Assembly: GCA_022483015.1 (NCBI GenBank)
Contig: JAKVOB010000001.1
Coordinates: 1,202,902-1,266,901, forward strand
Reading direction: 5' to 3'
Length of the DNA stretch: 64,000 bases
DNA from: Atopobiaceae bacterium
GTDB taxonomy: Bacteria > Actinomycetota > Coriobacteriia > Coriobacteriales > Atopobiaceae
The translations under genes and the position numbers were made by a program. Positions 1 through 64,000 of this stretch are shown here, piece by piece (the stretch's first letter is position 1; each line of letters begins with the position of its first letter). The notes beneath the pieces were generated by a model. It saw nothing but the letters and a program-made list of their open reading frames with translations, searched no databases and was not told where the DNA came from.

Positions 1-1253
1 TCGTTCATGCGGACGTCGCCGGCGAGCAGGGTGTAGGTCGTGGTGCCGTCGTGGTGGGGATGCTTCCAGGCCCACATGTTGGTGCGCTCGGGGCACTCGG
101 TGAGCGCACCGCCCTCGAGCTTGGCGTTGACCAGTGTGACGTAGCCGTCGTCGACCTCGGGCTCCTCGTCGATGAGCTCGAAGATGCGCTCGGCGCCAGC
201 GATGCCCATGACCACGGCGTTGATCTGCTGGGAGACCTGGCCGATCTGGCCGGCGAACTGCTTGGTGATGTTGAGGAACGGCACGGCCACGGCGATGGTG
301 AGCGCCATCCCCGAGATGGACAGGTTGGGCGTGCCCATGAGGATGAAGATGCCACCAGCCACGGCCACGCACACGTACAGGACGTTGCCCATGTTCATGA
401 GGACGGGGCCCAGGATGTTGGTGTAGGTGTTGGCCTTGCGTGCATCCTCGTAGAGGGCGTCGTTCACGCGGTCGAAGGCAGCCTCGCTCTCGCCCTCGTG
501 GCAGAAGACCTTGATGACCTTCTCGCCGGCCATGGCCTCCTCGGCGAAGCCCTCGGTGGCGCCCAGGGTCTTCTGCTGGCGCAGGAAGAAGTGGGCGCTC
601 TTGCCGCCGAGGTACTTGGTGAGCACGACCAACAGGCTGACGCCGGCCAGCACGACCAGGGCCATCCACAGGCTGAACCAGAACATGATGAACAGGTCGA
701 CGCAGATGACGATGCCGGTCACGAACAGCTGCGGCAGCGACTGCGAGATCATCTGGCGCAGGGTGTCGATGTCGTTGGTGTAATGGCTCATGACGTCGCC
801 GTGGAAGTGCGTGTCGAAGTAGCGGACCGGCAGGGCCTCCATGCGGTCGAACATCATCTCGCGGAACTTCTCGAGGCTGCCCTGGGTGACGGTGGCCATG
901 AGGCGGTTCCAGACGAAGATCGACACGAGCGAGACGCCATAGAGGGCGGCGAGGATGATGACGAGCTGGGCCATGGGCTCGGCGATCCGCGCCCAGTCGC
1001 CGTCGCGCCAGACGTCGCCCACGAGGGAGAGCGCCTTCTGCATGAAGACGGAGGGGATGGCGCTGATCACGGCGTTCAGGATGATGCAGACGATGATGAT
1101 GGGCAGGAGCTTGGGATAGAACGAGAACAGCGTGCGGATGATGCGGCCCACGACGTGCGACTTCGAGGGTGCGGCCTGCGCGGGCGCGCTGGGGTTGGCG
1201 ATGTCGCCGGCCATGTCGGGGGTGCGCTTGGACGTCTCTGCCATGTCACTCAC
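1..1253 (-). CDS. ABC exporter subunit, membrane domain (3' part cut by window edge)
   Basis: Half of a heterodimeric ABC exporter; about 417 residues are visible. The visible protein is a six-helix ABC-membrane domain, with hydrophobic stretches such as FYPKLLPIIIVCIIL and LFVTGIVICVDLFIMFW and the coupling-helix-like segment PVRYFDTHFHGD. It ends just past the membrane domain, before any Walker A, so the ATPase domain lies outside the window. I place the start at GTG 1253 because an AGGA-type ribosome site sits about 7 bases upstream; an ATG at 1244 is the alternative but is poorly spaced from it. The start overlaps the stop of the neighbouring exporter gene by 8 bases, so translation is probably coupled. 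Substrate (drug, lipid or peptide) cannot be told from sequence. Confidence 0.88.
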   Translation of the reverse strand, partial: MSDMAETSKRTPDMAGDIANPSAPAQAAPSKSHVVGRIIRTLFSFYPKLLPIIIVCIILNAVISAIPSVFMQKALSLVGDVWRDGDWARIAEPMAQLVIILAALYGVSLVSIFVWNRLMATVTQGSLEKFREMMFDRMEALPVRYFDTHFHGDVMSHYTNDIDTLRQMISQSLPQLFVTGIVICVDLFIMFWFSLWMALVVLAGVSLLVVLTKYLGGKSAHFFLRQQKTLGATEGFAEEAMAGEKVIKVFCHEGESEAAFDRVNDALYEDARKANTYTNILGPVLMNMGNVLYVCVAVAGGIFILMGTPNLSISGMALTIAVAVPFLNITKQFAGQIGQVSQQINAVVMGIAGAERIFELIDEEPEVDDGYVTLVNAKLEGGALTECPERTNMWAWKHPHHDGTTTYTLLAGDVRMN

Positions 1254-3033
1254 CGTCCCTTCCTGAGGTGGCAGGTATCTGGGCCGTGCCGTCCTTCTCG
1301 TCAGCGGACTGCTTGTTCTGCGAGAGGTACGTCTCGCGGTAGATGTCCGAGGTCTGCATGAGCTGGTCGTGCGTGCCCACGGCCGAGATGGCGCCGTCGT
1401 CCATCACGACGATGCGGTCGGCGTCCTCCACCGAGGCCGTGCGCTGGGCGATGATGACCTTGGTGGTGCTGGGGATGAAGTCCTTGAACCCGTCGCGGAT
1501 GAGGGCGTCGGTCTTGGTGTCCACGGCGCTCGTGGAGTCGTCCAGGATGATGACCTTGGGGTTCTTGAGAAGGGCACGTGCGATGCAGAGGCGCTGCTTC
1601 TGGCCGCCCGAGACGTTGGTGCCGCCCTGCTCGATGTAGGTGTCGTACTTGTCGGGGAAGCCCTGGACGAACTCGTCGGCCTGGGCCAGGCGTGTCGCGG
1701 CCTCGACCTCGTCGTCGGTGGCGTCGAGGTCGCCCCAGCGCAGGTTCTCGGCGATGGTCCCCGAGAAGAGCACGTTCTTCTGGAGCACGACGGCGACCTG
1801 GTTGCGCAGGGTGTCGAGGTCATAGTCACGCACGTCGTGGCCGCCCACGCGCACGGTGCCCTCGGTGACGTCATAGAGGCGGCTGATGAGCTGGATGAGG
1901 GTCGACTTGGACGAGCCGGTGCCGCCGACGATGCCGATGGTCTCGCCGCTCCTGATGTGGAGGTCGATGTCCGAGAGGGCCATGCGCTCGGCGCTCTTGG
2001 AGTACTTGAAGCTCACGTGGTCGAAGTCGATGCTGCCGTCCGGGACCTCCATGATGGGGTCGGCGGGGTTCGTTATGGTGGTCGTGGCCTCGAGGACCTC
2101 GACGATACGGTGTGCGGACTCGTCAGCCATGGTGATCATGACGAAGACCATCGAGAGCATCATGAGGCTCATGAGCATCATGAAGCCATAGGTGAAGAGG
2201 CTCGAGAACTGCCCCACGTTCATGGCCACGCCCTGGGTGGTGACGATGGTGTAGCTCGCGTAGTAGATGACGAACACGAAGATGATGTCGACGCAGAGGT
2301 TCATCATGGGCGAGTTCAGCGCCAGGATCTTCTCGGCATGGGTGAAGTCACCGCAGACGTCGCGGGCGGCGCGGGCGAACTTGCCCTCCTCGTAGTCCTC
2401 GCGGACGTATGCCTTGACCACGCGCATGCCCTCGATGTTCTCCTCGACGGACTCGTTGAGCTTGTCGTACTTCCTGAACACCCGCTTGAACAGGGGCATC
2501 GTCGCCTTGATGACGAGCCCCAGGCCGATGGCCAGCACGGGGATGACGAAGAGGTAGACCACGGCGAGGCCGCCGCCCATGATGTAGGCCATGACGAAGG
2601 CCATGACGAGCATGAGCGGGCAGCGGATGGCCGTGCGGATGATCTGCATGTAGGCCAGCTGGACGTTGTTGACGTCGGTGGTCATGCGGGTGACCAGGCT
2701 CGACGTCGAGAAGCGGTCGATGGTGGCGAACGAGAAGGTCTGGATGTTGTAGAACATGTCGTGGCGCAGGTTCTTGGCCAGGCCGCAGGAGGCCTTGGAG
2801 CAGGTGACGCCTGCCGCCGTGCCGAAGGCGAGCGATATGAGCGCCATGGCCAGGAGGACGCCCCCGTAGCGCAGGATCACGTCCATGCCGGCACCCGCCT
2901 GGTAGGCGTCGATGAGCTGCGCGGTGAAGTAGGGGATGGTCACCTCCATGGCCACCTCGCCGATCACGAACAGCGGCGTGGCGATGGACGCACGCTTGTA
3001 CTCGCGTATGCTTTGCATAAGACGCTTAATCAT
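1246..3033 (-). CDS. ABC exporter subunit, membrane plus degenerate ATPase domain
   Basis: Full-length (595 residues) fused membrane-ATPase exporter subunit. The N-terminal two thirds carry the membrane helices; the ATPase domain has Walker A GGTGSSKST, signature [15 protein letters not shown] and Walker B IILDDSTSAVD. Three catalytic positions depart from consensus: the last Gly of Walker A is Ser, the Glu after Walker B is Asp (LDD instead of LDE), and the H-loop His is Gln (IIAQRTAS). Known heterodimeric exporters pair one such degenerate site with one canonical site, so the partner downstream probably supplies the active site. The start MIKRLMQSIREY overlaps the marR-like stop by 8 bases (ATGATTAA), making one operon of regulator and both exporter halves. 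Confidence 0.93.
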   Translation of the reverse strand: MIKRLMQSIREYKRASIATPLFVIGEVAMEVTIPYFTAQLIDAYQAGAGMDVILRYGGVLLAMALISLAFGTAAGVTCSKASCGLAKNLRHDMFYNIQTFSFATIDRFSTSSLVTRMTTDVNNVQLAYMQIIRTAIRCPLMLVMAFVMAYIMGGGLAVVYLFVIPVLAIGLGLVIKATMPLFKRVFRKYDKLNESVEENIEGMRVVKAYVREDYEEGKFARAARDVCGDFTHAEKILALNSPMMNLCVDIIFVFVIYYASYTIVTTQGVAMNVGQFSSLFTYGFMMLMSLMMLSMVFVMITMADESAHRIVEVLEATTTITNPADPIMEVPDGSIDFDHVSFKYSKSAERMALSDIDLHIRSGETIGIVGGTGSSKSTLIQLISRLYDVTEGTVRVGGHDVRDYDLDTLRNQVAVVLQKNVLFSGTIAENLRWGDLDATDDEVEAATRLAQADEFVQGFPDKYDTYIEQGGTNVSGGQKQRLCIARALLKNPKVIILDDSTSAVDTKTDALIRDGFKDFIPSTTKVIIAQRTASVEDADRIVVMDDGAISAVGTHDQLMQTSDIYRETYLSQNKQSADEKDGTAQIPATSGRDGE

Positions 3034-3502
3034 CAAGTGACTCCCAGCGATCGTGGACCTTCTCGAGCATGGTGAGCAGCTCATCCTGCTCGTCTGGCGT
3101 GAGGCATGTGAAGCACTCGCGCTTGAACCGTTCGTGCACGTACTTCTCCTCGCAGGCCTCGGCGTGGCCCCGCTCGGTGAGGCTCACCACGAGCTGGCGG
3201 CGGTCCTGCGGCGAGCGGTCGCGGCTGATGAGGCCGTCGCGCTCGAGCTTGGCGAGCACCTCCGAGAGCGATCCCGCCTTGAGCTGGAACGTCTCCTGGA
3301 TCCTGCGTTGGTCCATCTGGCCGTCGTTCCTCAGGAGCATGGTGAGTATGTGCGTGCGTCCCGAGCGGCCGCCTCCATAGAAGTGCAGGTAATGGCCGCA
3401 GTACCCGAGCTCTGACAGGAGCTTCTCCTCGCGCGTGCGCGGATAGCAGCACTCGGGGAGGGGCTCGGTCGGTGGCGTCTCGGTGCGTTCTGGTTCGGTC
3501 AT
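3026..3502 (-). CDS. MarR-family transcriptional regulator
   Basis: A 158-residue winged-helix repressor of the MarR family. The helix-turn-helix region reads QRRIQETFQLKAGSLSEVLAKLERDGLI, followed by the beta-wing SRDRSPQDRRQLVVSLTERG, whose D-x-R core is typical of MarR wings. A longer in-frame start exists at 3628, but ATG 3502 has a good AGGAAG ribosome site and leaves the upstream palindrome at 3633-3645 non-coding, so I prefer it. It heads an operon with two ABC exporter subunits and probably represses that operon, releasing it when a ligand that is an exporter substrate is bound. The ligand is unknown. Cysteines near the N-terminus (PECCYP) and in ECFTCLT could make it redox-responsive, but that is speculation. 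Confidence 0.9.
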   Translation of the reverse strand: MTEPERTETPPTEPLPECCYPRTREEKLLSELGYCGHYLHFYGGGRSGRTHILTMLLRNDGQMDQRRIQETFQLKAGSLSEVLAKLERDGLISRDRSPQDRRQLVVSLTERGHAEACEEKYVHERFKRECFTCLTPDEQDELLTMLEKVHDRWESLDD

Positions 3503-3626
3503 GGGCTGTGCTTCCTGGTATGCGCGGGCGGGTGCTTCCGACTCGCTCGTGGTCGGATGGTGCGCGAGGCACGTATGTGGCGGCCTCTCGGCTGCAAGGA
3601 GTCTAGGCTGCTGTGGCGGTGATGTC

Positions 3627-3659
3627 AAGGTACCTAACCGTTAGGCACCGAAGTACCTT
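3627..3659. promoter_or_regulatory. Nested palindrome upstream of the MarR/exporter operon
   Basis: A perfect 6-1-6 palindrome CCTAAC-C-GTTAGG (3633-3645) sits inside an outer inverted repeat AAGGTAC (3627-3633) / GTACCTT (3653-3659), about 125 bases upstream of the MarR start. MarR proteins usually bind such short palindromes over their own promoter, so this is a good operator candidate. The rest of the 437-base gap (3503-3939) holds the fru operator candidates described separately. Confidence 0.5.
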
Positions 3660-3798
3660 CGGGAGGGGGCATGCGAGAGGTCGGGAGGCGGGGCTGGGTG
3701 TCCCGACGTCGTCTGTCGGCAGTTCGACCCCTCTCTGCACGAATATGGTTGCCGATGGCGAATCCTGACCATTGCATGACGACTGACCCGAACGAATA

Positions 3799-3814
3799 TG
3801 ACCGTTCGCGGTCA
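3799..3814. promoter_or_regulatory. Candidate DeoR/FruR operator, distal copy
   Basis: Perfect palindrome TGACCG-TTCG-CGGTCA about 125 bases before the DeoR-type regulator start. Further half-site-like ATGACC motifs lie around it (3764-3836), including ATGACCACTCATGACC at 3819-3834. A near-identical 16-mer lies exactly 51 bases downstream, about five helical turns away. Confidence 0.5.
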
Positions 3815-3849
3815 ATACATGACCACTCATGACCGAAGTTGGCGAAAGA

Positions 3850-3865
3850 TGAACGGAAGCGGTCA
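3850..3865. promoter_or_regulatory. Candidate DeoR/FruR operator, proximal copy
   Basis: TGAACG-GAAG-CGGTCA matches the distal palindrome in 11 of 12 arm positions. A plausible -10 element TATAAC lies at 3875-3880, so this site would overlap the spacer or -35 region and could block polymerase. A clear -35 hexamer is not visible. Confidence 0.5.
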
Positions 3866-3939
3866 AACCTGGCGTATAACCTTCTCAGCAAGAACGAGGC
3901 GGCCGTCACAGCCGCGGACGACGGAGGGAAGGGGAAGAG

Positions 3940-4689
3940 ATGCTGGCCGAGGAACGCTACGCGCGGATCTGCGAGCTCGTCACCACCCAAGGGACGGTCA
4001 CCGCACAGGAGCTGTGCGACCGCCTTGACGCGAGCCCCTCCACCATCAGGCGTGATCTCGAGCACCTCGATGCCGAGGGCCGGCTCGCCCGCGTCCACGG
4101 CGGTGCCGCGAGCGTCCAGGGGCGCCTCTCCACGCGCGACCAGGCCATGTCCGACAAGTACGGCATGAACGCCGACGAGAAGACCGGCATCGCCCGCCTT
4201 GCCGCCTCCCTCGTCGAGCCCGACGACTTCGTCTTCGTCGATGCCGGCACCTCCACGGAGCGCCTCGTCGACTACCTCACCGAGACGCGCGCCACCTTCG
4301 TGACCAACTCCATCCCGCATGCCCGCAAGCTCGCGCTCAAGGGCTGCCGCACGATCATGCTCGGCGGCGAGCTCAAGTCCGACACCGAGGCCCTCGTGGG
4401 GCCCACCGCCTTGAACGCCGTGGCCCAGTACCACTTCACCAAGGGCTTCTGGGGGACCAACGGCTTCACCGCCGAGGATGGCTTCACGACGCCCGACGTC
4501 AACGAGGCCATGGTGAAGCGCCTCTCGATGGCACACACGGCCGCCTGCTATGTGCTGTGCGACGCAAGCAAGCTCGGCTGCGTCGCCCCGGTGACCTTTG
4601 CCGATGCCGATGACGCGACCGTGATCACCGACTCGTCGGCTGACTCCCGATACCTCAGGCTCAAGAACGTTATGGAGGCGTCCCTATGA
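3940..4689 (+). CDS. fruR: DeoR-family repressor of the fructose operon
   Basis: A 249-residue DeoR-family regulator. Residues 1-55 form the winged helix: CELVTTQGTVTAQELCDRLD, with recognition helix ASPSTIRRDLEHLD and then the family wing GRLARVHGGA. The rest is the sugar-phosphate-sensing DeoR C-terminal domain, with VFVDAGTSTERL and the FVTNS and LGGEL motifs. It begins ATGCTGGCCGAGG after a GGAAGGGGAAG ribosome site. Its stop overlaps the start of 1-phosphofructokinase by ATGA, so both are co-translated with the fructose PTS. By analogy with other fru operons the inducer is likely fructose 1-phosphate. The two palindromes just upstream suggest autoregulation. Confidence 0.9.
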   Translation: MLAEERYARICELVTTQGTVTAQELCDRLDASPSTIRRDLEHLDAEGRLARVHGGAASVQGRLSTRDQAMSDKYGMNADEKTGIARLAASLVEPDDFVFVDAGTSTERLVDYLTETRATFVTNSIPHARKLALKGCRTIMLGGELKSDTEALVGPTALNAVAQYHFTKGFWGTNGFTAEDGFTTPDVNEAMVKRLSMAHTAACYVLCDASKLGCVAPVTFADADDATVITDSSADSRYLRLKNVMEASL

Positions 4690-5588
4690 TCTATACCGTG
4701 ACCTTCAATCCCTCGCTCGACTACATCGTGGGCGTGGACGACCTCACGCTCGGGGAGGTCAACCGAGTCTCGTCCGAGAAGATCCTCCCTGGCGGCAAGG
4801 GTGTGAACGTCTCGATCGTCCTCGCGAACCTCGGCCACTCCTCGCGTGCGCTCGGCTTCGTGGCCGGCTTCACCGGTCGCGAGATCATGCGCCGCATGGA
4901 CGACTACGGCTGCCAGACCGACTTCATCCACGTCGCGGAGGGCATGAGCCGCATCAACGTCAAGGTGAAGTCCGCCGAGGAGACCGAGATCAACGGTCAG
5001 GGTCCCCGCATCACCGCAGCCGACGTCGACGCGCTCTTCTCGCGCCTCGACAACCTCGGCGAGGGCGACACGCTCGTCGTGTCAGGTTCCATCCCGAGCA
5101 CCCTTCCCGATGACATGTACGAGCAGATCATGGCCCGACTCGACGGCCGGGGGGTGCGCATCGTGGTCGATGCCACGCGCGACCTGCTCACCAACGTCCT
5201 GCCATACCATCCCTTCCTCATCAAGCCCAACAACCACGAGCTCGGCGAGATCTTCGACGTCACGCTTGCCACGCGTGACGAGGTCGTGCCGTATGCCAAG
5301 AGGCTCCAGGAGCGTGGCGCCGCCAACGTGCTCGTCTCGATGGCGGGGGAGGGCGCGGTCCTCGTGGCCGAGACCGGAGAGGTCTTCAAGGCGCCGGCTC
5401 CCCATGGCACCGTGGTGAACTCCGTGGGCGCGGGCGACTCCATGGTCGCGGGCTTCGTCTCGGGCATGCTCGAGGCCGGGGACTACGCCACGGCCTTCCG
5501 CATGGGCGTTTCCACAGGCTCGGCCAGCGCCTTCTCGTCTGAGCTCGCCACGCGTCCCGAGGTGGATGCCCTGCTCAGGACGCTCTGA
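4686..5588 (+). CDS. fruK: 1-phosphofructokinase
   Basis: PfkB-family sugar kinase of 300 residues that converts fructose 1-phosphate, the product of the fructose PTS, to fructose 1,6-bisphosphate. It shows the FruK N-terminus MIYTVTFNPSLDYIVGVDDL, the PfkB signature 1 region PGGKGVNVSIVLANLG, and the signature 2 anion hole with catalytic base in VNSVGAGDSMVAGFVSG (the Asp of GAGDS). The substrate-side segment FLIKPNNHELGEIF is typical of FruK. Overlap by four bases with fruR and a 98-base gap to fruA support a single operon fruR-fruK-fruA. Nothing is missing or odd. Confidence 0.96.
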   Translation: MIYTVTFNPSLDYIVGVDDLTLGEVNRVSSEKILPGGKGVNVSIVLANLGHSSRALGFVAGFTGREIMRRMDDYGCQTDFIHVAEGMSRINVKVKSAEETEINGQGPRITAADVDALFSRLDNLGEGDTLVVSGSIPSTLPDDMYEQIMARLDGRGVRIVVDATRDLLTNVLPYHPFLIKPNNHELGEIFDVTLATRDEVVPYAKRLQERGAANVLVSMAGEGAVLVAETGEVFKAPAPHGTVVNSVGAGDSMVAGFVSGMLEAGDYATAFRMGVSTGSASAFSSELATRPEVDALLRTL

Positions 5589-5686
5589 CACGCTCGGCTC
5601 CGCCAGGTATTCTCGGGCGCAAGGCCCGTGCACCATATCGTCGGCAAGCAATCAGGTCCAACCAACCAAGAGGAGAGAGAGGCACC

Positions 5687-7660
5687 ATGCGCATCTGCGA
5701 CCTGCTCAAGCCCGAGGCCATCAAGATAGGCGGCTCGGCATCAAGCAAGGAGGACGCCATCGACAAGATGGTCGCCCTCATGGAGAAGGAGGGCAACGTC
5801 ACCGACGCTGCTGCCTACAAGAAGGCGGTCCAGGCGCGCGAGGCCGAGTCGACTACGGCCCTGGGCGAGGGCATCGCCATCCCGCACGCCAAGACGGCGG
5901 CCGTCTCCGCGGCCGGTCTCGCGGCCATGACGATCCCCGCGGGCGTCGACTATGACTCGCCTGACGGCAAGCCCACGAACCTGATGTTCCTCATCGCCGC
6001 CCCTGACACCAAGGCCGACGTCCACCTCGAGGTGCTGAGCCGTCTCTCGACGCTGCTCATGGACCCCCAGTTCTGCGCCGACCTCCGCGCCGCCAAGACG
6101 GCCGACGAGTTCCGCAAGGTCGTCGACGCAGCCGAGACCGCACGTCTCGCCACCGAGAAGGGCGAGGCCGCCGCGGCGGCGTCCAAGGCCGGCACCTATG
6201 ACGTGCTCGCCATCACGGCCTGCCCCACGGGCATCGCCCACACCTATATGGCGGCGGAGGCCCTCGAGAAGAAGGCCACCGAGATGGGCCTCTCGCTCAA
6301 GGCCGAGACCCAGGGCTCTGGCGGCACCAAGAACAAGCTCACGGCCGACGACATCAAGCACGCCAAGGGCATCATCATCGCCGCCGACAAGAACATCGAC
6401 CTTTCGCGCTTCGACGGCAAGCCGCTCTACTCCTGCCCCGTCTCCGACGGCATCAACAAGCCTGAGGTCCTCATCAACAAGATCGTCAAGGGCGAGGCAT
6501 CCGTCTATCACGCCGCCGAGGGTGCCAAGCCCGCGGCTGACGAGTCCGGCGAGGGCGAGTCGGTCTGGCACGTCATCTACAAGCACCTCATGAACGGTGT
6601 CTCCAACATGCTGCCGTTCGTGGTCGGCGGCGGCATCCTCATCGCGTTGGCCTTCATGTTCGACGGTGCCAACGCCGGTACCTCGACCTTCGGCATGGGC
6701 ACGCCGCTCGCTGCCTTCCTCAAGACCGTCGGCAACACCGCCTTCGGGTTCATGCTGCCCATCCTTGCCGGCTTCATCGCGATGTCCATCGCCGATCGTC
6801 CCGGCCTTGCCGTGGGCTTCGTAGGTGGCGCGCTCGCGAGCGGCGGCTACACGTTCGCCAACATCATGGCGTATGACTCCTCGGTCGCCATCAGCTCCGG
6901 CTTCATCGGTGCGCTCATCGCAGGCTTCGCCGGTGGCTACATCGTGCTGGGTCTGGAGAAGCTCTTCTCGCACATGCCCAGCTCGCTCGAGGGCATCAAG
7001 CCGATCCTGCTCTACCCGCTGCTCGGCATCCTCATCGTCGGTGTCGTCATCATCGGCATCAACCCCGTCATGGGTGCCATCAACGTCGCCATCTCCGACT
7101 TCCTGAACAGCATGTCCGGTACCAGCATGGTCCTCCTCGGGCTCCTGCTCGGCGGCATGATGTCCGTCGACATGGGCGGCCCGGTCAACAAGGCTGCCTA
7201 CGTCTTCGGTACGGCCGCCCTTGCCTACGGCACCACCGAGGGCAACATGATCATGGCTGCCGTCATGGCTGGCGGCATGGTTCCCCCTCTGGCCATCGCG
7301 CTTTCCACCACGATCTTCAAGAACCGCTGGACCGAGGAGGAGCGTAAGGCCGGTCTCGTGAACTACGTCATGGGCCTCTCGTTCATCACCGAGGGCGCCA
7401 TCCCGTTCGCCGCAGGCGACCCTGCCCGCGTCCTTCCCAGCTGCATCGTGGGCTCCGCCCTCGCAGGCGCTCTCTCCATGCTCTTCGGCTGCGCCTGCCC
7501 TGCCCCTCACGGTGGCATCTGGGTCATCGCCATCATCACGAACCCGTTCATGTACGTCGTCGCCATCCTCGTCGGTGCGGCAGTGGCCGGGCTCATCCTC
7601 TCGATGCTCAAGAAGAAGCTCCCCGCATCCGAGAGTGGCCTGATCGAGGCTGCCAAGTAG
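5687..7660 (+). CDS. fruA: PTS fructose transporter, fused IIA-IIB-IIC
   Basis: A 657-residue fused phosphotransferase permease that imports fructose as fructose 1-phosphate. Domain order is IIA (about 1-150, phospho-His67 in GIAIPHAKT), then IIB (about 172-270, phospho-Cys179 in ITACPTGIAHTYMAA), then the membrane IIC domain (about 290-645) with repeated glycine-rich helices, including VVGGGILIALAFMF, GGALASGGYTFANIM and the conserved ITEGAIPFAAGDP. HPr, encoded 29 kb away at 36640, would be the phosphate donor. A strong purine-rich ribosome site (GAGGAGAGAGAGG) precedes the ATG, and a terminator follows. All three phosphotransfer parts look intact. Confidence 0.96.
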   Translation: MRICDLLKPEAIKIGGSASSKEDAIDKMVALMEKEGNVTDAAAYKKAVQAREAESTTALGEGIAIPHAKTAAVSAAGLAAMTIPAGVDYDSPDGKPTNLMFLIAAPDTKADVHLEVLSRLSTLLMDPQFCADLRAAKTADEFRKVVDAAETARLATEKGEAAAAASKAGTYDVLAITACPTGIAHTYMAAEALEKKATEMGLSLKAETQGSGGTKNKLTADDIKHAKGIIIAADKNIDLSRFDGKPLYSCPVSDGINKPEVLINKIVKGEASVYHAAEGAKPAADESGEGESVWHVIYKHLMNGVSNMLPFVVGGGILIALAFMFDGANAGTSTFGMGTPLAAFLKTVGNTAFGFMLPILAGFIAMSIADRPGLAVGFVGGALASGGYTFANIMAYDSSVAISSGFIGALIAGFAGGYIVLGLEKLFSHMPSSLEGIKPILLYPLLGILIVGVVIIGINPVMGAINVAISDFLNSMSGTSMVLLGLLLGGMMSVDMGGPVNKAAYVFGTAALAYGTTEGNMIMAAVMAGGMVPPLAIALSTTIFKNRWTEEERKAGLVNYVMGLSFITEGAIPFAAGDPARVLPSCIVGSALAGALSMLFGCACPAPHGGIWVIAIITNPFMYVVAILVGAAVAGLILSMLKKKLPASESGLIEAAK

Positions 7661-7696
7661 TCCGATCGACATACTGACCGCCAAGGTCAGGTTCCA

Positions 7697-7727
7697 GGGG
7701 ACGGCTCCTTCGGGGGCCGTCCCCTTT
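7697..7727 (+). terminator. Terminator of the fructose operon
   Basis: Stem GGGGACGGC (7697-7705) pairs with GCCGTCCCC (7716-7724) around a UCCUUCGGGG-type loop and is followed by TTT. It lies 37 bases past the fruA stop. A close cousin of this hairpin recurs at 7840-7870, so it may also belong to an extragenic palindrome family. Confidence 0.65.
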
Positions 7728-7759
7728 GTCATACAACTGCCGACCGTGTGGGCACCTCT

Positions 7760-7834
7760 CGTTTGTCGATGCATTCCCTAGCGCCGCTGGGCCTTGCCCA
7801 ATGCCAGTAATGCTAGGAAATGCATCGACAAACG
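7760..7834. repeat. 23-bp inverted repeat (extragenic palindrome)
   Basis: Left arm 7760-7782 and right arm 7812-7834 are inverted copies with one mismatch in 23 bases (arm begins CGTTTGTCGATGCATT). The 29-base loop contains a smaller stem, TGGGC-CTT-GCCCA. There is no transposase or reading frame. It lies between two related GGGGACGGCTCC-type hairpins. It is too long for a simple terminator and looks like a REP or MITE-like element. It occupies most of the 373-base gap between fruA and pstS. Confidence 0.6.
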
Positions 7835-7839
7835 CAGGG

Positions 7840-7877
7840 GGACAGGGGACGGCTCCTTCGGGGGCTGTCCTTGTTTT
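7840..7877 (+). other. Second GGACGGC-type hairpin followed by a T-rich stretch
   Basis: GGACGGC (7847-7853) pairs with GCTGTCC (7864-7870), with one G-U pair, and is followed by TTGTTTT. The 14 bases GGGGACGGCTCCTT match the fru terminator exactly (7845-7858 versus 7697-7710). This may be a real terminator or a repeated element copy. Confidence 0.4.
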
Positions 7878-7916
7878 GTAAGCTCCTGGTAAGGCCTGGT
7901 CACGGCTGTGTAAGCC
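7877..7916 (+). promoter_or_regulatory. Possible Pho-box-like direct repeats upstream of pstS
   Basis: Four 10-base units read TGTAAGCTCC, TGGTAAGGCC, TGGTCACGGC and TGTGTAAGCC, ending 117 bases before pstS. OmpR/PhoB-type regulators bind direct repeats with about helical period, and a response regulator of that type ends this operon. The match is by eye and weak. Confidence 0.25.
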
Positions 7917-8033
7917 ATCGGGCATGAGGCCCACCCGGCAATCTGTCCCACGTAGGATTCCCTTCAGACAGGGGACGCATGACTCGCGTCCCGAGGCAGC
8001 CAGACGGCTTGCCTCCCATCCGAAGGGAGAACC

Positions 8034-8972
8034 ATGCACAACGATATGTCTCGTCGTCAGTTCCTCGGCCTCGCTGGAGGTCTCGCCGCCGTATGTGGCC
8101 TCGGCCTCGTGGGATGCGGTGGGAGCGGCAGCTCCTCCGCTGCCACCACCGCAGCCGCAAGCACCTCCGCTGCCCTCTCGGGCTCCGTCACCGCGGTGGG
8201 CTCGACCGCGCTCCAGCCCCTCGTCGAGGCTGCCGCCGAGCAGTTCATGGCCGACAACTCAGGCGTCCAGATCACCGTCCAGGGAGGCGGATCCGGCCAG
8301 GGCATCACGCAGATCAGCCAAGGCGCCGTCCAGATCGGCGACTCCGACGTCTTCGCAGAGGAGAAGCTCCAGGACAAGTCCGACGCCTCCAAGCTCACCG
8401 ACAACAAGGTGGCCGTGGTGGGCATGGGCCCGGTCGTGAACAAGGACGTCACCGTCGATGACATCGCCCTCGAGGACCTCAAGGGCATCTTCTGTGGCAC
8501 CATCACCAACTGGAACCAGGTCGGCGGCGCGGACGAGGCCATCACCGTGATCAACCGCGCCTCCGGCTCGGGCACGCGTGCGACCTTCGAGTCGAACGTC
8601 CTCAAGGGTACGACGGTCCCCGACACCTTCAAGCCGCAGGAGCAGGACTCCTCGGGCACGGTCGCCAAGATGGTTGCCGAGACCCCGGGTGCCATCTCCT
8701 ACCTGGCCTTCTCGTACTATGCGGACACGTTCAAGGCCTTGAAGGTCGGAGGCGTCGAGGCCAAGGCCGCAAGCGTCGAGGACAACACCTGGACCATCTG
8801 GGCCTACGAGCACATGTACACTGCGGCGAGTCCCGACGCGGCCACCCAGGGCTTCATCGACTACATGATGGGCGACGAGGTCCAAGGCTCGCTCGTCGAG
8901 CAGAACGGCTACATCCCCGTCTCGGGCATGAAGGTCTCCCGCGACGCCGACGGCAACGTCACCACCAACTAG
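8034..8972 (+). CDS. pstS: Phosphate-binding lipoprotein PstS (Tat-type signal)
   Basis: Extracytoplasmic phosphate receptor of the Pst ABC importer, 312 residues. The N-terminus MSRRQFLGLAGG (residues 5-16) has a twin-arginine motif, and a lipobox LVGC places the lipidated Cys at residue 28. So the protein is probably exported by Tat and anchored as a lipoprotein. The mature part shows PstS hallmarks: VTAVGSTALQPL, then QGGGSGQGITQI (phosphate-binding loop), IGDSDVF and RASGSGTRATFE. A Ser/Ala/Thr-rich linker follows the lipid Cys. The start has a GAAGGGAG ribosome site. It opens the pst operon, and expression is expected to rise under phosphate limitation. Confidence 0.95.
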   Translation: MHNDMSRRQFLGLAGGLAAVCGLGLVGCGGSGSSSAATTAAASTSAALSGSVTAVGSTALQPLVEAAAEQFMADNSGVQITVQGGGSGQGITQISQGAVQIGDSDVFAEEKLQDKSDASKLTDNKVAVVGMGPVVNKDVTVDDIALEDLKGIFCGTITNWNQVGGADEAITVINRASGSGTRATFESNVLKGTTVPDTFKPQEQDSSGTVAKMVAETPGAISYLAFSYYADTFKALKVGGVEAKAASVEDNTWTIWAYEHMYTAASPDAATQGFIDYMMGDEVQGSLVEQNGYIPVSGMKVSRDADGNVTTN

Positions 8973-8994
8973 CCGCCGCGCGAGAGGGACCAAG

Positions 8995-9906
8995 ATGTCT
9001 TCTAAGCAGGCAATGTCGAAGCGTCGTCTCGAGCGCTGCGGTCTCACCGTCACAGGGGCATGCGTGACCCTCGTGGCGGTGCTGGTCGTGACCCTGATCG
9101 TGATGGTGGCCAGCCACGGGCTCGCCACCTTCACGGCCGACGGCATCCCGTTGGGCGACTTCCTCCTTGGTACGACCTGGAACCCGCACCAGGCAGATGC
9201 CGCAGGCAACCCCACGGTGGGGGCCCTCCCCATGATATGCGGCTCCTTCGCGGTGACGCTGCTGGCCACGGCCTTCGCCCTGCCCATCGCCGTCGGGAGC
9301 GCCATCTTCGTGGTGGAGGTCGCGCCCGGCTTCGGCCGACGCGTCTTCCAGCCGCTGGTCGAGCTCCTGGTGGGAATCCCGTCGGTGGTCTTCGGCCTCA
9401 TCGGTCTCACCGTCGTCGTGGCATGGACGCGCGGCTGGGCAGGAGGCACCGGCTACGGGATCTTCTCGGGGGCGGTCGTGCTCGCCGTGATGGTGCTCCC
9501 CACCATCACGAGCCTCTCGATCGATGCCGTCGCCGCCGTGCCCATGAGCTATCGGGAGGGTTCCTATGCCCTCGGGTGCACGCGATGGCAGACCATCTGG
9601 AACGTCGTCCTGAGGAGCGCCCGCCCCTCGCTCATGACCGCCACCATCCTGGGTATGACCAGGGCCTTCGGCGAGTCGCTTGCCGTGCAGATGGTCATCG
9701 GTAACTCGGCGCAGGTCCCGGGGTCGCTCTTCACGCCGGCCTCGACGCTCACGTCGATCCTCACCATGGGCATGGGCAACGAGGCCATGGGCACCGTCTA
9801 CAGTGACGCCCTCTGGAGCCTGGCCCTGCTGCTCCTGGGCATGAGCCTCGTCTTCATCCTCATCATCCATCTCATCGGCAGCAAGGGGGTCAAGGCCCAT
9901 GCCTGA
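8995..9906 (+). CDS. pstC: Phosphate ABC transporter permease PstC
   Basis: Inner-membrane permease, 303 residues, with six predicted helices. A long first helix (TGACVTLVAVLVVTLIVMVAS) is followed by the variable outer loop and the binding-protein-dependent transport fold. The EAA-like loop region contains YREGSYALGCTRWQTIWNVVL, the contact with the ATPase. It starts 22 bases after the pstS stop, after a GAGAGGGACC ribosome site, and overlaps pstA by 8 bases. It pairs with PstA to form the channel. Confidence 0.95.
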   Translation: MSSKQAMSKRRLERCGLTVTGACVTLVAVLVVTLIVMVASHGLATFTADGIPLGDFLLGTTWNPHQADAAGNPTVGALPMICGSFAVTLLATAFALPIAVGSAIFVVEVAPGFGRRVFQPLVELLVGIPSVVFGLIGLTVVVAWTRGWAGGTGYGIFSGAVVLAVMVLPTITSLSIDAVAAVPMSYREGSYALGCTRWQTIWNVVLRSARPSLMTATILGMTRAFGESLAVQMVIGNSAQVPGSLFTPASTLTSILTMGMGNEAMGTVYSDALWSLALLLLGMSLVFILIIHLIGSKGVKAHA

Positions 9907-10858
9907 CCAACGGACTGCATCACCTGCGCAGGCGCCGACGCTCGACCCGGGTGCCGCGGCCGTGCACGTGCGACGGATCGCCCGCCAGGACCGCCTCGCC
10001 ACGGGCATCCTCACGATCATCGTCGCCCTCGTGCTCGTGCTGCTCGCGGCCATCGTGGGCTACATCCTGGTGAACGGTGCCGGCAAGCTCTTCGACCTCT
10101 CGTTCCTCACGTCCAAGCCCGAGCAGTTCCGTGCCGGCGGAGGGATCGGGCCCGAGCTCTTCAACTCGTTCTACCTGCTCCTGCTCACCCTGCTCATCTC
10201 GGTGCCCATCAGCCTGGGGGCAGCGATCTTCCTGGCCGAGTATGCGCCCGACAACGTCGTCACCGTGGCTGCCAAGACGGCCATCGAGACGCTCTCGAGC
10301 CTGCCCTCCATCGTCGTGGGCCTCTTCGGCTTCCTGTTCTTCGTGCTCCAGATGGGCTGGGGCTTCTCGATCCTGTCGGGTGCGCTCGCCCTCACGATGT
10401 TCAACATCCCCATCCTGGAGCGCACCATCCAGCAGGCGCTGGAGGACGTGCCTCGGACGCAGCGTGACGCAGGTCTCGCCCTGGGACTCACCAAGTGGGA
10501 GACGACCATCCACGTGCTGGTCCCTGCGGCCATGCCCGCGATCGTGACCGGCGTGGTGCTGTCTGCCGGACGCGTCTTCGGCGAGGCGGCCGCCCTCATC
10601 TACACGGCCGGGCAGTCGGCACCTGCCCTCGACTTCGGTTGCCTTGACCTGACGAGCCCGACCTGTCCCTGGAACCTCTTCCGTCCGGCCGAGACCCTGG
10701 CGGTCCACATCTGGAAGATCAACTCCGAGGGCGTGGTCCCCGACCTGTCGGCCGTCTCCAACGGCACCGCCGCCGTGCTCATGGTCTGCATCCTCGTCTT
10801 CAACCTGGTGGCACGCGGCGCTGGCAAGGCCATCGCGAGGAGGCTGACGGCAGAATGA
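9899..10858 (+). CDS. pstA: Phosphate ABC transporter permease PstA
   Basis: Second membrane subunit of the phosphate importer, 319 residues. A cytoplasmic N-terminus of about 35 residues precedes the first helix (ILTIIVALVLVLLAAIVGYIL). Family hallmarks include FLAEYAPDN and the substrate-gate-like ETLSSLPSIVVGLFG. The EAA-loop region is VPRTQRDAGLALGLTKWETT. The gene overlaps pstC by 8 bases upstream and pstB by 4 downstream (ATGA), an arrangement consistent with strict co-translation. Confidence 0.95.
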   Translation: MPDQRTASPAQAPTLDPGAAAVHVRRIARQDRLATGILTIIVALVLVLLAAIVGYILVNGAGKLFDLSFLTSKPEQFRAGGGIGPELFNSFYLLLLTLLISVPISLGAAIFLAEYAPDNVVTVAAKTAIETLSSLPSIVVGLFGFLFFVLQMGWGFSILSGALALTMFNIPILERTIQQALEDVPRTQRDAGLALGLTKWETTIHVLVPAAMPAIVTGVVLSAGRVFGEAAALIYTAGQSAPALDFGCLDLTSPTCPWNLFRPAETLAVHIWKINSEGVVPDLSAVSNGTAAVLMVCILVFNLVARGAGKAIARRLTAE

Positions 10859-11643
10859 GCGACGAGAGGGACACACGAGGCTCGACCGCGCTCCTCGAGA
10901 CCCGCGGCTGCTCGGTCAGGTATGACCTCACACACGAGGCACTCAATCCGGTCGACCTCGCCTTCGAGGCAGGTACCGCCACGGCGCTCATCGGACCTTC
11001 GGGGTGTGGCAAGTCGACGTTCCTGCGCTGCCTCAACCTCATGAACCGCGAGATCCCGAAGTGTCGCATCGGCGGAAGCATCTACTACCACGGCACGGAC
11101 GTGAACGTGGGTTCCACCGACACCTTCGAGCTCAGGAAGTCCATCGGCATGGTCTTCCAGCAACCCACGCCCTTCGCGAAGTCCATCCGCGAGAACATCC
11201 TGTTCGCGCCCAAGCGCCATGGGATCTCGGACAAGGCCGTGCTCGAGCAGCTCCTCGAGACGTCACTTACCGATGCCGCCATCTGGGACGAGGTCAAGGA
11301 CAAGCTCGACCAGTCCGCCCGCGCCCTGTCGGGTGGCCAGCAGCAGCGCCTGTGCATCGCCCGCACCCTGGCCATGAGGCCAGACGTGGTGCTCATGGAC
11401 GAGCCGTGCTCCGCACTGGACCCCATCTCGACGTTCGCCATCGAGGAGACGATCCGTGACATGGTCGCGCGGGACATCTGCGTGGTCATCGTCACGCACA
11501 ACATGGAGCAGGCCGCACGCGTCTCCGACCGGACCGCCTTCTTCTACGTGGGCGACATGGTCGAGTGCGGTCCCACCAGGCAGGTCTTCTCGGCACCGAA
11601 GGACACACGGCTCTCTGACTACCTCACGGGGAGGTTCGGCTGA
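10855..11643 (+). CDS. pstB: Phosphate ABC transporter ATPase PstB, copy 1
   Basis: ATP-binding subunit of 262 residues that energises phosphate import. All ATPase motifs are intact: Walker [10 protein letters not shown], signature [14 protein letters not shown], Walker [14 protein letters not shown] and H-loop [10 protein letters not shown]. The Q-loop reads [15 protein letters not shown], which is PstB-specific. The stop shares one base with the start of a second pstB. It is shorter at the N-terminus than E. coli PstB beyond the ATPase core but complete. It is clearly diverged from copy 2 rather than a recent duplicate. Confidence 0.94.
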
Positions 11644-12431
11644 TGGATATGACCAAGGACATGACGATCCCGCAGGACGTGTCTGCCGAGAAGGTCATGG
11701 TCGAGCAGCTTGACCTGTGGTACGGCGACTTCCAAGCCTTGAAGGGCGTCTCGCTCGGCATGGGCGCCAACGAGGTGACGGCGCTCATCGGCCCCTCCGG
11801 CTGCGGCAAGTCGACCCTGCTGAGGACCTTGAACCGCATGTGCGACCTCGTGGAGGGCGTCCGCCACGACGGCTCGGTCCGCCTCGACGGCGCTGACGTG
11901 TTCGCCGGCGATGCCAACGAGCTGCGGCTCAAGGTAGGGATGGTGTTCCAGCACCCCAACCCGTTCCCGATGTCCATACGCGACAACGTCGCCTACGGCC
12001 CGCGTCGTCACTACGGTTTGCGAGGACAGGCGACCGACGACCTCGTGGAGGGCTCGCTCAGGCGGGCTGGCCTCTGGGACGAGGTCAAGGACGACCTCGA
12101 CCACAGCGCGCTGGGGCTCTCGGGCGGGCAGCAGCAGCGCCTCTGCATCGCCCGCGCCATCGCGATGGCACCCGAGGTCCTGCTCATGGACGAGCCTACG
12201 AGTGCGCTCGACCCCATCTCGACCTCGATGGTCGAGGAGCTCATGCGCGACCTCGCATCCGACCACACGGTCGTCGTGGTGACCCACAACATGCAGCAGG
12301 CCACGCGCGTCTCGGACCGCTGCGCGTTCTTCCTGCTGGGTGAGCTCGTCGAGGCGGCACCCACGCCCGAGCTCTTCGCACATCCGCACGACAAGCGTAC
12401 CGAGGACTATCTCACGGGAAGGTTTGGCTGA
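11643..12431 (+). CDS. pstB: Phosphate ABC transporter ATPase PstB, copy 2
   Basis: Second PstB-type ATPase, also 262 residues: Walker [11 protein letters not shown]-loop [15 protein letters not shown], signature [14 protein letters not shown], Walker [14 protein letters not shown]-loop [10 protein letters not shown]. The canonical PstB reading ([18 protein letters not shown]) makes this the more typical of the two copies. Tandem pstB genes are known in other Gram-positive lineages such as streptococci. Whether the two form a heterodimer under PstC/PstA, or alternate, cannot be told from sequence. It is separated from phoU by one base. Confidence 0.94.
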
Positions 12432-12432
12432 C

Positions 12433-13092
12433 ATGAGGACACGCAGCGATTTCACGAGAAGGCTCAAGGACCTCGCCGACCAGGTCGGTAGGCTCGGGGT
12501 GCTCGCGGCGGAGGACGTCCGCGCGACCGCGCACGTGCTCGCCGGCGAGCGGGAGGTGTCGGACGCCGTCGAGGCGAGTCGTCATGACGCGGCCTCCCTC
12601 CAGAAGGCGATCGAGTCGAGCTGCATGGAGCTCATGCTCCTGCAGCAGCCGGTAGCCGGTGACCTGCGCCTGGTCACGGGATCGTTCCGGCTCGTCTCCG
12701 ACCTCGTCCGCATCGACGAGATGTGCCGTGACCTCGACGTCCTGGTGGACGAGATTCCCCATGATGCCGTGGACGGCCTGGGCGACGTCCTGCAGAGGAT
12801 GTCTGACAAGGCCGCTACAATGGTCGAGATGGCGGTGGACGCCTTCCTCACGAGCGACACCGACGAGGCGGCACAGGTCTTCTCGGCCGATGACGAGGTC
12901 GACGCGCTCTATGCCCGTGCCGAGTCCACCGTCGTGGAGCTCATCAAGGCGGGAGGCCTCCATGCCCGGTCTCTGCCCGAGCTGCTCATGGTGGCCAAGT
13001 ACTACGAGCGCATGGCCGACCATGCGCAGCGGGTGGCCGACTGGGCGGTCTTCCGCGACGCCGGCGAGCATGCGGGCGTCGAGATAGATTAG
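12433..13092 (+). CDS. phoU: PhoU phosphate-signalling regulator
   Basis: A 219-residue all-helical PhoU protein, made of two three-helix bundles. Its metal-binding-like repeats are visible as RLVSDLVRIDEMCRDLDVL in the first half and ELLMVAKYYERMADHAQRV in the second, matching the E/DxxxD pattern of the family. PhoU links the Pst transporter to the histidine kinase and keeps the Pho response off when phosphate is ample. ATG 12433 is chosen because it begins one base after the pstB stop and gives the standard PhoU N-terminus (SDFTRRLKDL). It is followed by the response regulator in the same transcript. Confidence 0.93.
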   Translation: MRTRSDFTRRLKDLADQVGRLGVLAAEDVRATAHVLAGEREVSDAVEASRHDAASLQKAIESSCMELMLLQQPVAGDLRLVTGSFRLVSDLVRIDEMCRDLDVLVDEIPHDAVDGLGDVLQRMSDKAATMVEMAVDAFLTSDTDEAAQVFSADDEVDALYARAESTVVELIKAGGLHARSLPELLMVAKYYERMADHAQRVADWAVFRDAGEHAGVEID

Positions 13093-13146
13093 GTGGGGCC
13101 AGCCGGCGCGCCCGGCCCGGCCCATACGTGTGGCCGAGGAGGGCCC

Positions 13147-13869
13147 GTGGTCTACTACGTCGAGGATGACACCAACATACGCGAGCTCACCTGCTATGCG
13201 CTTGCGCAGGCGGGCATCGAGGCCAAGGGTCTTGCCGACGACGCGTCGTTCCGCGTGGCCTGCTCGGAGCGCACGCCTGACGCGGTGCTCCTCGACATCA
13301 TGCTCCCCGACGTCGACGGCCTCCAGATCCTCCGACGCATCCGCCGCACGCCCGGCCTCTCGCGTGTGCCCGTGATGATGCTCACCGCCAAGGACACCGA
13401 GCTCGACACCGTCTGCGCGCTCGACGGCGGTGCCGACGACTACCTGGCCAAGCCCTTCGGCATGATGGAGATGGTGAGCCGGGTGCGTGCGCTGCTCCGG
13501 CGCTCGCCGGCGAGGGTCGAGAAGGCCCCCGCGGATGCCGACCTGCTCGAGGCGGGGCCGCTCGCGGTGTCACGCGCTCGCCACGAGGCGAGGCACGACG
13601 GCGACCTGCTCGAGCTCACGGCACGCGAGTTCGACCTCCTCGCCTTCCTCATGGCCAGCCCCGGCGTGGCGTTCACCCGCGAGGACCTGCTCCAGCGCGT
13701 CTGGGGCTGGGACTTCGACGGGGGGAGCCGCACCGTGGACGTGCATGTGCAGACCCTTCGGCGCAAGCTGGGCGCAGATGCCGACCTCATAGAGACCGTG
13801 CGGGGCGTGGGGTATCGCCTCCGTGACGCGCCTGCTGGTGCCGAGGGCGATGGTGGCCATGAGCGCTGA
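13147..13869 (+). CDS. Response regulator, OmpR/PhoB type (phosphate)
   Basis: A 240-residue two-component response regulator. The receiver domain (about 1-118) has the acidic pocket VEDD near residues 5-8, phospho-acceptor Asp50 in LLDIMLPDVDG, Thr80 in MLTAKD and Lys102 in YLAKPF. The C-terminal winged helix (about 140-230) shows LTAREFDLLAFL and DVHVQTLRRKLG with the final VRGVGYRL. I chose GTG 13147 because GAGGAGG lies a few bases upstream and the product then starts VVYYVEDD, the usual receiver start. An upstream GTG at 13093 would add 18 unlikely residues. Position after phoU and before a sensor kinase argues for a PhoP/PhoB role. Confidence 0.92.
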   Translation: MVYYVEDDTNIRELTCYALAQAGIEAKGLADDASFRVACSERTPDAVLLDIMLPDVDGLQILRRIRRTPGLSRVPVMMLTAKDTELDTVCALDGGADDYLAKPFGMMEMVSRVRALLRRSPARVEKAPADADLLEAGPLAVSRARHEARHDGDLLELTAREFDLLAFLMASPGVAFTREDLLQRVWGWDFDGGSRTVDVHVQTLRRKLGADADLIETVRGVGYRLRDAPAGAEGDGGHER

Positions 13870-15289
13870 GAGGGACCTCCCGCAGTCGGCCCCCTCGCTC
13901 GCGCGGAGGGTCTTCGTCGTGCTCGCGTGCGTCGCCACGACGGTGGCGCTCGTCGTCTTCGTGGGGGCCACGCTCGTCTTCCAGTCATCCCTCGTCGCCG
14001 ATGCCCACGAGCAGCTCTCACGCGAGTGCTCGATGGCCGCCTCGGTGCTCGACGGCTGCGACGGTACGGGCGCGCAGGTGACCTCGCTTGCCACGGTCGA
14101 CACCGGCGACACGCGCGTGACGCTCGTCGCGGTCGACGGTACGGTGCTCTATGACTCGCTCGCCGATGCCGCCTCCCTTCTCAACCACCTGGACCGTCCC
14201 GAGGTGGCAGAGGCGCTGGCGGACGGTACGGGCTCCTCCGAGCGCGAGAGTGACACGGCCGGGAACGTGAGCATCTACCAGGCATCGCGTCTGGCCTCCG
14301 GTGCCGTCCTGCGCCTCTCGGTCGACCGTGCGGGCGTGAGTGCCCTGCTCGTGCGTGACCTCTGGATGCTCGCCGTGGTGGTCGCGGCCACCGTGGTCGC
14401 CTCCTGGGTGGTGGCCCGTCTCGTGGCGGGGCGCCTGGTGCGGCCGGTGCTGGCCATCGACCCGGCCCGTCCCCAGGATGCCGACACCTACGAGGAGCTC
14501 TCGCCGCTGGTCGCCCGTCTTGCGCAGCAGCAGACCACCCTCACGAGCCAGATGCGCGAGCTCGAGGGGGCCGAGCGCATGCGGCGCGAGTTCACCTCGA
14601 ACGTGACCCATGAGCTCAAGACCCCGCTTGCGGCCATCTCGGGGGCGGCCGAGCTCATCCGCGACGGCATCGCCAAGCCCGAGGACGTGGCTGGTTTTGC
14701 GGGGCGCATCGTCGACGAGACGGCCCATCTCACGGCCCTCGTGAACGACATCCTCACGCTCTCGAAGCTCGACGAGTCGGAGCGGTCGAGCGACCGCGCC
14801 CTCGTGGGGAGCACGGAGCCGATCGACCTCGGGCGCGTGGCGCTCGACGTGGCCTCACGCCTTGCCCGGCCGGCCGAGAAGGCCGAGGTCAGCATTGACG
14901 TCTCGGGGGATGCGACGCGCATCTGCGGGGTCGCCCGCCTCATCGACGAGCTGGTCTACAACCTCTGTGACAACGCCATCCGCTACAACCGCCCCGGCGG
15001 CACCGTCTGGGTCTGGACGGGGGCCGATGCCTGTGGGCATCCGATCCTCCGGGTCACCGACACCGGCCGGGGCATCCCGACCGAGGCGCAGGGCAAGGTC
15101 TTCGAGCGCTTCTATCGGGTCGATGCCTCCCGATCGCGCGCCAGCGGAGGCACCGGCCTGGGCCTCGCCATCGTGAAGCATGCGGCCGCCTTCCACGGGG
15201 CCGAGGTCGGGCTCGAGAGCATGGAGGGCGAGGGGACCACGGTCACGGTGACCTTCCCCGTGCAGGAGGGGACGCGTCCCGTCGGCTGA
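13859..15289 (+). CDS. Sensor histidine kinase, PhoR-like
   Basis: Membrane sensor kinase of about 476 residues. Two membrane segments (RRVFVVLACVATTVALVVF and WMLAVVVAATVVASWVVARL) enclose an extracytoplasmic domain of roughly 120 residues. Then come a HAMP-like linker, the phospho-His box NVTHELKTPLAA and the ATPase boxes (N box CDNAIRYN, G1 TDTGRGIP, F and G2 boxes GGTGLGLAIVKH). The start is uncertain: ATG 13859 overlaps the regulator stop by 11 bases, while ATG 13850 and GTG 13823 are in frame further upstream and none has a decisive ribosome site. It is expected to phosphorylate the adjacent regulator under low phosphate, with PhoU as inhibitor. Confidence 0.9.
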   Translation: MSAERDLPQSAPSLARRVFVVLACVATTVALVVFVGATLVFQSSLVADAHEQLSRECSMAASVLDGCDGTGAQVTSLATVDTGDTRVTLVAVDGTVLYDSLADAASLLNHLDRPEVAEALADGTGSSERESDTAGNVSIYQASRLASGAVLRLSVDRAGVSALLVRDLWMLAVVVAATVVASWVVARLVAGRLVRPVLAIDPARPQDADTYEELSPLVARLAQQQTTLTSQMRELEGAERMRREFTSNVTHELKTPLAAISGAAELIRDGIAKPEDVAGFAGRIVDETAHLTALVNDILTLSKLDESERSSDRALVGSTEPIDLGRVALDVASRLARPAEKAEVSIDVSGDATRICGVARLIDELVYNLCDNAIRYNRPGGTVWVWTGADACGHPILRVTDTGRGIPTEAQGKVFERFYRVDASRSRASGGTGLGLAIVKHAAAFHGAEVGLESMEGEGTTVTVTFPVQEGTRPVG

Positions 15290-15392
15290 GCTCCCGTGGT
15301 CGTGGGACGTGCTCGTCCCCAAGGCCGCGCAGCGGGTACACTCTTCTCAGCATATCTGTCGCCGCAGCCTGCGGCGGGAAGACGGGAGTCCC

Positions 15393-15971
15393 ATGAAGCG
15401 CATCGCTCGTGCCATCGTCGCCATCGTCGTCGTGGCTGCCCTCTTCGGGGGTGGCTTCTGGGCGGGGATGACCTACCAGGCTGACAAGGGAGGCCGTCTG
15501 GCCTCGTCTGCCACCATCCAGGAGCAGATCTCGGGGATCTCGGAGCTCGCCACGGCCAAGCTCGACTATCGCGGCCTCGTGCGCTACGAGGACGGCGACA
15601 TCCAGTTCATCAACAAGAAGGCCTTCACGATGCTCTATACGGCCGAGCTCAAGGCCGGCGTCGACCTGTCGCAGGCCACCGTCGAGGTGAGCGGCCGCAC
15701 CATCACGGTCACCCTTCCCGAGGCCACCGTCCTCTCCGAGAGCATCGACCCCAACAGCCTCTCGTTCTATGACCAGAGCTATTCCCTGTTCAACTGGGAG
15801 AACAAGCAGGACACGCAGAACGCCCTCGAGCTCGCCCAGGACGACGTGGAGGAGAAGGCCGACACCACGACCCTCATCTCCACGGCCGACCAGCAGGCCA
15901 AGGATGCCATCACGAGCCTGCTCGAGCCGCTCACCACGCAGGACGACCCCTATACCATCGTCTTCAAGTAG
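15393..15971 (+). CDS. DUF4230 family membrane-anchored protein
   Basis: A 192-residue protein with one N-terminal membrane anchor (IVAIVVVAALFGGGFWAGM) followed by an extracytoplasmic domain. The body resembles the DUF4230 family: an ISELATAKLDYRGLV start, a repeated beta pattern (GVDLSQATVEVSGRTITVTL), then a charged helical tail ending in PYTIVFK. No enzymatic motif is visible. The start MKRIARAIV follows a GGGAGTCCC ribosome-like site; an upstream in-frame ATP-rich start would only add a non-membrane leader. It sits 103 bases after the sensor kinase on the same strand and may be a separate unit. Its function is unknown. Confidence 0.75.
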   Translation: MKRIARAIVAIVVVAALFGGGFWAGMTYQADKGGRLASSATIQEQISGISELATAKLDYRGLVRYEDGDIQFINKKAFTMLYTAELKAGVDLSQATVEVSGRTITVTLPEATVLSESIDPNSLSFYDQSYSLFNWENKQDTQNALELAQDDVEEKADTTTLISTADQQAKDAITSLLEPLTTQDDPYTIVFK

Positions 15972-15995
15972 CCACTCCCACCAAGGAGGCCTCCC

Positions 15996-17318
15996 ATGCC
16001 ATCCGAGAGTCGCACCGCTGCCGAAGTCCCGACCATCAGGCAGAGGATCAAGGGCTCGCAGCAGGTCGGTGCCCTGAGGGAGGCCCTTACCTCCGCCGCC
16101 GACCAGCCGAGCCTGCGCGAGCGCCTCTCGCTGGGTGCGGCCGATGGGGTGCCCGCGGCGACCTCCCTCCAGCTGCGGAAGGTTCCCCACGACATCGTCG
16201 CGTACGTCTCGTCCGAGATGCGCACCTTCCGCAAGCACCGCTTCTCCGAGGTCGACAGCCTGGTCTTCTCGAAGCTCTCGTACCTCAACTGGCTGGCCGT
16301 GCCGGCCGTGCCGCGTCGTACGCGCAAGGGCCCGGCCCCGACGCTCCGCGACCTGTTCTGCGCCGAGTGCTTCGAGGGTCTCTTCGACACCCAGCTCGAC
16401 CGCGACAAGGACGTCGCGTTCCTCACGGCCGTGGTGGCGAGCCCACGCTTCCGTGACGTGAGGGTCCTGAACCATGTCAACAGCATCGACGAGGCGGCAG
16501 ACAAGCAGTTCTCGGCCACGACGTTCCTGCTGCCTGACAAGACCGTCTACGTGGCCTTCCGCGGGACGGACAACACCATCGTGGGGTGGAAGGAGGACTT
16601 CGACCTCGCCTTCCGTACGCCGGTCGCCGCGCAGACGTCGGCCGTGGCCTACCTCGAGCGCGCCGCGGCCGCGACCGACGGCCACATCCGGGTGGGGGGC
16701 CACTCCAAGGGGGGCAACCTCGCGGTGTACGCGGCGGCCATGGCGGCGCCTGCCGTGCGCGAGCGCATCGTCCGGGTGTACAGCCATGACGGCCCCGGTT
16801 TCAACGAGACGGCCCTTGCGCAGATCCGCTCGTCAGACATGGCCGGGCGCGTGAGCAAGTCGGTGCCCGAGTCATCCGTGGTGGGGATGCTCCTCGAGAA
16901 CCAGGAGACCTACCACGTCATCAGGAGCGATGCCGCCGGCATCATGCAGCATGACCCGTACTCGTGGATCGTGCTGGACGGTGCCTTCGTCCCCATGCCT
17001 GGGGTCGACGACAGCTCGGTCCTCATCGACAGGACGCTGTCGGGCTGGATCTCGGGTATGGACGATGCGCACATGGAGCGCTTCGTGAACGCGCTCTTCG
17101 ACGTCTTCGGGGCATCCGGGACCAAACGCTTCCAGGACATGTCGTTCGCCGACTACATGGCGAGCGCCCAGGCGGTGGTCGACATGGACCCCGACGAGCG
17201 GGCGATGTTCCTGAGGACCATCGAGGCCCTGGCCCGCGTCGGTGCGCAGAGCCTTGCCGATGCCATGGGCACCGCTGCCGCCGACGCGACCGATGCCGTG
17301 ATCGCAGAGGAGTCCTGA
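15996..17318 (+). CDS. DUF2974 / Mbeg1-like lipase-fold protein
   Basis: A 440-residue protein with a lipase-like alpha/beta-hydrolase core. The central segment shows LLPDKTVYVAFRGTDN (oxyanion-side strand, as in class 3 lipases) and the nucleophile elbow VGGHSKGGNLAVYAAA, with Ser in G-H-S-K-G. These match the DUF2974 family often annotated Mbeg1-like. A candidate acid and His follow (SHDGPGFNE and later YHVIRSDAAGIMQHDPYSW). There is no signal peptide, so it is probably cytoplasmic. About 120 N-terminal residues precede the hydrolase core. The gene is 24 bases downstream of the DUF4230 gene and 3 upstream of the next, suggesting an operon. Substrate is unknown. Confidence 0.82.
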   Translation: MPSESRTAAEVPTIRQRIKGSQQVGALREALTSAADQPSLRERLSLGAADGVPAATSLQLRKVPHDIVAYVSSEMRTFRKHRFSEVDSLVFSKLSYLNWLAVPAVPRRTRKGPAPTLRDLFCAECFEGLFDTQLDRDKDVAFLTAVVASPRFRDVRVLNHVNSIDEAADKQFSATTFLLPDKTVYVAFRGTDNTIVGWKEDFDLAFRTPVAAQTSAVAYLERAAAATDGHIRVGGHSKGGNLAVYAAAMAAPAVRERIVRVYSHDGPGFNETALAQIRSSDMAGRVSKSVPESSVVGMLLENQETYHVIRSDAAGIMQHDPYSWIVLDGAFVPMPGVDDSSVLIDRTLSGWISGMDDAHMERFVNALFDVFGASGTKRFQDMSFADYMASAQAVVDMDPDERAMFLRTIEALARVGAQSLADAMGTAAADATDAVIAEES

Positions 17319-17321
17319 GCC

Positions 17322-18611
17322 ATGAGGAGAATCGTGTCCGACCTGACGTCATGCGCGACCCCTGGTGCCTACGTCTCTCTCGCCTGCGAGGTCGAGGGAC
17401 CCTACGAGAAGGACCGTCTCGACCATGCCCTGGCGGCGTCTGCGGCGGCGCATCCGCTGCTGCGTGCACGCGTGACCGTGGGCGACGACGGCCTGCCTGC
17501 CTTCGAGGTGGGGCACGACCCGTACGTGACGGTGGGCGAGGTCGCCCCCATCCCGCTGGCCGATCTCGCCTGCACGGATGCTGGCGCGTGGGACCCGCTC
17601 GCGGGCCCGCTGCTCCGCGTCACGACCTGCTCCTCCGAGGATGGCTTCCTCCTCCTGCTGCAGGCCCACGACCTCCTGTCCGACGGCCCGGGCCTCCTCT
17701 CGCTCATGGAGGGCATGGTGGATGCCTACGTCACCGGCAGAGGACCTGAGCCGGGCGAGGACGGCGGCATCATGGGGGCATCAGACCTCCCGGACGAGGC
17801 GGCTCCCGCGTGGATGGCGGCACGCACGCTCGCGCATGCGAACCGTGAGTGGGAGGCGGCAGATGGGCGCCTTGACCTCTCGGACCTGTCCGGCTACCTC
17901 GAGCAGGCGACCGCCCGGCACCCGGTGGCGCATGCCTGCCAGCTGCTTGACGTCGATGGCACCTCACAGCTGGGGGAGCGTGCCGAGGCGGCCCATGCCC
18001 GCATCACCTCCTTCGTCGCGGCCGCGGCGAGCGTGGCCTTCGAGGCCCGCAAGGTCGATGTCGGCGTGGACGTCCGCGGCGACGTGGCCTCCTACGTGCC
18101 GGGGGCCCTTGGGAGCTTCTCGTCCGTGGTGCGCGTGGACGCGACCGCAGGGGCTGGCGACCTCGATGCCCGCGCCTGGGGCATCGAGCGCGCGCTCGCG
18201 GCCGCACTGGCATCCCCAGCGCGGCGGCTCGAGGCGCTCGAGTGCCTCCTCGCGCTCGACCCGGCGCTCGCGCTCGCGGTACCGGCTGCCTGCCTCGGAC
18301 TCCTCCGGAGTCCGGCCGCCTCGCATGCGGCCCATGTGCTGGGCTATGACAAGCCGGCCCTCGGCGTCAGCGACCTGGGTGCCTGCAGGTCCGCCCATAT
18401 CCGTCAGGCGGTCTATGTGCCGTCGGCAGGTCCTGCCTGCGACCGTACGGTGGGGGTCCTCACGATGAACGGTCGCATGTCGGTGGCCGTGACCACGCAT
18501 GAGCCGGACTGGTCGGCCGAGGACGGTCGTCTGGCGGCGCTCTCGGGCCTGCTCGTGAGCGAGAGCCGCCTCTTCCCGTGGTCGGGGAGCTGGAAGCGGC
18601 TGATGGGCTAG
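17322..18611 (+). CDS. Condensation/acyltransferase-superfamily-like protein, catalytic His altered
   Basis: A 429-residue protein I do not recognise with certainty. The N-terminal half resembles the CoA-dependent acyltransferase / NRPS condensation fold: an early HPLLRARV motif, a strand GPLLRVTTC, then LLLQAHDLLSDGPGLLSLM. The last segment aligns with the HHxxxDG active-site motif, but the second His, the catalytic one, is Asp (HDLLSDG). The C-terminal half has strands like DVGVDVRGDVASYVPGALGSF, reminiscent of the second chloramphenicol-acetyltransferase-like lobe. It follows the DUF2974 gene by 3 bases. If the fold call is right, the protein is likely non-catalytic or uses different chemistry. 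It ends tail-to-tail with the next gene, overlapping by 4 bases. Confidence 0.5.
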   Translation: MRRIVSDLTSCATPGAYVSLACEVEGPYEKDRLDHALAASAAAHPLLRARVTVGDDGLPAFEVGHDPYVTVGEVAPIPLADLACTDAGAWDPLAGPLLRVTTCSSEDGFLLLLQAHDLLSDGPGLLSLMEGMVDAYVTGRGPEPGEDGGIMGASDLPDEAAPAWMAARTLAHANREWEAADGRLDLSDLSGYLEQATARHPVAHACQLLDVDGTSQLGERAEAAHARITSFVAAAASVAFEARKVDVGVDVRGDVASYVPGALGSFSSVVRVDATAGAGDLDARAWGIERALAAALASPARRLEALECLLALDPALALAVPAACLGLLRSPAASHAAHVLGYDKPALGVSDLGACRSAHIRQAVYVPSAGPACDRTVGVLTMNGRMSVAVTTHEPDWSAEDGRLAALSGLLVSESRLFPWSGSWKRLMG

Positions 18612-19954
18612 AACGTGGCCCTTGTGGCGTCGAGCTCGTAGAGGCCCGTCCAGGGGGTCACGGTGAGTCCTGGGTAGGGGACGAGCACCGGCCTTGCGAG
18701 CCGCATGCCGCATCGCCGGTAGAGGTCGTTGGCGGCCACGTTCTCGGGGTTGGTGTTGAGGCGCACGCGGGTCGAGCCCTGACGCCGTGCCTCGCGTACG
18801 CAGGCGGCCATGAGGGCGAGTGCCACATGCCTGCCGCGCGCCCGCGGCGCCACGGCGAGCAGGTGCAGCATGAGCACCGACTCAGGCGGCAGGTCGTCCC
18901 AGCTGGGAGGGTCGCCCACGATGTCCTCGTCGATTGCCGGGTCGTGGTCGAGGGTCATGGCACCCAGTGGCAGGGCGCCCTCGCGAGGTCTGCCGGCCTC
19001 CACGTCAGACGCTCCGAAGGCTGCCCAGACGTGGCCTTGGGCAACGCGGTCGACGATGTCTGTCGCGAGGGGCCAGGCGCCCCTGCGCCAGCCATCATGG
19101 TCAGAGCCCGTGTCACCTGCGGCGTCGAGCAGCTCCCCATAGAGGCCTATGAGAGACTCCGCCCAGACCGAGGTGGCGGGCACCTGGACGACAGACACGT
19201 CGGTGGGCACGTCGCAGGCACGGAACGCCGTCGGTCGGGGATCGTCCCTCTCCATCGTGCGCTCGAGCACCTCGAGCACCCGGTCGGGTGCCTCGTGCGG
19301 CAGGTCGTGACCTGCGTCGGCCACGACGTCGAGCGTCGATCCCCCGATGCCTCCTGCGATCGTCTCCGTCTCCCCACGTTCCACCACGTCATGCTCGCCG
19401 GCCATGACGCCGACCGGGCACGAGATGGCCTCGAGGGTCTCGTGGCCCAGGCGCGGCTGCTCCAGCATGAGGCGGGCGAGCTCGGCGTCGGTGTCGCTGC
19501 AGAGCGTGGCCTCATGGGCAATCGCCCTGCGCACGGGCTCGATGAGCCCATCTGGTGTGAGGTTCGCGCCCAGGCAGGTGAGGGTGCGCACGCGATGCGG
19601 CGAGCCGGACGCCATGACCAGGCCCTCGATGCCGCCGTCCGAGAAGCCCAGCACATGGGCCTGACTCACACCGAGACGGCTCAGCACGCACAGGGCGTCC
19701 TCGGCCATGAGCTCGTAGGTGATGGGGAGCTCGCCGTGGGTCGACTCCCCCTGGGCCCGGGAGTCGGGTGCGATGACGGTCCGCGTGCGGCTCACCTCGT
19801 CGACGAGGGAGGCGAACGAGGTATGGTCCTCCCCGTTGCCGTGGAGCATGAGGCAGGGGAGCGGGGAGGGGACAACACAGAAGGGCGTCCCGGCCTCGTC
19901 CGCCACGCCATCGGGCGAGAAGACCCAGCAGGCGATGCGGGCCTTGCCTGCCAC
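18608..19954 (-). CDS. Alpha/beta hydrolase fused to a GNAT acetyltransferase domain
   Basis: Two enzymatic domains in one 448-residue chain. Residues about 20-235 form an alpha/beta hydrolase: oxyanion motif LMLHGNGEDHTSF, nucleophile elbow GFSDGG, acid in MAGEHDVV and catalytic His in ADAGHDLPHE. Residues about 255-440 form a GNAT domain with motif A VLMLHLLAVAPRARGRHVA and the late LNTNPENVAANDLYRRCGM. Both active sites look complete. I chose GTG 19954 because TAGGAG sits 5 bases upstream; an ATG at 19987 would abut the metG-like stop. Substrates are unknown. The fusion suggests sequential de-acylation and acetylation of one metabolite, which is inference. It lies one operon step downstream of the MetRS gene. 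Confidence 0.82.
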   Translation of the reverse strand: MAGKARIACWVFSPDGVADEAGTPFCVVPSPLPCLMLHGNGEDHTSFASLVDEVSRTRTVIAPDSRAQGESTHGELPITYELMAEDALCVLSRLGVSQAHVLGFSDGGIEGLVMASGSPHRVRTLTCLGANLTPDGLIEPVRRAIAHEATLCSDTDAELARLMLEQPRLGHETLEAISCPVGVMAGEHDVVERGETETIAGGIGGSTLDVVADAGHDLPHEAPDRVLEVLERTMERDDPRPTAFRACDVPTDVSVVQVPATSVWAESLIGLYGELLDAAGDTGSDHDGWRRGAWPLATDIVDRVAQGHVWAAFGASDVEAGRPREGALPLGAMTLDHDPAIDEDIVGDPPSWDDLPPESVLMLHLLAVAPRARGRHVALALMAACVREARRQGSTRVRLNTNPENVAANDLYRRCGMRLARPVLVPYPGLTVTPWTGLYELDATRATF

Positions 19955-19988
19955 CGGAACTCCTACGCGGCAGCTGGGCGCGCGCATG

Positions 19989-22058
19989 CTAGTCGGCCTT
20001 GACCTGGCTGGGGTGCTTCTCGAAGAAGTCGAAGCGGGGTGGCAGCTCCACGATGGCATGCTCGCCGGGCTTCTCGCCTGCGGCCTCCGCAAGGTCTGTG
20101 GGGGTGTCGAAGGCGTGGTCCCACGAGAAGAACGTCTCGGCCGGGAAGCCCATGTGCTCGCAGATCCTCTCGCAGCCTTGGGGCACGGCCGGATGCATGA
20201 GCAGGGCGCAGGTGCGCAGCGCGCAGAAGGCGTCGGCCAGTGCCGCGCGATAGGCGCCGTCGTCGCCCTTGGCGGCCTTGGCGGCGGCGTCCCAGCGCTT
20301 GTTGGCATCGCGGCAGAAGTCCTCCACGCCGGCAAGGGCGGTGTGGAAGTCGAGGTCATGCATGTCGCGCTCGAAGGCGAGCGTGGCCTCGCGGCAGCTG
20401 TCCACGACCGCGTGGCTGGGCCTCTCGGCGGGGATGTGACCGTCGCACGCGTTGGCAGCACCATAGAGGCACGAGCGCGCGATGCGGTTGAAGATGTTGG
20501 TGAGGAACGCGCTCTCCTTGAGCGCCGGGTCGACCACGCGTGGGTCGTCACGCACGAGGACGTCCTCTCCGGTGGCCTTGTCCTTGTGCGAGACCGAGGT
20601 GTCGAAGGGCTTGGGCGCGAACGAGACGGCCTTGGCGTCCAGCGCCAACGACAGCCAGTGGCACCTCAGCTGCTCGGGCGTGTAGTGGTCGAGCAGCTCC
20701 AGCGCCATCGGCGGCTTGATGGCCCCCGAGCTCGATGCCTTCTTGTTCATGAACAGGATGTGGTAGTTGGCGACCGGTGTGGTCTGGCGCAGGTCCCAGC
20801 CCAAGGCCTCCCACATCGCCGGTTGGGCGATGCAGTAGAAGTAGACGTTGTCCTGGCCGATGAACTGGAAGGCCTGGTTGCTCCGGGGCCGGCCGGTGTC
20901 GTCCGCTCCCTCGCACCACCAGTCGTGCCAGTCATGGTCGGCATAACGTTGCTCGGATGTCGGACGCGCCTCGTCGAGGGCGAGCGCGCACTGGACGAAC
21001 GAGATGGGGGCCCAGAGGCTCTCGGGCCAGCACCAGACGGTGAGGTCTGACGTCCCGTCGAGCTCCGGCGCGGGGATGCCCCAGTCGATGTTGCCGGTGA
21101 TGCGGAAGGGCAGGAGGCACTTGCCGGTGCGGAAGCGTACGCCTGCGGCCTCGAGGACGCCCCGGGCCGCGTCGCGGTCCTGCCAGTCGGAGAACTCGAC
21201 CGAGAAGGACTGCTGGTTGCCGGTCGCCTCGTGGACGGTATGGGTGGGGAGGTCCGCCTCGGCCGCGTCGTAGGCGTCGCGGAACTTGCTCTGCACGTAG
21301 ATGACGGGCGCCACGAGGCTCTCCCGGACCGTCTTGCACACGACGTCGCGGACCTGCGGGTCGTCCGTCCAGGTGCTGACGAGCCCCTTGAGCTCGGACT
21401 CGAAGGCCGGGAGGTCGAAGTACCAGTTGTCGACCGGGCGCAGCTCGGGCACGGTGCCCGTGAGCTGCGAGACGGGGGCGATGAGCTCCTCGGGGTCGAA
21501 CTGGTGGCCGAGGTCGCACTCGTCGGCGTAGGCCTTATCGGACTTGCAGCCTCGCACGGGGCAGTGCCCCTGCACCTGGCGGCCGTTGAGGAAGGTCTTG
21601 GCCTCGGTGTCATAGAACTGCAGCGTGGAGCGCTTGGTGAGGACGCCGCGCTCGTGGAGGCGGCTGATCCAGGCGGCCGAGAGGTCCACATGGAAGGGCT
21701 TGGCGGGGTCGAGTCCGCTGCCTGCGAACAGGTCGAGCGAGATCCCGTAGGCGTCGAGGGCAGCCTCCTGCCGGTCATGGTTGGCGCGGACGTAGTCCTC
21801 GATGGTGCCGTCGAAGCCCTCGTCCTCCACCTTCTTGCGGAAGCCTTCCATGATGGGGGAGCCGTAGCAGTCGGTGCCCGAGACGAAGAGCACGTTCTCG
21901 CCCCCGATGCGGTCGCGCAGGAAGCGTGCGAAGTAGTCGGCCGGCACGAAGACGCCGCCGATGTGGCCGAAGTGGAGTCCCTTGTTGCCATAGGGCATGC
22001 CGGCCGTGACGACGGCGCGGGCGGGGAAGTGGGGGCGATCTTGCGTGCTACGAGGCAT
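19989..22058 (-). CDS. Methionyl-tRNA synthetase-like class I enzyme, altered KMSKS loop
   Basis: A 689-residue class I synthetase of the MetG family. The HIGH motif is present as HFGH in PYGNKGLHFGHIGG, the insert LFVSGTDCYGSP is typical of MetRS, and a zinc knuckle is visible (CPVRGC ... CDLGH). The KMSKS loop, however, reads KKASSSGAIKPP, so the second lysine, central to transition-state binding in MetRS, is Ser. There is no C-terminal EMAP tRNA-binding domain. ATG 22058 follows GAGAAGGACCC. It could be the cell's only MetRS with an unusual loop, or a paralogue with a changed role; other copies cannot be seen in this window. Divergent from the DUF3267 gene. Confidence 0.8.
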   Translation of the reverse strand: MPRSTQDRPHFPARAVVTAGMPYGNKGLHFGHIGGVFVPADYFARFLRDRIGGENVLFVSGTDCYGSPIMEGFRKKVEDEGFDGTIEDYVRANHDRQEAALDAYGISLDLFAGSGLDPAKPFHVDLSAAWISRLHERGVLTKRSTLQFYDTEAKTFLNGRQVQGHCPVRGCKSDKAYADECDLGHQFDPEELIAPVSQLTGTVPELRPVDNWYFDLPAFESELKGLVSTWTDDPQVRDVVCKTVRESLVAPVIYVQSKFRDAYDAAEADLPTHTVHEATGNQQSFSVEFSDWQDRDAARGVLEAAGVRFRTGKCLLPFRITGNIDWGIPAPELDGTSDLTVWCWPESLWAPISFVQCALALDEARPTSEQRYADHDWHDWWCEGADDTGRPRSNQAFQFIGQDNVYFYCIAQPAMWEALGWDLRQTTPVANYHILFMNKKASSSGAIKPPMALELLDHYTPEQLRCHWLSLALDAKAVSFAPKPFDTSVSHKDKATGEDVLVRDDPRVVDPALKESAFLTNIFNRIARSCLYGAANACDGHIPAERPSHAVVDSCREATLAFERDMHDLDFHTALAGVEDFCRDANKRWDAAAKAAKGDDGAYRAALADAFCALRTCALLMHPAVPQGCERICEHMGFPAETFFSWDHAFDTPTDLAEAAGEKPGEHAIVELPPRFDFFEKHPSQVKAD

Positions 22059-22221
22059 GGGTCCTTCTCGGGTTTGCCGGGGTGGCGGTGCCATCCCGGT
22101 ATGGGCGGTCGGTGCTGGGCGCTTGCGGCCCGGCAGCGAGGCCGATTATCCCACAAGCGACGTGTCCGTGGGTGCCATGTGCCGACGGCCGTCTGGACGC
22201 GTGGGGGCATGGTGACCTACC

Positions 22222-22761
22222 ATGGCATCCATGACGCTCATCCGTGACATAGACCTCTTCGACGACCAGGACCTCCTCCGCCGGATCACGCTCACGTCGC
22301 TCGTCACGCTGGGCGTGGGCGTGGCGCTCGTGGTGGCCTGGCTCGTGTCCGGCTGGTCCCATGAGCAGGTCGGCCCCCTCTGGCTCGTGGGTGCCGTGGT
22401 GGCCACGCTGGTCTCGTTCGGTGTCCATGAGCTGGTGCATGGCGTCCTCTTCAAGGTCTATGGCGGCTCGAAGGCACATGTGAGCTTCGGCGCGCGTGCT
22501 GGCATGCTCTATGCCACGGCCCCGGGTCTCGTGCTCACGCGCCACCGCTTCGAGGTCGTGCTCATGGCCCCCACCATCCTGGTGAGCCTGGCCTCCCTCG
22601 TTCCCCTCGTCTGGGGCTGTCCCCTCATGTGCGTGGTGGTCTGCCTGATCCATCTCTCGGGGTGCGCCGGCGACTGGGCCTTCGCGCGAATCATCCACCA
22701 GGACCATCTGGTCGTGACCTGCGAGGACACCGATCGTGGCATCAGGCTGTACGGCCTGTAG
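22222..22761 (+). CDS. DUF3267 membrane protein with HExxH motif
   Basis: A 179-residue membrane protein. Two N-terminal helices (LTSLVTLGVGVALVVAWLV and GPLWLVGAVVATLVSFG) lead into VHELVHGVLFKVYGG, an HExxH zinc-protease-like motif at a membrane edge, followed by hydrophobic helices around VVLMAPTILVSLASLVPLVWG. This pattern matches DUF3267, a putative intramembrane metalloprotease-like family. A distal Asp (GCAGDWAFARI) may be the third ligand, as in site-2-type proteases. No target is evident. The last 20 bases overlap tail-to-tail with the regulator gene on the other strand. An ATG at 22231 is an alternative start. Confidence 0.75.
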   Translation: MASMTLIRDIDLFDDQDLLRRITLTSLVTLGVGVALVVAWLVSGWSHEQVGPLWLVGAVVATLVSFGVHELVHGVLFKVYGGSKAHVSFGARAGMLYATAPGLVLTRHRFEVVLMAPTILVSLASLVPLVWGCPLMCVVVCLIHLSGCAGDWAFARIIHQDHLVVTCEDTDRGIRLYGL

Positions 22762-24187
22762 GATCCCCGTCCGACACGGTCGGCGCGATGGCGTCGATGA
22801 GCCTCCGCATCCCTGCGGTCGCGCTCGCCTCGTCCATCCCCGCATACGAGACGAGCAGGCAGGGATGGGCCCCCTCCTGCCCGTCCGCCCGGTAGTGCGC
22901 GAGTCCCGAGACCCTCACCCCCGCATCCGCGGCCGCTCTCACGAGGTTCCGCTCGGTCGCGTCGCAGTCGATGCCCATGAGGAAGTGCAGTCCCGCGGGC
23001 CTGGTGTCCACATGCGTGCGGGAGGCCACGGCGCTCGAGCGTATGACCTTCAGGAGCGCCTCGCGGACGTTCCGGTAACGTCGGCGCATGCGGTTGAGGT
23101 TCCGCGAGAAGGAGCCGTCATCGAGGAAGCGCGCGAGCGAGAGCTGCTCGAGGCCCGAGACCGTGCATGAGTAGAACCCGAGCCTGGACTCGAAGGTCTC
23201 GCAGAGGGCAGGCGGCAGCACCAGGTAGGCGATGCGCATGCTGGGCGAGATGCTGCGCGAGAAGGTGTTCACGTAGATCACGCGCCCGTCCTCGTCCATG
23301 CCCTGGAGGGTCGGCAGGGGGTGGCCACCGGGACGGAACTCACCGTCATAGTCGTCCTCGACGATCATGCGGCCGTCCTTCTCGGACGCCCATTCGAGCA
23401 GCTCGTAGCGGCGTGCCGCGGGCATGACGATCCCTGTGGGGAACTGGTGCGAGGGCATGATGTGGGCGACGCTCGCGCCCGATTCCTCCAAGGCGCCCGG
23501 GGCGAGGCCGCTCTCGTCCATCCCCACGCAGGCGAGACGGACCCCGTTGGCCCGATAGATCGACCTCAGGCGTGGGTAGCCGGGGTCCTCGATGGCCCAG
23601 GTCCGCTCACGCCCCAGCAGCTGGATGACGAGCCCGTAGAGGTACTGGGCGCCAGCCCCTACCACCACCTGCTCGGGGCTCACCTTCATGCCGCGCCATG
23701 AGGCGAGGTAGGAGGCGATGGCCTGGCGCAGGGCCAGGCATGCGCGGGGGCTCGCGTCATGGAGGGCGTCGAAGCTCTCGTGCGAGAGCGTCGCCCGCAC
23801 GGTGCGCGCCCATGCGGCCTCGGGGAATGCCGACGAGTCATAGCGCGGGCTCACGAAGTCCACGTCCCAGGCGCGGTCGCCGTCCTCGGTCGTCGTTTCG
23901 CCTCTCCCCGTCGTCTGCCGCGCAGGGTGGACGGGCACGCTCGGCAGGACATCGACCACGTAATGGCCGCTGCGCGGCCGCGCCTCGAGGAATCCCTCGT
24001 CGACGAGCTGGGTGTAGGCACCCTCGATGGTGGCGACGCTCACGCCCAGGTGCGTGGCGAAGGCGCGTCGCGAGGGCATCCGCTCACCGGGCCGCAGGTC
24101 GCCATGGACGACATCCCGCTTGATCTTCTCGGCAAGCATGAGGTACAGGCTCATGTCGGAGTCGCGGTCGAGGGCGTATGTCAGCAT
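22742..24187 (-). CDS. MocR/PdxR-type regulator (GntR helix-turn-helix plus aminotransferase-like domain), PLP lysine replaced
   Basis: A 481-residue MocR-family regulator, divergent from pdxS, which points to PdxR. Residues 1-75 are a GntR winged helix (PSRRAFATHLGVSVATIEGAYTQL). The rest is a fold-type I aminotransferase-like domain with the DDYDGEFR motif. At the position of the PLP-binding lysine in TFSK-type motifs the sequence reads VNTFSRSISPSMR, with CGC (Arg) at residue 311. So it may bind PLP without a Schiff base, or another effector. I prefer ATG 24187 because the product then starts MLTYALDRDS and the upstream palindrome stays non-coding; ATG 24214 is the alternative. Confidence 0.88.
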   Translation of the reverse strand: MLTYALDRDSDMSLYLMLAEKIKRDVVHGDLRPGERMPSRRAFATHLGVSVATIEGAYTQLVDEGFLEARPRSGHYVVDVLPSVPVHPARQTTGRGETTTEDGDRAWDVDFVSPRYDSSAFPEAAWARTVRATLSHESFDALHDASPRACLALRQAIASYLASWRGMKVSPEQVVVGAGAQYLYGLVIQLLGRERTWAIEDPGYPRLRSIYRANGVRLACVGMDESGLAPGALEESGASVAHIMPSHQFPTGIVMPAARRYELLEWASEKDGRMIVEDDYDGEFRPGGHPLPTLQGMDEDGRVIYVNTFSRSISPSMRIAYLVLPPALCETFESRLGFYSCTVSGLEQLSLARFLDDGSFSRNLNRMRRRYRNVREALLKVIRSSAVASRTHVDTRPAGLHFLMGIDCDATERNLVRAAADAGVRVSGLAHYRADGQEGAHPCLLVSYAGMDEASATAGMRRLIDAIAPTVSDGDPTGRTA

Positions 24188-24198
24188 CTCGCTCAAAC

Positions 24199-24227
24199 TG
24201 GTCCTACCAAACATTCAAGAATTGGTC
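24199..24227. promoter_or_regulatory. Candidate PdxR-type binding region between regulator and pdxS
   Basis: The divergent intergenic region holds a small palindrome, TGGT-CCT-ACCA (24199-24209), and a second TTGGTC half-site at 24222-24227, about 24 bases apart on the same face. A/T-rich sequence with candidate promoter hexamers for pdxS (TTGCAT 24230-24235, TATCTT 24251-24256, short spacing) follows. Assignment is by position and pattern only. Confidence 0.35.
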
Positions 24228-24309
24228 ATTTGCATATATCCAGATATGAGTATCTTATCCCACAAGCCAAAAGGGAAGGGGCGCGGCTGGCCCCGGGGAG
24301 GAAGCAGAG

Positions 24310-25185
24310 ATGGACGAGGAACAGACACGGCTCAACCGGCAGCTCGCGCAGATGCTCAAGGGCGGCGTCATCATGGACGTCACCACGCCCGAGCAGGCGC
24401 ACATCGCCGAGGACGCCGGCGCATGCGCGGTCATGGCCCTGGAGCGGATCCCGGCCGACATCCGTGCCGCGGGCGGCGTCTCGCGCATGAGCGACCCCGG
24501 CATGATCAAGTCCATCCAGGAGGCCGTGACCATCCCCGTCATGGCCAAGTGCCGCATCGGCCACTTCGCCGAGGCGCAGATCCTGCAGGCGATCGACATC
24601 GACTACATCGACGAGTCCGAGGTCCTCTCCCCGGCAGACGACACCTATCACATCGACAAGCACCAGTTCAAGGTGCCGTTCGTCTGCGGCGCGAGGGACC
24701 TTGGCGAGGCCCTGCGGCGCATCGCCGAGGGCGCGACCATGATCCGCACCAAGGGAGAGCCCGGCACGGGAGACGTGGTGCAGGCGGTTCGTCACATGCG
24801 GGCCATGAACGCCGAGATCGCCCGTGTGACGTCGCTGCGTGACGACGAGCTCTTCGAGGCGGCCAAGAACCTCGAGGTCCCCGTGGCGCTCGTGCGCGAG
24901 GTGCACGAGGGGCACCGGCTTCCCGTGGTCAACTTCGCCGCAGGCGGAATCGCGACGCCGGCCGATGCCGCGCTCATGATGCAGCTGGGCGCCGAGGGCG
25001 TCTTCGTGGGGTCAGGCATCTTCAAGTCGGGAGACCCCGCCCGTCGTGCGGCCGCCATCGTGAAGGCCACCACCAACTATGATGACCCGCAGATGCTCGC
25101 AAGCCTCTCCGAGAACCTGGGCGAGGCCATGGTCGGCATCAACGAGCAGGAGATCGACGTCATCATGGCGGAGCGCGGCCGATGA
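24310..25185 (+). CDS. pdxS: Pyridoxal 5'-phosphate synthase subunit PdxS
   Basis: A 291-residue (beta/alpha)8 synthase that condenses ribose 5-phosphate, glyceraldehyde 3-phosphate and ammonia to pyridoxal 5'-phosphate. Very conserved family segments are visible: [38 protein letters not shown] with the active-site Asp in [22 protein letters not shown], and the phosphate loop [17 protein letters not shown]. Both catalytic lysines appear to be in place (PVMAKCR and [11 protein letters not shown]). The ammonia comes from PdxT, which overlaps by 4 bases. It is transcribed away from the MocR/PdxR-type gene. Confidence 0.97.
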
Positions 25186-25806
25186 GCGAGGAGGCGCAAG
25201 CGCCCGTCGTGGCGGTCCTCGCCGTGCAAGGCGCCTTCGCCGAGCAGCGTGCTCGGCTCGAGGCGCTGGGTGCCACCTGCGTGGAGCTGCGCCAGGCCTC
25301 CGACTGCGCGGGGCCCTTCTGTGGCCTGGTGCTGCCAGGTGGGGAGTCGACGGTGCAGTCGAAGCTCATCCACGAGCTTGGGATGTTCGACGCCCTCTCG
25401 GCCATGATCGCAGGAGGGATGCCTGTGCTGGGGACCTGCGCGGGCGCCATCCTGCTGGCTGACACGGTGGAGGGCGGAGGGGAGCCGTGCTTCTCCACGA
25501 TGTCCATGACGGTCCGGAGGAACGCCTACGGCCGCCAGCTCGGGAGCTTCCATACCACGGCGGACCTCGCCCTTGACGACGGCGTGCGGACGGTGCCCAT
25601 GACGTTCATCAGGGCCCCCCAGGTGGCGGAGGTGCGGGGGGAAGCCAAGGGCCGTCGCTCGCGTGGATGGCGCCATCGTGGCCGCCGCGCAGGGAAACCA
25701 GCTCGCCCTCTCCTTCCATCCGGAGCTCGACGCCGACCTCACGGTGCACAGGGCGTTCCTCTCGCGTGTCGAGGACTGGTCGGACCGGATGCGTGCGGCC
25801 GGCTGA
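25182..25806 (+). pseudogene. pdxT: PdxT glutaminase subunit, frameshifted
   Basis: Glutamine amidotransferase that feeds ammonia to PdxS. The 5' part encodes PdxT up to GEAK (residue 156), including GGESTVQSK and the nucleophile Cys86 in GTCAGAI. At 25648-25650 a GGG run carries one base too many: the original frame becomes non-PdxT sequence that would run on to 26192 over the next gene. One frame further, the true C-terminus resumes (ARVDGAIVAAAQGNQLALSF) with the catalytic His-Glu pair in SFHPEL, ending at TGA 25804-25806. Removing one G gives a 207-residue, normal-length PdxT. As it stands the enzyme loses His and Glu. Either a real mutation or a sequencing error. Confidence 0.88.
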
Positions 25807-25938
25807 GCATCGGGCCTCTCCCATCGACGGATATGACGTTTCCTTGGGTGCGCATTCGTGGGACACTGGGGACGTACGTAACCGAGGGCTGTCGTGCGCG
25901 ACCCGTGTGGGCCGCCTCGTACCCAGATGGGGGAGACC

Positions 25939-27021
25939 ATGCTGAGAGTCGGAATGCTCACGAGCGGCGGGGACTGCCAGTCGCTCAATGCCACGATGCG
26001 CGGTATCGCCAAGACGCTGCTCAACAACTCGGACGAGCCGGTCGAGATCTATGGCTTCGAGGACGGCTACCGCGGCCTCATCTATGGCAAGTTCCGCATC
26101 CTCACCTGGGCCGACCTCTCGGGCATGCTCACCGTGGGCGGTACCATCCTGGGCACGAGCCGCACGCCGTTCAAGCTCCTCGACACGCCTGAGGCCGACG
26201 GCGTCGACAAGGTCGCCGCCATGAAGCAGAACTATGCCAAGCTCCAGCTTGACTGCCTGTGCATGCTCGGCGGCAACGGGTCGACCAAGACGGCCAACCG
26301 CCTCTCGCAGGAGGGCCTGAACGTCATCGCGCTCCCCAAGACCATCGACAACGACACCTGGGGCACCGACCTCACCTTCGGCTTCCCCAGCGCCATCGAC
26401 GTGGCCACCCGTGCCATCGACGACATCCATACCACGGCCTCGAGCCATGGCCGCGTCTTCGTGATCGAGATCATGGGGCACCGCGTGGGCTGGATCCCGC
26501 TGTACTCGGGCGTGGCCGGCGGCGCCGACGTCATCCTCATCCCCGAGATCCCCTACAAGATGGACAACGTCATCAAGGCCATCGAGCACCGCGAGGCCAC
26601 GGGCGGGCGATTCGCCATCATCGTGGTGGCCGAGGGTGCCATCACGCAGGAGGATGCGGCCCTTCCCAAGAAGGACTACAAGAAGAAGGTCGCCGAGCGG
26701 AAGTACCCGTCGGTCGCCTACGAGGTCGCCGAGCAGATCGAGACGCTCACGGACCGTGAGACCCGCATCGCCATCCCCGGGCACACCCAGCGTGGCGGTG
26801 CCCCCAGCGCGTACGACCGCGTCTTCGCCACGCAGTGCGGCGTCGAGGCGGGTCGCGCCATCCTCGAAGGCAAGTCCGGCTTCATGATCGCCCGCTGCGA
26901 CGACAGGATGGCGCGCGTGCCCCTCTCGGAGGTCGCCGGCAAGCTCAAGTACGTCGACCCCAAGTGCGACCTCGTGCGCGAGGCCAAGCTCATGGGGATC
27001 AGCTTCGGGGACGAGAAGTAA
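25939..27021 (+). CDS. pfkA: 6-phosphofructokinase
   Basis: A 360-residue phosphofructokinase converting fructose 6-phosphate to the 1,6-bisphosphate. The N-terminal phosphodonor site reads MLTSGGDCQSLNA, followed by MLGGNGSTKTAN and the fructose-phosphate catalytic motif PKTIDNDTWG with catalytic Asp. A later IEIMGHRVGWIP and the sugar-contact segment IPGHTQRGGAPSAYDR complete it. Gly in GGNGS (rather than the PPi-type GGDD) points to ATP, while Lys in PKTIDND is the PPi-type residue. So it belongs to the mixed-signature group and the phosphodonor is not certain. Start ATG 25939 follows GGGGGAGACC. It stands alone, ending tail-to-tail with the transglutaminase gene. Confidence 0.93.
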   Translation: MLRVGMLTSGGDCQSLNATMRGIAKTLLNNSDEPVEIYGFEDGYRGLIYGKFRILTWADLSGMLTVGGTILGTSRTPFKLLDTPEADGVDKVAAMKQNYAKLQLDCLCMLGGNGSTKTANRLSQEGLNVIALPKTIDNDTWGTDLTFGFPSAIDVATRAIDDIHTTASSHGRVFVIEIMGHRVGWIPLYSGVAGGADVILIPEIPYKMDNVIKAIEHREATGGRFAIIVVAEGAITQEDAALPKKDYKKKVAERKYPSVAYEVAEQIETLTDRETRIAIPGHTQRGGAPSAYDRVFATQCGVEAGRAILEGKSGFMIARCDDRMARVPLSEVAGKLKYVDPKCDLVREAKLMGISFGDEK

Positions 27022-27132
27022 CAGCGCGCATCCTTGGCGGTCCCGGACTCGGCTCGTGCCATGCCCTCGCTCGGGCAGTCCTCATCCCGCTCGGCGAAGG
27101 ACGCCGAGCATTGCGGAACTCGCTCGCGGCAA

Positions 27133-27229
27133 GGCACGAGCCGAGCTGCCATCAAGGCTGGCCTGCGCCAGCGGCGTTAAGGCATGGCACGAGCCGAGCT
27201 GCCATCAAGGCTGGCCTGCGCCAGCGGCG
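27133..27229. repeat. Tandem direct repeat, 44 bp twice, period 53
   Basis: A 44-base segment starting GGCACGAGCCGAGCTGCC occurs at 27133-27176 and again at 27186-27229 without visible differences. Each copy contains a CTGGC-CTGC-GCCAG hairpin. Farther upstream (27051-27060) lies an inverted fragment, GGCTCGTGCC. It sits in the 223-base gap between two convergent genes, where the hairpins could act as terminators in either direction. No reading frame is supported. Confidence 0.75.
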
Positions 27230-27244
27230 GAAACGCACGGGCGC

Positions 27245-28054
27245 CTACTGCTCGGCGCATGCCAGCTCGTCCACGCGGGCGTGCACGGTCTGGGACTGCT
27301 CGGCACTCCCGTTGAAGACGCCTATCGACAGCAGGCAGTCGCCGTAGTCCCGCCCGTTCGAGATCTTGACGTACGAGTCTCCCACCGCGCAGTCGTTGGT
27401 GGGGTCGAGCGGGTGCCAGCGCCCGCCTTGATAGACCTCGATCCAGGCGTGCGTGGCCCCCTCGGCGGTGTAGATGCCCGCGACGTACTTCGCGAGAAGC
27501 CCGAGCCCACGGCAGACGGATATCGTCACCTGGGCGAAGTCCTGGCAGACGCCAGACCCTCCGGCGAGGGCCTCCTCGGCGCACGTCTCCACGGTGGTCG
27601 AGCCCGGCACGTAGGCGAGCCGCTCGTGCACGGCATGCATCGCGAAGGTCGCGCGCTCCACCGGCGAGCTCACCTTGCCGCCGGATGCCAGGATGGACTC
27701 GCGTACCTCCTCGGTGAGGGCGGCGAGCGCCGGCCCTTGTCGGGTGTAGTCGCTCTGGAACCGATAGAGCGGCTTGTAGGGTGACGTCCGTATGAGGTGC
27801 TGGTCGACGAAGGCAAGCCCTGACACCTTGTACGAGAAGGTCTCGTGAGGCTCGTCGATCGACCCTATGAGCACGGGGTTATGGAAGCTGTCCGTCTCGT
27901 GGCCCGGCTCGCAGGCAGGCGAGATCTCGAGCTCGAGGTCGCAGATGCGCTGCTGGGGCAGGTCGGGCGGCAGGCAGCGCAGTTGGAAGCGGTGGCCTGA
28001 GACGGCCTCCGAGAAGTCGAGCTCCGTCTGGTAGGAGAAGCGCAGCTTGTTCAC
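27245..28054 (-). CDS. Transglutaminase-like domain protein of the ATP-grasp/alpha-E cassette
   Basis: A 269-residue protein with the bacterial transglutaminase N-terminal beta domain (about 1-95) and a transglutaminase core. The catalytic triad is visible: Cys170 in GGSGVCQDFAQV, His202 in GATHAWIEV and Asp217 in HPLDPTND. The GTG start at 28054 overlaps the alpha-E stop by 4 bases (GTGA), so it is the third gene of a minus-strand operon. Families of this type (COG1305) recur beside circularly permuted ATP-grasp and alpha-E proteins, where they have been proposed to act as peptidases or amidases on a ligase product. No export signal is present, so it is probably cytoplasmic. Confidence 0.9.
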   Translation of the reverse strand: MNKLRFSYQTELDFSEAVSGHRFQLRCLPPDLPQQRICDLELEISPACEPGHETDSFHNPVLIGSIDEPHETFSYKVSGLAFVDQHLIRTSPYKPLYRFQSDYTRQGPALAALTEEVRESILASGGKVSSPVERATFAMHAVHERLAYVPGSTTVETCAEEALAGGSGVCQDFAQVTISVCRGLGLLAKYVAGIYTAEGATHAWIEVYQGGRWHPLDPTNDCAVGDSYVKISNGRDYGDCLLSIGVFNGSAEQSQTVHARVDELACAEQ

Positions 28055-28737
28055 GCCGCCGGCTCCTGTATGAGTCCCCGTATCCTGTCGCCCAGGGGCA
28101 CGCCGTAGCCGCGCTCGCAGACCCGCGTCGCGAGCTCCTCGAGGACCTGAGCGATCGGCAGACACTCGGGGCTCTCCACGAACGAGAGATAGAGCGCGAG
28201 CTTGTCCACGGCGCCCGCAAGCTCGCGGTCGGGCTTGCCGAAGCGGCTGAGCAGCTCGATCCTCTCCACGTACTTGCCTACGAAGACGAGGGCCTTCACG
28301 GACCGGTCGCCGCAGCCGTTCTCGATCGACCCCCAGAAGGCGAGGATGTCGTCTCCCACGGAGCGATGCTGCACGAGCCTCAGGCCGGGCTCCTTGGAGC
28401 GCCTGAGGTTGATGAGGGCGAGCTCCACGTATGAGATCGTCTCGGTCCCCAGCTCGGGGCGCAGCAGCATCGCATCGCCGAAGGCGGCCCGCATGGCGGC
28501 GCACATCGAGACGGGGTTCTCGCGGTCATAGAGGAAGTCGTACAGGAACTCGTCGACCCTCGCGTGTGGCGAGACGGGCATGTCGCATGCGGCGCAGAAC
28601 TCCGAGAAGTCCTTGACCTCGAGGTCGACGTTGCCATCGTAGGTCTCGAAGAACTCCCGGAGCGTGGTGTAGACCCGCTCCGTGTAGCGACCGAGCCAGA
28701 GCATCTCGTCGGCCTTGCTCAGCGTGATAGGACCCAT
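28051..28737 (-). CDS. Alpha-E domain protein (DUF403)
   Basis: A 228-residue helical protein starting MGPITLSKADEMLWLGRYTER, the hallmark N-terminus of the alpha-E (DUF403, COG2307) family. Repeated helices with conserved Arg and Glu follow (ALINLRRSKEPGLRLVQHRS). Biochemical function is unknown; in published comparative work this family always accompanies a circularly permuted ATP-grasp ligase and a transglutaminase, and is thought to support the same peptide-bond-forming pathway. Its start lies 19 bases inside the ATP-grasp gene and its stop overlaps the transglutaminase start, so the three proteins are probably made in fixed ratio. Confidence 0.9.
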   Translation of the reverse strand: MGPITLSKADEMLWLGRYTERVYTTLREFFETYDGNVDLEVKDFSEFCAACDMPVSPHARVDEFLYDFLYDRENPVSMCAAMRAAFGDAMLLRPELGTETISYVELALINLRRSKEPGLRLVQHRSVGDDILAFWGSIENGCGDRSVKALVFVGKYVERIELLSRFGKPDRELAGAVDKLALYLSFVESPECLPIAQVLEELATRVCERGYGVPLGDRIRGLIQEPAA

Positions 28738-30074
28738 GTGTCCTTGAAGCCCCCTCCCTGGGATGAGTTGACCACCATCGAGCCGGGCTCGCTGGAGTAA
28801 CGCGTGAGGCCGCTGGCCCAGACCCGGCAGCTCCTGCCGGTGAGCACGAAGGCGCGCAGGTCTGCCATGCGGCGGCAGGGCCTGCCCTCGGCATCCAACG
28901 ACGGCAGGTCGCGGAAGTGCACGACCTCCTGGGCGATGAAGCGGCGCGGCTCGGCGCGGATGCGCCCGGCAAGGTCCGCGAGCTGCGCCTTGGTGAGGGT
29001 GTCGCCAAAGACGACCCCGTAGCCGCCTGCCTCGGCCACGTCCTTGACCACGAGGGTGTCCAGGTGCCCTAGCACATAGGCGAGGTCCTGGTCGAACTCG
29101 GGCAGGTAGGTGGGTGCGTTCTGGAGCAGGGGCTGCTCGCCGAGGTAGTAGTGGATCATGCGGGGGACGAAGTAGTAGATGCCCTTGTCGTCGGCCACGC
29201 CGTTGCCGGGGGCGTTCACGAGGGCGACGTTGCCTGCTCGGTAGACGCCCATGAGGTTGGGCACGCCGATGACGCTCTCGGGCTTGAAGCAGAAGGGGTC
29301 GAGGTACTCGTCCGAGATGCGCCGGTAGACGACGCCCACCTTGTGACGATGCCCCGCATAGTCGAGGAAGTAGAGCCTGCCTCCCTCGCTTATGAGGTCC
29401 GAGGGGTAGACGAGGGTGGCCCCGGTCTTCTCGGCGAGGTAGGAATGCTCGAAGAAGGCGGCGTTGTAGCGGCCGGGCGTGAGGATGACCGGGATGCCGC
29501 CGCACGAGCAGTACTCCATCGTGTCGGCGAGCATCTGCGGGTAGTCGCGGTTGTCGCGCACGTGGTTGGCGGCATAGGCGGCAGGCGCCACGCGGCGCGT
29601 GATCTGGCGGGCGATGAGCGGGTAGCTCGCGCCCGACGGGATCCGGAGGTTGTCCTCGAGCACATACCAGGTCCCGTCCTCGGCTTGCACGAGGTCCTCG
29701 CCGGCGATGTGGGCATGGATGCCGCTCGGTGGCTCCAGCCCGTTCACCTGCGGGAGGTAGCCCGAGGAGGAATAGACGAAGTCCTCGGGGATGACCTTGT
29801 CGCGGATGATCTGCTTCTGGGAGTAGATGTCGTGGAGGAACGCGTTCAGGGCACGGACGCGCTGGGTGAGGCCGGCCGAGAGCCTCTCGAACTCTGGCGC
29901 GTCGATGACGCGGGGGACGGGGTCGTATGGGAAGATCTGCTCGTTGAAGGTGCCGTCCTTGTAGACGCCGAAGCGGACGCCGTTGCGGGCGAGGTCGGCG
30001 TTGATGTCGTTGCGCTGGTTCATGAGCGGTTCGAGACTTGTCAGGCCTGTCGGAGCGGTCGTGGTCACATCCAT
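28719..30074 (-). CDS. Circularly permuted ATP-grasp protein
   Basis: A 451-residue circularly permuted ATP-grasp enzyme (COG2308, formerly DUF404/407). Recognisable segments are the N-terminal RNDINADLARNGVRFGVYK, the nucleotide-site DGTWYVLEDNLRIPSGASY (Glu-Asp-Asn metal/ATP residues), GVYRAGNVALVNAPGNGVADD, and the lysine-rich LVVKDVAEAGGYGVVFG. Such proteins are predicted to ligate an amino group to a carboxylate, probably making a small peptide or peptide tag. ATG 30074 is preferred over 30089 because GAGGTGG sits 4 bases upstream. It leads an operon with alpha-E and transglutaminase genes. No gene for a peptide substrate is obvious nearby. Confidence 0.92.
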   Translation of the reverse strand: MDVTTTAPTGLTSLEPLMNQRNDINADLARNGVRFGVYKDGTFNEQIFPYDPVPRVIDAPEFERLSAGLTQRVRALNAFLHDIYSQKQIIRDKVIPEDFVYSSSGYLPQVNGLEPPSGIHAHIAGEDLVQAEDGTWYVLEDNLRIPSGASYPLIARQITRRVAPAAYAANHVRDNRDYPQMLADTMEYCSCGGIPVILTPGRYNAAFFEHSYLAEKTGATLVYPSDLISEGGRLYFLDYAGHRHKVGVVYRRISDEYLDPFCFKPESVIGVPNLMGVYRAGNVALVNAPGNGVADDKGIYYFVPRMIHYYLGEQPLLQNAPTYLPEFDQDLAYVLGHLDTLVVKDVAEAGGYGVVFGDTLTKAQLADLAGRIRAEPRRFIAQEVVHFRDLPSLDAEGRPCRRMADLRAFVLTGRSCRVWASGLTRYSSEPGSMVVNSSQGGGFKDTWVLSR

Positions 30075-30284
30075 GGGTCCACCTCGCATCTCTCGTCGTT
30101 GGCAGCATCATAGGCACGGCACGGCGAGAGGGACGTTCGGGTCGTGGCGGACGTAACACCGCGGAAAGGCAGGAGTGACAACGGCGACACGGAGGTAGCA
30201 AGCCACACGTCCGTCGCAGGGAGGTGAGGTGTCTGGGTGTATCGTGGCTGCGGACATGATTAGAGCCACGGGAGGGGAGCAACC

Positions 30285-30941
30285 GTGTTCGAGACGTTTC
30301 GCCAGGTGCCGCTGTATCGGTTCCTCGGCTTGGCCGAGGAGGCGGCAGACCACGATGGGCTTCCTCGTGTGGTCCTTGACTGTGGGGCTGGCGGCAACCA
30401 GCCGCCGCTCGCGCTCTTTGCGCACGCGGGCTACGAGACCCATGGCATCGACCTGTCGGACTCTGCCATCGCCGCGGCCTCCAGCTACGAGGTCGCCCAC
30501 AGTGTCGCGCTGGGGATCGAGCGGGGTGACATGTGCCAGCTGCCCCTCTCGGACGGATGCATGCCGTTCGTCTACTCGTACAACTCGGTCTTTCATATGC
30601 GCAAGTCGCAGGTGCGCATGGCCGTGGCCGAGATGGTGCGCGTGCTCGCCCCGGGTGGTTTGCTGTTCGTGAACTTCCTTACCACTGCCGACCAGCGATA
30701 CGGTACGGGTGAGCCTGTCGAGGACGCCCCCGGTGGGGGCGAGTACTGGCAGGAGGATGATGGCTCGCCGGTGATTCACTCCTACTATGCCCCGCGTGAG
30801 CCGGCTGCCATGCTCGATGGTCTCGAGCCGCTCTGGTGGGAGGACCGTACGCTCGAGCGGCCCTATGAGGGCGCGACCGTCCGTCAGGGCTTCGTCGACT
30901 ACGTCGTGCGAAAGCCGCTCCCTCCCCGGGAGTCCTCATGA
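30285..30941 (+). CDS. SAM-dependent methyltransferase (class I)
   Basis: A 218-residue class I methyltransferase. Motif I VVLDCGAGGNQPPLALF, acidic loop GYETHGIDLSDSAI (Asp for the ribose of SAM), motif II region GDMCQLPLSDGCMPFVYSYNSVFHM and motif III-like LAPGGLLFVNFL are in order. It starts with GTG, preceded by GGAGGGG at 7 bases. Substrate is unknown; small-molecule or lipid methyltransferases have this layout. The stop overlaps the queH start by 4 bases (ATGA), so it is co-transcribed with the queuosine gene, although a role in tRNA is not implied. It is divergent from the ATP-grasp cassette across 210 bases with no clear element. Confidence 0.85.
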   Translation: MFETFRQVPLYRFLGLAEEAADHDGLPRVVLDCGAGGNQPPLALFAHAGYETHGIDLSDSAIAAASSYEVAHSVALGIERGDMCQLPLSDGCMPFVYSYNSVFHMRKSQVRMAVAEMVRVLAPGGLLFVNFLTTADQRYGTGEPVEDAPGGGEYWQEDDGSPVIHSYYAPREPAAMLDGLEPLWWEDRTLERPYEGATVRQGFVDYVVRKPLPPRESS

Positions 30942-31549
30942 CGCACGGGCGCATGCCTCTCATGTTGCACGCCTGCTGCGGGCCCTGCTCGCTCGAGCCG
31001 GTGCGCCTCCTGCGCGAGGAGGGCTTCGAGCCCACCATCCTGTGGTGCAACCCGAACATCCAGCCTGCGGCCGAGCATGACCTCCGTCTCGTGACGCTGC
31101 TCGCCTGGGCCGAGAGGGCCGGCGTGGCCGTGGTCGAGGGCGCGTGCGACCGCGAAGCCTGGGAGCGTGTCGTGGCGCCGCATGGGATGGACCGTGTGTC
31201 GCGGTGTCGTGCCTGCTATGCGCTGCGTCTGGCCGAGACGTGCAGCCAGGCCGAGGCCCGTGGGTTCCGCTACGTCTCGACCACGCTGGCCGTCTCGCCC
31301 TACCAGCTCTTCGACGTCTGCAGCGAGGAGCTGGAGGCGATCGCCCATGCCCATGGCCTCGAGCCGGTGGTGCGTGACTTCCGCCCCCAGTATCCCCAGG
31401 CCACTCGTGAGTCCCGTGAGCTGGGGATGTATCGCCAGAACTACTGCGGGTGTCGCTTCTCGGCCGCCGAGGCCACCATCGAGCGACAGCAGCGTCGGGA
31501 TGCCCGCCGTGCCGAGAAGGCCGCTGCACGCGCCGGCGTAACCGACTAA
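30938..31549 (+). CDS. queH: Epoxyqueuosine reductase QueH
   Basis: A 203-residue member of the QueH (DUF208) family, the cobalamin-independent enzyme that reduces epoxyqueuosine to queuosine in tRNA. Family cysteine motifs are all present: HACCGPCSLEPV near the start, RCRACYALRL in the middle (Cys-x-x-Cys) and YRQNYCGCRFS near the end. These bind an iron-sulfur cluster and an extra iron in characterised members. Downstream is queA, which makes the epoxyqueuosine precursor step, and tgt is 6 kb away, so the pathway is coherent. An Arg/Ala-rich basic tail ends the protein. Confidence 0.95.
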   Translation: MTHGRMPLMLHACCGPCSLEPVRLLREEGFEPTILWCNPNIQPAAEHDLRLVTLLAWAERAGVAVVEGACDREAWERVVAPHGMDRVSRCRACYALRLAETCSQAEARGFRYVSTTLAVSPYQLFDVCSEELEAIAHAHGLEPVVRDFRPQYPQATRESRELGMYRQNYCGCRFSAAEATIERQQRRDARRAEKAAARAGVTD

Positions 31550-31574
31550 GCTGGACAGGTTGACCGCACATCAT

Positions 31575-31601
31575 GGCCGCGTCCCGACGCGGCCCCCCCC
31601 C
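31575..31601 (+). other. Hairpin followed by a nine-C tract between queH and queA
   Basis: GGCCGCGT (31575-31582) pairs with ACGCGGCC (31587-31594) around CCCG, and cytosines 31593-31601 form an uninterrupted run. The tract ends about 20 bases before the queA start and precedes a GAGAGGAA ribosome-like site at an unusually long distance. It could be a translational control element or a slippage-prone site. Confidence 0.4.
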
Positions 31602-31620
31602 GAGAGGAACCGTCACACCC

Positions 31621-32784
31621 ATGCGCACCGACGACTTTGACTACGACCTTCCCGACGAGCTCATCGCCCAGGCTCCCGCTGACCCGCGTGACTCCTGCCG
31701 CCTGCTCGTGTTGCATCGCTCCGACGGCAGCGTCGACCACCGCCATTTCACCGACATCCTCGACTACCTCGAGCCAGGTGACCTCCTGGTCGCCAACAAG
31801 ACGCGCGTGATGCCGGCCCGCCTGGTGGGCCATAAGGCGGTCACGGGCGGTGTCGCCGAGACGCTGCTGCTCAAACGTCGCGAGGACCTCGACGCCATGG
31901 GCCATGTCTGGGAGTGCCTGGTGAACCCCGGCAAGCGCCTGAAGCCGGGTGCGACCGTCGAGTACCGTGCCGGCGGGGCGCATGCCCCCATGACGGCGCC
32001 CGTGGTGCTCACGGGCCACGTGGAGGACTTCGTGGACGACTCCAAGGGCGGCCGCGTGGTGCGCTTCGAGCCAGCCGAGGGCCTCACCCTCGACGCCGCC
32101 ATGCACGAGGCGGGCCATGTGCCCCTGCCTCCCTACATCACCAAGTACGAGGGCGACCCCGAGAAGTACCAGACGGTCTATGCCATGCATGACGAGCATT
32201 CTGCGGCAGCTCCCACGGCCGGCCTCCACTTCACGCCCGAGCTCATCGACCGCGTGCGCGAGCATGGTGTGGGCTGGGCCACCGTCGAGCTCGAGGTGGG
32301 CATCGACACCTTCCGCCTGGTCGAGGAGGACGACCCCACCGCGCACGTGATGCACACCGAGCGCTATCACGTGGGTCCCGACGTGGTCGATGCGGTGCAT
32401 GCCACCAAGGCCGCCGGTCACAGGGTCATCGCCGTGGGCACCACCTCGGTGCGCTCGCTCGAGAGCGCCTGGGACGCGGCCGCGCCGGTGGCCGACCCCG
32501 CGGTCGTCGCCCGCCGCTTCGAGGACGCTCCTGACTCAGCCAAGGTCACCGGCTCGGGTGACATCGTGGTGCGTCGTGACGCGACCACCAACCTCTACCT
32601 CATGCCCGGCTCCACGTACCACGTGGTCGACGCCCTCATCACGAACTTCCACGTGCCGCGCTCCACGCTCATGATGCTCGTCTCGGCGCTTGCCACGCGT
32701 GAGCAGATCATGGCTGCCTACCACGAGGCCATCTCCGAGCGCTATCGCATGCTCTCCTTCGGCGACGCCATGTTCATCGAGTAG
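31621..32784 (+). CDS. queA: S-adenosylmethionine:tRNA ribosyltransferase-isomerase QueA
   Basis: A 387-residue enzyme that transfers and isomerises the ribosyl part of SAM onto preQ1 in tRNA to make epoxyqueuosine. Diagnostic segments are the N-terminal FDYDLPDELIAQAPADPRDSCRLLV, NKTRVMPARL, the SAM-site AAPTAGLHFTPEL, GVGWATVELEVGIDTFRLV and TTSVRSLES, and the C-terminal ITNFHVPRSTLMMLVSA. Start ATG 31621 gives the standard QueA N-terminus; an upstream ATG at 31573 would translate through the hairpin and is not preferred. It is downstream of queH and ends in a terminator. Confidence 0.96.
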   Translation: MRTDDFDYDLPDELIAQAPADPRDSCRLLVLHRSDGSVDHRHFTDILDYLEPGDLLVANKTRVMPARLVGHKAVTGGVAETLLLKRREDLDAMGHVWECLVNPGKRLKPGATVEYRAGGAHAPMTAPVVLTGHVEDFVDDSKGGRVVRFEPAEGLTLDAAMHEAGHVPLPPYITKYEGDPEKYQTVYAMHDEHSAAAPTAGLHFTPELIDRVREHGVGWATVELEVGIDTFRLVEEDDPTAHVMHTERYHVGPDVVDAVHATKAAGHRVIAVGTTSVRSLESAWDAAAPVADPAVVARRFEDAPDSAKVTGSGDIVVRRDATTNLYLMPGSTYHVVDALITNFHVPRSTLMMLVSALATREQIMAAYHEAISERYRMLSFGDAMFIE

Positions 32785-32841
32785 GGGAGGCCTCCCAGCG
32801 GACCTCGTATGTGGACCGCACGCAGCGAAGTCGTGGAAGGC

Positions 32842-32875
32842 AGACGGCCCGTCGGAACCTCCCGGCGGGCCGTCT
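32842..32875. terminator. Bidirectional terminator between queA and the coiled-coil gene
   Basis: A perfect 10-bp stem AGACGGCCCG (32842-32851) / CGGGCCGTCT (32866-32875) separates two convergent genes. The T-rich tail is weak on both strands. Confidence 0.6.
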
Positions 32876-32901
32876 CGTGTCCTTGCGGGTGCCGAGGTAC
32901 G

Positions 32902-34230
32902 TCAGCGTGTCACGAGCCAGACGACGAGGAGCACGACCACGACCACTGCCACGATGACGGCGACGAAGGTGATGCGCTGCTTGCGTGTGGTCTCCCGGAG
33001 GGTCTTCTCGGAGGCGGCCAGCGTGTCGACCTCGGACTGCTGCTGGGCTATGGTCCCCTTGGTCTCCTCGATCTCGCTGGCGAGCCCTGAGGTGCGCTCG
33101 GGGGTCGAGTGGATGTCCTCGGCCTCGTCGAGCAGGGCCTGGGCTGCGTCGATGCGCTTCTTCGCGGCCTCCTGGGCCTTATGGGCCTCGCGGAGGTCCA
33201 TCTCGCGCTTCACGACCTCGTTGTCGAGGGTGGCCTCCTCGGTCATGGCGTCCTCGTGCAGCTTGTCATACTCCTGGCCCCGGACCGACGACTCCTCCTT
33301 GGCAGCCGCGGCCTGCTTCTCGGCGAGCGAGAGCGACTGCTGCTGGGTCCAGAGGTGCGTCTGGGCGTTGTCCACGACCTGCTTGGTCTCCTCGGTCGCG
33401 GCCTCGACCTCCTCGCGGGCGCTCTTGAGGTGAGCCAGCTCGCTCGCGACCTCGCCGCGCATGTCCGAGAGCTCCTTGGCCGTGGTGGTCGGTTCCTTCT
33501 GGAGGCGGTCGAGCTCGTCCTGGAGCTTATGGAGACGTCCTTCGGCGTTGTCGACGGCACGGTTGGCCGCGGAGATGCGCGAGTCGCGACGTGAGACGGC
33601 GTCCGAGGACTGGCCCTCGGCGGTCTTGAGCGCACGCTTGGCGTCCGTGAGGGCCTTCTGGGCGTCATCGTGACGGCTCTTGGACGACTCCATGAGGTTC
33701 TTGTACGGGCGGAGCTTCTGCTCGTGGTCGGCCTTCATCTGGTCGAGCTTCGCGGAGAGGTCGTCATGCTCGGTGTTGAGGCGCTTCTCGTCGGCGTCGG
33801 CCGCATCGAGGGCTGCCTGGGCCGACGCGCTCTCGGTCGTCTGCTCCGCGATGATGCCGTCGTAGCCGTCCTCGATCTCGCGGCGATGGTCGTACTCGGC
33901 CGTGGTCGCCTCGAGCTGCTTGTTGAGCTCGTCGAGCTTGGCACGCGCGGTGCCGTGCTCCTTCTTGGCGCGGCTGACCTCACGGAGGGCCGAGAGGCCG
34001 CCGTTCAGCGTCTTGCCGGCACTCGAGGCCGCCTGGCTGGCAGCTGAGCCCACCTTCCCGGCGGTGTCGGAGAAGCTCCCGCGTTTGGGGGAGCCGTCCT
34101 CGGCATCCTCGGTGCCGCCCTCGTCGAAGTCAGGAAGGTCATCGAGCCTGCTCGAGGCGTCGTCCGCGGGCGTGGGGTCGGTATCGGATGCGGGGCCCTT
34201 CTCGGGATCCTGCGCGGTGGGGTCTGCCAT
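32902..34230 (-). CDS. C-tail-anchored coiled-coil protein, unknown function
   Basis: A 442-residue protein that I do not recognise. The first 60 residues are acidic and Asp/Pro-rich (DPTPADDASSRLDDLPDFDE). From about 95 to 410 it is almost continuous charged heptad-like sequence (KLDELNKQLEATTAEYDHRR, KELSDMRGEVASELAHLKSA), a long coiled coil. A single membrane helix ends the chain (ITFVAVIVAVVVVVLLVVWL) with only three residues after it. So the coiled coil probably faces the cytoplasm and is anchored by its C-terminus. ATG 34230 has GGGAG at 7 bases. It is divergent from a PTS permease across a palindrome-rich gap. A scaffold or envelope-division role is possible but not shown. Confidence 0.75.
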   Translation of the reverse strand: MADPTAQDPEKGPASDTDPTPADDASSRLDDLPDFDEGGTEDAEDGSPKRGSFSDTAGKVGSAASQAASSAGKTLNGGLSALREVSRAKKEHGTARAKLDELNKQLEATTAEYDHRREIEDGYDGIIAEQTTESASAQAALDAADADEKRLNTEHDDLSAKLDQMKADHEQKLRPYKNLMESSKSRHDDAQKALTDAKRALKTAEGQSSDAVSRRDSRISAANRAVDNAEGRLHKLQDELDRLQKEPTTTAKELSDMRGEVASELAHLKSAREEVEAATEETKQVVDNAQTHLWTQQQSLSLAEKQAAAAKEESSVRGQEYDKLHEDAMTEEATLDNEVVKREMDLREAHKAQEAAKKRIDAAQALLDEAEDIHSTPERTSGLASEIEETKGTIAQQQSEVDTLAASEKTLRETTRKQRITFVAVIVAVVVVVLLVVWLVTR

Positions 34231-34401
34231 GGTGGTTCTCCCTTCGATGGCGTCAGCCCGCGTGCGCGGGCCATCTGCGTCGTCCCCATTCTCGCGCAAC
34301 ATTCCCGAATCGAGGGCAGTATTCACAAGCTTTATGGGGAACTGCCCCTGTTCGGCGGCAAGCGTGTGGGAATCGTCCGGTGATGGCCCTGCATACCCCG
34401 T

Positions 34402-34433
34402 TTGGATGGAATATCCAACCGCTTGCGTACGCA
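34402..34433. promoter_or_regulatory. Two palindromes in the divergent 300-base gap before the PTS gene
   Basis: TTGGAT-ggaat-ATCCAA (34402-34418) is followed by the perfect ten-base palindrome TGCGTACGCA (34424-34433), about 100 bases before the PTS start. They may be operators for sugar control of the permease or of the divergent coiled-coil gene. No further gene or RNA is evident between 34231 and 34530. Confidence 0.4.
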
Positions 34434-34530
34434 GGCGTATCGGATGTACGCCAAGTGAGCAAAACATTACTTGAGGCGACACCGTGCCGTGCCGCCGAAG
34501 CATGGATGGAGAAGAGAGAGGGGTGTCACA

Positions 34531-36324
34531 ATGAAAGTACTTCTCGTGTGCGCTGGGGGGATGTCCACGAGCATCCTCATGAAGAAGATGCAGAAGTATG
34601 CCTCCGATTCCGGATTCGACCTCAGCATCGAGGCCCGTGGCGCGGGCGATTACGAGGACGTGGTCAAGAACTACGAGGTGATCCTGCTCGGGCCGCAGGT
34701 CTCGTATCAGAAGGACAACATCGCGCATGCGAGCGGCCTCCCCGTGGGCGTGATAGCGCCCGATGACTATGCCATCGCGAACTGCGAGCACATCTTCAAG
34801 CTTGCCTCCGACCTTACCGGCGAGAAGGTGCCGGGCAAGCCTGCCGAGAAGCCCTCTGCCGCCCAAGCCGACAAGCCTGCCGAGAAGCCCACGACCACCC
34901 CAGACGCCCAGCCCGCAGACGCCAAGCCCGCAGACGCCCGGTCCGCGGATGCCAAGCCCGCGGATGCCAAGCCTGACAAGAAGGCTCACGATCCTGAGCC
35001 CGAGAAGCCCTCGGGAGGATTCTTCGAGAGCGGTTTCATGAGGAAGCTCCAGGCGGGAGGCCAGAAGGTCGCGGCCAACAAGGGCGTCTCGGCGATCATC
35101 GCCGGCATGATGTCCATGATGGCCATCATCATGGTGGGGGCCCTCTTCCAGATCGTGGCCACCGTCGGCAACATGAGCGGCCTGGCCACCACTGACTCGT
35201 CGTTCTACAAGGTCTGCATGGTCCCGTACAACATGACGATGGGCCTCATCTCGGTCTACATCGCCTTCACCGTCGCCTACTATTACGGCAAGAGCTGGGA
35301 CCTCAAGCCGGTCCAGTGCGGCATCATGTCGCTGGCGGCCTTCGTCACGGTGGCGGCCCCGTCCACGACCTATGCCCTCGCGAGCGGATCGTCGCTCACG
35401 GCGCTCGACACCACGGCGCTCGGCAGCATCGGCATGTTCGCCGCCATCATCATCGCCCTGCTCTCCGTGAGGCTCAGCCTGTTCATGAACAGGCATGGCA
35501 TGGTCATCAAGATGCCTGACTCGGTGCCGCAGTTCCTGCAGGACTCCTTCAACGCCATCATCCCCATGGCCATAAACCTCATCATCTGGAACGGGCTCAA
35601 CCAGCTCTGCCTCACCTTCACCACCCAGACCATCCCCGTCATCGTGAACGTGGTCCTCGGCCTGCCCTTGGCCTCCCTGACGTCGGTGCCGGGCATGATC
35701 GTGATCTTCCTGCTCGCCACCCTGCTGTGGTGCTTCGGCATCCATGGCACCATGGTCATCGGCATCGCGCTCATGTCGGTGCTCCTCCAGGCCGTGTCGG
35801 GCAATGCCGACCTCGTCGCGTCCGGCCAGGCGGCCGTCTTCACGCCCGTCCTCCTCTTCGGTGCGCTGGCGACCTGCGGCGGCACGGGTGACACGCTCCC
35901 GCTCGCCGTCATGTGCATGCGCTCCAAGTCGGAGCAGCTCCGCGCTGTCGGCAAGGCGAGCATCATCCCCGGCATCTTCAACATCAACGAGCCCATCACC
36001 TTCGGTGTGCCCATCATGTACAACCCCATCATGTGCATCCCGTACATCCTCACGCCCATCGCGACGCTGCTCCTGTTCTACGTGGGCTACATGATCGGGT
36101 TCTTCCAGCCTGCCTACGTGCCTATCGTGGCCACGATGCCCTTGGGCGTCGCGGAGTTCCTGGGCTCGCTCGCCTGGCAGAACATCTTCATGCCAGTGGT
36201 ATCGTTCGTCGCCGGCTGGTTCATCTTCATGCCCTTCTTCAAGGCCTACGAGAAGCAGCTCGTGGCGAAGGAGGCTGCGAGGAAGCAGGTCGAGGCTGCG
36301 GACGAGGAGGTCCAGGCTGCTTGA
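34531..36324 (+). CDS. PTS lactose/cellobiose-family transporter, fused IIB-IIC
   Basis: A 597-residue phosphotransferase permease of the lactose/cellobiose family. Residues 1-100 are IIB, with phospho-Cys7 in VLLVCAGGMSTS. Residues about 105-165 form a Pro/Ala/Lys/Asp-rich linker with a repeated PADAK/SADAK unit. From about 165 the membrane IIC domain follows, with the family signature NINEPITFGVPIMYNP and GIHGTMVIGIALMS. ATG 34531 is chosen because it yields the usual MKVLLVCAGG start. No matching IIA or glycosidase gene lies near, so the sugar is unknown and IIA must come from elsewhere. A terminator follows at 36363. Confidence 0.92.
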   Translation: MKVLLVCAGGMSTSILMKKMQKYASDSGFDLSIEARGAGDYEDVVKNYEVILLGPQVSYQKDNIAHASGLPVGVIAPDDYAIANCEHIFKLASDLTGEKVPGKPAEKPSAAQADKPAEKPTTTPDAQPADAKPADARSADAKPADAKPDKKAHDPEPEKPSGGFFESGFMRKLQAGGQKVAANKGVSAIIAGMMSMMAIIMVGALFQIVATVGNMSGLATTDSSFYKVCMVPYNMTMGLISVYIAFTVAYYYGKSWDLKPVQCGIMSLAAFVTVAAPSTTYALASGSSLTALDTTALGSIGMFAAIIIALLSVRLSLFMNRHGMVIKMPDSVPQFLQDSFNAIIPMAINLIIWNGLNQLCLTFTTQTIPVIVNVVLGLPLASLTSVPGMIVIFLLATLLWCFGIHGTMVIGIALMSVLLQAVSGNADLVASGQAAVFTPVLLFGALATCGGTGDTLPLAVMCMRSKSEQLRAVGKASIIPGIFNINEPITFGVPIMYNPIMCIPYILTPIATLLLFYVGYMIGFFQPAYVPIVATMPLGVAEFLGSLAWQNIFMPVVSFVAGWFIFMPFFKAYEKQLVAKEAARKQVEAADEEVQAA

Positions 36325-36362
36325 CGCAGGTCTTGTCCCTCCCTGACCGGGTCGGCTGTTCA

Positions 36363-36399
36363 TGAGGGTCCCGCGCGCCATCGGCGTGCGGGACCCTCA
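36363..36399 (+). terminator. Terminator after the PTS IIB-IIC gene
   Basis: A perfect 12-bp stem TGAGGGTCCCGC (36363-36374) / GCGGGACCCTCA (36388-36399) with a 13-base loop, 39 bases past the stop, followed by CTCTTACGCCTT. The rest of the 315-base gap to the HPr gene is leader and probable promoter sequence with no other recognisable element. Confidence 0.75.
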
Positions 36400-36639
36400 C
36401 TCTTACGCCTTGCCCTCCGGCATGCCGGACACATGGGCTCGGCCCCTCCTGTGCGCCATCGGGCGAGCTTCGCCGACAAATGTTTCCATACACGAAGAAA
36501 TGCCCGCTCCAAGGCATCGGACCTATCTGATACGCATTAATATCTGGTCAGACTAACATGCTCGATGAGGGGCATAGATAAGGAAGGCGTGGCCGGGTGG
36601 CTCCCGGGCTGCGCGCAGGGCCCCTCAGGAGGAGGAACC

Positions 36640-36915
36640 ATGGTTTCACGTCGCACGACGGTCAAGAACCCCTCAGGGCTTCATGCGAGGCCGGCATCGG
36701 TGTTCGTGCTGAAGGCCAAGTCCTTCCTGAGCGACATCACCCTTGCCAAGGCCAACTCCCAGATCTCCACGCCTGTCAACGCGAAGTCGATCATGATGAT
36801 CCTCGCGCTCGGCGTGTCCAAGGGCACTCCCATCGTGATCTCGTGCTCCGGTCCTGACGAGCGCGTCGCGCTTGACGCCCTCGTGGGCCTGGTCGAGTCC
36901 GGCTGCGGGGAGTGA
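36640..36915 (+). CDS. ptsH: HPr, phosphocarrier protein of the PTS
   Basis: A 91-residue HPr. The phospho-His is His15 in NPSGLHARPAS, and the regulatory serine is Ser50 in NAKSIMMILALG, the site HPr kinase uses in Gram-positive carbon control. It passes phosphate from enzyme I to the fructose IIA and other IIA domains. ATG 36640 sits after AGGAGGAACC, a strong ribosome site; an earlier in-frame ATG at 36565 would add an unlikely leader. Enzyme I (ptsI) is not beside it, which is uncommon for ptsH. It is separated from the preceding permease gene by a terminator, so it probably has its own promoter. Confidence 0.94.
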   Translation: MVSRRTTVKNPSGLHARPASVFVLKAKSFLSDITLAKANSQISTPVNAKSIMMILALGVSKGTPIVISCSGPDERVALDALVGLVESGCGE

Positions 36916-37066
36916 CGGCGTGACCCAGGCTGGTCCGTCGTGCCACGGCGCCCGTCCTGTGTCCTGCTCCTCTCGTATGACTATCTTGTCGTAGGCCTTG
37001 CCTGCCAGGTGTGGGTCGGCGTTTTCCGTGCCGCCCATGGTGATGTGACGGCCCATTCTCGTGCCG

Positions 37067-37258
37067 GTGTAAAACCAGGCCTCGTTTGCTGATGAGATTT
37101 GCGGCTGCGCGAAACTCCGGCAGAGCCCCAAAAGGGGGCACTTGCAAGCACGCTGGTATCTGATGCAAAATCGGGTGCCGATCCTATGGCCTGCGCGTCG
37201 GGTACCCCAGAACTTCGCGCAACCGCCGATTCGCTCAGGATTCTCGGCCTGTTTTCAC
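37067..37258. repeat. Long imperfect inverted repeat, about 60-base arms
   Basis: The left arm begins GTGTAAAACCAGGCC (37067) and the right arm ends GGCCTGTTTTCAC (37258). Reverse-complementing the right arm gives interrupted matches over about 60 bases, including a shared GCGG-TGCGCGAA core. The middle holds CACTTGCAAGCACG and no reading frame. It lies in the 561-base gap (36916-37476) between HPr and tgt. It looks like a non-autonomous mobile element (MITE-like) or a structured RNA; the remainder of the gap shows nothing I can name. Confidence 0.5.
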
Positions 37259-37383
37259 GTGACCTTGCCCGGCGCGCCGTATGATCCGTCGAAGTCGGCG
37301 GGTGGCGCAGGCCGACGTGCCGCCGTGCGTCCGCGATACGCGAGATGCGTCGCCATGACCCTGCGATGCCGCGAGTCGGCTGA

Positions 37384-38622
<1,239 letters not shown>

Positions 38623-38743
38623 CCTGCGCCACCTGCGCACCTCCGTCCTGCGCCGACCGCCGCTCGCCGATGACCTGCGGACCTGTCTCTTCTCGTCTTG
38701 CTCGGGCGGGTACGCTCAAGGGAACCGACAAGGGGAGGCCGTC

Positions 38744-39412
38744 ATGTGCGTTCGCAACAGGGTCGCGTCGATCGTGTGGAAGGCCATCATCGTCGTGGTG
38801 GGCATCGCCGGTCTCATCGAGTCGGGTAGCAAGCTCCCTGCTGGCGAGTTCTTCTTCTACTTCACGAGTCTGAGCGTCATGGCAGCCGTTGCCTACTTCG
38901 CCCTCTCGATCCTCGTGATGGTGCGCGCGGGTAGGGACTCCCCGTGGTCGGTCTGGGCACCTACCTTCAAGTACCTGGTCACCATCGCGGTGACGGTCAC
39001 CTTCCTGATCGCGCACTTCCTCCTGGGAGGGGGCCTGGGGACCCTCGGATGGGAGGCCTACTGCCTCCATTACATCGTGCCCATCATGACCATCCTGGAC
39101 TGGCTGCTGTTCGACCCCAAGGGGAACATGGGGAGGACCGACCCGCTCGTCTGGCCGCTGTCGATGGTCGCCTACTTCGTGTACGTCCTGGTCATGGTCT
39201 ATGGCTTCGGCGTGCGCATGGGAGGGAGCCTGCTCGACTCGCGGTTCCCGTACGCCTTCATCGACATCGACGCGCTCGGCGTGGGCCAGGTCGCCATCAC
39301 CGTGGTCGTGCTGGTCGTGGCCTTCGTCGTGCTGGGATACGTCTTCTTCGGCGTCGATGCCCTCCTGGCGAGGCTCGCTTCCCGCCGGGGCACCGGCGCG
39401 CACGAGGCCTGA
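38744..39412 (+). CDS. Pr6Pr family six-helix membrane protein
   Basis: A 222-residue integral membrane protein with about six hydrophobic helices (ASIVWKAIIVVVGIAGLI and YFALSILVMV, through to VAITVVVLVVAFVVLGYVFF). The segment LHYIVPIMTILDWLLFDPKG is the signature of the Pr6Pr family, named from FAR-17a/AIG1-like six-helix proteins. No catalytic residue is assigned. Function is unknown; related eukaryotic proteins hydrolyse fatty-acid esters, but this cannot be transferred. The gene starts 121 bases after tgt with GGGGAGG as ribosome site and ends tail-to-tail with the RpiR regulator. Confidence 0.8.
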   Translation: MCVRNRVASIVWKAIIVVVGIAGLIESGSKLPAGEFFFYFTSLSVMAAVAYFALSILVMVRAGRDSPWSVWAPTFKYLVTIAVTVTFLIAHFLLGGGLGTLGWEAYCLHYIVPIMTILDWLLFDPKGNMGRTDPLVWPLSMVAYFVYVLVMVYGFGVRMGGSLLDSRFPYAFIDIDALGVGQVAITVVVLVVAFVVLGYVFFGVDALLARLASRRGTGAHEA

Positions 39413-39439
39413 GCGTCCGACCTTCCGGACATAGCCCGT

Positions 39440-40246
39440 CTACTCCCCGGCGTCAGCGGGGTCGATGCTCACGCCCGTCTCGCGTTCGACCCGATGGGCC
39501 ACCCATGCGGTGAGGAAGTCGCAGAACACCATCATCGACGTGCACGTCTCGGCGTAGTAGGGGTACTGCGTGCGGGTCCAGGTGGGGAGGACCACGCGCA
39601 CGTCCACCACGCCTGGCGGCAGCGGACGTGAGGTGTGGGTCACGAGGACGACCTTGGTATGGTGCTCGTCGAAGGCCCCTCCTGCCACGTGGGGGAACAC
39701 ATGCGAGGGCTTACCCGTGGACGAGAAGACCACGTAGGTGTCGTCCGCCTGCGACAGCCTCATGTAATCCTCGGCCTTCGATGGGTTCATGTACGAGATG
39801 GGGACCGTCTGCGAGAGGAGCTGCTGGGCAAGCATGTCGGCGGGCATCGCGCTCATGCCGCGGCCGCTCGTGTAGACGTGCCTGGCCGAGAGCAACAGGT
39901 CGGCGAGCCGGTCGAGAAGGTCGTCAGGCAGTGCCTCGCGGGTGGCACGGACGAGGTCCTGGAGCTGGGCTGCCGGGTCGAAGGAGGCCTGCGCGCCGTC
40001 CTGTCCCTCTCGTGCCTCGTCGGCCAATGCCTGGAACAGGCGCATCCTGAGGTCCGCGAACGACTTGAAGCCACACCTGCGCGAGAACCTGCTGAACGTG
40101 GACTGCGAGATGCCGAACTCGCCGGCGAGCTCGGTCGTGGTGTGGCTCACGACCTCGTCCGCCTTGGTGCAGACGATGTCATAGATGACGAGCTCCCGTG
40201 GGGAGAGGTCACCCTTGTGCATCTCGATCTGCTGGTAGACGTCCAT
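39440..40246 (-). CDS. MurR/RpiR-family transcriptional regulator
   Basis: A 268-residue RpiR-type regulator. The N-terminal helix-turn-helix domain (about 1-75) includes VVSHTTTELAGEFGISQSTFSRFSRR with the family Phe-Ser-Arg turn. From about 105 a sugar-isomerase (SIS) sensing domain follows (HVYTSGRGMSAMPADMLAQ and VVFSSTGKPSHV). Such proteins usually respond to a sugar phosphate. No sugar gene is adjacent: it is divergent from secD and convergent with a membrane protein, so its target operon may lie elsewhere, for example the orphan PTS permease at 34531. Confidence 0.88.
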   Translation of the reverse strand: MDVYQQIEMHKGDLSPRELVIYDIVCTKADEVVSHTTTELAGEFGISQSTFSRFSRRCGFKSFADLRMRLFQALADEAREGQDGAQASFDPAAQLQDLVRATREALPDDLLDRLADLLLSARHVYTSGRGMSAMPADMLAQQLLSQTVPISYMNPSKAEDYMRLSQADDTYVVFSSTGKPSHVFPHVAGGAFDEHHTKVVLVTHTSRPLPPGVVDVRVVLPTWTRTQYPYYAETCTSMMVFCDFLTAWVAHRVERETGVSIDPADAGE

Positions 40247-40397
40247 GGTCGTGAGTCCTCAGTTGGTGGGTGGTGGTACGTGCCCGAGGAGGCTTCCTAT
40301 GTGTGATGGTAACGCCTTGGTGCAGGTCTCGCGCGTGTGCTTCGTGGCGAATTGCTCACCGCTTGGGTGTGCGGCCGCGTGATGGGGAGATTGCCCC

Positions 40398-40403
40398 TAT
40401 AAT
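40398..40403 (+). promoter_or_regulatory. Candidate -10 box for secD
   Basis: A perfect TATAAT lies 75 bases before the secD start, in the divergent gap with the RpiR regulator. No good -35 hexamer is visible at 16-18 bases, so this is a partial promoter call. Confidence 0.35.
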
Positions 40404-40478
40404 GGCTCCCGAATGACCAACGACCGACGAGGCGTGGGGCCCTCTGTGCTCCGACGCCGCCGCATGGGGAGATGTCAC

Positions 40479-42128
40479 ATGTCCCACAAGAAGGACCAGG
40501 ACACCGAGAAGACCGGCATAGACAGGTGGAACGAGGGCGTCTCCAAGACGTCCCGCCCTCACGGGCGCCGCTCGGACGATGCCGAGACGTCAGGTGTGGA
40601 CGCATCCGAGGACAAGGCGAAGGCCAAGGCCAGGCAGAAGGCCAAGGCGAAGCGTGCGAGGTCCAACAAGGCCCAGCGTGCGAAGGCCAGCCGTGCCAAG
40701 GGTCATCGTCGTGGTGGCAGGTTCACGCAGGAGGTCCGTCGCTATGCGGGTACCCTCATCATGCTCGCCGTGGCACTCGTCGTCTGCGTCGTGATGTTCA
40801 CGCCCCTCTCCGAGCGCATCACGCAGGGCCTCGACATCCAGGGTGGCGTCTCGGTCATCATGACCGCATCCAAGGCCGATGGCTCCGACGTGACCTCCGA
40901 CGACATGTCCACGGCCACCACCATCGTGACCAACCGCGTCAACTCCCTCGGTGCCTCCGAGGCGACGGTGCAGCAGCAGGGGACGAACTCCATCCTCGTG
41001 CAGATCCCGGGTGCCACCGACGCGCAGTCCGCCGTGGACACCATCGGGCGCACGGGCAACCTCGAGTTCGTCAAGATGAGTGACATCGGCGATGCCGACG
41101 CGCTGGCCCAGATTCAGGCCGGTACCGAGAACGTCGAGCTCAAGCAGGGCACCTATACCGCCTTCATGACCGGTGCGGACATCGATTCGGTCTCGGTGGG
41201 ACAGACCTCCTCGTCCACCTCGGGCGAGTACGCGGTCGACATCAAGCTCAACTCCGAGGGAACCCAGCTCTTCGCCGACGTCACCAAGGAGCTCGTCTCG
41301 ACGCATGGCCAGATCGCCATCGTGCTCGACGGCGTCGTGAACTCGGCGCCTTCCGTGCAGTCCGAGATCACCGGCGGTGAGGTGCAGATCACGGGCGACT
41401 ACACCCTCTCAGAGGCCAAGTCCCTGAAGACCGTGCTCGACTCGGGCAGCCTGCCTGTGACCCTCACCTATTCCGAGAGCCGCGTCGTCGGCCCCACGCT
41501 CGGTCAGGACTCGCTCCAGCAGGGCCTTCTCGCCATTGCCGTGGGCGGCGTGATCGTGATTGCCTACCTGTTCTTCTTCTATAAGGGCCTGGGCCTCCTC
41601 ACCTTCGGCTCAATCGGGGTCTTCGCGGTGGTCTACCTGGGAATCCTGGCGGTGCTCTCGCACTATGGGGCATTCGCCCTGTCGCTTGCCGGCTTGGCGG
41701 GCATCGTGCTCACCATCGGCATGGCGGCAGACTCCTCGATCCTTGTGCTCGAACGCTTCCGAGAAGAGATCTGTATGGGCAAATCGGTGCGAAACGCCAG
41801 CCTCTCGGGCGTCAAGCACGGCATCCGCACCTCGGTGCATGCCGACATGGTGACGCTCGTCTCGGCGCTCGCGCTGTTCTTCGTGGCCGTGGGCCAGGTC
41901 AAGGGCTTCGGTCTCACCCTGGCGCTCGGCATCATCTGCGACATCGTCACCATGTACTGCTTCAAGGCACCGGCACTGCGCCTGCTCGCGCGCGGCACCA
42001 TCCAGAAGCACCCCAGGTTCTGGGGCATCCAGGAGGACCTCGACGAGGCGGCCGAGCGTGCCGCCGAGGGCGAGGAGCCTGCTGCCGCAGACGCTGCGTC
42101 CGAGAAGGGGGGTGTGGCCCATGCGTAG
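40479..42128 (+). CDS. secD: Protein translocase subunit SecD
   Basis: A 549-residue membrane subunit that assists SecYEG-driven export. After a 75-residue highly basic N-terminus (KAKAKARQKAKAKRARSNKA), the first helix (YAGTLIMLAVALVVCVVMF) leads into the family motif RITQGLDIQGGVSVIM. The outer P1-type domain follows, with repeated substrate-contact strands, then the RND-type helices with SRVVGPTLGQDSL and GMAADSSILVLERFREE. The Lys/Ala-rich extension is longer than in most SecD proteins. ATG 40479 has a GGGGAG site at 8 bases. It overlaps secF by 8 bases. RND domain residues appear intact. Confidence 0.95.
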   Translation: MSHKKDQDTEKTGIDRWNEGVSKTSRPHGRRSDDAETSGVDASEDKAKAKARQKAKAKRARSNKAQRAKASRAKGHRRGGRFTQEVRRYAGTLIMLAVALVVCVVMFTPLSERITQGLDIQGGVSVIMTASKADGSDVTSDDMSTATTIVTNRVNSLGASEATVQQQGTNSILVQIPGATDAQSAVDTIGRTGNLEFVKMSDIGDADALAQIQAGTENVELKQGTYTAFMTGADIDSVSVGQTSSSTSGEYAVDIKLNSEGTQLFADVTKELVSTHGQIAIVLDGVVNSAPSVQSEITGGEVQITGDYTLSEAKSLKTVLDSGSLPVTLTYSESRVVGPTLGQDSLQQGLLAIAVGGVIVIAYLFFFYKGLGLLTFGSIGVFAVVYLGILAVLSHYGAFALSLAGLAGIVLTIGMAADSSILVLERFREEICMGKSVRNASLSGVKHGIRTSVHADMVTLVSALALFFVAVGQVKGFGLTLALGIICDIVTMYCFKAPALRLLARGTIQKHPRFWGIQEDLDEAAERAAEGEEPAAADAASEKGGVAHA

Positions 42129-43116
42129 CCACTTCAAGCACGAGTTCGCGTTCATCCAGAACCGCAAGGCCTTCTTCATCGTCTCCGGCATCATGGTCGC
42201 GCTGGCCATCGTCGGCATCTGCGTGCGCGGCCTGGTCTTCGGCATCGAGTTCCAGGGCGGCACCGAGATCGACTTCCGCAGCACCGGCGACGTCACCATC
42301 GAGCAGATGCGCTCTGCCCTGGCCGACAACGACGAGTCGAACGCCACCGTTCAGACGTCCGTTACCGACGGCGAGAGCGGCTTCCTGGTACGCTCCGAGT
42401 CCACCGACCCCACCGTGGCCACGAGCCATGCCGAGGCGGTCGCCCAGGCGCTGGGCCTCTCTGACGACTCGTTCCAGGTCACGACCATCGGGCCTGACTG
42501 GGGTGCCGACATCACGCGCTCCTCGGCGACAGCCTTCGGCCTTGCCATCCTGCTCATCATCGCCTTCGTCACCTGGCGCTACGAGTTCAAGATGTCACTC
42601 ACGGCCGTGGCCTCCCTCGTGCACGACCTCGTCATCACCGTGGGCATCTATGCCTGGACGGGTACCCCCATCACTCCTAACGTGGTGGCCGCGCTGCTCA
42701 CGATCATGGGCTACTCCCTGTATGACACGGTCGTCGTGTTCGACCGCATGAACGAGAACGCCAAGACGCTCCACGACGGACGTCACCGCACGTTCCACCA
42801 GATCGCGAACTACTCCATCAACGAGGTCATCATGCGTACGATCAACACCTCGATCTCGAGCCTCGTGCCCGTCATCGCGATGCTGGTCTTCGGCGGCTCG
42901 ACGCTCCATGACTTCGCGTTCGCCATGGCCATCGGCCTCATCCTCGGCAGCTACTCGTCCATCGGCATCGCGAGCCCGTTCCTCTCCATGTGGAAGACGC
43001 GCGAGCCCAAGTGGGCCAAGCTCGAGAAGCGCTACGGGGCAGGGCTCGTGGCCGTGGACTCCGGCGAGACGAAGGTCTCCGCCGTGGCTGCGGGCGCAGA
43101 CGTCGACAAGGGCTAG
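42121..43116 (+). CDS. secF: Protein translocase subunit SecF
   Basis: A 331-residue partner of SecD. Family marks: the early RKAFFIVSGIMVALAIVGI helix, GIEFQGGTEIDFRS (the SecF counterpart of GLDLQGG), the outer domain with TTIGPDWG, then VHDLVITVGIYAWTG and the conserved SLYDTVVVFDRMNENAK. The start ATG 42121 lies within the last codons of secD, so the two are co-translated. Its stop is 7 bases before the RecJ-helicase gene, so secD, secF, recJ-helicase, relA and the metallo-hydrolase may be one transcript of about 9 kb. Confidence 0.95.
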   Translation: MRSHFKHEFAFIQNRKAFFIVSGIMVALAIVGICVRGLVFGIEFQGGTEIDFRSTGDVTIEQMRSALADNDESNATVQTSVTDGESGFLVRSESTDPTVATSHAEAVAQALGLSDDSFQVTTIGPDWGADITRSSATAFGLAILLIIAFVTWRYEFKMSLTAVASLVHDLVITVGIYAWTGTPITPNVVAALLTIMGYSLYDTVVVFDRMNENAKTLHDGRHRTFHQIANYSINEVIMRTINTSISSLVPVIAMLVFGGSTLHDFAFAMAIGLILGSYSSIGIASPFLSMWKTREPKWAKLEKRYGAGLVAVDSGETKVSAVAAGADVDKG

Positions 43117-43123
43117 GCCGCCC

Positions 43124-46100
43124 ATGGCCGGGCTCTCGGACAGCAGACGCTGGGAGGTACTTCCCGCCTCCCGCGAGGTGGAGGCGTCCCTCGTACGCGA
43201 GCAGGGGGTGACCCCGCTCGCGGCTCGCATCATGGCCGCGCGCGGCGTCACACCCGAGACGGCGGACGTCTTCCTGCACCCGTCCCTCGAGCGCGACTGG
43301 GTCGATCCCCTGCGCATCCCGGGCCTGGGCGATGTGGCCGACCGCGTGCAGGCGGCGCTCGCCGCCCACGAGGTCATCGCCGTCTTCGGCGACTTCGACG
43401 TGGACGGCATGTCCTCGACCTGCCTGCTCACCCTCGCCCTGCGCAGGCTCGGCGGCGACGTCCACCCGTTCATACCCCATCGCTTCGGCGAGGGGTACGG
43501 CCTGTCCCACGAGGCCCTGCAACGGGTGGTCGATGGGTGTCACCCCGACCTGGTCATCACGGTGGACACGGGCATAGCCAGTGCCCATGAGGTCGAGCTC
43601 GCCCTTGCCGCAGGGATCGACGTGGTCGTCACCGACCACCACGAGCCGGCCGACCTCGTGCCCACGCAGGTCCCGGTCGCCGACCCCAAGATCTCGCCCG
43701 ACAATCCCTCGCATGACCTGGCTGGGGCCGGCGTCGCGCTCAAGCTCGTCTGCGAGCTGGGGCGCCGCCTGGGCCAGCCTGACCTCTGGCGGAGCTACAC
43801 CGATGTGGCGAGCCTGGGGACCGTCTCGGACATGATGCTGCTCCAGGGCGAGAACCGCGCGCTCGTCGACGACGGCATCCGTCTCATGAGGCACACCTCG
43901 CGTCCCGGTCTCGTGGCGCTTGCTGCGGTGGCGGGCTGTGACCTTGCCACCATCGAGGCAGACACCCTGCCCTTCTCGCTCGTGCCCCGTCTCAACGCGG
44001 CTGGTCGCATGGGTGACGTCGAGGTCGCCTTCGACCTGCTGCTGACCGATGACATGGCCGAGGCGACCCGCCTGGCGGCCCGTCTCGAGACCATCAACAA
44101 CGACCGCCGCGAGATCGAGTCGACCCTCTCGACCGAGGCCTTGGCCCGGGTCGAGGCCACCTATGAGGGCGGCCGTTGCATCGTGGTGGGCGGCGAGGGC
44201 TGGCATGAGGGCGTGAAGGGCATCGTCGCGAGCCGCATCGTGAACCGCTACCACGTCCCGACCATCCTGATGTCCATCTCTGACGGCGTGGCGCACGGGT
44301 CGGGACGCTCGGTGGGATCCGTCGACCTCTTCCATGCCGTCGAGCAATGTTCTGACCTGCTGGTCCGCTTTGGTGGCCACGCAGGTGCCGTCGGCGTCAC
44401 CGTCGATGCCGCGAACATCGACGCGTTCAGGAGTCGCCTCGAGGAGGTGCTCTCGGCGCTGCCGGCCGAGCAGTTCGAGGACAAGGGCGAGGTGTCGGCC
44501 GTCGTCCGTCTGGAAGAGATAGACCTCGCCACCATAGACTCGCTCTCGGTCCTGCGCCCCTTCGGCCAGGGAAACAAGGTTCCCCTGCTCGCGGCCACCG
44601 GCGTCTCGATGCTCGGGCGCGCCCGCGTGGGTGCGACGGGCGACCACCTCCGCTTCGCGGCCACCGACGGGGTCGCCTCGATCCCCGCGATCATGTTCAG
44701 GGCCCCCGATGTCGAGCGTGCGGTTGAGTGGGACGGTGCCTGCGACCTCGTGTTCGAGGCGGTCAACGAGACCTGGCAGGGCAGGACCAAGCCCAAGCTC
44801 ATGGTCCGCGACATCATCTACCGGACTCCCGACGAGAAGGACGCGCCCTCGAAGCCGCTGGTGGACGACCTCTTCGCCCGTGCGCCGCAGATCCTCTCGC
44901 GTGACGAGTACTCCTCGATCGCAGAGGCCACGAGCTTCTTCACGAAGGCGGTCGGCGTCACCTTCGACGGTCGCCAGGACGTGGTCCGCACCCTTTCCGT
45001 GGGCGACGGGCTCACCGTCGAGCGCGTGCACGACAACCCTGTGGACCCCAATGCCATCGCCCTGCGTGCGCCCTCGGGCGAGCAGGTCGGGTTCCTCCGC
45101 CGTCAGATCGCGGCGGCCCTTGCCCCGGTCATCGACTCCGGCGCGACCTATGTGGCGCGTGTCGAGCAGCTCACCGGTGAGGAGGACCGCTCGCTGGGCG
45201 TGAACGTCCGCGTCGACCGCCTGCATGAGCCGGGAAGCGCGGACGCGGAGCATGAGGACGCCTGCACGGCCTGTCGGTCCCACCTCGCGGCCCTGACGGG
45301 GGCTGAGCTCGACGATGCCCTCCGGGTCCGTCTCATAGGCGACCATGCGTTCCTGCCCGCCCAGAAGGCGGCGCTGGCACATCTGGCGGCGGGTGAGTCC
45401 TGCCTGACCGTCATGGCGACGGGCCGGGGCAAGTCGCTCGTCTTCCACCTGCATGCTGCCCGTATGGCGCTCTCGCAGGGGCGTGCCAGCATCTTCGTCT
45501 ATCCGCTCCGTGCGCTCGTGGCGGACCAGTCCTTCCACCTTGCCGAGACCTTCTCCGAGCTGGGCATGCAGGTCTCGACCCTCACGGGAGAGACGTCCGC
45601 GGAGGGGCGGGACGAGGTCTTCTCGGGCCTTGGCGCGGGAAGCGTCGACGTGGTGCTCACCACACCAGAGTTCCTCTCGATCCACTCCGACCGGTTCGCC
45701 GCGTCTGGCAGGGTCGGCTTCGTCGTGGTCGACGAGGCCCATCATGCCGGCCTGTCCAAGGGCGGCAACCGTGGGTCGTACCAGGACATGCCTCGCGTCC
45801 TGGCCGAGCTCGGAGGCCCGGTGGTGCTCGCGACCACGGCGACGGCGGCCACCCCGGTCGCACGGGAGGTCTGCCGGCTCCTCGGGACCTCGAGCGTCGT
45901 GGTCGACGACTCGTGCCGCACCAACCTCTCGATCGACGACCACCGTGAGCTCCGCGACCGAGAGCCTGCCCTCGTGAGCCTGGTGGCCACGGGCGAGAAG
46001 TGCGTCATCTACGTCAACTCACGCGAGCAGTCCGTCTCGCTCGCCCGGATGCTCCGTCACAAGGTGCCCGACCTCGGCATGCGCATCGCCTTCTACAACG

Positions 46101-46792
46101 CGGGCCTCTCGCGCGAGGAGCGCACCTCCGTGGAGGGCGCCTTCCGCAGCGGCGAGCTCTCCTGCATCGTCTCGACGAGCGCCTTCGGCGAGGGCGTGAA
46201 CCTTCCTGACATCAGGCATGTCGTGCTCTACCACATGCCCTTCGGCGACGTGGAGTTCAACCAGATGTCAGGTCGTGCCGGGCGCGACGGCAACCCCGCC
46301 GTGGTGCACCTCCTGTTCGGCTCGCGTGACGCGCACATCAACGAGCGGATCATCGACGGCGGCGCCCCTGACCGCTCTGACCTCGTGATCCTGTATCGTG
46401 CGCTCCAGACCGTGTGGCAGCGTGGCGTGGTCGAGACAGGCGAGCGCTCGTTCGCCCGATCCAATGCCGACATCGCCCAGGCCTGCCTCGAGCTCGACCG
46501 CTCGAGCCGCCTCGACGAGCGTTCCGTCTCATGTGGCATCGCCGTCTTCAGGGAGCTCGGCTTCCTCGAGACGAGCGGCTACGGCACCGCACGACGCATC
46601 CGGATGGTCGATACCCCCGAGCATATGGAACTCGGACGCTCCATACGCTACCTTGAGGGGATGCGGATGCGCGAGGACTTCGGGGGCTTCCGCGACTGGG
46701 TGCTCACGGCCACGGCCGACGAGCTCCTCGCCAGGATCAACCGACCGATCGTGCCCGACTTCGGCGAGCGCGTCGATGGGGAGGTGAGCTAG
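43124..46792 (+). CDS. recJ: RecJ exonuclease fused to HIRAN and DEAH-box/RecQ-like helicase domains
   Basis: A 1222-residue three-part protein. Residues about 1-560 are RecJ, a single-strand 5'-3' exonuclease: DHH motif I GDFDVDGMSS (Asp90, 92, 94), VDTG Asp148, TDHHEP (171-173) and the DHHA1 Gly-Gly-His in VRFGGHAGAVG. Residues about 604-695 look like a HIRAN domain (GVTFDGRQDVVRTL, DNPVDPNAIALRAPSGEQVG), a reader of DNA 3' ends. Residues about 735-1150 are a superfamily 2 helicase: Walker A ATGRGKS (765-771), VVDEAHH (DEAH 870-873), TTATAAT, and motif VI QMSGRAGRDG. All catalytic residues appear present. It follows secF by 7 bases and precedes relA by 3. A self-contained unwind-and-degrade machine is likely. 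Confidence 0.9.
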   Translation: MAGLSDSRRWEVLPASREVEASLVREQGVTPLAARIMAARGVTPETADVFLHPSLERDWVDPLRIPGLGDVADRVQAALAAHEVIAVFGDFDVDGMSSTCLLTLALRRLGGDVHPFIPHRFGEGYGLSHEALQRVVDGCHPDLVITVDTGIASAHEVELALAAGIDVVVTDHHEPADLVPTQVPVADPKISPDNPSHDLAGAGVALKLVCELGRRLGQPDLWRSYTDVASLGTVSDMMLLQGENRALVDDGIRLMRHTSRPGLVALAAVAGCDLATIEADTLPFSLVPRLNAAGRMGDVEVAFDLLLTDDMAEATRLAARLETINNDRREIESTLSTEALARVEATYEGGRCIVVGGEGWHEGVKGIVASRIVNRYHVPTILMSISDGVAHGSGRSVGSVDLFHAVEQCSDLLVRFGGHAGAVGVTVDAANIDAFRSRLEEVLSALPAEQFEDKGEVSAVVRLEEIDLATIDSLSVLRPFGQGNKVPLLAATGVSMLGRARVGATGDHLRFAATDGVASIPAIMFRAPDVERAVEWDGACDLVFEAVNETWQGRTKPKLMVRDIIYRTPDEKDAPSKPLVDDLFARAPQILSRDEYSSIAEATSFFTKAVGVTFDGRQDVVRTLSVGDGLTVERVHDNPVDPNAIALRAPSGEQVGFLRRQIAAALAPVIDSGATYVARVEQLTGEEDRSLGVNVRVDRLHEPGSADAEHEDACTACRSHLAALTGAELDDALRVRLIGDHAFLPAQKAALAHLAAGESCLTVMATGRGKSLVFHLHAARMALSQGRASIFVYPLRALVADQSFHLAETFSELGMQVSTLTGETSAEGRDEVFSGLGAGSVDVVLTTPEFLSIHSDRFAASGRVGFVVVDEAHHAGLSKGGNRGSYQDMPRVLAELGGPVVLATTATAATPVAREVCRLLGTSSVVVDDSCRTNLSIDDHRELRDREPALVSLVATGEKCVIYVNSREQSVSLARMLRHKVPDLGMRIAFYNAGLSREERTSVEGAFRSGELSCIVSTSAFGEGVNLPDIRHVVLYHMPFGDVEFNQMSGRAGRDGNPAVVHLLFGSRDAHINERIIDGGAPDRSDLVILYRALQTVWQRGVVETGERSFARSNADIAQACLELDRSSRLDERSVSCGIAVFRELGFLETSGYGTARRIRMVDTPEHMELGRSIRYLEGMRMREDFGGFRDWVLTATADELLARINRPIVPDFGERVDGEVS

Positions 46793-46795
46793 CAC

Positions 46796-49216
46796 ATGGA
46801 CAAGGACGAACGACCACTCGCGACGCCCGAGGAGGGTGGCGGCCCGGCTCCTGTGGCACCCCGGGTGCCAACCGTACCTGCCAGGCCCACGCCACGTCCT
46901 CGCCCCAAGGTCGGGGCTGACAACTATGCGCTTCTCCGCAAGGCCTGCGAGGGCTACCTCGACCCGGCCGGTGTCGACAAGGTCGATGCCGCCTACTGCT
47001 TCGCCGCGGCACGCCATGAGACCCAGCGCCGTCGCTCGGGTGAGGCCTACATCAACCACCCCGTCGAGGTGGCGCTCATCCTCGCGCAGGACTTCCACAT
47101 GGACGAGGACGTGCTTGCGGCCGCCCTCCTCCATGACACCGTGGAGGACACCCCTGCCACCCTCGAGGATCTCACCGAGCGCTTCGGCCCGACCGTGACC
47201 GAGCTCGTGGACGGCGTGACCAAGCTCACGTCCATCGAGGTCGACTCCATGGATGCCAAGCAGGCGCTGAACCTGCGCAAGATGTTCCTCGCCATGTCCA
47301 AGGACATCCGCGTGGTCATCATCAAGCTCGCCGACCGCCTGCACAACATGCGTACGCTCTCGGCGCTGCCGCCCGACCGCCGCGTGTTCAAGGCGCGCGA
47401 GACCATGGACGTCTATGCGCCTCTGGCCGACCGTCTGGGCATGAGCTCGGTCAAGTGGGAGCTCGAGGACCTCTCGTTCTTCTATCTGGAGCCTGAGGAG
47501 TACCAGCGCATCGCCCGCATGGTGCAGGACTCGCGCGAGCAGCGCGAGCGCTCGACCGAGGAGACGATCCGTCTGCTCGAGGACGAGCTGCATCGGGTGG
47601 GCCTCTCGGGCTTCCAGATCACGGGGCGCCCCAAGCACCTCTGGAGCATCTACCAGAAGATGAAGCGGAAGGACAAGGAGTTCTCCGACATCTACGACCT
47701 CATCGCCCTGAGGGTCATCACCCTCTCGGTGGGGGACTGCTACTCCGCCCTCGGGGCCGTGCACTCGCTGTGGCACCCCCTGCCGGGGCGCTTCAAGGAC
47801 TACATCGCCACGCCCAAGCCCAACCTCTACCAGTCGCTGCACACCACCGTCATCGGGCCCGATGCGCGCCCCATCGAGATTCAGATCCGCACGCGTGAGA
47901 TGCACGAGCAGGCCGAGTACGGCATCGCCGCCCACTGGCTCTACAAGAAGGCCGGCAACTCCAAGGGCGTGATGACCAACACGGACAAGTCGGTCGACAA
48001 CCAGATCAGCTGGATCCGCAAGAGCCTCGACTGGACGGTCGAGGGCGACATGGGCGACCCGCACGAGTTCCTCAACAGCCTGCGCGTCGACCTGTTCGAG
48101 GACGAGATCTTCGTGTTCACACCCAAGGGCGAGGTCATGAGCCTGAGGGTCAACTCCACGCCGCTCGACTTCGCCTACGCCATCCATACCGAGGTGGGAA
48201 ACCACTGCGTCGGCGCGAAGGTCAACGGGATCGTGGTCCCGCTCACCACGCCGCTTCAGATGGGCGACCGCGTGGAGGTGCTCACCAACAAGAACTCAAA
48301 GCCCTCGCGTGACTGGATGGGCATCGTCCAGACCCCGTCCGCCCGAGCCAAGATACGTCGCTACTTCGCCACGGTCACCAAGTCCGAGGACGCGGACCAG
48401 GGCAGGGGCGAGATTGCCCGCGAGCTGCGAAAGCGCGGCTATGGCATCTCAACCCAACGCTCCGTGCGCGCCCTCGCCAAGGTGGCCGAGGCGCTCTCGT
48501 TCAAGGGCGTCGACGACATGTTCGCGGCCGTCGCCACGGGCAAGGCTTCTGCCAAGACCATCGCCAACCGCGTGCAGGACGTCCTCGAGGAGGGGAGCCC
48601 CGCCCAGGTCGCGGCCGCTCAGAAGGCGGCCGCCCAGGCCGAGGCCGCAGCCCTGGCATTTGCGGAGGACAAGCCTCTGGCGGGCACCGGGCGTCATGTC
48701 AAGAAGCAGCCGGCTGCCGACAAGAAGCGGCATGGGAGCTGCGGCGTGGTGGCCAAGGGGGACCCTGATCTTCTCGTCCACCTCGCCCACTGCTGCAACC
48801 CCGTGGCCGGCGATGACATCGTGGGGTTCGTCACACGTGGTCGTGGGGTCTCCGTGCACCGTGCCACCTGTCCCAACGTGAAAGGGCTCATGGAGCATCC
48901 CGAGCGCATGATCCCCGTGGAGTGGGACGCTTCAGGGGCGACGCAGTTCCAGGTCGAGATCGTGGTCGAGGCTTCCGATCGCATGGGGCTCCTCAAGGAT
49001 GTGACCATCGCGGTGGGCGATGCCGGCGGCAACATCCTCTCGGCCGCCACGCAGACGAGCGCGGCTGGGGCGGCGCGTCTGCGCTTCCTGGTGGCCATCT
49101 CGGATGCGAGCATCCTCGACAACCTGCTGGCGACCGTGAGCCGTGTCCCGAGCGTCTTCGACGCGCGTCGCATCATGCCGGGCGAGGGTTCCAACCAGAT
49201 GAAGCGGAGGGTCTGA
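46796..49216 (+). CDS. relA: Bifunctional (p)ppGpp synthetase/hydrolase RelA/SpoT
   Basis: An 806-residue RSH protein controlling the stringent response. The hydrolase HD domain shows RRSGEAYINHPVEVA and His113-Asp114 in LLHDTVEDTP. The synthetase has GRFKDYIATPKPNLYQSLHTTV and IQIRTREMHEQAEYG. TGS (FVFTPKGEVMSLRVNSTPLD), a zinc-finger-type segment (HCCNPVAGDDIVGF) and a C-terminal ACT domain (VVEASDRMGLLKDVTIAVGD) complete it. An unusual Pro-rich N-terminal extension of about 40 residues precedes the HD domain. Both active sites look functional, so it should make and destroy the alarmone. It starts 4 bases after the RecJ-helicase stop. Confidence 0.95.
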   Translation: MDKDERPLATPEEGGGPAPVAPRVPTVPARPTPRPRPKVGADNYALLRKACEGYLDPAGVDKVDAAYCFAAARHETQRRRSGEAYINHPVEVALILAQDFHMDEDVLAAALLHDTVEDTPATLEDLTERFGPTVTELVDGVTKLTSIEVDSMDAKQALNLRKMFLAMSKDIRVVIIKLADRLHNMRTLSALPPDRRVFKARETMDVYAPLADRLGMSSVKWELEDLSFFYLEPEEYQRIARMVQDSREQRERSTEETIRLLEDELHRVGLSGFQITGRPKHLWSIYQKMKRKDKEFSDIYDLIALRVITLSVGDCYSALGAVHSLWHPLPGRFKDYIATPKPNLYQSLHTTVIGPDARPIEIQIRTREMHEQAEYGIAAHWLYKKAGNSKGVMTNTDKSVDNQISWIRKSLDWTVEGDMGDPHEFLNSLRVDLFEDEIFVFTPKGEVMSLRVNSTPLDFAYAIHTEVGNHCVGAKVNGIVVPLTTPLQMGDRVEVLTNKNSKPSRDWMGIVQTPSARAKIRRYFATVTKSEDADQGRGEIARELRKRGYGISTQRSVRALAKVAEALSFKGVDDMFAAVATGKASAKTIANRVQDVLEEGSPAQVAAAQKAAAQAEAAALAFAEDKPLAGTGRHVKKQPAADKKRHGSCGVVAKGDPDLLVHLAHCCNPVAGDDIVGFVTRGRGVSVHRATCPNVKGLMEHPERMIPVEWDASGATQFQVEIVVEASDRMGLLKDVTIAVGDAGGNILSAATQTSAAGAARLRFLVAISDASILDNLLATVSRVPSVFDARRIMPGEGSNQMKRRV

Positions 49217-49217
49217 T

Positions 49218-49961
49218 ATGTCAAGGTGCCAAGGGGGCTGCTCGTCCGACACGTCATGCGGTGGCTGCGGTGGGGGAGAAGGCTGCTCGGCTGGCGAGGA
49301 TGCCGGCTGTGCAGGCTGCTCTGGCTGCGGATCCGCCCCTTCGCATGACGACATCGCCATCAGGCAGATGATCGTCGGCCCTATCGAGACGAACTGCTAT
49401 GCCGTCATATCGGACGGCGAGTGCATGGTGGTCGACCCGGGTGCCTCTGGCGCGGCCATAGCCGAGAGGCTCTCGGACGTGCATGTGGCTCTCATCGTGG
49501 CCACCCATGGGCATGGGGACCACGTCAGTGGTGTCGCGGCCCTGCAGGCGGCCACGGGCGCTTCCTTCGCCATGGCCGCGGCTGACGTCGAGATGGCGTC
49601 CCACGCGGGGAGCGGCCAGTTCGACGACGTCCCCTACGACGATGACGCCCCGGCGCCCGACCGTACCCTCGAGGAGGGGGACGTGGTCGGCGTGGGCACT
49701 GCGACCTTCCAGGTCATCGCCTGTCCCGGCCATACGCCGGGTGGCATCGCGCTCCTGGGCTGTGGCCTCGCCTTCGTGGGAGACACGCTGTTCAAGGGCT
49801 CGGCCGGGCGCACGGACCTCGAGGGAGGGAGCGAGGCCGACCTCATGCATTCCCTCGCACGCCTCAAGGTCGCGGTCCCGCCTGAGACCACGGTCCTCCC
49901 CGGGCATGGGGACATTACCACCATGGGCTCTGAGCTCGAGCATAATCCGTACCTGAGATAA
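49218..49961 (+). CDS. Metallo-beta-lactamase-fold hydrolase with Cys-rich N-terminus
   Basis: A 247-residue MBL-fold hydrolase. The metal site is visible: ATHGHGDHVSG (His-x-His-x-Asp-His), CPGHTPGG, GDTLF and PGHGDITTMG, the glyoxalase II/YcbL-like order. The first 38 residues are an unusual Gly/Ser/Cys segment with cysteines at 4, 8, 14, 17, 23, 31, 34 and 37, several in Cys-x-x-Cys spacing. Eight cysteines could hold a metal or form a cysteine-rich tag, though this is inference. The start one base after the relA stop codon is supported by GGAGGG. Substrate is probably a thioester or small metabolite. A terminator follows. Confidence 0.88.
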   Translation: MSRCQGGCSSDTSCGGCGGGEGCSAGEDAGCAGCSGCGSAPSHDDIAIRQMIVGPIETNCYAVISDGECMVVDPGASGAAIAERLSDVHVALIVATHGHGDHVSGVAALQAATGASFAMAAADVEMASHAGSGQFDDVPYDDDAPAPDRTLEEGDVVGVGTATFQVIACPGHTPGGIALLGCGLAFVGDTLFKGSAGRTDLEGGSEADLMHSLARLKVAVPPETTVLPGHGDITTMGSELEHNPYLR

Positions 49962-49976
49962 GCCCACGCTAGGGAT

Positions 49977-50022
49977 GACAAGGGAGCGGCGCGCCTCGAA
50001 TCGGGCGCGCCGCTCCCTTGTC
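49977..50022. terminator. Strong bidirectional terminator
   Basis: A perfect 19-bp stem (49977-49995 with 50004-50022) around an 8-base loop, GC-rich, between the MBL gene and the convergent wall-protein gene. It is followed by TTCTT on the plus strand. Confidence 0.85.
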
Positions 50023-50054
50023 TTCTTGATGTGCTGGCTGTGGCCTCGTCCCGC

Positions 50055-52427
50055 CTATGCGAAGACGCGGCCCACACCGATGATGCTGAAACGATAGACG
50101 CTGTTGATGACGACGCCTTCCGAGGGGCTGGTCGCATTGATGACCTGGCCGTTGCCGATGTAGATGGCAATATGGCCGGAATAGAACACGAGGTCGCCAT
50201 AGCTTATGTTGCTGATGGAGACGTGCTCGAACTTGCTGTCGTTGTACATGTTCGTCGCGTCGTGGTCCTGCCAGGGGTCATACATGTGGTCATATGGGTT
50301 GTACACGGAGTTGATACCCACGGCATAGAGGCACTGGATCACGAGGCCCGCGCAGTCGACGCCGACGCCTGGTTGCATGGCGTAGTCCCAGATGTAGGGC
50401 GACCCCAGGTAGTCGTAGGCGCGTCCCATGAAGGCGTTGACGCAATCCTGCCGGGAGGCGTTGATCGCAATTCGAGAGGGGGTCACATAGGTGAAATAGC
50501 CTTCGGCATAGGAGGGCAGGCTCGCGTTATAGCACGAGACCTGATACATCCACGAGGGGTTCTGCCAACCGATCTTGCCGGATGTGACGCGGGTGAGCTT
50601 GCCATCGTTGTCGGCCTGGTACCAGGACCCATTATGCTGGATATAACCGTTGCGTGCGACATAGCCTACGGTGTTGCGTCCGTAGAAGTTCGAGCCGCTC
50701 ACGGTGAACCAGCCGGTCCTTGCGCCCTTGTAGTCGCTCCAGGCGTTGACCATGTAGTAGCGCTGCAGCGTGCCCCCGTCGTAGGCGCCGGTCACGAGCC
50801 AGCCCGACTGGGTCGCCAGCTTGCCCTCGTTGTCGGCCAGGAGCACGGTGGAGCCCCAGCCCATCTTGCCGCGCATGACGTAGCCCTGCGCCGCCGACGC
50901 CGAAGCAGCGGCCGTAGCCGGCCACCGAGAAGAAGCCGGAGCACGCGCCGTGGTCGGAGGCGCTCACGTAGTAGCGCTGGAGGCCGGAGCCGTAGTTCTG
51001 AACGACCCAGCCGGTGCTCGTGCCCCAGGCGAGGCGCCCGTCGTTGTTCGCGACGTAGACCCTGCCGGCGCCCGTGTCGTACGCGCCGCGGGCCACATAT
51101 CCCGCGGGGGTGGTGTAGTGGGCCCAGCCCGCCGCGGAGTAGCCGGTGACGCAGCCGTGCTTGGCGGCGGCTCACGTAGTAGCGCTGGAGGCCCTGGCCG
51201 TAGGCCGAGCTCACGTCAGGCGGAGCTCACGTGCCAGCCCTCGGAGTTCGCCAGGCGGCCGTCGTTGTCCGCCAGGTAGGTGACGGTGCCCGAGGTGAGG
51301 TGGCCGCGCAGGACGTAGCCGGCGGAGGTGGCGTAGGCCCAGTACCCCGCGCCCTCGGAGGGCGAGACGAGCCTGGAGGCGGCCACGGAGCCGCCGGAGA
51401 GCCAGTAGCGCTGGAGCCCCTGGCCGAAGGCGGACGTCACGAGCCAGCCGGAGGCCTGGACGCGGCCGTCGTTGTCGGCGATGCGCCTCGCGCCGTCGGC
51501 GCAGGTCGCGGCACCGCGCAGGACGTAGCCCGCGGGGGTGGTGTAGTGGGCCCAGCCTGCCGTGGAGTAGCCGGTGACGCAGCCGTGCTTGGCGGCGGTC
51601 ACGTAGTAGCGCTGGAGGCCCTGGCCGTAGGCGGAGCTCACGTGCCAGCCGGGCGACTCGAGCCTGCCGTCGTTGTCTGCCAGGTAGGTGACGCCGCCCT
51701 CCGTGTAGCGGCCGCGCACGACGTAGCCGTACCTGGTGGCGTAGGCCCAGTACCCGGCCTCGGAGGCCTTGACCAGCTCGGAGGACGCGAGGGCCTTGGT
51801 CGTGGTGTCGAGCCAGTAGCGCTGGAGGCCGTAGGTCTTGAAGGTGGAGTTGACGACCCAGCCGGAGGCACGGGAGCCGGAGGCGTCGTAGTAGTACCAG
51901 CGCGAGCCCTCCTGGACCCACTGGTTTCTGTACGCCTGCGTGGTGACGGTGGTCGCGGCCTGGGTGGTGGCCGCCTGTGCGGTGGTCGCGGCCTCGGTGG
52001 TGGTCGCCTGGGTGGTGGCCTTGTCGGGGGTAGTGGCCTTCTCCGACGTGGTGGCCTTGTCGGCCGTGGTGGCATCGTCGGGCGTCGTCGCTCCGTCTGG
52101 CGTGGTGGCGTCAGGGGTCGTTGCCGTGTCGGACGTCGTGGAATCCGGGGTGGTCGGGGTGGTCGCCGTGTCGGGGGTGGTGGCGTCCGGCGTGGTCGGG
52201 GTGGTGGCCTGCTGGCCCTTCTCGGCCGTGTCGGACGTTGCGGTATCGGTGGTCTCGAGGGGAGCGGTCACGGTCGTGGAAGCGGGGGATGCCGAAGTGG
52301 CCGTCTCCGAGCTCTGCGTGAGGGTGGTCGTATCCTCTGCCCAAGCCATGGCTGGCAGGAGCGATGAGATGACGAGGACTCCCGTCAGCGTGGCTGCGGC
52401 CCTGAACGCCTTGCTCTGATATCTCAT
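50055..52427 (-). pseudogene. Secreted repeat/NlpC-P60 cell-wall protein, broken by three insertions
   Basis: Intact ends, broken middle. The 5' part has a signal peptide (LTGVLVISSLLPAMAWA), about 110 Thr/Pro/Asp-rich residues of TTPD type, then Trp/Tyr/Gly repeats such as GWHVSSAYGQGLQRYYV and TYLADNDGRL, resembling choline/glucan-binding wall repeats. The 3' part has an NlpC/P60 peptidase: Cys in GVGVDCAGLVIQ and His in SGHIAIYIG. Between them are a 16-base tandem duplication (51202-51217) creating TGA at 51218-51216, an extra C at 51171 and an extra base in CCC 50884-50886. Together +18, so the frame is restored only at the end. Either a decayed wall hydrolase or an assembly artefact in repeats. 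Confidence 0.87.
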
Positions 52428-52665
52428 GAGATCCCCCAGATGCTCAGATTAGATTCAACATAAAAGAGTCTAAACCATCTGACCTTCTCGTTCCCTCTCT
52501 TCTTCTTTCAGATGTGCTATCTGGCCAATGGCAGCTTGTGGGAGGCACGGAGGGAAGCCGGTCGTGTCACCTCTCCATCATGCGGCAAGGGGCCATGCGG
52601 ACGGACCCATCCATCTGCTAAAGTAGTTCGCGCGGCAGATGCCGTGCAACTGCAAGTCGTGCTTG

Positions 52666-52751
52666 GCCCGAGTGGCGGAATGGCAGACGCGGAGGTCTCA
52701 AAAACCTCTGGTGGCAACACCATGTGAGTTCGAGTCTCACCTCGGGCACCA
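52666..52751 (+). tRNA. tRNA-Leu, anticodon CAA
   Basis: Acceptor GCCCGAG (52666-52672) pairs with CTCGGGC (52741-52747), followed by discriminator A and an encoded CCA. The anticodon stem GAGGT/ACCTC holds loop CTCAAAA, giving anticodon CAA for UUG. A long variable arm (TGGTGGCAACACCA) and T-loop GTTCGAGTC fit a leucine tRNA. It lies between the wall-protein gene and direct repeats. Confidence 0.95.
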
Positions 52752-52876
52752 TCTATTACCAGCTGGTACATGATAATCGTGCGACCAGTTGTGTTTCGGA
52801 GAACCTACAGCGACCAACATACGCCTTCTGGTCGCTCACACCCGTAGGACTCCCTTCGGGCTTCCTGGAAGGCCCC

Positions 52877-53017
52877 GGGTCACCATCGCCATGCAACGTC
52901 GTCCGATGCTCACGTTGCCTGCCCTAAGGAACCCTGGTACTGGCCCCAGACATCGCTGTGGGTCACCATCGCCATGCAACGTTGTCCGATGCTCACGTTG
53001 CCTGCCCTAAGGAACCC
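52877..53017. repeat. 58-bp direct repeat, two copies 83 bases apart
   Basis: The 58-base segment GGGTCACCATCGCC...AAGGAACCC occurs at 52877-52934 and 52960-53017 with one difference (GTCGTCC against GTTGTCC). A 25-base unique spacer separates them. They lie in the 440-base non-coding stretch after tRNA-Leu (52752-53191), which otherwise holds only a terminator. No recombinase gene is near. Two copies with this size do not make a CRISPR array. Confidence 0.75.
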
Positions 53018-53109
53018 CGGCACGGCAGCGCTCGAACCGGGATCAGTCACGACAGCGCATATCGCCCCATGGCCCGGCATCGGTCCCTGCCGGTACGCAG
53101 GAAACAGAA

Positions 53110-53149
53110 GGGATCCGCGGGCGACTTCTGCCAAGTCCCCGCGGATCCC
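53110..53149. terminator. Terminator downstream of the pilus-side membrane protein
   Basis: GGGATCCGCGG (53110-53120) pairs with CCGCGGATCCC (53139-53149), with an inner GACTT/AAGTC stem. On the plus strand TTT follows directly. On the minus strand it ends the 53192-53611 transcript. Confidence 0.75.
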
Positions 53150-53191
53150 TTTGGTGCTGTGACGTACGCCGTGCCCCTTTCCCGACCGAGC

Positions 53192-53611
53192 CTACTTCTG
53201 GGCCTCCTTCTGGATGTTGTGACCCAGGACGGTCTCGATATTCGTGATGATCAGGCTCACGAGGGACGTGCCCATCGCGGTGCCCTGGACGGCGGACATG
53301 ACCACCGAGACGACCATGCAGGCCAGCGTGATGTAGCAGATGATCAGGAACGGCTTGATCTTGCTGGGGGTGTTGCAGCCCTTGATGCCCAGGATGGCGA
53401 CGATGAGGTCGAGCACGCTCGCGACGATGAACACGATGCCCACTGAGCCGGTCACCAGCCCTGCGTCGAAGGACTGGCCTTGGACGTCGACCGAGCTGTA
53501 TCCCATCACGGCGAAGCCGGCAAGCATGAGTGCTCCCAGGACGATGCCGATGATGGAGAGTACCAGCATGACGATGCAGATGATCTTGAGTGCCTTGCGT
53601 GATGTGCTCAT
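53192..53611 (-). CDS. Small four-helix membrane protein, unknown function
   Basis: A 139-residue membrane protein with four hydrophobic segments (IICIVMLVLSIIGIVLG, VTGSVGIVFIVASVLDLIV, PFLIICYITLACMVVSVVM and a weaker C-terminal helix). No motif of a known enzyme or transporter is visible; the layout resembles small DUF membrane proteins common in Actinobacteria and Firmicutes. ATG 53611 follows GGGGGAACC, whereas an in-frame start at 53695 lacks support. It is on the same strand as the pilus genes, 119 bases downstream of pilO, with its own terminator after it. A link to the pilus is not demonstrated. Confidence 0.7.
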   Translation of the reverse strand: MSTSRKALKIICIVMLVLSIIGIVLGALMLAGFAVMGYSSVDVQGQSFDAGLVTGSVGIVFIVASVLDLIVAILGIKGCNTPSKIKPFLIICYITLACMVVSVVMSAVQGTAMGTSLVSLIITNIETVLGHNIQKEAQK

Positions 53612-53730
53612 GGTTCCCCCAAACGTCGAATGGACATATGCAGGCGTGGGTGCCGTCCGCACTTTCAAGCTGATACCCAACTGATGCATCCGCATCCCTC
53701 TGGGGACGCATCAGCCTCGCAGGGCTGCCG

Positions 53731-54306
53731 CTAGTCGCTCTCGACGTACGTGATGTGCGCGCTCACGGAATAGGCGGCGGACCCCGTGTTCCCGGTACCT
53801 ATGGTCGACGACGTCTTCTTGGAGCTGGCCGTGGCGATGGTGAACGAGTCGACCGAGCAGGTGTAGGGCCCGTCAGCAAGGGTCGAGATGACGGCCTTGG
53901 CCGCATCGTAGGTGTCGCAGCCGAACGAGACGCTCACCCCGCGTCGCACCACGCCTGCCTGGGTGGTGTCGAGGTCGTCGAACGAGAGGCTGTAGCTGGC
54001 GGTCCCCGAGAGGGCCGTGTCGAGCGTCGACATCACGTTCTTGATGTTGTCGTACTTGGGGGTCGTGCTCGCGGCCGAGCCGGCGGCCTCGTACGAGTCG
54101 ACGGCCTTCTGCATGGTGGTCATCTGCTGGACCTTGGCGGTGTCGATGGTGAGCGTGTCCTGCGCATCGGCGATCTGCTGCTCGAGCGCGGAGGTCTGCT
54201 CCTGAACGCCCTTGAAGACGAGCTCGTACCAGGCCATCGCGATGAGGATGAGGGCGAGAAGAACGATCAGGACCTTCTCGCGCTTTGAGAACGTGTACGT
54301 GAGCAT
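53731..54306 (-). CDS. PilO-like type IV pilus assembly protein
   Basis: A 191-residue protein with a short cytoplasmic start, one membrane helix (REKVLIVLLALILIAMAWYE), then a coiled-coil stretch (EQTSALEQQIADAQDTLTI) and a C-terminal alpha/beta domain, the PilO layout. In pili PilM, PilN and PilO form the alignment complex. It is last in the pilM-pilN-pilO run, 12 bases after pilN. The sequence is divergent from proteobacterial PilO, so the name rests on topology, size and order. The C-terminal domain is rich in Ser/Thr (TASSKKTSSTIGTGNTGSAA). Confidence 0.75.
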   Translation of the reverse strand: MLTYTFSKREKVLIVLLALILIAMAWYELVFKGVQEQTSALEQQIADAQDTLTIDTAKVQQMTTMQKAVDSYEAAGSAASTTPKYDNIKNVMSTLDTALSGTASYSLSFDDLDTTQAGVVRRGVSVSFGCDTYDAAKAVISTLADGPYTCSVDSFTIATASSKKTSSTIGTGNTGSAAYSVSAHITYVESD

Positions 54307-54318
54307 GTGTTCGCCCTC

Positions 54319-54963
54319 CTACTTGGTCGTCGTGGTCGCGGCCGAGGTCGTCGCCGTTGTGGCGTCGGTGCTGCCCACCAGCGTGACGACGAGCGTGGCA
54401 GTGACGTTGGTGGTCGAGGTCTGGGCCGATGCGGTCGAGACGGTGACGTTCGAGACGATGTCATCCTGTCCGAGGGAGGTCGCGATGTCGCCCACGGTGT
54501 CGAGGGAGACCTCGTCGAGGACGATGGAGACCTTCCCTGAGTCGAACGAGAGCGACGACACCTGCGCGCGCGAGGCGACGCGTGCGTCGATGAGTGACAT
54601 GACCTGCTCGGCGCTCACGGAGCTCGAGGTCGAGCTCGTGCCCAGGTAGCTGTCGTACTGCGCCTTGAGGTCGTCATAGCCGGTGAGCTTGGACTCAGCC
54701 GCGGCCACGGCGGACTGCTGCTGCGAGAGCTCCGTCTGCTTCTGGGACACCTGCGAGAGGGGGTCGAAGACGGCGAACTTGGCGAACAGCGCGACGACGA
54801 CCACGAGGATGACGGCCAGGGGGACGGCCTTTCGCGCGTCGATCTCGCGATTGCTTCTGACCATCAGGTTGATGGTGTCCTTCTCGGCGGAGACGGCTCC
54901 CTTGGAGGCCTGGTCCGCGGGATCCTTGGGCTTGCCGATGGGCTTGTTCCAGTCGAGCGCCAT
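54319..54963 (-). CDS. PilN-like type IV pilus assembly protein
   Basis: A 214-residue protein. The first 45 residues are cytoplasmic and contain INLMVRSNREIDARK, comparable to the PilN segment INLLP that binds PilM. A single helix (AVPLAVILVVVVALFAKFAV) and a periplasmic-type coiled coil (QVSQKQTELSQQQSAVAAAE) follow, then a ferredoxin-like domain and a Thr/Ala-rich tail. The start is adjacent to the pilM stop, with GGGGAGG 8 bases upstream. Assignment by topology and by lying between pilM and pilO. Confidence 0.78.
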   Translation of the reverse strand: MALDWNKPIGKPKDPADQASKGAVSAEKDTINLMVRSNREIDARKAVPLAVILVVVVALFAKFAVFDPLSQVSQKQTELSQQQSAVAAAESKLTGYDDLKAQYDSYLGTSSTSSSVSAEQVMSLIDARVASRAQVSSLSFDSGKVSIVLDEVSLDTVGDIATSLGQDDIVSNVTVSTASAQTSTTNVTATLVVTLVGSTDATTATTSAATTTTK

Positions 54964-55968
54964 CTATATCGCCTCCCCTTCGAGAAGCGCCCCGAAGGCG
55001 AGCGCGGCGGAGGGTGCATCGGGCTGGTCCGACAGGCCTGGGACGAGGTCCGCCGCGGACAGCACGTCCACCGAGAGCGAGCCCTCGATGGTGTCGGTGA
55101 GGGGCTTGATGGTGGCGCCGGTGCCCAGGACGCAGGCACGCTCGACGTCCTTGTCGGGGTTCGAGAAGTTGAAGAAGTTCACGACCTTGCTGACCTCGGT
55201 GGCCAGCTGGTCGTAGACGGCCTGGCAGTCGGGGGTCTCGAGCACGCCCTCGAAGTCCGAGCGGCGGTAGGAGGCTGCCGTGTAGGGGTCGATGCCGTAG
55301 ACGTTGGCGATGATGGTGTCGAGGTCGGCGCATCCGACCTCGATGACCTTCGAGGCCTCGTAATGGCTCCCGATGAACAACGTCACCGTGGTGGACGAGA
55401 AGGACACGTTCACCAGCACGAGGCAGGTGGTGTTGTCTGTCGGGTTCTGCGCGATGTGCTCCTTGATCAGGCGTGCGTAGAGGACCTGCACGGGAAGGAC
55501 CGCCTGGGGCTTGAAACCCGCCTTCCTCAAGGCTGCCGTTGCGGACTCGACGAGGTCCTTGCGGGCGGCCGCCGCGAAGAGCTCGAGGCGCTGCGGCTTG
55601 CCCTCCTCGTCGTTCACCACCTCGTCCACCAGATAGTCGAAGACGTAGTCCGAGGTGTCGCCGTTGATGAAGTCACGGAACTCGTAGGGCAGGTTGAGCG
55701 CGAGCTCCTTCTGACTCATGGCCGGCAGCGTCACATGCCGGAAGAAGGAGGTCGTCTCGTTGAGTGCGAGGGCGCACGAGCGGGCGCGGATGTGCTCGTC
55801 CCGCCGGAGGTCCTTGAGGAACGTCGCGAGCGAGGCGGGCGAGGTGATGCGGTCCTCGCCCACGAGGTTCTCGGGCATCTGCGTCGTGATGAGGCGGACG
55901 TCCCCGTCACGAACGGCGATGTTGCAGTTGCCGTGGCCGATGTCGATGCCGACATACGAGGCTGCCAT
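54964..55968 (-). CDS. PilM-like actin-fold ATPase of the type IV pilus
   Basis: A 334-residue actin-like ATPase of the PilM family. The phosphate-1 motif reads YVGIDIGHGNCNIAV, and the middle has ALALNETTSFFRHVTLPAMSQKEL and LNLPYEFRDFI, typical of PilM, where a groove takes the PilN N-terminus. A phosphate-2-like LVNVSFSSTTVTLFIG and adenosine motif VLGTGATIKPL (usual GGG altered to GTG) follow. It probably sits at the inner membrane platform. The gene is preceded by 132 bases downstream of pilD and may have its own promoter there, although none is clear. Confidence 0.88.
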   Translation of the reverse strand: MAASYVGIDIGHGNCNIAVRDGDVRLITTQMPENLVGEDRITSPASLATFLKDLRRDEHIRARSCALALNETTSFFRHVTLPAMSQKELALNLPYEFRDFINGDTSDYVFDYLVDEVVNDEEGKPQRLELFAAAARKDLVESATAALRKAGFKPQAVLPVQVLYARLIKEHIAQNPTDNTTCLVLVNVSFSSTTVTLFIGSHYEASKVIEVGCADLDTIIANVYGIDPYTAASYRRSDFEGVLETPDCQAVYDQLATEVSKVVNFFNFSNPDKDVERACVLGTGATIKPLTDTIEGSLSVDVLSAADLVPGLSDQPDAPSAALAFGALLEGEAI

Positions 55969-56100
55969 GCTGCTCCTCCCGTGCGGTCTTGGATGCTTCC
56001 ATACTGCTTCAGGCTGTACCCATTCTAAGGGGTTCTGGTCCGCGACCTGCCAGAAGATGGTCTGATGGCCGCATGCGACCCGTGAGTGGGCGGCAGAGGC

Positions 56101-56928
56101 CTAGAACAGTCCCAGGTACCAGGTCACGATGGGCGCGCCACAGAGCATCGTGAGCCAGGCCGCCACGGCGATGGCGGGCCCGAAGGGGAAGGTCCCGTGG
56201 CCCGAGGTGGTGGCGTCGTCCTCGTCGTCGTGGGGGAGGAGCCCCGGGACGAGCGCGAGCACGAGGCCCAGCACGCAGGCCACGATGACGAGCAGCAGGC
56301 TCTGCTGCCAGCCGAAGTAGAGGCCGCAGACGGCCAGCAGCTTGAGGTCGCCGCCACCCATGCTGGCCCGCCCCAGCACGTGGTCCATCACGAGCACGAT
56401 GACGAGCAGCGGGATGCCGATGGCGGCGGCCCCCACGAGGGAGTCCGTGAGCAGCGTCAGCACCTCTCCGCCGGTCAGCGCCACGTAGCCGATGTAGGCT
56501 GCGCGGATGAGGAGGGCGGCCACGATGCAGCCGTTGGGGATGGTGCGGTCGTCGAGGTCGGTCAGGGTGAGCACCACGAGCACGCTGGCGAAGGCGAGCA
56601 GCTCGACGGTCTGGGCCGTGAGGTCGTAGCGGGCGACGATCGAGACGTAGATCACGGCGGTCAGTGCCTCGCTCACCGGGCAGCGGGCCGAGATGTGCTC
56701 CCCGCAGTAGCGGCAGCGGCCGTGGAGGGCGAGCCAGCTTGCCACGGGCACGAGGTCGGCGGGCCCCAGCACATGGCCGCACGAGTCGCAATGGGAGCGC
56801 CCACGCAGGACCGATCCGCCATGGACGGCCCGCCAGGCGACGCATCCCAGGAAGCTCCCCATGACCAGGCCCAGCAGGGCGGTGACGGCGAGCGAGTAGA
56901 CCGTGATGAGGGGCGTGGCATACAGCAT
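56101..56928 (-). CDS. pilD: Prepilin peptidase PilD
   Basis: A 275-residue bifunctional prepilin peptidase/N-methyltransferase. The N-terminal part has GSFLGCVAWR and a zinc site of two Cys-x-x-Cys pairs (CDSCGH and CRYCGEH). The two catalytic aspartates of the aspartyl peptidase are in LTDLDDRTIPN and MGGGDLKLLA. About eight membrane helices surround them. It cleaves the leader of the pilins below after Gly and methylates the new N-terminus. It is separated from the pilin gene by an inserted ADP-ribosylglycohydrolase gene on the other strand. Confidence 0.94.
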   Translation of the reverse strand: MLYATPLITVYSLAVTALLGLVMGSFLGCVAWRAVHGGSVLRGRSHCDSCGHVLGPADLVPVASWLALHGRCRYCGEHISARCPVSEALTAVIYVSIVARYDLTAQTVELLAFASVLVVLTLTDLDDRTIPNGCIVAALLIRAAYIGYVALTGGEVLTLLTDSLVGAAAIGIPLLVIVLVMDHVLGRASMGGGDLKLLAVCGLYFGWQQSLLLVIVACVLGLVLALVPGLLPHDDEDDATTSGHGTFPFGPAIAVAAWLTMLCGAPIVTWYLGLF

Positions 56929-57031
56929 GGGCGGGCCTTTCGGTGGTTGCGTGCGACCAGCCTACCACGAGGGTGCCGGGGAATCGACAGGGCGGCCCGT
57001 GCGCGCGCCGGGGAATCGACCGACTGGGGTC

Positions 57032-57155
57032 GACGTAGCGCATCAGGCACCTTTTGGGGGCATAGAAGGTGCCTGATGCGCTACGTCAACGAAGGAGAGG
57101 GTCGGTCGGCGGGGGAGTGCGCCATGCCGGCGAGAGGAACGGGCAGGGTCGAGGG
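57032..57155. repeat. 124-bp direct repeat with 22-bp hairpin, copy 1
   Basis: The unit starts with a perfect inverted repeat (22 bases GACGTAGCGCATCAGGCACC-TT, then its complement) and continues through GAAGGAGAGGGTCGG to GGTCGAGGG. An identical-looking copy lies at 58529-58652. It is placed between pilD and the ADP-ribosylglycohydrolase gene. Just upstream, a 14-base direct repeat GCCGGGGAATCGAC occurs at 56975-56988 and 57007-57020. Confidence 0.9.
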
Positions 57156-57217
57156 TCAATTTATGTCCCGGAGGGTCGCTACCCTCTCGGCAGGGCCACT
57201 ACCAAGGAGGAGCCACC

Positions 57218-58480
57218 ATGGATGATTCTGCTACTGCCACATGCTCGCGTGCCGTTGCCACCGCGTCTGGCCAGGTGCCGGGTGAGGTGGCTGCCGCGGA
57301 CGGGTCGGCCATGTCCTCCCGTAGGCCGCAGGAGGAGGCACTCCTCGACAAGTTCAGGGGATGTCTCGTGGCTGGTGCTGCTGGTGATGCCTTGGGCTAT
57401 CCGGTGGAGTTCATGTCGGCCGCCCAGATACGAGCCGTCCATGGTCCGGACGGCATGCGTGACTTGCCACGTGATCCGCAGACGGGCCTTGCCCTCGTGA
57501 GTGACGATACGCAGATGACCCTCTTCACGGCGGCAGGGATCCTGGTCGGGGCGACGCGCCACCGCCTCTATGGTGTGGCAGCCTCGCCCGACTACTATGC
57601 CTGGCGGTCCTACCTCGACTGGCTGCACACGCAGGAGCCCGAGGGTCCGGCAGGCCCACATGAGTCGTGGCTCGCAGACGTCGAGGCGCTCCGGGACCGT
57701 CGTGCGCCGGGGCGGACCTGCCTTGCGGAGCTCGAGTACGGCCGTGCAGGCAGTGTCGATGAGCCGCTCAACGACTCCAAGGGCTGCGGCGGTGTCATGC
57801 GCGTGGCGCCGGTGGGGCTGCTCTTCGGTGCCGAGAGGGACGGGTGGGTCGATGGCGCCGGCGCCCTGGACGACGTCGCGCTCCTGGCTGCTGACGTGGC
57901 GGCCGTGACCCATGGCAACCCGCTTGGCTACATCCCGGCCGCTGCTGCCGCCTACCTCGTGCATCGCTGTGCCTACGAGGTGGGCTCGCGTGAGGGCGAC
58001 CGCCAGGCACGCCTCATGCGGATGGTGGACGAGTGCTGCGAGCGCCTGTCGGTCTGGTTCCCGCGGCAGGCGTCTGCCACGCAAGCGGTGTCGGACCTCC
58101 TCCGCCAGGCGATGGGCCTGGCGGGAAAGGACGTCCCTGACGAGGAGGCCGTGTGCGAGCTGGGGGAGGGCTGGGTTGCCGAGGAGACCTTGGCGATAGC
58201 GGTCTGCGCATGCCTACGCCATGCCGATGACGTGCCGGCGGCGCTCGCCGCGGCCGTGGACCACGATGGCGACAGTGACTCGTGTGGCGCGGTGGCCGGC
58301 AACATCATGGGGGCCATGCATGGTATGTCCGGTATCGACCCTGCCTGGCTGCAGGGCCTCGAGCTCGAGGATGTGACCATCGCCATAGCGGATGACCTCG
58401 TCGATGTCGCGACCGGCAGGTGGGACGTGGCCACGACCGAGCGGCTCGCGGCCCGGTACCCGGGCGGGCCCGAGGCCTGA
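57218..58480 (+). CDS. ADP-ribosylglycohydrolase family protein
   Basis: A 420-residue protein of the ADP-ribosylglycohydrolase (DraG/ARH) family, which removes ADP-ribose from proteins or nucleic acids. The metal sites are visible: GDALGYPVEF, then SDDTQMTLF (Asp-Asp-Thr) and the C-terminal VDHDGDSDSCGAVAGNIMGA (Asp-His-Asp-Gly-Asp-Ser-Asp). About 40 N-terminal residues precede the fold. ATG 57218 has AAGGAGG. It lies on the plus strand between minus-strand pilus genes and is flanked by two 124-bp direct repeats, so it was probably inserted. The ADP-ribosylated target and the matching transferase are not in this window. Confidence 0.9.
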   Translation: MDDSATATCSRAVATASGQVPGEVAAADGSAMSSRRPQEEALLDKFRGCLVAGAAGDALGYPVEFMSAAQIRAVHGPDGMRDLPRDPQTGLALVSDDTQMTLFTAAGILVGATRHRLYGVAASPDYYAWRSYLDWLHTQEPEGPAGPHESWLADVEALRDRRAPGRTCLAELEYGRAGSVDEPLNDSKGCGGVMRVAPVGLLFGAERDGWVDGAGALDDVALLAADVAAVTHGNPLGYIPAAAAAYLVHRCAYEVGSREGDRQARLMRMVDECCERLSVWFPRQASATQAVSDLLRQAMGLAGKDVPDEEAVCELGEGWVAEETLAIAVCACLRHADDVPAALAAAVDHDGDSDSCGAVAGNIMGAMHGMSGIDPAWLQGLELEDVTIAIADDLVDVATGRWDVATTERLAARYPGGPEA

Positions 58481-58528
58481 GGCTGTCCGGTCGGGGATGA
58501 TGCGGCGACATCCGTACGGCTATGCGTT

Positions 58529-58652
58529 GACGTAGCGCATCAGGCACCTTTTGGGGGCATAGAAGGTGCCTGATGCGCTACGTCAACGAAGGAGAGGGTC
58601 GGTCGGCGGGGGAGTGCGCCATGCCGGCGAGAGGAACGGGCAGGGTCGAGGG
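58529..58652. repeat. 124-bp direct repeat with 22-bp hairpin, copy 2
   Basis: Second copy of the 57032-57155 unit, in the same orientation, 1497 bases downstream, following the ADP-ribosylglycohydrolase stop by 48 bases. I saw no difference between copies by eye. The perfect hairpin at its start may also terminate plus-strand transcription. Confidence 0.9.
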
Positions 58653-58693
58653 ACGCAGGTGGGATGCGGGGCCGGGAGGCGTGGAAGCGCAGC

Positions 58694-58723
58694 AAAAAAC
58701 GGGGCCGCCGAAGCGACCCCGTT
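58694..58723 (-). terminator. Terminator of the pilin transcript
   Basis: On the minus strand AACGGGG / CCCCGTT forms a stem around GTCGCTTCGGCGGC-type loop sequence and is followed by six T. It lies 41 bases past the pilin stop, so the long pilin-side operon ends here, before the inserted gene. Confidence 0.85.
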
Positions 58724-58764
58724 CCTTTGCACTGTCAAATGCAGTGACTGCTTACTGACAAGCT

Positions 58765-59166
58765 CTACGAGGTCGCACCAGTAATTACGGCCGGGTCGTA
58801 ATTCATGGTCTCTGTGCCAGATGCTCCCGGGCCGGTGACGGTAATCACGCTTGTACCGTCAATTGTGACTGTGCAACCTGAAAGGGCATCAGATCCGAGA
58901 TCGGTGGAAATCTGCGTAACGAAATCACCAGCAGCAATGTCCGTACCGTCGGTAAGGTACGTGGCCGTGACGGTGGCCAGCTCGCTCCGCGTGTTTGCGG
59001 CACCCGTGGCCAGGTGGGCCTTGTCAAGCTGCGTCGTGAACACCGGGATGGCGATGGCAATGAGGACCGCGATGATGGCGACGACGATCAACATCTCCAT
59101 CAGGGTGAAGCCCTTCTTGCCTTCCTTCTGCAGCTCGGCCTTGCGTGCCTTGATCATCTCAACCAT
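58765..59166 (-). CDS. Type IV pilin (major-pilin-like prepilin)
   Basis: A 133-residue type IVa-like pilin. After an 18-residue charged leader ending KEGKK, the processing site G19-F20 reads GKKG/FTLMEM, with the conserved Glu at mature position 5, then the hydrophobic spine LIVVAIIAVLIAIAIPVF. The mature part is about 114 residues with a compact Ser/Thr/Gly-rich head. GAGGGG sits 6 bases before ATG 59166. Its small size suggests either the major pilin or a competence-type pilin. It is the last gene of the pilB-pilT-pilC run before the terminator. Confidence 0.93.
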   Translation of the reverse strand: MVEMIKARKAELQKEGKKGFTLMEMLIVVAIIAVLIAIAIPVFTTQLDKAHLATGAANTRSELATVTATYLTDGTDIAAGDFVTQISTDLGSDALSGCTVTIDGTSVITVTGPGASGTETMNYDPAVITGATS

Positions 59167-59335
59167 GGCTACCCCTCTCTATGCGGGACCCGCCTTTGCA
59201 GGTTCCCTTGTCCTTCACTTCAATTGCAGTATTCCCTAATTCCCTCGTTTTGGTCAACGGAACTTCCCTGAGCGGTCGATATGCGCCCTGAACGCATTCA
59301 GATAACTGCCGTCCTCGCCCTCGGGCCCGCAAGAC

Positions 59336-60547
59336 CTACGCCGTGATGCCGCCGTAGATGTCGAACACGGGCAGGTAGACGGCCAGCAGGAGCACGCACA
59401 CGATCACGGCCAGGATAACGATGGTCACCGGCTCCATGATCGAGAGCGCCCGCGACGTCGAGGTGGCGACCTCGTTGTCGTAGTAGTCGCCCAGCACCTT
59501 GAGGGTGTACTCCAACGTGCCGGTCTGCTCGCCCACGCCGCACATCTCGCAGACCATGTCGGGGTAGGCCTCCGTCTTGGCGAGCGAGTCTGCCAGGGGC
59601 TTGCCGGCCTCGAGGTCGGGCTGGATCGAGGCGAGGTTCGCGGACATCCAGTAGTTGTTGATGGACCTGGCCGTGACCTCCACCGACTTCACGATGGAGA
59701 GCCCCGCCTCCATCATCACCGACATGGTCCCGGCGAACTGGCTCGCCGAGCTCATGCGGGTGATGCGGCCGATCACGGGGATGCGGCAGCCCAGGTGGCT
59801 CCACCACATGTGGAAGTCGTCGTTCTTCTTGGCGAACTTGACGCCGATGAACAGCGCCACGACGAAGCCGGCGATGACCAGGAAGTAGCGCGTCCAGAAG
59901 TGCGAGGAGTCGATCACGAACTGCGTGACCGCGGGGAGCGTCAGGTTCATGGACGTGAACGTCGACTCGAAGATGGGCACGGCGTAGACCATGATGACGG
60001 CGACCACGATCACGGCGACGCCCAGCACGAAGCAGGGATAGATCATCGAGCTCGTGACCCGCGACTTGGTCTTGGCGGACTTCTCGTAGTACTCGGCCAG
60101 GCGGGCGAACACCACGTCCAGGCTGCCCGACTCCTCGCCGGCCCGTACCGTCTCGATGAAGGTGAGCGGCAGTCCCGTGCCCTTCTCGGCGAAGCTGTCG
60201 GCAAGGCCGTGGCCTGCGGCGACATCCTCTGACACGTCGAGCAGCAGCTTCTTCAGGGTCTTGTCGTCTGACTGGCCCGACACGAGCTGCAGGCAGCGCA
60301 CGATGGGCATGCCCGTCTTCAGGATGATGGACAGCTGGTTGCACGTGATCGAGAGGGCCTTGTCCTTGGTGCGGTGCCCACCGAGTCGCAGGTCGATGTC
60401 GTGCTCGCCCGCCGTCTCCTCGATGGACTCGATGACGAGGCCGTTGGCCTTCAGGGCGTCGACGGCCTCGGCCTGCGTATGAGCCTCGAAGATGCCATCG
60501 ACCTCGGCGCCTGCGCTGGTCCGTCCGGTGTACTTGAATGCCTTCAT
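59336..60547 (-). CDS. Type IV pilus platform protein PilC (GspF family)
   Basis: A 403-residue inner-membrane platform protein of the PilC/GspF family. Two repeats of the T2SF domain are seen, each with a helical domain (SIILKTGMPIVRCLQLVSG and SVMMEAGLSIVKSVEVTARS) and membrane segments (FVLGVAVIVVAVIMVYAVPI, YFLVIAGFVVALFIGVKF, and the C-terminal IVILAVIVCVLLLAVYLPVF). It couples the ATPases to pilin extraction. The start MKAFKYTGRTSAG is typical. It follows pilT by 54 bases; a 169-base gap to the pilin gene downstream contains no clear element. Confidence 0.93.
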   Translation of the reverse strand: MKAFKYTGRTSAGAEVDGIFEAHTQAEAVDALKANGLVIESIEETAGEHDIDLRLGGHRTKDKALSITCNQLSIILKTGMPIVRCLQLVSGQSDDKTLKKLLLDVSEDVAAGHGLADSFAEKGTGLPLTFIETVRAGEESGSLDVVFARLAEYYEKSAKTKSRVTSSMIYPCFVLGVAVIVVAVIMVYAVPIFESTFTSMNLTLPAVTQFVIDSSHFWTRYFLVIAGFVVALFIGVKFAKKNDDFHMWWSHLGCRIPVIGRITRMSSASQFAGTMSVMMEAGLSIVKSVEVTARSINNYWMSANLASIQPDLEAGKPLADSLAKTEAYPDMVCEMCGVGEQTGTLEYTLKVLGDYYDNEVATSTSRALSIMEPVTIVILAVIVCVLLLAVYLPVFDIYGGITA

Positions 60548-60601
60548 GCGTGCCTTCCTTCGCGTCCTGCGTATGTGGCGGCCAGCTGGCCGCCGTGCGT
60601 G

Positions 60602-61690
60602 CTAGCGAGCGCTCCGCTTGACGTAGTCGGGGTCGTTGGCGGCCTCGATGGCGGTCTGGGCAGAGATGCTCCGCTCGCGCACCATGCGCACGAGCATGTT
60701 GTCCATGGTGATGCTGCCGAGCTCCGCCGTGGTGGCCAGCGTGTTCTCGATCTGCGGGGTCTTGCCCTCGCGGATGAGGTTCCGGATGGCGCTGTTCACC
60801 ATCATGACCTCGCACGCGACCACGCGGCCATGCCCCTCTCGCCGTACCAGGAGCTGCTGCGAGAGCACCGCGTCGAGCGTCATCGAGAGCTGCATCCTGA
60901 TCTGGCGCTGTCGTGCCTCGGGGAAGACCCCCACCAGGCGGTCGATGGAGTCCGCCGCGCTCTTGGTGTGGAGCGTCCCGAAGACGAGGTGGCCCGTCTC
61001 GGCGGCGGTCAGCGCGGTCTCGATGGTGTCGAGGTCGCGGAGCTCGCCGATGAGAATCACGTCGGGGTCCTCGCGCAGGATGGCCCGGAGGCCGTCGGCG
61101 TAGGAGCGGGTGTCATGGCCGATCTCGCGCTGGTCGATGCTCGCGCGGTCGGGCTCGTAGAGGTACTCGATGGGGTCCTCGAGGGTGATGATGTGGTCGG
61201 GGCGGGTGTGGTTGACCTGGTTCAGGATCGCGGCCAGGGTGGTCGACTTGCCGGAGCCCGTCTCGCCGGTGACGATGATGATGCCCTTGTTGTGGCTGGG
61301 GAACTCGCTCACCACGGGCGGCAGGCCCAGGGTGTCGAGCTCGGGGATGACGTCGGCCAGCAGGCGCACGGCCAGGCAGACCGAGCCACGGCTGCGGTAG
61401 AGGTTGAGGCGGCAGCGCACGCCAGCGTAGGTGCCGGCCATGTCGAGCTCGCCTATGCGTGCGACCTGCTCGTAGGCATCCCCTGCCACGTGGCGGGCGA
61501 GGACCTCGGTGTCCGCCGGTGTGAGGGGCCGCGACGAGGCATCCTGGAGCGCGCCGTCCACGCGGACGCGGACGGCCACGCCGGCCGCCAGGTGGACGTC
61601 GGAGGCGCCCATGCCGTGGGCGGCGTCGACGATGTCCTCGAAGCTCCCGATGCCTTCGAGCTCGGCACTCCTGCTCGTCTGATCGTGCAT
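60602..61690 (-). CDS. pilT: Twitching-motility ATPase PilT
   Basis: A 362-residue hexameric ATPase that powers pilus retraction. Motifs: Walker A TGETGSGKSTT, Asp box IITLEDPIEYL, Walker B VILIGELRDLDT, His box GHLVFGTLHTKSAA, and the PilT-specific AIRNLIREGK near the C-terminus. N-terminal PAS-like half ends with SDVHLAAG. Presence of both PilT and PilB indicates an active, retractable pilus (twitching, adhesion or DNA uptake). It lies 27 bases after pilB. Confidence 0.95.
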   Translation of the reverse strand: MHDQTSRSAELEGIGSFEDIVDAAHGMGASDVHLAAGVAVRVRVDGALQDASSRPLTPADTEVLARHVAGDAYEQVARIGELDMAGTYAGVRCRLNLYRSRGSVCLAVRLLADVIPELDTLGLPPVVSEFPSHNKGIIIVTGETGSGKSTTLAAILNQVNHTRPDHIITLEDPIEYLYEPDRASIDQREIGHDTRSYADGLRAILREDPDVILIGELRDLDTIETALTAAETGHLVFGTLHTKSAADSIDRLVGVFPEARQRQIRMQLSMTLDAVLSQQLLVRREGHGRVVACEVMMVNSAIRNLIREGKTPQIENTLATTAELGSITMDNMLVRMVRERSISAQTAIEAANDPDYVKRSAR

Positions 61691-61717
61691 GCTCGGTCCC
61701 CCCCCTGGGTCTGGTCG

Positions 61718-63412
61718 TCAGTCGGTGGTATAGACGCAGCGCATGACCTCGTCCAGCGTGGTCACGCCTTGGCAGACGAGCTCCTTGCAGTTCTGGGCGA
61801 TGGGCTGGAAGCCGCCGGCGATGGCTGCCGCAGCGAGCTCCTCGCGGCTGGCACCGTCGCGGATGCCCTCCTTCATCGTCTCGTTCAGGGTGAGGACCTC
61901 CGAGACCACGGTGCGGCCGTGGTAGCCGCTCCCGAAGCACTCCGAGCACCCTGTGCCACGATAGAACTCGACGCCTTCGGCCTCGGGGCTGCCAGGGTCG
62001 ATGCCGAGGCTCTCGAGCTGATCTGATGTGGGGGTGTAGGAGGTGCGGCAGTGCGGGCAGACCCGGCGCACCAGGCGCTGCGAGATGACGCCCTTGAGGG
62101 CGCTCGCCACCATATAGGGCTCCACGCCGATGTCGTCCAGGCGGTCGAGCGTGGAGAGGGCGTCGCCGGTGTGGATGGTCGAGAGCACGAGGTGGCCGGT
62201 CACGGCGGCGCGCATGGCGATGCTCGCCGTCTCGGCGTCGCGGATCTCGCCCACGCCCACGACGTCGGGGTCCTGGCGCAGGATCGAGCGCAGGCCGCTC
62301 GCGAACGTGGTGCCGGCCTTCTCGTTGACCTGGACCTGGTTGACGCCGTCGATGTTGTACTCCACGGGGTCCTCGAGGGTCACGATGTTGACCGCCTCGG
62401 TGTTGAGGCGCGAGAGCATGGTGAACATCGTGGACGACTTGCCGCTCCCGGTGGGGCCCACGATGAGGATCATGCCCTGGGTGTTCTTGAGGAGGTCGTT
62501 GTAGGCGTCGAGGTTGTGGCCATAGAAGCCGAGGTCCTCGGGCGTGTCCTGCTTGGAGGCGCGGTCGAGGATGCGCAGCACGATCTTCTCGCCGTGCACG
62601 GTGGGTAGGGTGGAGGCACGCAGGTCGGCCTCCTTCATGTGCACCCGCACGATGGCACGGCCGTCCTGGGGCACGCGGCGCTCGGTCACGTCCATGCCGC
62701 ACATGATCTTGATGCGGCTCGTGAGCGAGGGCTGGAGCTCCTTGGGGATGGTGAACACGTTGTGCAGGATGCCGTCGAGGCGCATCCGCACCAGGACGTC
62801 GGTCTCCTGCGGCTCGATGTGGATGTCGGAGGCATGGTCTGCGATGCCGCGCTCGATGATGGAGTTGACCAGGCGGATCGAGGGTGCGTTGGCGTTGGCG
62901 TCATCCGAGAGCTCCGAGGCCACGCCCTGGGTGTCGCTCGGCGTCTCCTCGGCCTGCATCTCGCGGATGGCACGGCGTGCGCCCTCGGTGCCGTAGAGTG
63001 ACGAGATCGCGCGGGTCACGGTGGCCTCGGTGGCGATCATCGGGATGACGTGCTTGCGTGACGCGGCCTTGACCTCCTCGCTGGCGATGAAGTTCAGGGG
63101 GTCGGCCATGGCGAGGTAGAGGTCGTCGCCCTTGGTGCGGATGGGGACCACGGAATACTTCTTGGCGAGGTTCTTGGGAACGAGCTTGCACAGCTCGCTG
63201 TCGAGCTCGAGCGTGGTGGGGTCGACGTAGTCGATGCCGAGCTGGAGCATGAGGGCATCGATGAGCTGGCGCTCGGTGATGAACCCCTCGCTCACGAGCA
63301 CGTCGCCCAGACGCTTGCCAGTGCCCTTCTGCGCCGCGAGGGCGGCCGTGAGCTGGTCTTGCGTTATGGCTCCTGCGTCGACGAGCAGGTCGCCGAGACG
63401 TGTGTGCTTCAT
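61718..63412 (-). CDS. pilB: Type IV pilus assembly ATPase PilB
   Basis: A 564-residue extension ATPase. Residues 1-150 carry GspE N-terminal (MshEN-like) domains with the repeated LGDLLVDAG / LGDVLVSEG motif. The ATPase core has SDIHIEP, Walker A GPTGSGKSS (319-327), Asp box VTLEDPVEY, Walker B GVGEIRDAE and His box GHLVLSTIHTGDAL. A zinc site of two Cys pairs (CPHC and CSEC) is present. It sits in a minus-strand operon with a prepilin upstream and pilT, pilC and pilin downstream. Confidence 0.96.
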   Translation of the reverse strand: MKHTRLGDLLVDAGAITQDQLTAALAAQKGTGKRLGDVLVSEGFITERQLIDALMLQLGIDYVDPTTLELDSELCKLVPKNLAKKYSVVPIRTKGDDLYLAMADPLNFIASEEVKAASRKHVIPMIATEATVTRAISSLYGTEGARRAIREMQAEETPSDTQGVASELSDDANANAPSIRLVNSIIERGIADHASDIHIEPQETDVLVRMRLDGILHNVFTIPKELQPSLTSRIKIMCGMDVTERRVPQDGRAIVRVHMKEADLRASTLPTVHGEKIVLRILDRASKQDTPEDLGFYGHNLDAYNDLLKNTQGMILIVGPTGSGKSSTMFTMLSRLNTEAVNIVTLEDPVEYNIDGVNQVQVNEKAGTTFASGLRSILRQDPDVVGVGEIRDAETASIAMRAAVTGHLVLSTIHTGDALSTLDRLDDIGVEPYMVASALKGVISQRLVRRVCPHCRTSYTPTSDQLESLGIDPGSPEAEGVEFYRGTGCSECFGSGYHGRTVVSEVLTLNETMKEGIRDGASREELAAAAIAGGFQPIAQNCKELVCQGVTTLDEVMRCVYTTD

Positions 63413-63422
63413 GGCGTGTCTC

Positions 63423-64000
63423 CTACAATCGTGATGTGTCTGAGGGCGTGTAGGTGTAGGTGTAGCTCTTGGTGAGCGTGGGGTCGACCGTGCTCGCGAT
63501 GGTGAACGTGACCTTGACCGTGTCGGGTGCCGTGCCGTCGACGGCGGTGGAGGGTGAGAACTCCAACTTGGCTGAGGTGACCTGGCACTCGGTATAGGCG
63601 CCGGCGTTCAGGAGGTCGCAGGTGACCTCCTTGCCCGTGGAGAGGCTGATCCCCTTGAGGGCGAGCACGCTCACGGTGCGCGTGGTGCCGTCCTCCTCGG
63701 TGACCGAGACGTCATGGGTCGTGAGGTCGGGGTCGACGAGCGTCTGGCCCAGGAAGTCCATCCGGTACGAGGGCTCGCCGTCGTAGGTCATGCCCTTGGC
63801 GAAGTGGGCGGGGTCCTGGATCGAGGCGTCGAGGGAGTCTGCGAGCGAGGTGGACTCCGAGATGAACGACGACTCGCGGAAGACGTGCATACCGACGTTC
63901 ACACCTGCGACGACCACCGAGGTGAGCATGACCACGATGAGCAGCGCCGCCAGGGACTCGATGAGGGTGAAGCCCGCATGCGCGCGTGCGCGAAGACGGG
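63423..64000 (-). CDS. Prepilin-like protein, 5' end beyond the window
   Basis: A minor-pilin or pseudopilin. From the window edge the frame reads RLRARAHAG then FTLIESLAALLIVVMLTSVV, a class III signal with cleavage Gly-Phe and Glu at +5. About 150 residues of beta-rich head domain follow, ending in TYTYTPSDTSRL. Two cysteines (VTCDLLNAGAYTEC) may form a disulfide. The first few residues including the start are outside. The stop lies 10 bases before the pilB start, so it heads the visible part of the pilus operon. Confidence 0.9.
   Translation of the reverse strand, partial: RLRARAHAGFTLIESLAALLIVVMLTSVVVAGVNVGMHVFRESSFISESTSLADSLDASIQDPAHFAKGMTYDGEPSYRMDFLGQTLVDPDLTTHDVSVTEEDGTTRTVSVLALKGISLSTGKEVTCDLLNAGAYTECQVTSAKLEFSPSTAVDGTAPDTVKVTFTIASTVDPTLTKSYTYTYTPSDTSRL

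Follow-up and report, generated by a model that had tools for sequence, protein, structure and literature searches.

Private hairpins framing nuclease-type genes suggest a mobile repeat system of an undescribed kind

The closest described systems to the arrangement reported here are the REPtrons, in which a RAYT gene lies between the REPs that its product processes (PMC3733652, PMC8266576). REPs are 20-40 bp in length, and CGTC REPs have been reported to lack a dedicated transposase (PMC3733652). The palindromes described in this work, one family of which (family a) lies on both sides of an ADP-ribosylglycohydrolase (ADPRH) gene in an Atopobiaceae bacterium, resemble those of REP/RAYT (TnpA-REP, REPtron) systems in being dispersed over many intergenic sites (at a low copy number, 12-14 for family a), private to one genome and mostly located at gene ends, and in that one gene family is framed by its own cognate palindromes. 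They differ in that the framed protein is predicted to be AbiEi-like with a PD-(D/E)XK domain, whereas that of a REPtron is an HUH Y1 transposase; in element size, which is ~62 bp here; and in lacking the unpaired GTAG/CGTC foot tag. Most family a copies carry CGTC at the foot of the palindrome, as CGTC-tagged REPs do, but both GTAG and CGTC fall inside the paired stem and do not form an unpaired tag at one foot. No Y1/RAYT transposase (PF01797) was found in the genome. An identity with E. coli REPs by way of a similar stem word was dropped, with no test in its support, and integron attC sites were rejected on the grounds that the stem ends are opposite in polarity to the attC consensus and that the spacers are absent.

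Repeats around the ADP-ribosylglycohydrolase gene

The window analysed is a stretch of 64,000 nucleotides from this genome (G000; 2.276 Mb, one contig). The features that concern the repeats are given below in window coordinates.

56101-56928, minus strand: pilD, prepilin peptidase (flank; PF06750/PF01478)
57029-57155, minus strand: repeat copy 1, consisting of a family a element (minus orientation) and a 64-bp tail, in the gap between pilD and the ADPRH gene
57029-57091, minus strand: hairpin of copy 1, with a perfect 22-bp inner stem and one mismatch in the outer stem
57092-57155, no strand assigned: tail of copy 1, unstructured and present in the two window copies only
57156-57217, plus strand: leader of the ADPRH gene, unique, with the ribosome-binding site AAGGAGG
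57218-58480, plus strand: ADP-ribosylglycohydrolase of the ARH/DraG type, 420 aa (ADP_ribosyl_GH, PF03747, E 1.9e-53)
58525-58588, minus strand: hairpin of copy 2, with a perfect 26-bp stem and a 12-nt loop
58526-58652, minus strand: repeat copy 2, in the gap between the ADPRH and pilin genes
58765-59166, minus strand: type IV pilin (flank; N-methyl, PF07963)

The two copies are direct repeats of 127 bp at a spacing of 1497 bp and are 99% identical, with one difference and an exactly identical core of 124 bp from 57032. Within each copy a hairpin of 62-64 bp comes first and the 64-bp tail follows. The arms of the copy 2 hairpin (58525-58550 and 58563-58588) are completely complementary over 26 bp, and those of copy 1 are 96% complementary over 25 bp. 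The initial annotation had described two identical same-direction repeats of 124 bases, each opening with a perfect 22-bp hairpin; the first figure corresponds to the identical core, and the second to the inner stem of copy 1, with that of copy 2 reaching 26 bp. When folded as single-stranded DNA, the hairpins of the copies reached -29.6 and -34.9 kcal/mol (z -11.3 and -12.2). The tail folded no better than shuffled sequences (z 0.22) and has no further copy in the genome beyond the two in the window. A whole-genome search with the repeat recovered the second copy at E 5e-60, and this match, taken with the near-absence of flank repeats at the 116 control genes described below, excludes a chance origin. 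The single difference over 127 bp supports the recent duplication that had been proposed, and, as had also been stated, the gene calls give no sign of a transposase gene between the repeats.

Other long perfect hairpins occur in the window at 49977-50022 and 53108-53151; these are possibly terminators and fall outside the repeat family. A motif like GTTCYTCTCGSC is found beside several hairpins (window 57129-57140 and 58626-58637; L141:2019-2040; L011 near 1530; L010 near 1940). A degenerate form of this motif gave 355 matches in the genome versus 31 for the reversed control, with codon bias accounting for at least part. The idea that GTYCYTCTCG serves as a DNA uptake sequence was rejected, as related words are common in the window but show no excess over Markov expectation.

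The ADPRH product has a full match to PF03747 and contains both metal-binding motifs, DDTQMT and DGDSDS; related structures in the PDB are ARH3, ARH1 and DraG. The gene runs opposite to a type IV pilus operon (pilB, pilT, pilC, pilin, pilD, pilM, pilN and pilO) encoded wholly on the minus strand, and the Pfam matches confirm its earlier placement as a plus-strand ADP-ribosylglycohydrolase gene between minus-strand pilD and pilin. Relatives were compared at one genome per species. Two of them (G044 and G050) have the same pilus operon with the pilin gene directly beside pilD, and ADPRH has no match in a same-genus genome (G001), indicating that ADPRH is an insert in the pilus operon, in line with the initial annotation. 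Across the family the gene is patchy, with homologs of 41-52% identity in 26 of 140 genomes, and it is thus an accessory gene at the pilin/pilD site. Its best relatives in the named collection were mostly Spirochaetales and Firmicutes records, a set from which records near this genome were possibly omitted. The pilD-pilin comparison yielded gene-free junctions in G044 and G050, and no empty site at the nucleotide level among the relatives. G001 was rejected as a clean empty site: it keeps the MarR and ABC exporter genes in synteny and lacks both framed genes, but the neighbors differ. The suggestion of a defence or toxin-reversal cassette was not borne out, as ADPRH has no PADLOC match and the genes seen next to it included no partner toxin.

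In a further relative (G022), the pilin/pilD position is occupied by a small gene other than ADPRH and by palindromes of a different family. There, palindromes of the family CCTCACGAA..TTCGTGAGG (L155:7094-7220 and 9590-9716) flank pilD together with a DUF559-type gene, likewise within the pilus operon.

One explanation of the insert is that a circular molecule carrying one repeat (R) and ADPRH entered by recombination at the one 127-bp R already present between pilin and pilD, or that insertion produced a 127-bp target duplication. The arrangement fits R-X-R exactly, and a single R would be expected at the empty site; both the adjacency of pilin and pilD in relatives and the patchy occurrence of ADPRH, with its lack of a match in G001, also speak for it. 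However, the tail is found nowhere else in the genome and so the donor must have carried the same locus, the unit includes neither an integrase nor a transposase, and no intermediate was seen. We consider such a cassette integration unlikely. The simplest account of the window is either that a family a palindrome, along with the 64 bp adjoining it, was duplicated on the two sides of ADPRH, or that the gene came in through recombination with a resident copy. Given that the tail was copied only here, the event in the window took in more than the element.

Palindrome family a in the genome

Pattern and covariance-model searches recovered 12 strong and 2 weaker copies of family a (the latter at 1166731 and 1319236). 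The same searches found none in G001, the covariance model gave a single weak match across 59 other genomes, and no family a hairpin was found in viral contigs; by these searches the family is private to the species. The dispersed copies bear out the non-autonomous repeat family that had been suggested, and their number is far from the hundreds of unrelated sites that would mark a common extragenic element. No unpaired half-sites were found beyond two weak singletons. The stem covaries: 97% of cells are paired, and double changes are seen at 7 pairs, in 18 cells compared with 5.4 in shuffles. The inner stem words CATCC, CCTTC, CATCA and GGTTC are each found together with their own complement, and hybrid copies at 2269880 and 2274410 combine the left arm of one type with the right arm of another.

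When the copies were compared over 62 bases, three pairs differed at 1 position and every other comparison at 4 or more. Each of these close pairs is in the same orientation with one gene inside: ADPRH, a protease-lectin gene, and the gene for a 319-aa protein. Four of the gaps between neighboring copies are 5 kb or less; of 20000 random placements, 3 reached this number. At the protease-lectin locus (L011:7381-11973; genome 2269880-2274473), two near-identical hybrid hairpins in the same orientation frame a 1432-aa C1-peptidase, Fn3-associated, lectin-like protein.

Nuclease-type proteins and their palindromes

The 319-aa protein is encoded outside the window.

Genome 2264250-2265209: nuclease-type protein, 319 aa, framed by two copies of palindrome family a

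The protein has no Pfam match at E 0.05. In 43 aligned homologs from Coriobacteriia relatives (the class being inferred from named matches), GE, D and E-x-D-G-x-x-K are invariant, with E205, D238, E252, D254 and K258 the same in all 43 sequences. These residues form the pattern of a PD-(D/E)XK active site, and the family is a predicted nuclease. An AlphaFold2 model of the protein has a mean pLDDT of 94.7. In structural comparison, residues 4-197 matched the AbiEi antitoxin 6y8q (Z 9.0, rmsd 7.0 over 177) and residues 202-316 matched the catalytic domain of the homing endonuclease I-Bth0305I (Z 8.5, rmsd 2.8 over 93), with lower-scoring matches of the C-terminal half to a Neisseria endonuclease-like protein and TnsA (Z 5.5). 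The model suggests an AbiEi-like DNA-binding N-terminal half joined to a Vsr/homing-endonuclease-like PD-(D/E)XK C-terminal half.

The likeness of the N-terminal half to AbiEi antitoxins of type IV toxin-antitoxin systems extends to weak matches with PADLOC AbiEi models in up to 30 of the 43 members. Unlike those antitoxins, the 319-aa protein family adds a nuclease-type C-terminal domain, and Pfam AbiEi_4 matches only 2 of the 43. The C-terminal domain shares its fold with the Vsr-like I-Bth0305I and TnsA, but no intein, intron or Tn7 context was present at the loci examined, and a PDB profile search by sequence with the family returned nothing meaningful and matched no solved chain. NCBIfam has no model for the family, and no relatives were confirmed in viral contigs.

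Matching repeats were present on both flanks of 35 of 46 nuclease-type homologs when 600-bp flanks were searched, with 11 having no flank repeat, and in 0 of 28 control loci (ADPRH and pilD homologs). In a wider control of 121 genes, four nuclease-type genes and the window ADPRH were positive; among the 116 others there were just three hits, one of them between paralogous coding regions and the other two marginal (E 8e-5). With a stricter cut-off, 700-bp flanks and one tRNA pair removed, 31 nuclease-type loci were framed, 23 by direct and 8 by inverted repeats, and this variable orientation, unlike that of transposon ends with a fixed architecture, speaks against the reading favored below. Most repeats lie 42-280 bp upstream of the gene's start and 1-80 bp downstream of its stop. 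Their sequence differs from locus to locus: when 13 units were concatenated and searched against ten genomes, each was found in its own genome only, commonly in many copies, among the matches listed. An independent case is Collinsella aerofaciens WP_148332043.1, where tandem hairpins stand before and after the gene.

Two further nuclease-type paralogs are present in the genome at 1070221-1071479 and 1288095-1289693 (L186 and L220), each framed by a different palindrome family. Tandem arrays of palindrome family c are present at other sites too, among them 2170191-2170588 and 2200105-2200501. In G053, the hairpins of paralogs L167 and L187 have a common outer stem, CATTGTCG, and inner stems that are different yet fully complementary.

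It is conceivable that the palindromes act as bidirectional transcription terminators or form hairpins at mRNA 3' ends and that they spread through ordinary gene conversion, so that the framing has no meaning for mobility. Several copies are located between convergent genes or just past stops, and the covarying arms also speak for it. However, no T-tract follows the stem, a scan found no terminator-like site, and copy 1 lies in a divergent region between the starts of pilD and ADPRH. We regard this as quite unlikely, since it leaves the locus-specific framing of one protein family (35/46) unexplained. It is very unlikely, in our estimate, that the framing palindromes control the nuclease-type gene, either as operators of the AbiEi-like regulator or as the antitoxin RNA in a type III- or IV-like toxin-antitoxin pair. 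The AbiEi-like N-terminal half and the tandem hairpin arrays ahead of the gene in Collinsella would fit such control, but copies are also found past the stop and at many unrelated sites, and we noticed no AbiEii-type partner toxin gene in the loci read.

A possible route of palindrome spread

We favor, with modest confidence, the reading that family a is a REP-like palindrome family with a nuclease-type cognate enzyme and that ADPRH is a passenger or bystander. The 319-aa protein is likely the cognate enzyme of family a, and the nuclease-type gene framed by the family, which the initial annotation missed, is likely the key to how the repeats arise. In our view, nuclease-type proteins probably act on and help to spread their own palindromes, because the loci share the REPtron architecture, the genome lacks a Y1 transposase, and the protein found in this position appears to be of the AbiEi plus PD-(D/E)XK kind.

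In such a mechanism, the 319-aa protein would recognize the palindrome in the form of a cruciform or of a single-strand hairpin and would nick or cut at it. Repair would place copies of the palindrome, together with a variable amount of adjacent DNA, in intergenic sites that are nearby or new. A pair of copies pointing the same way would then frame whatever DNA is between them; ADPRH, as an accessory gene inserted at pilin/pilD, would be one such framed passenger or bystander. Recombination across the 127-bp repeats could delete ADPRH and leave one copy. In other genomes, dispersed palindrome copies often border whole ordinary operons, and so the framing of ADPRH may be incidental.

The private hairpins that frame nuclease-type genes suggest a mobile repeat system not described so far. 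Searches of mainly openly readable literature returned no paper linking AbiEi with REPs, though an earlier description is possible, and nothing relevant on Vsr or homing endonucleases with REPs in the same scope. As a more tentative proposal, which we hold to be possible but somewhat doubtful, AbiEi-PD-(D/E)XK proteins may constitute a new mobile or selfish repeat class, widespread in Coriobacteriia, that spreads genome-private palindromes without an HUH transposase and sometimes also spreads the DNA between two palindromes. REP-like palindromes are common, and the enzyme tied to them in the literature surveyed is the HUH-type RAYT. If a second, unrelated enzyme type is indeed tied to cognate palindromes, the origin and spread of such repeats could be put to the test in gut bacteria, and there would be a candidate function for a conserved family of hypothetical proteins.
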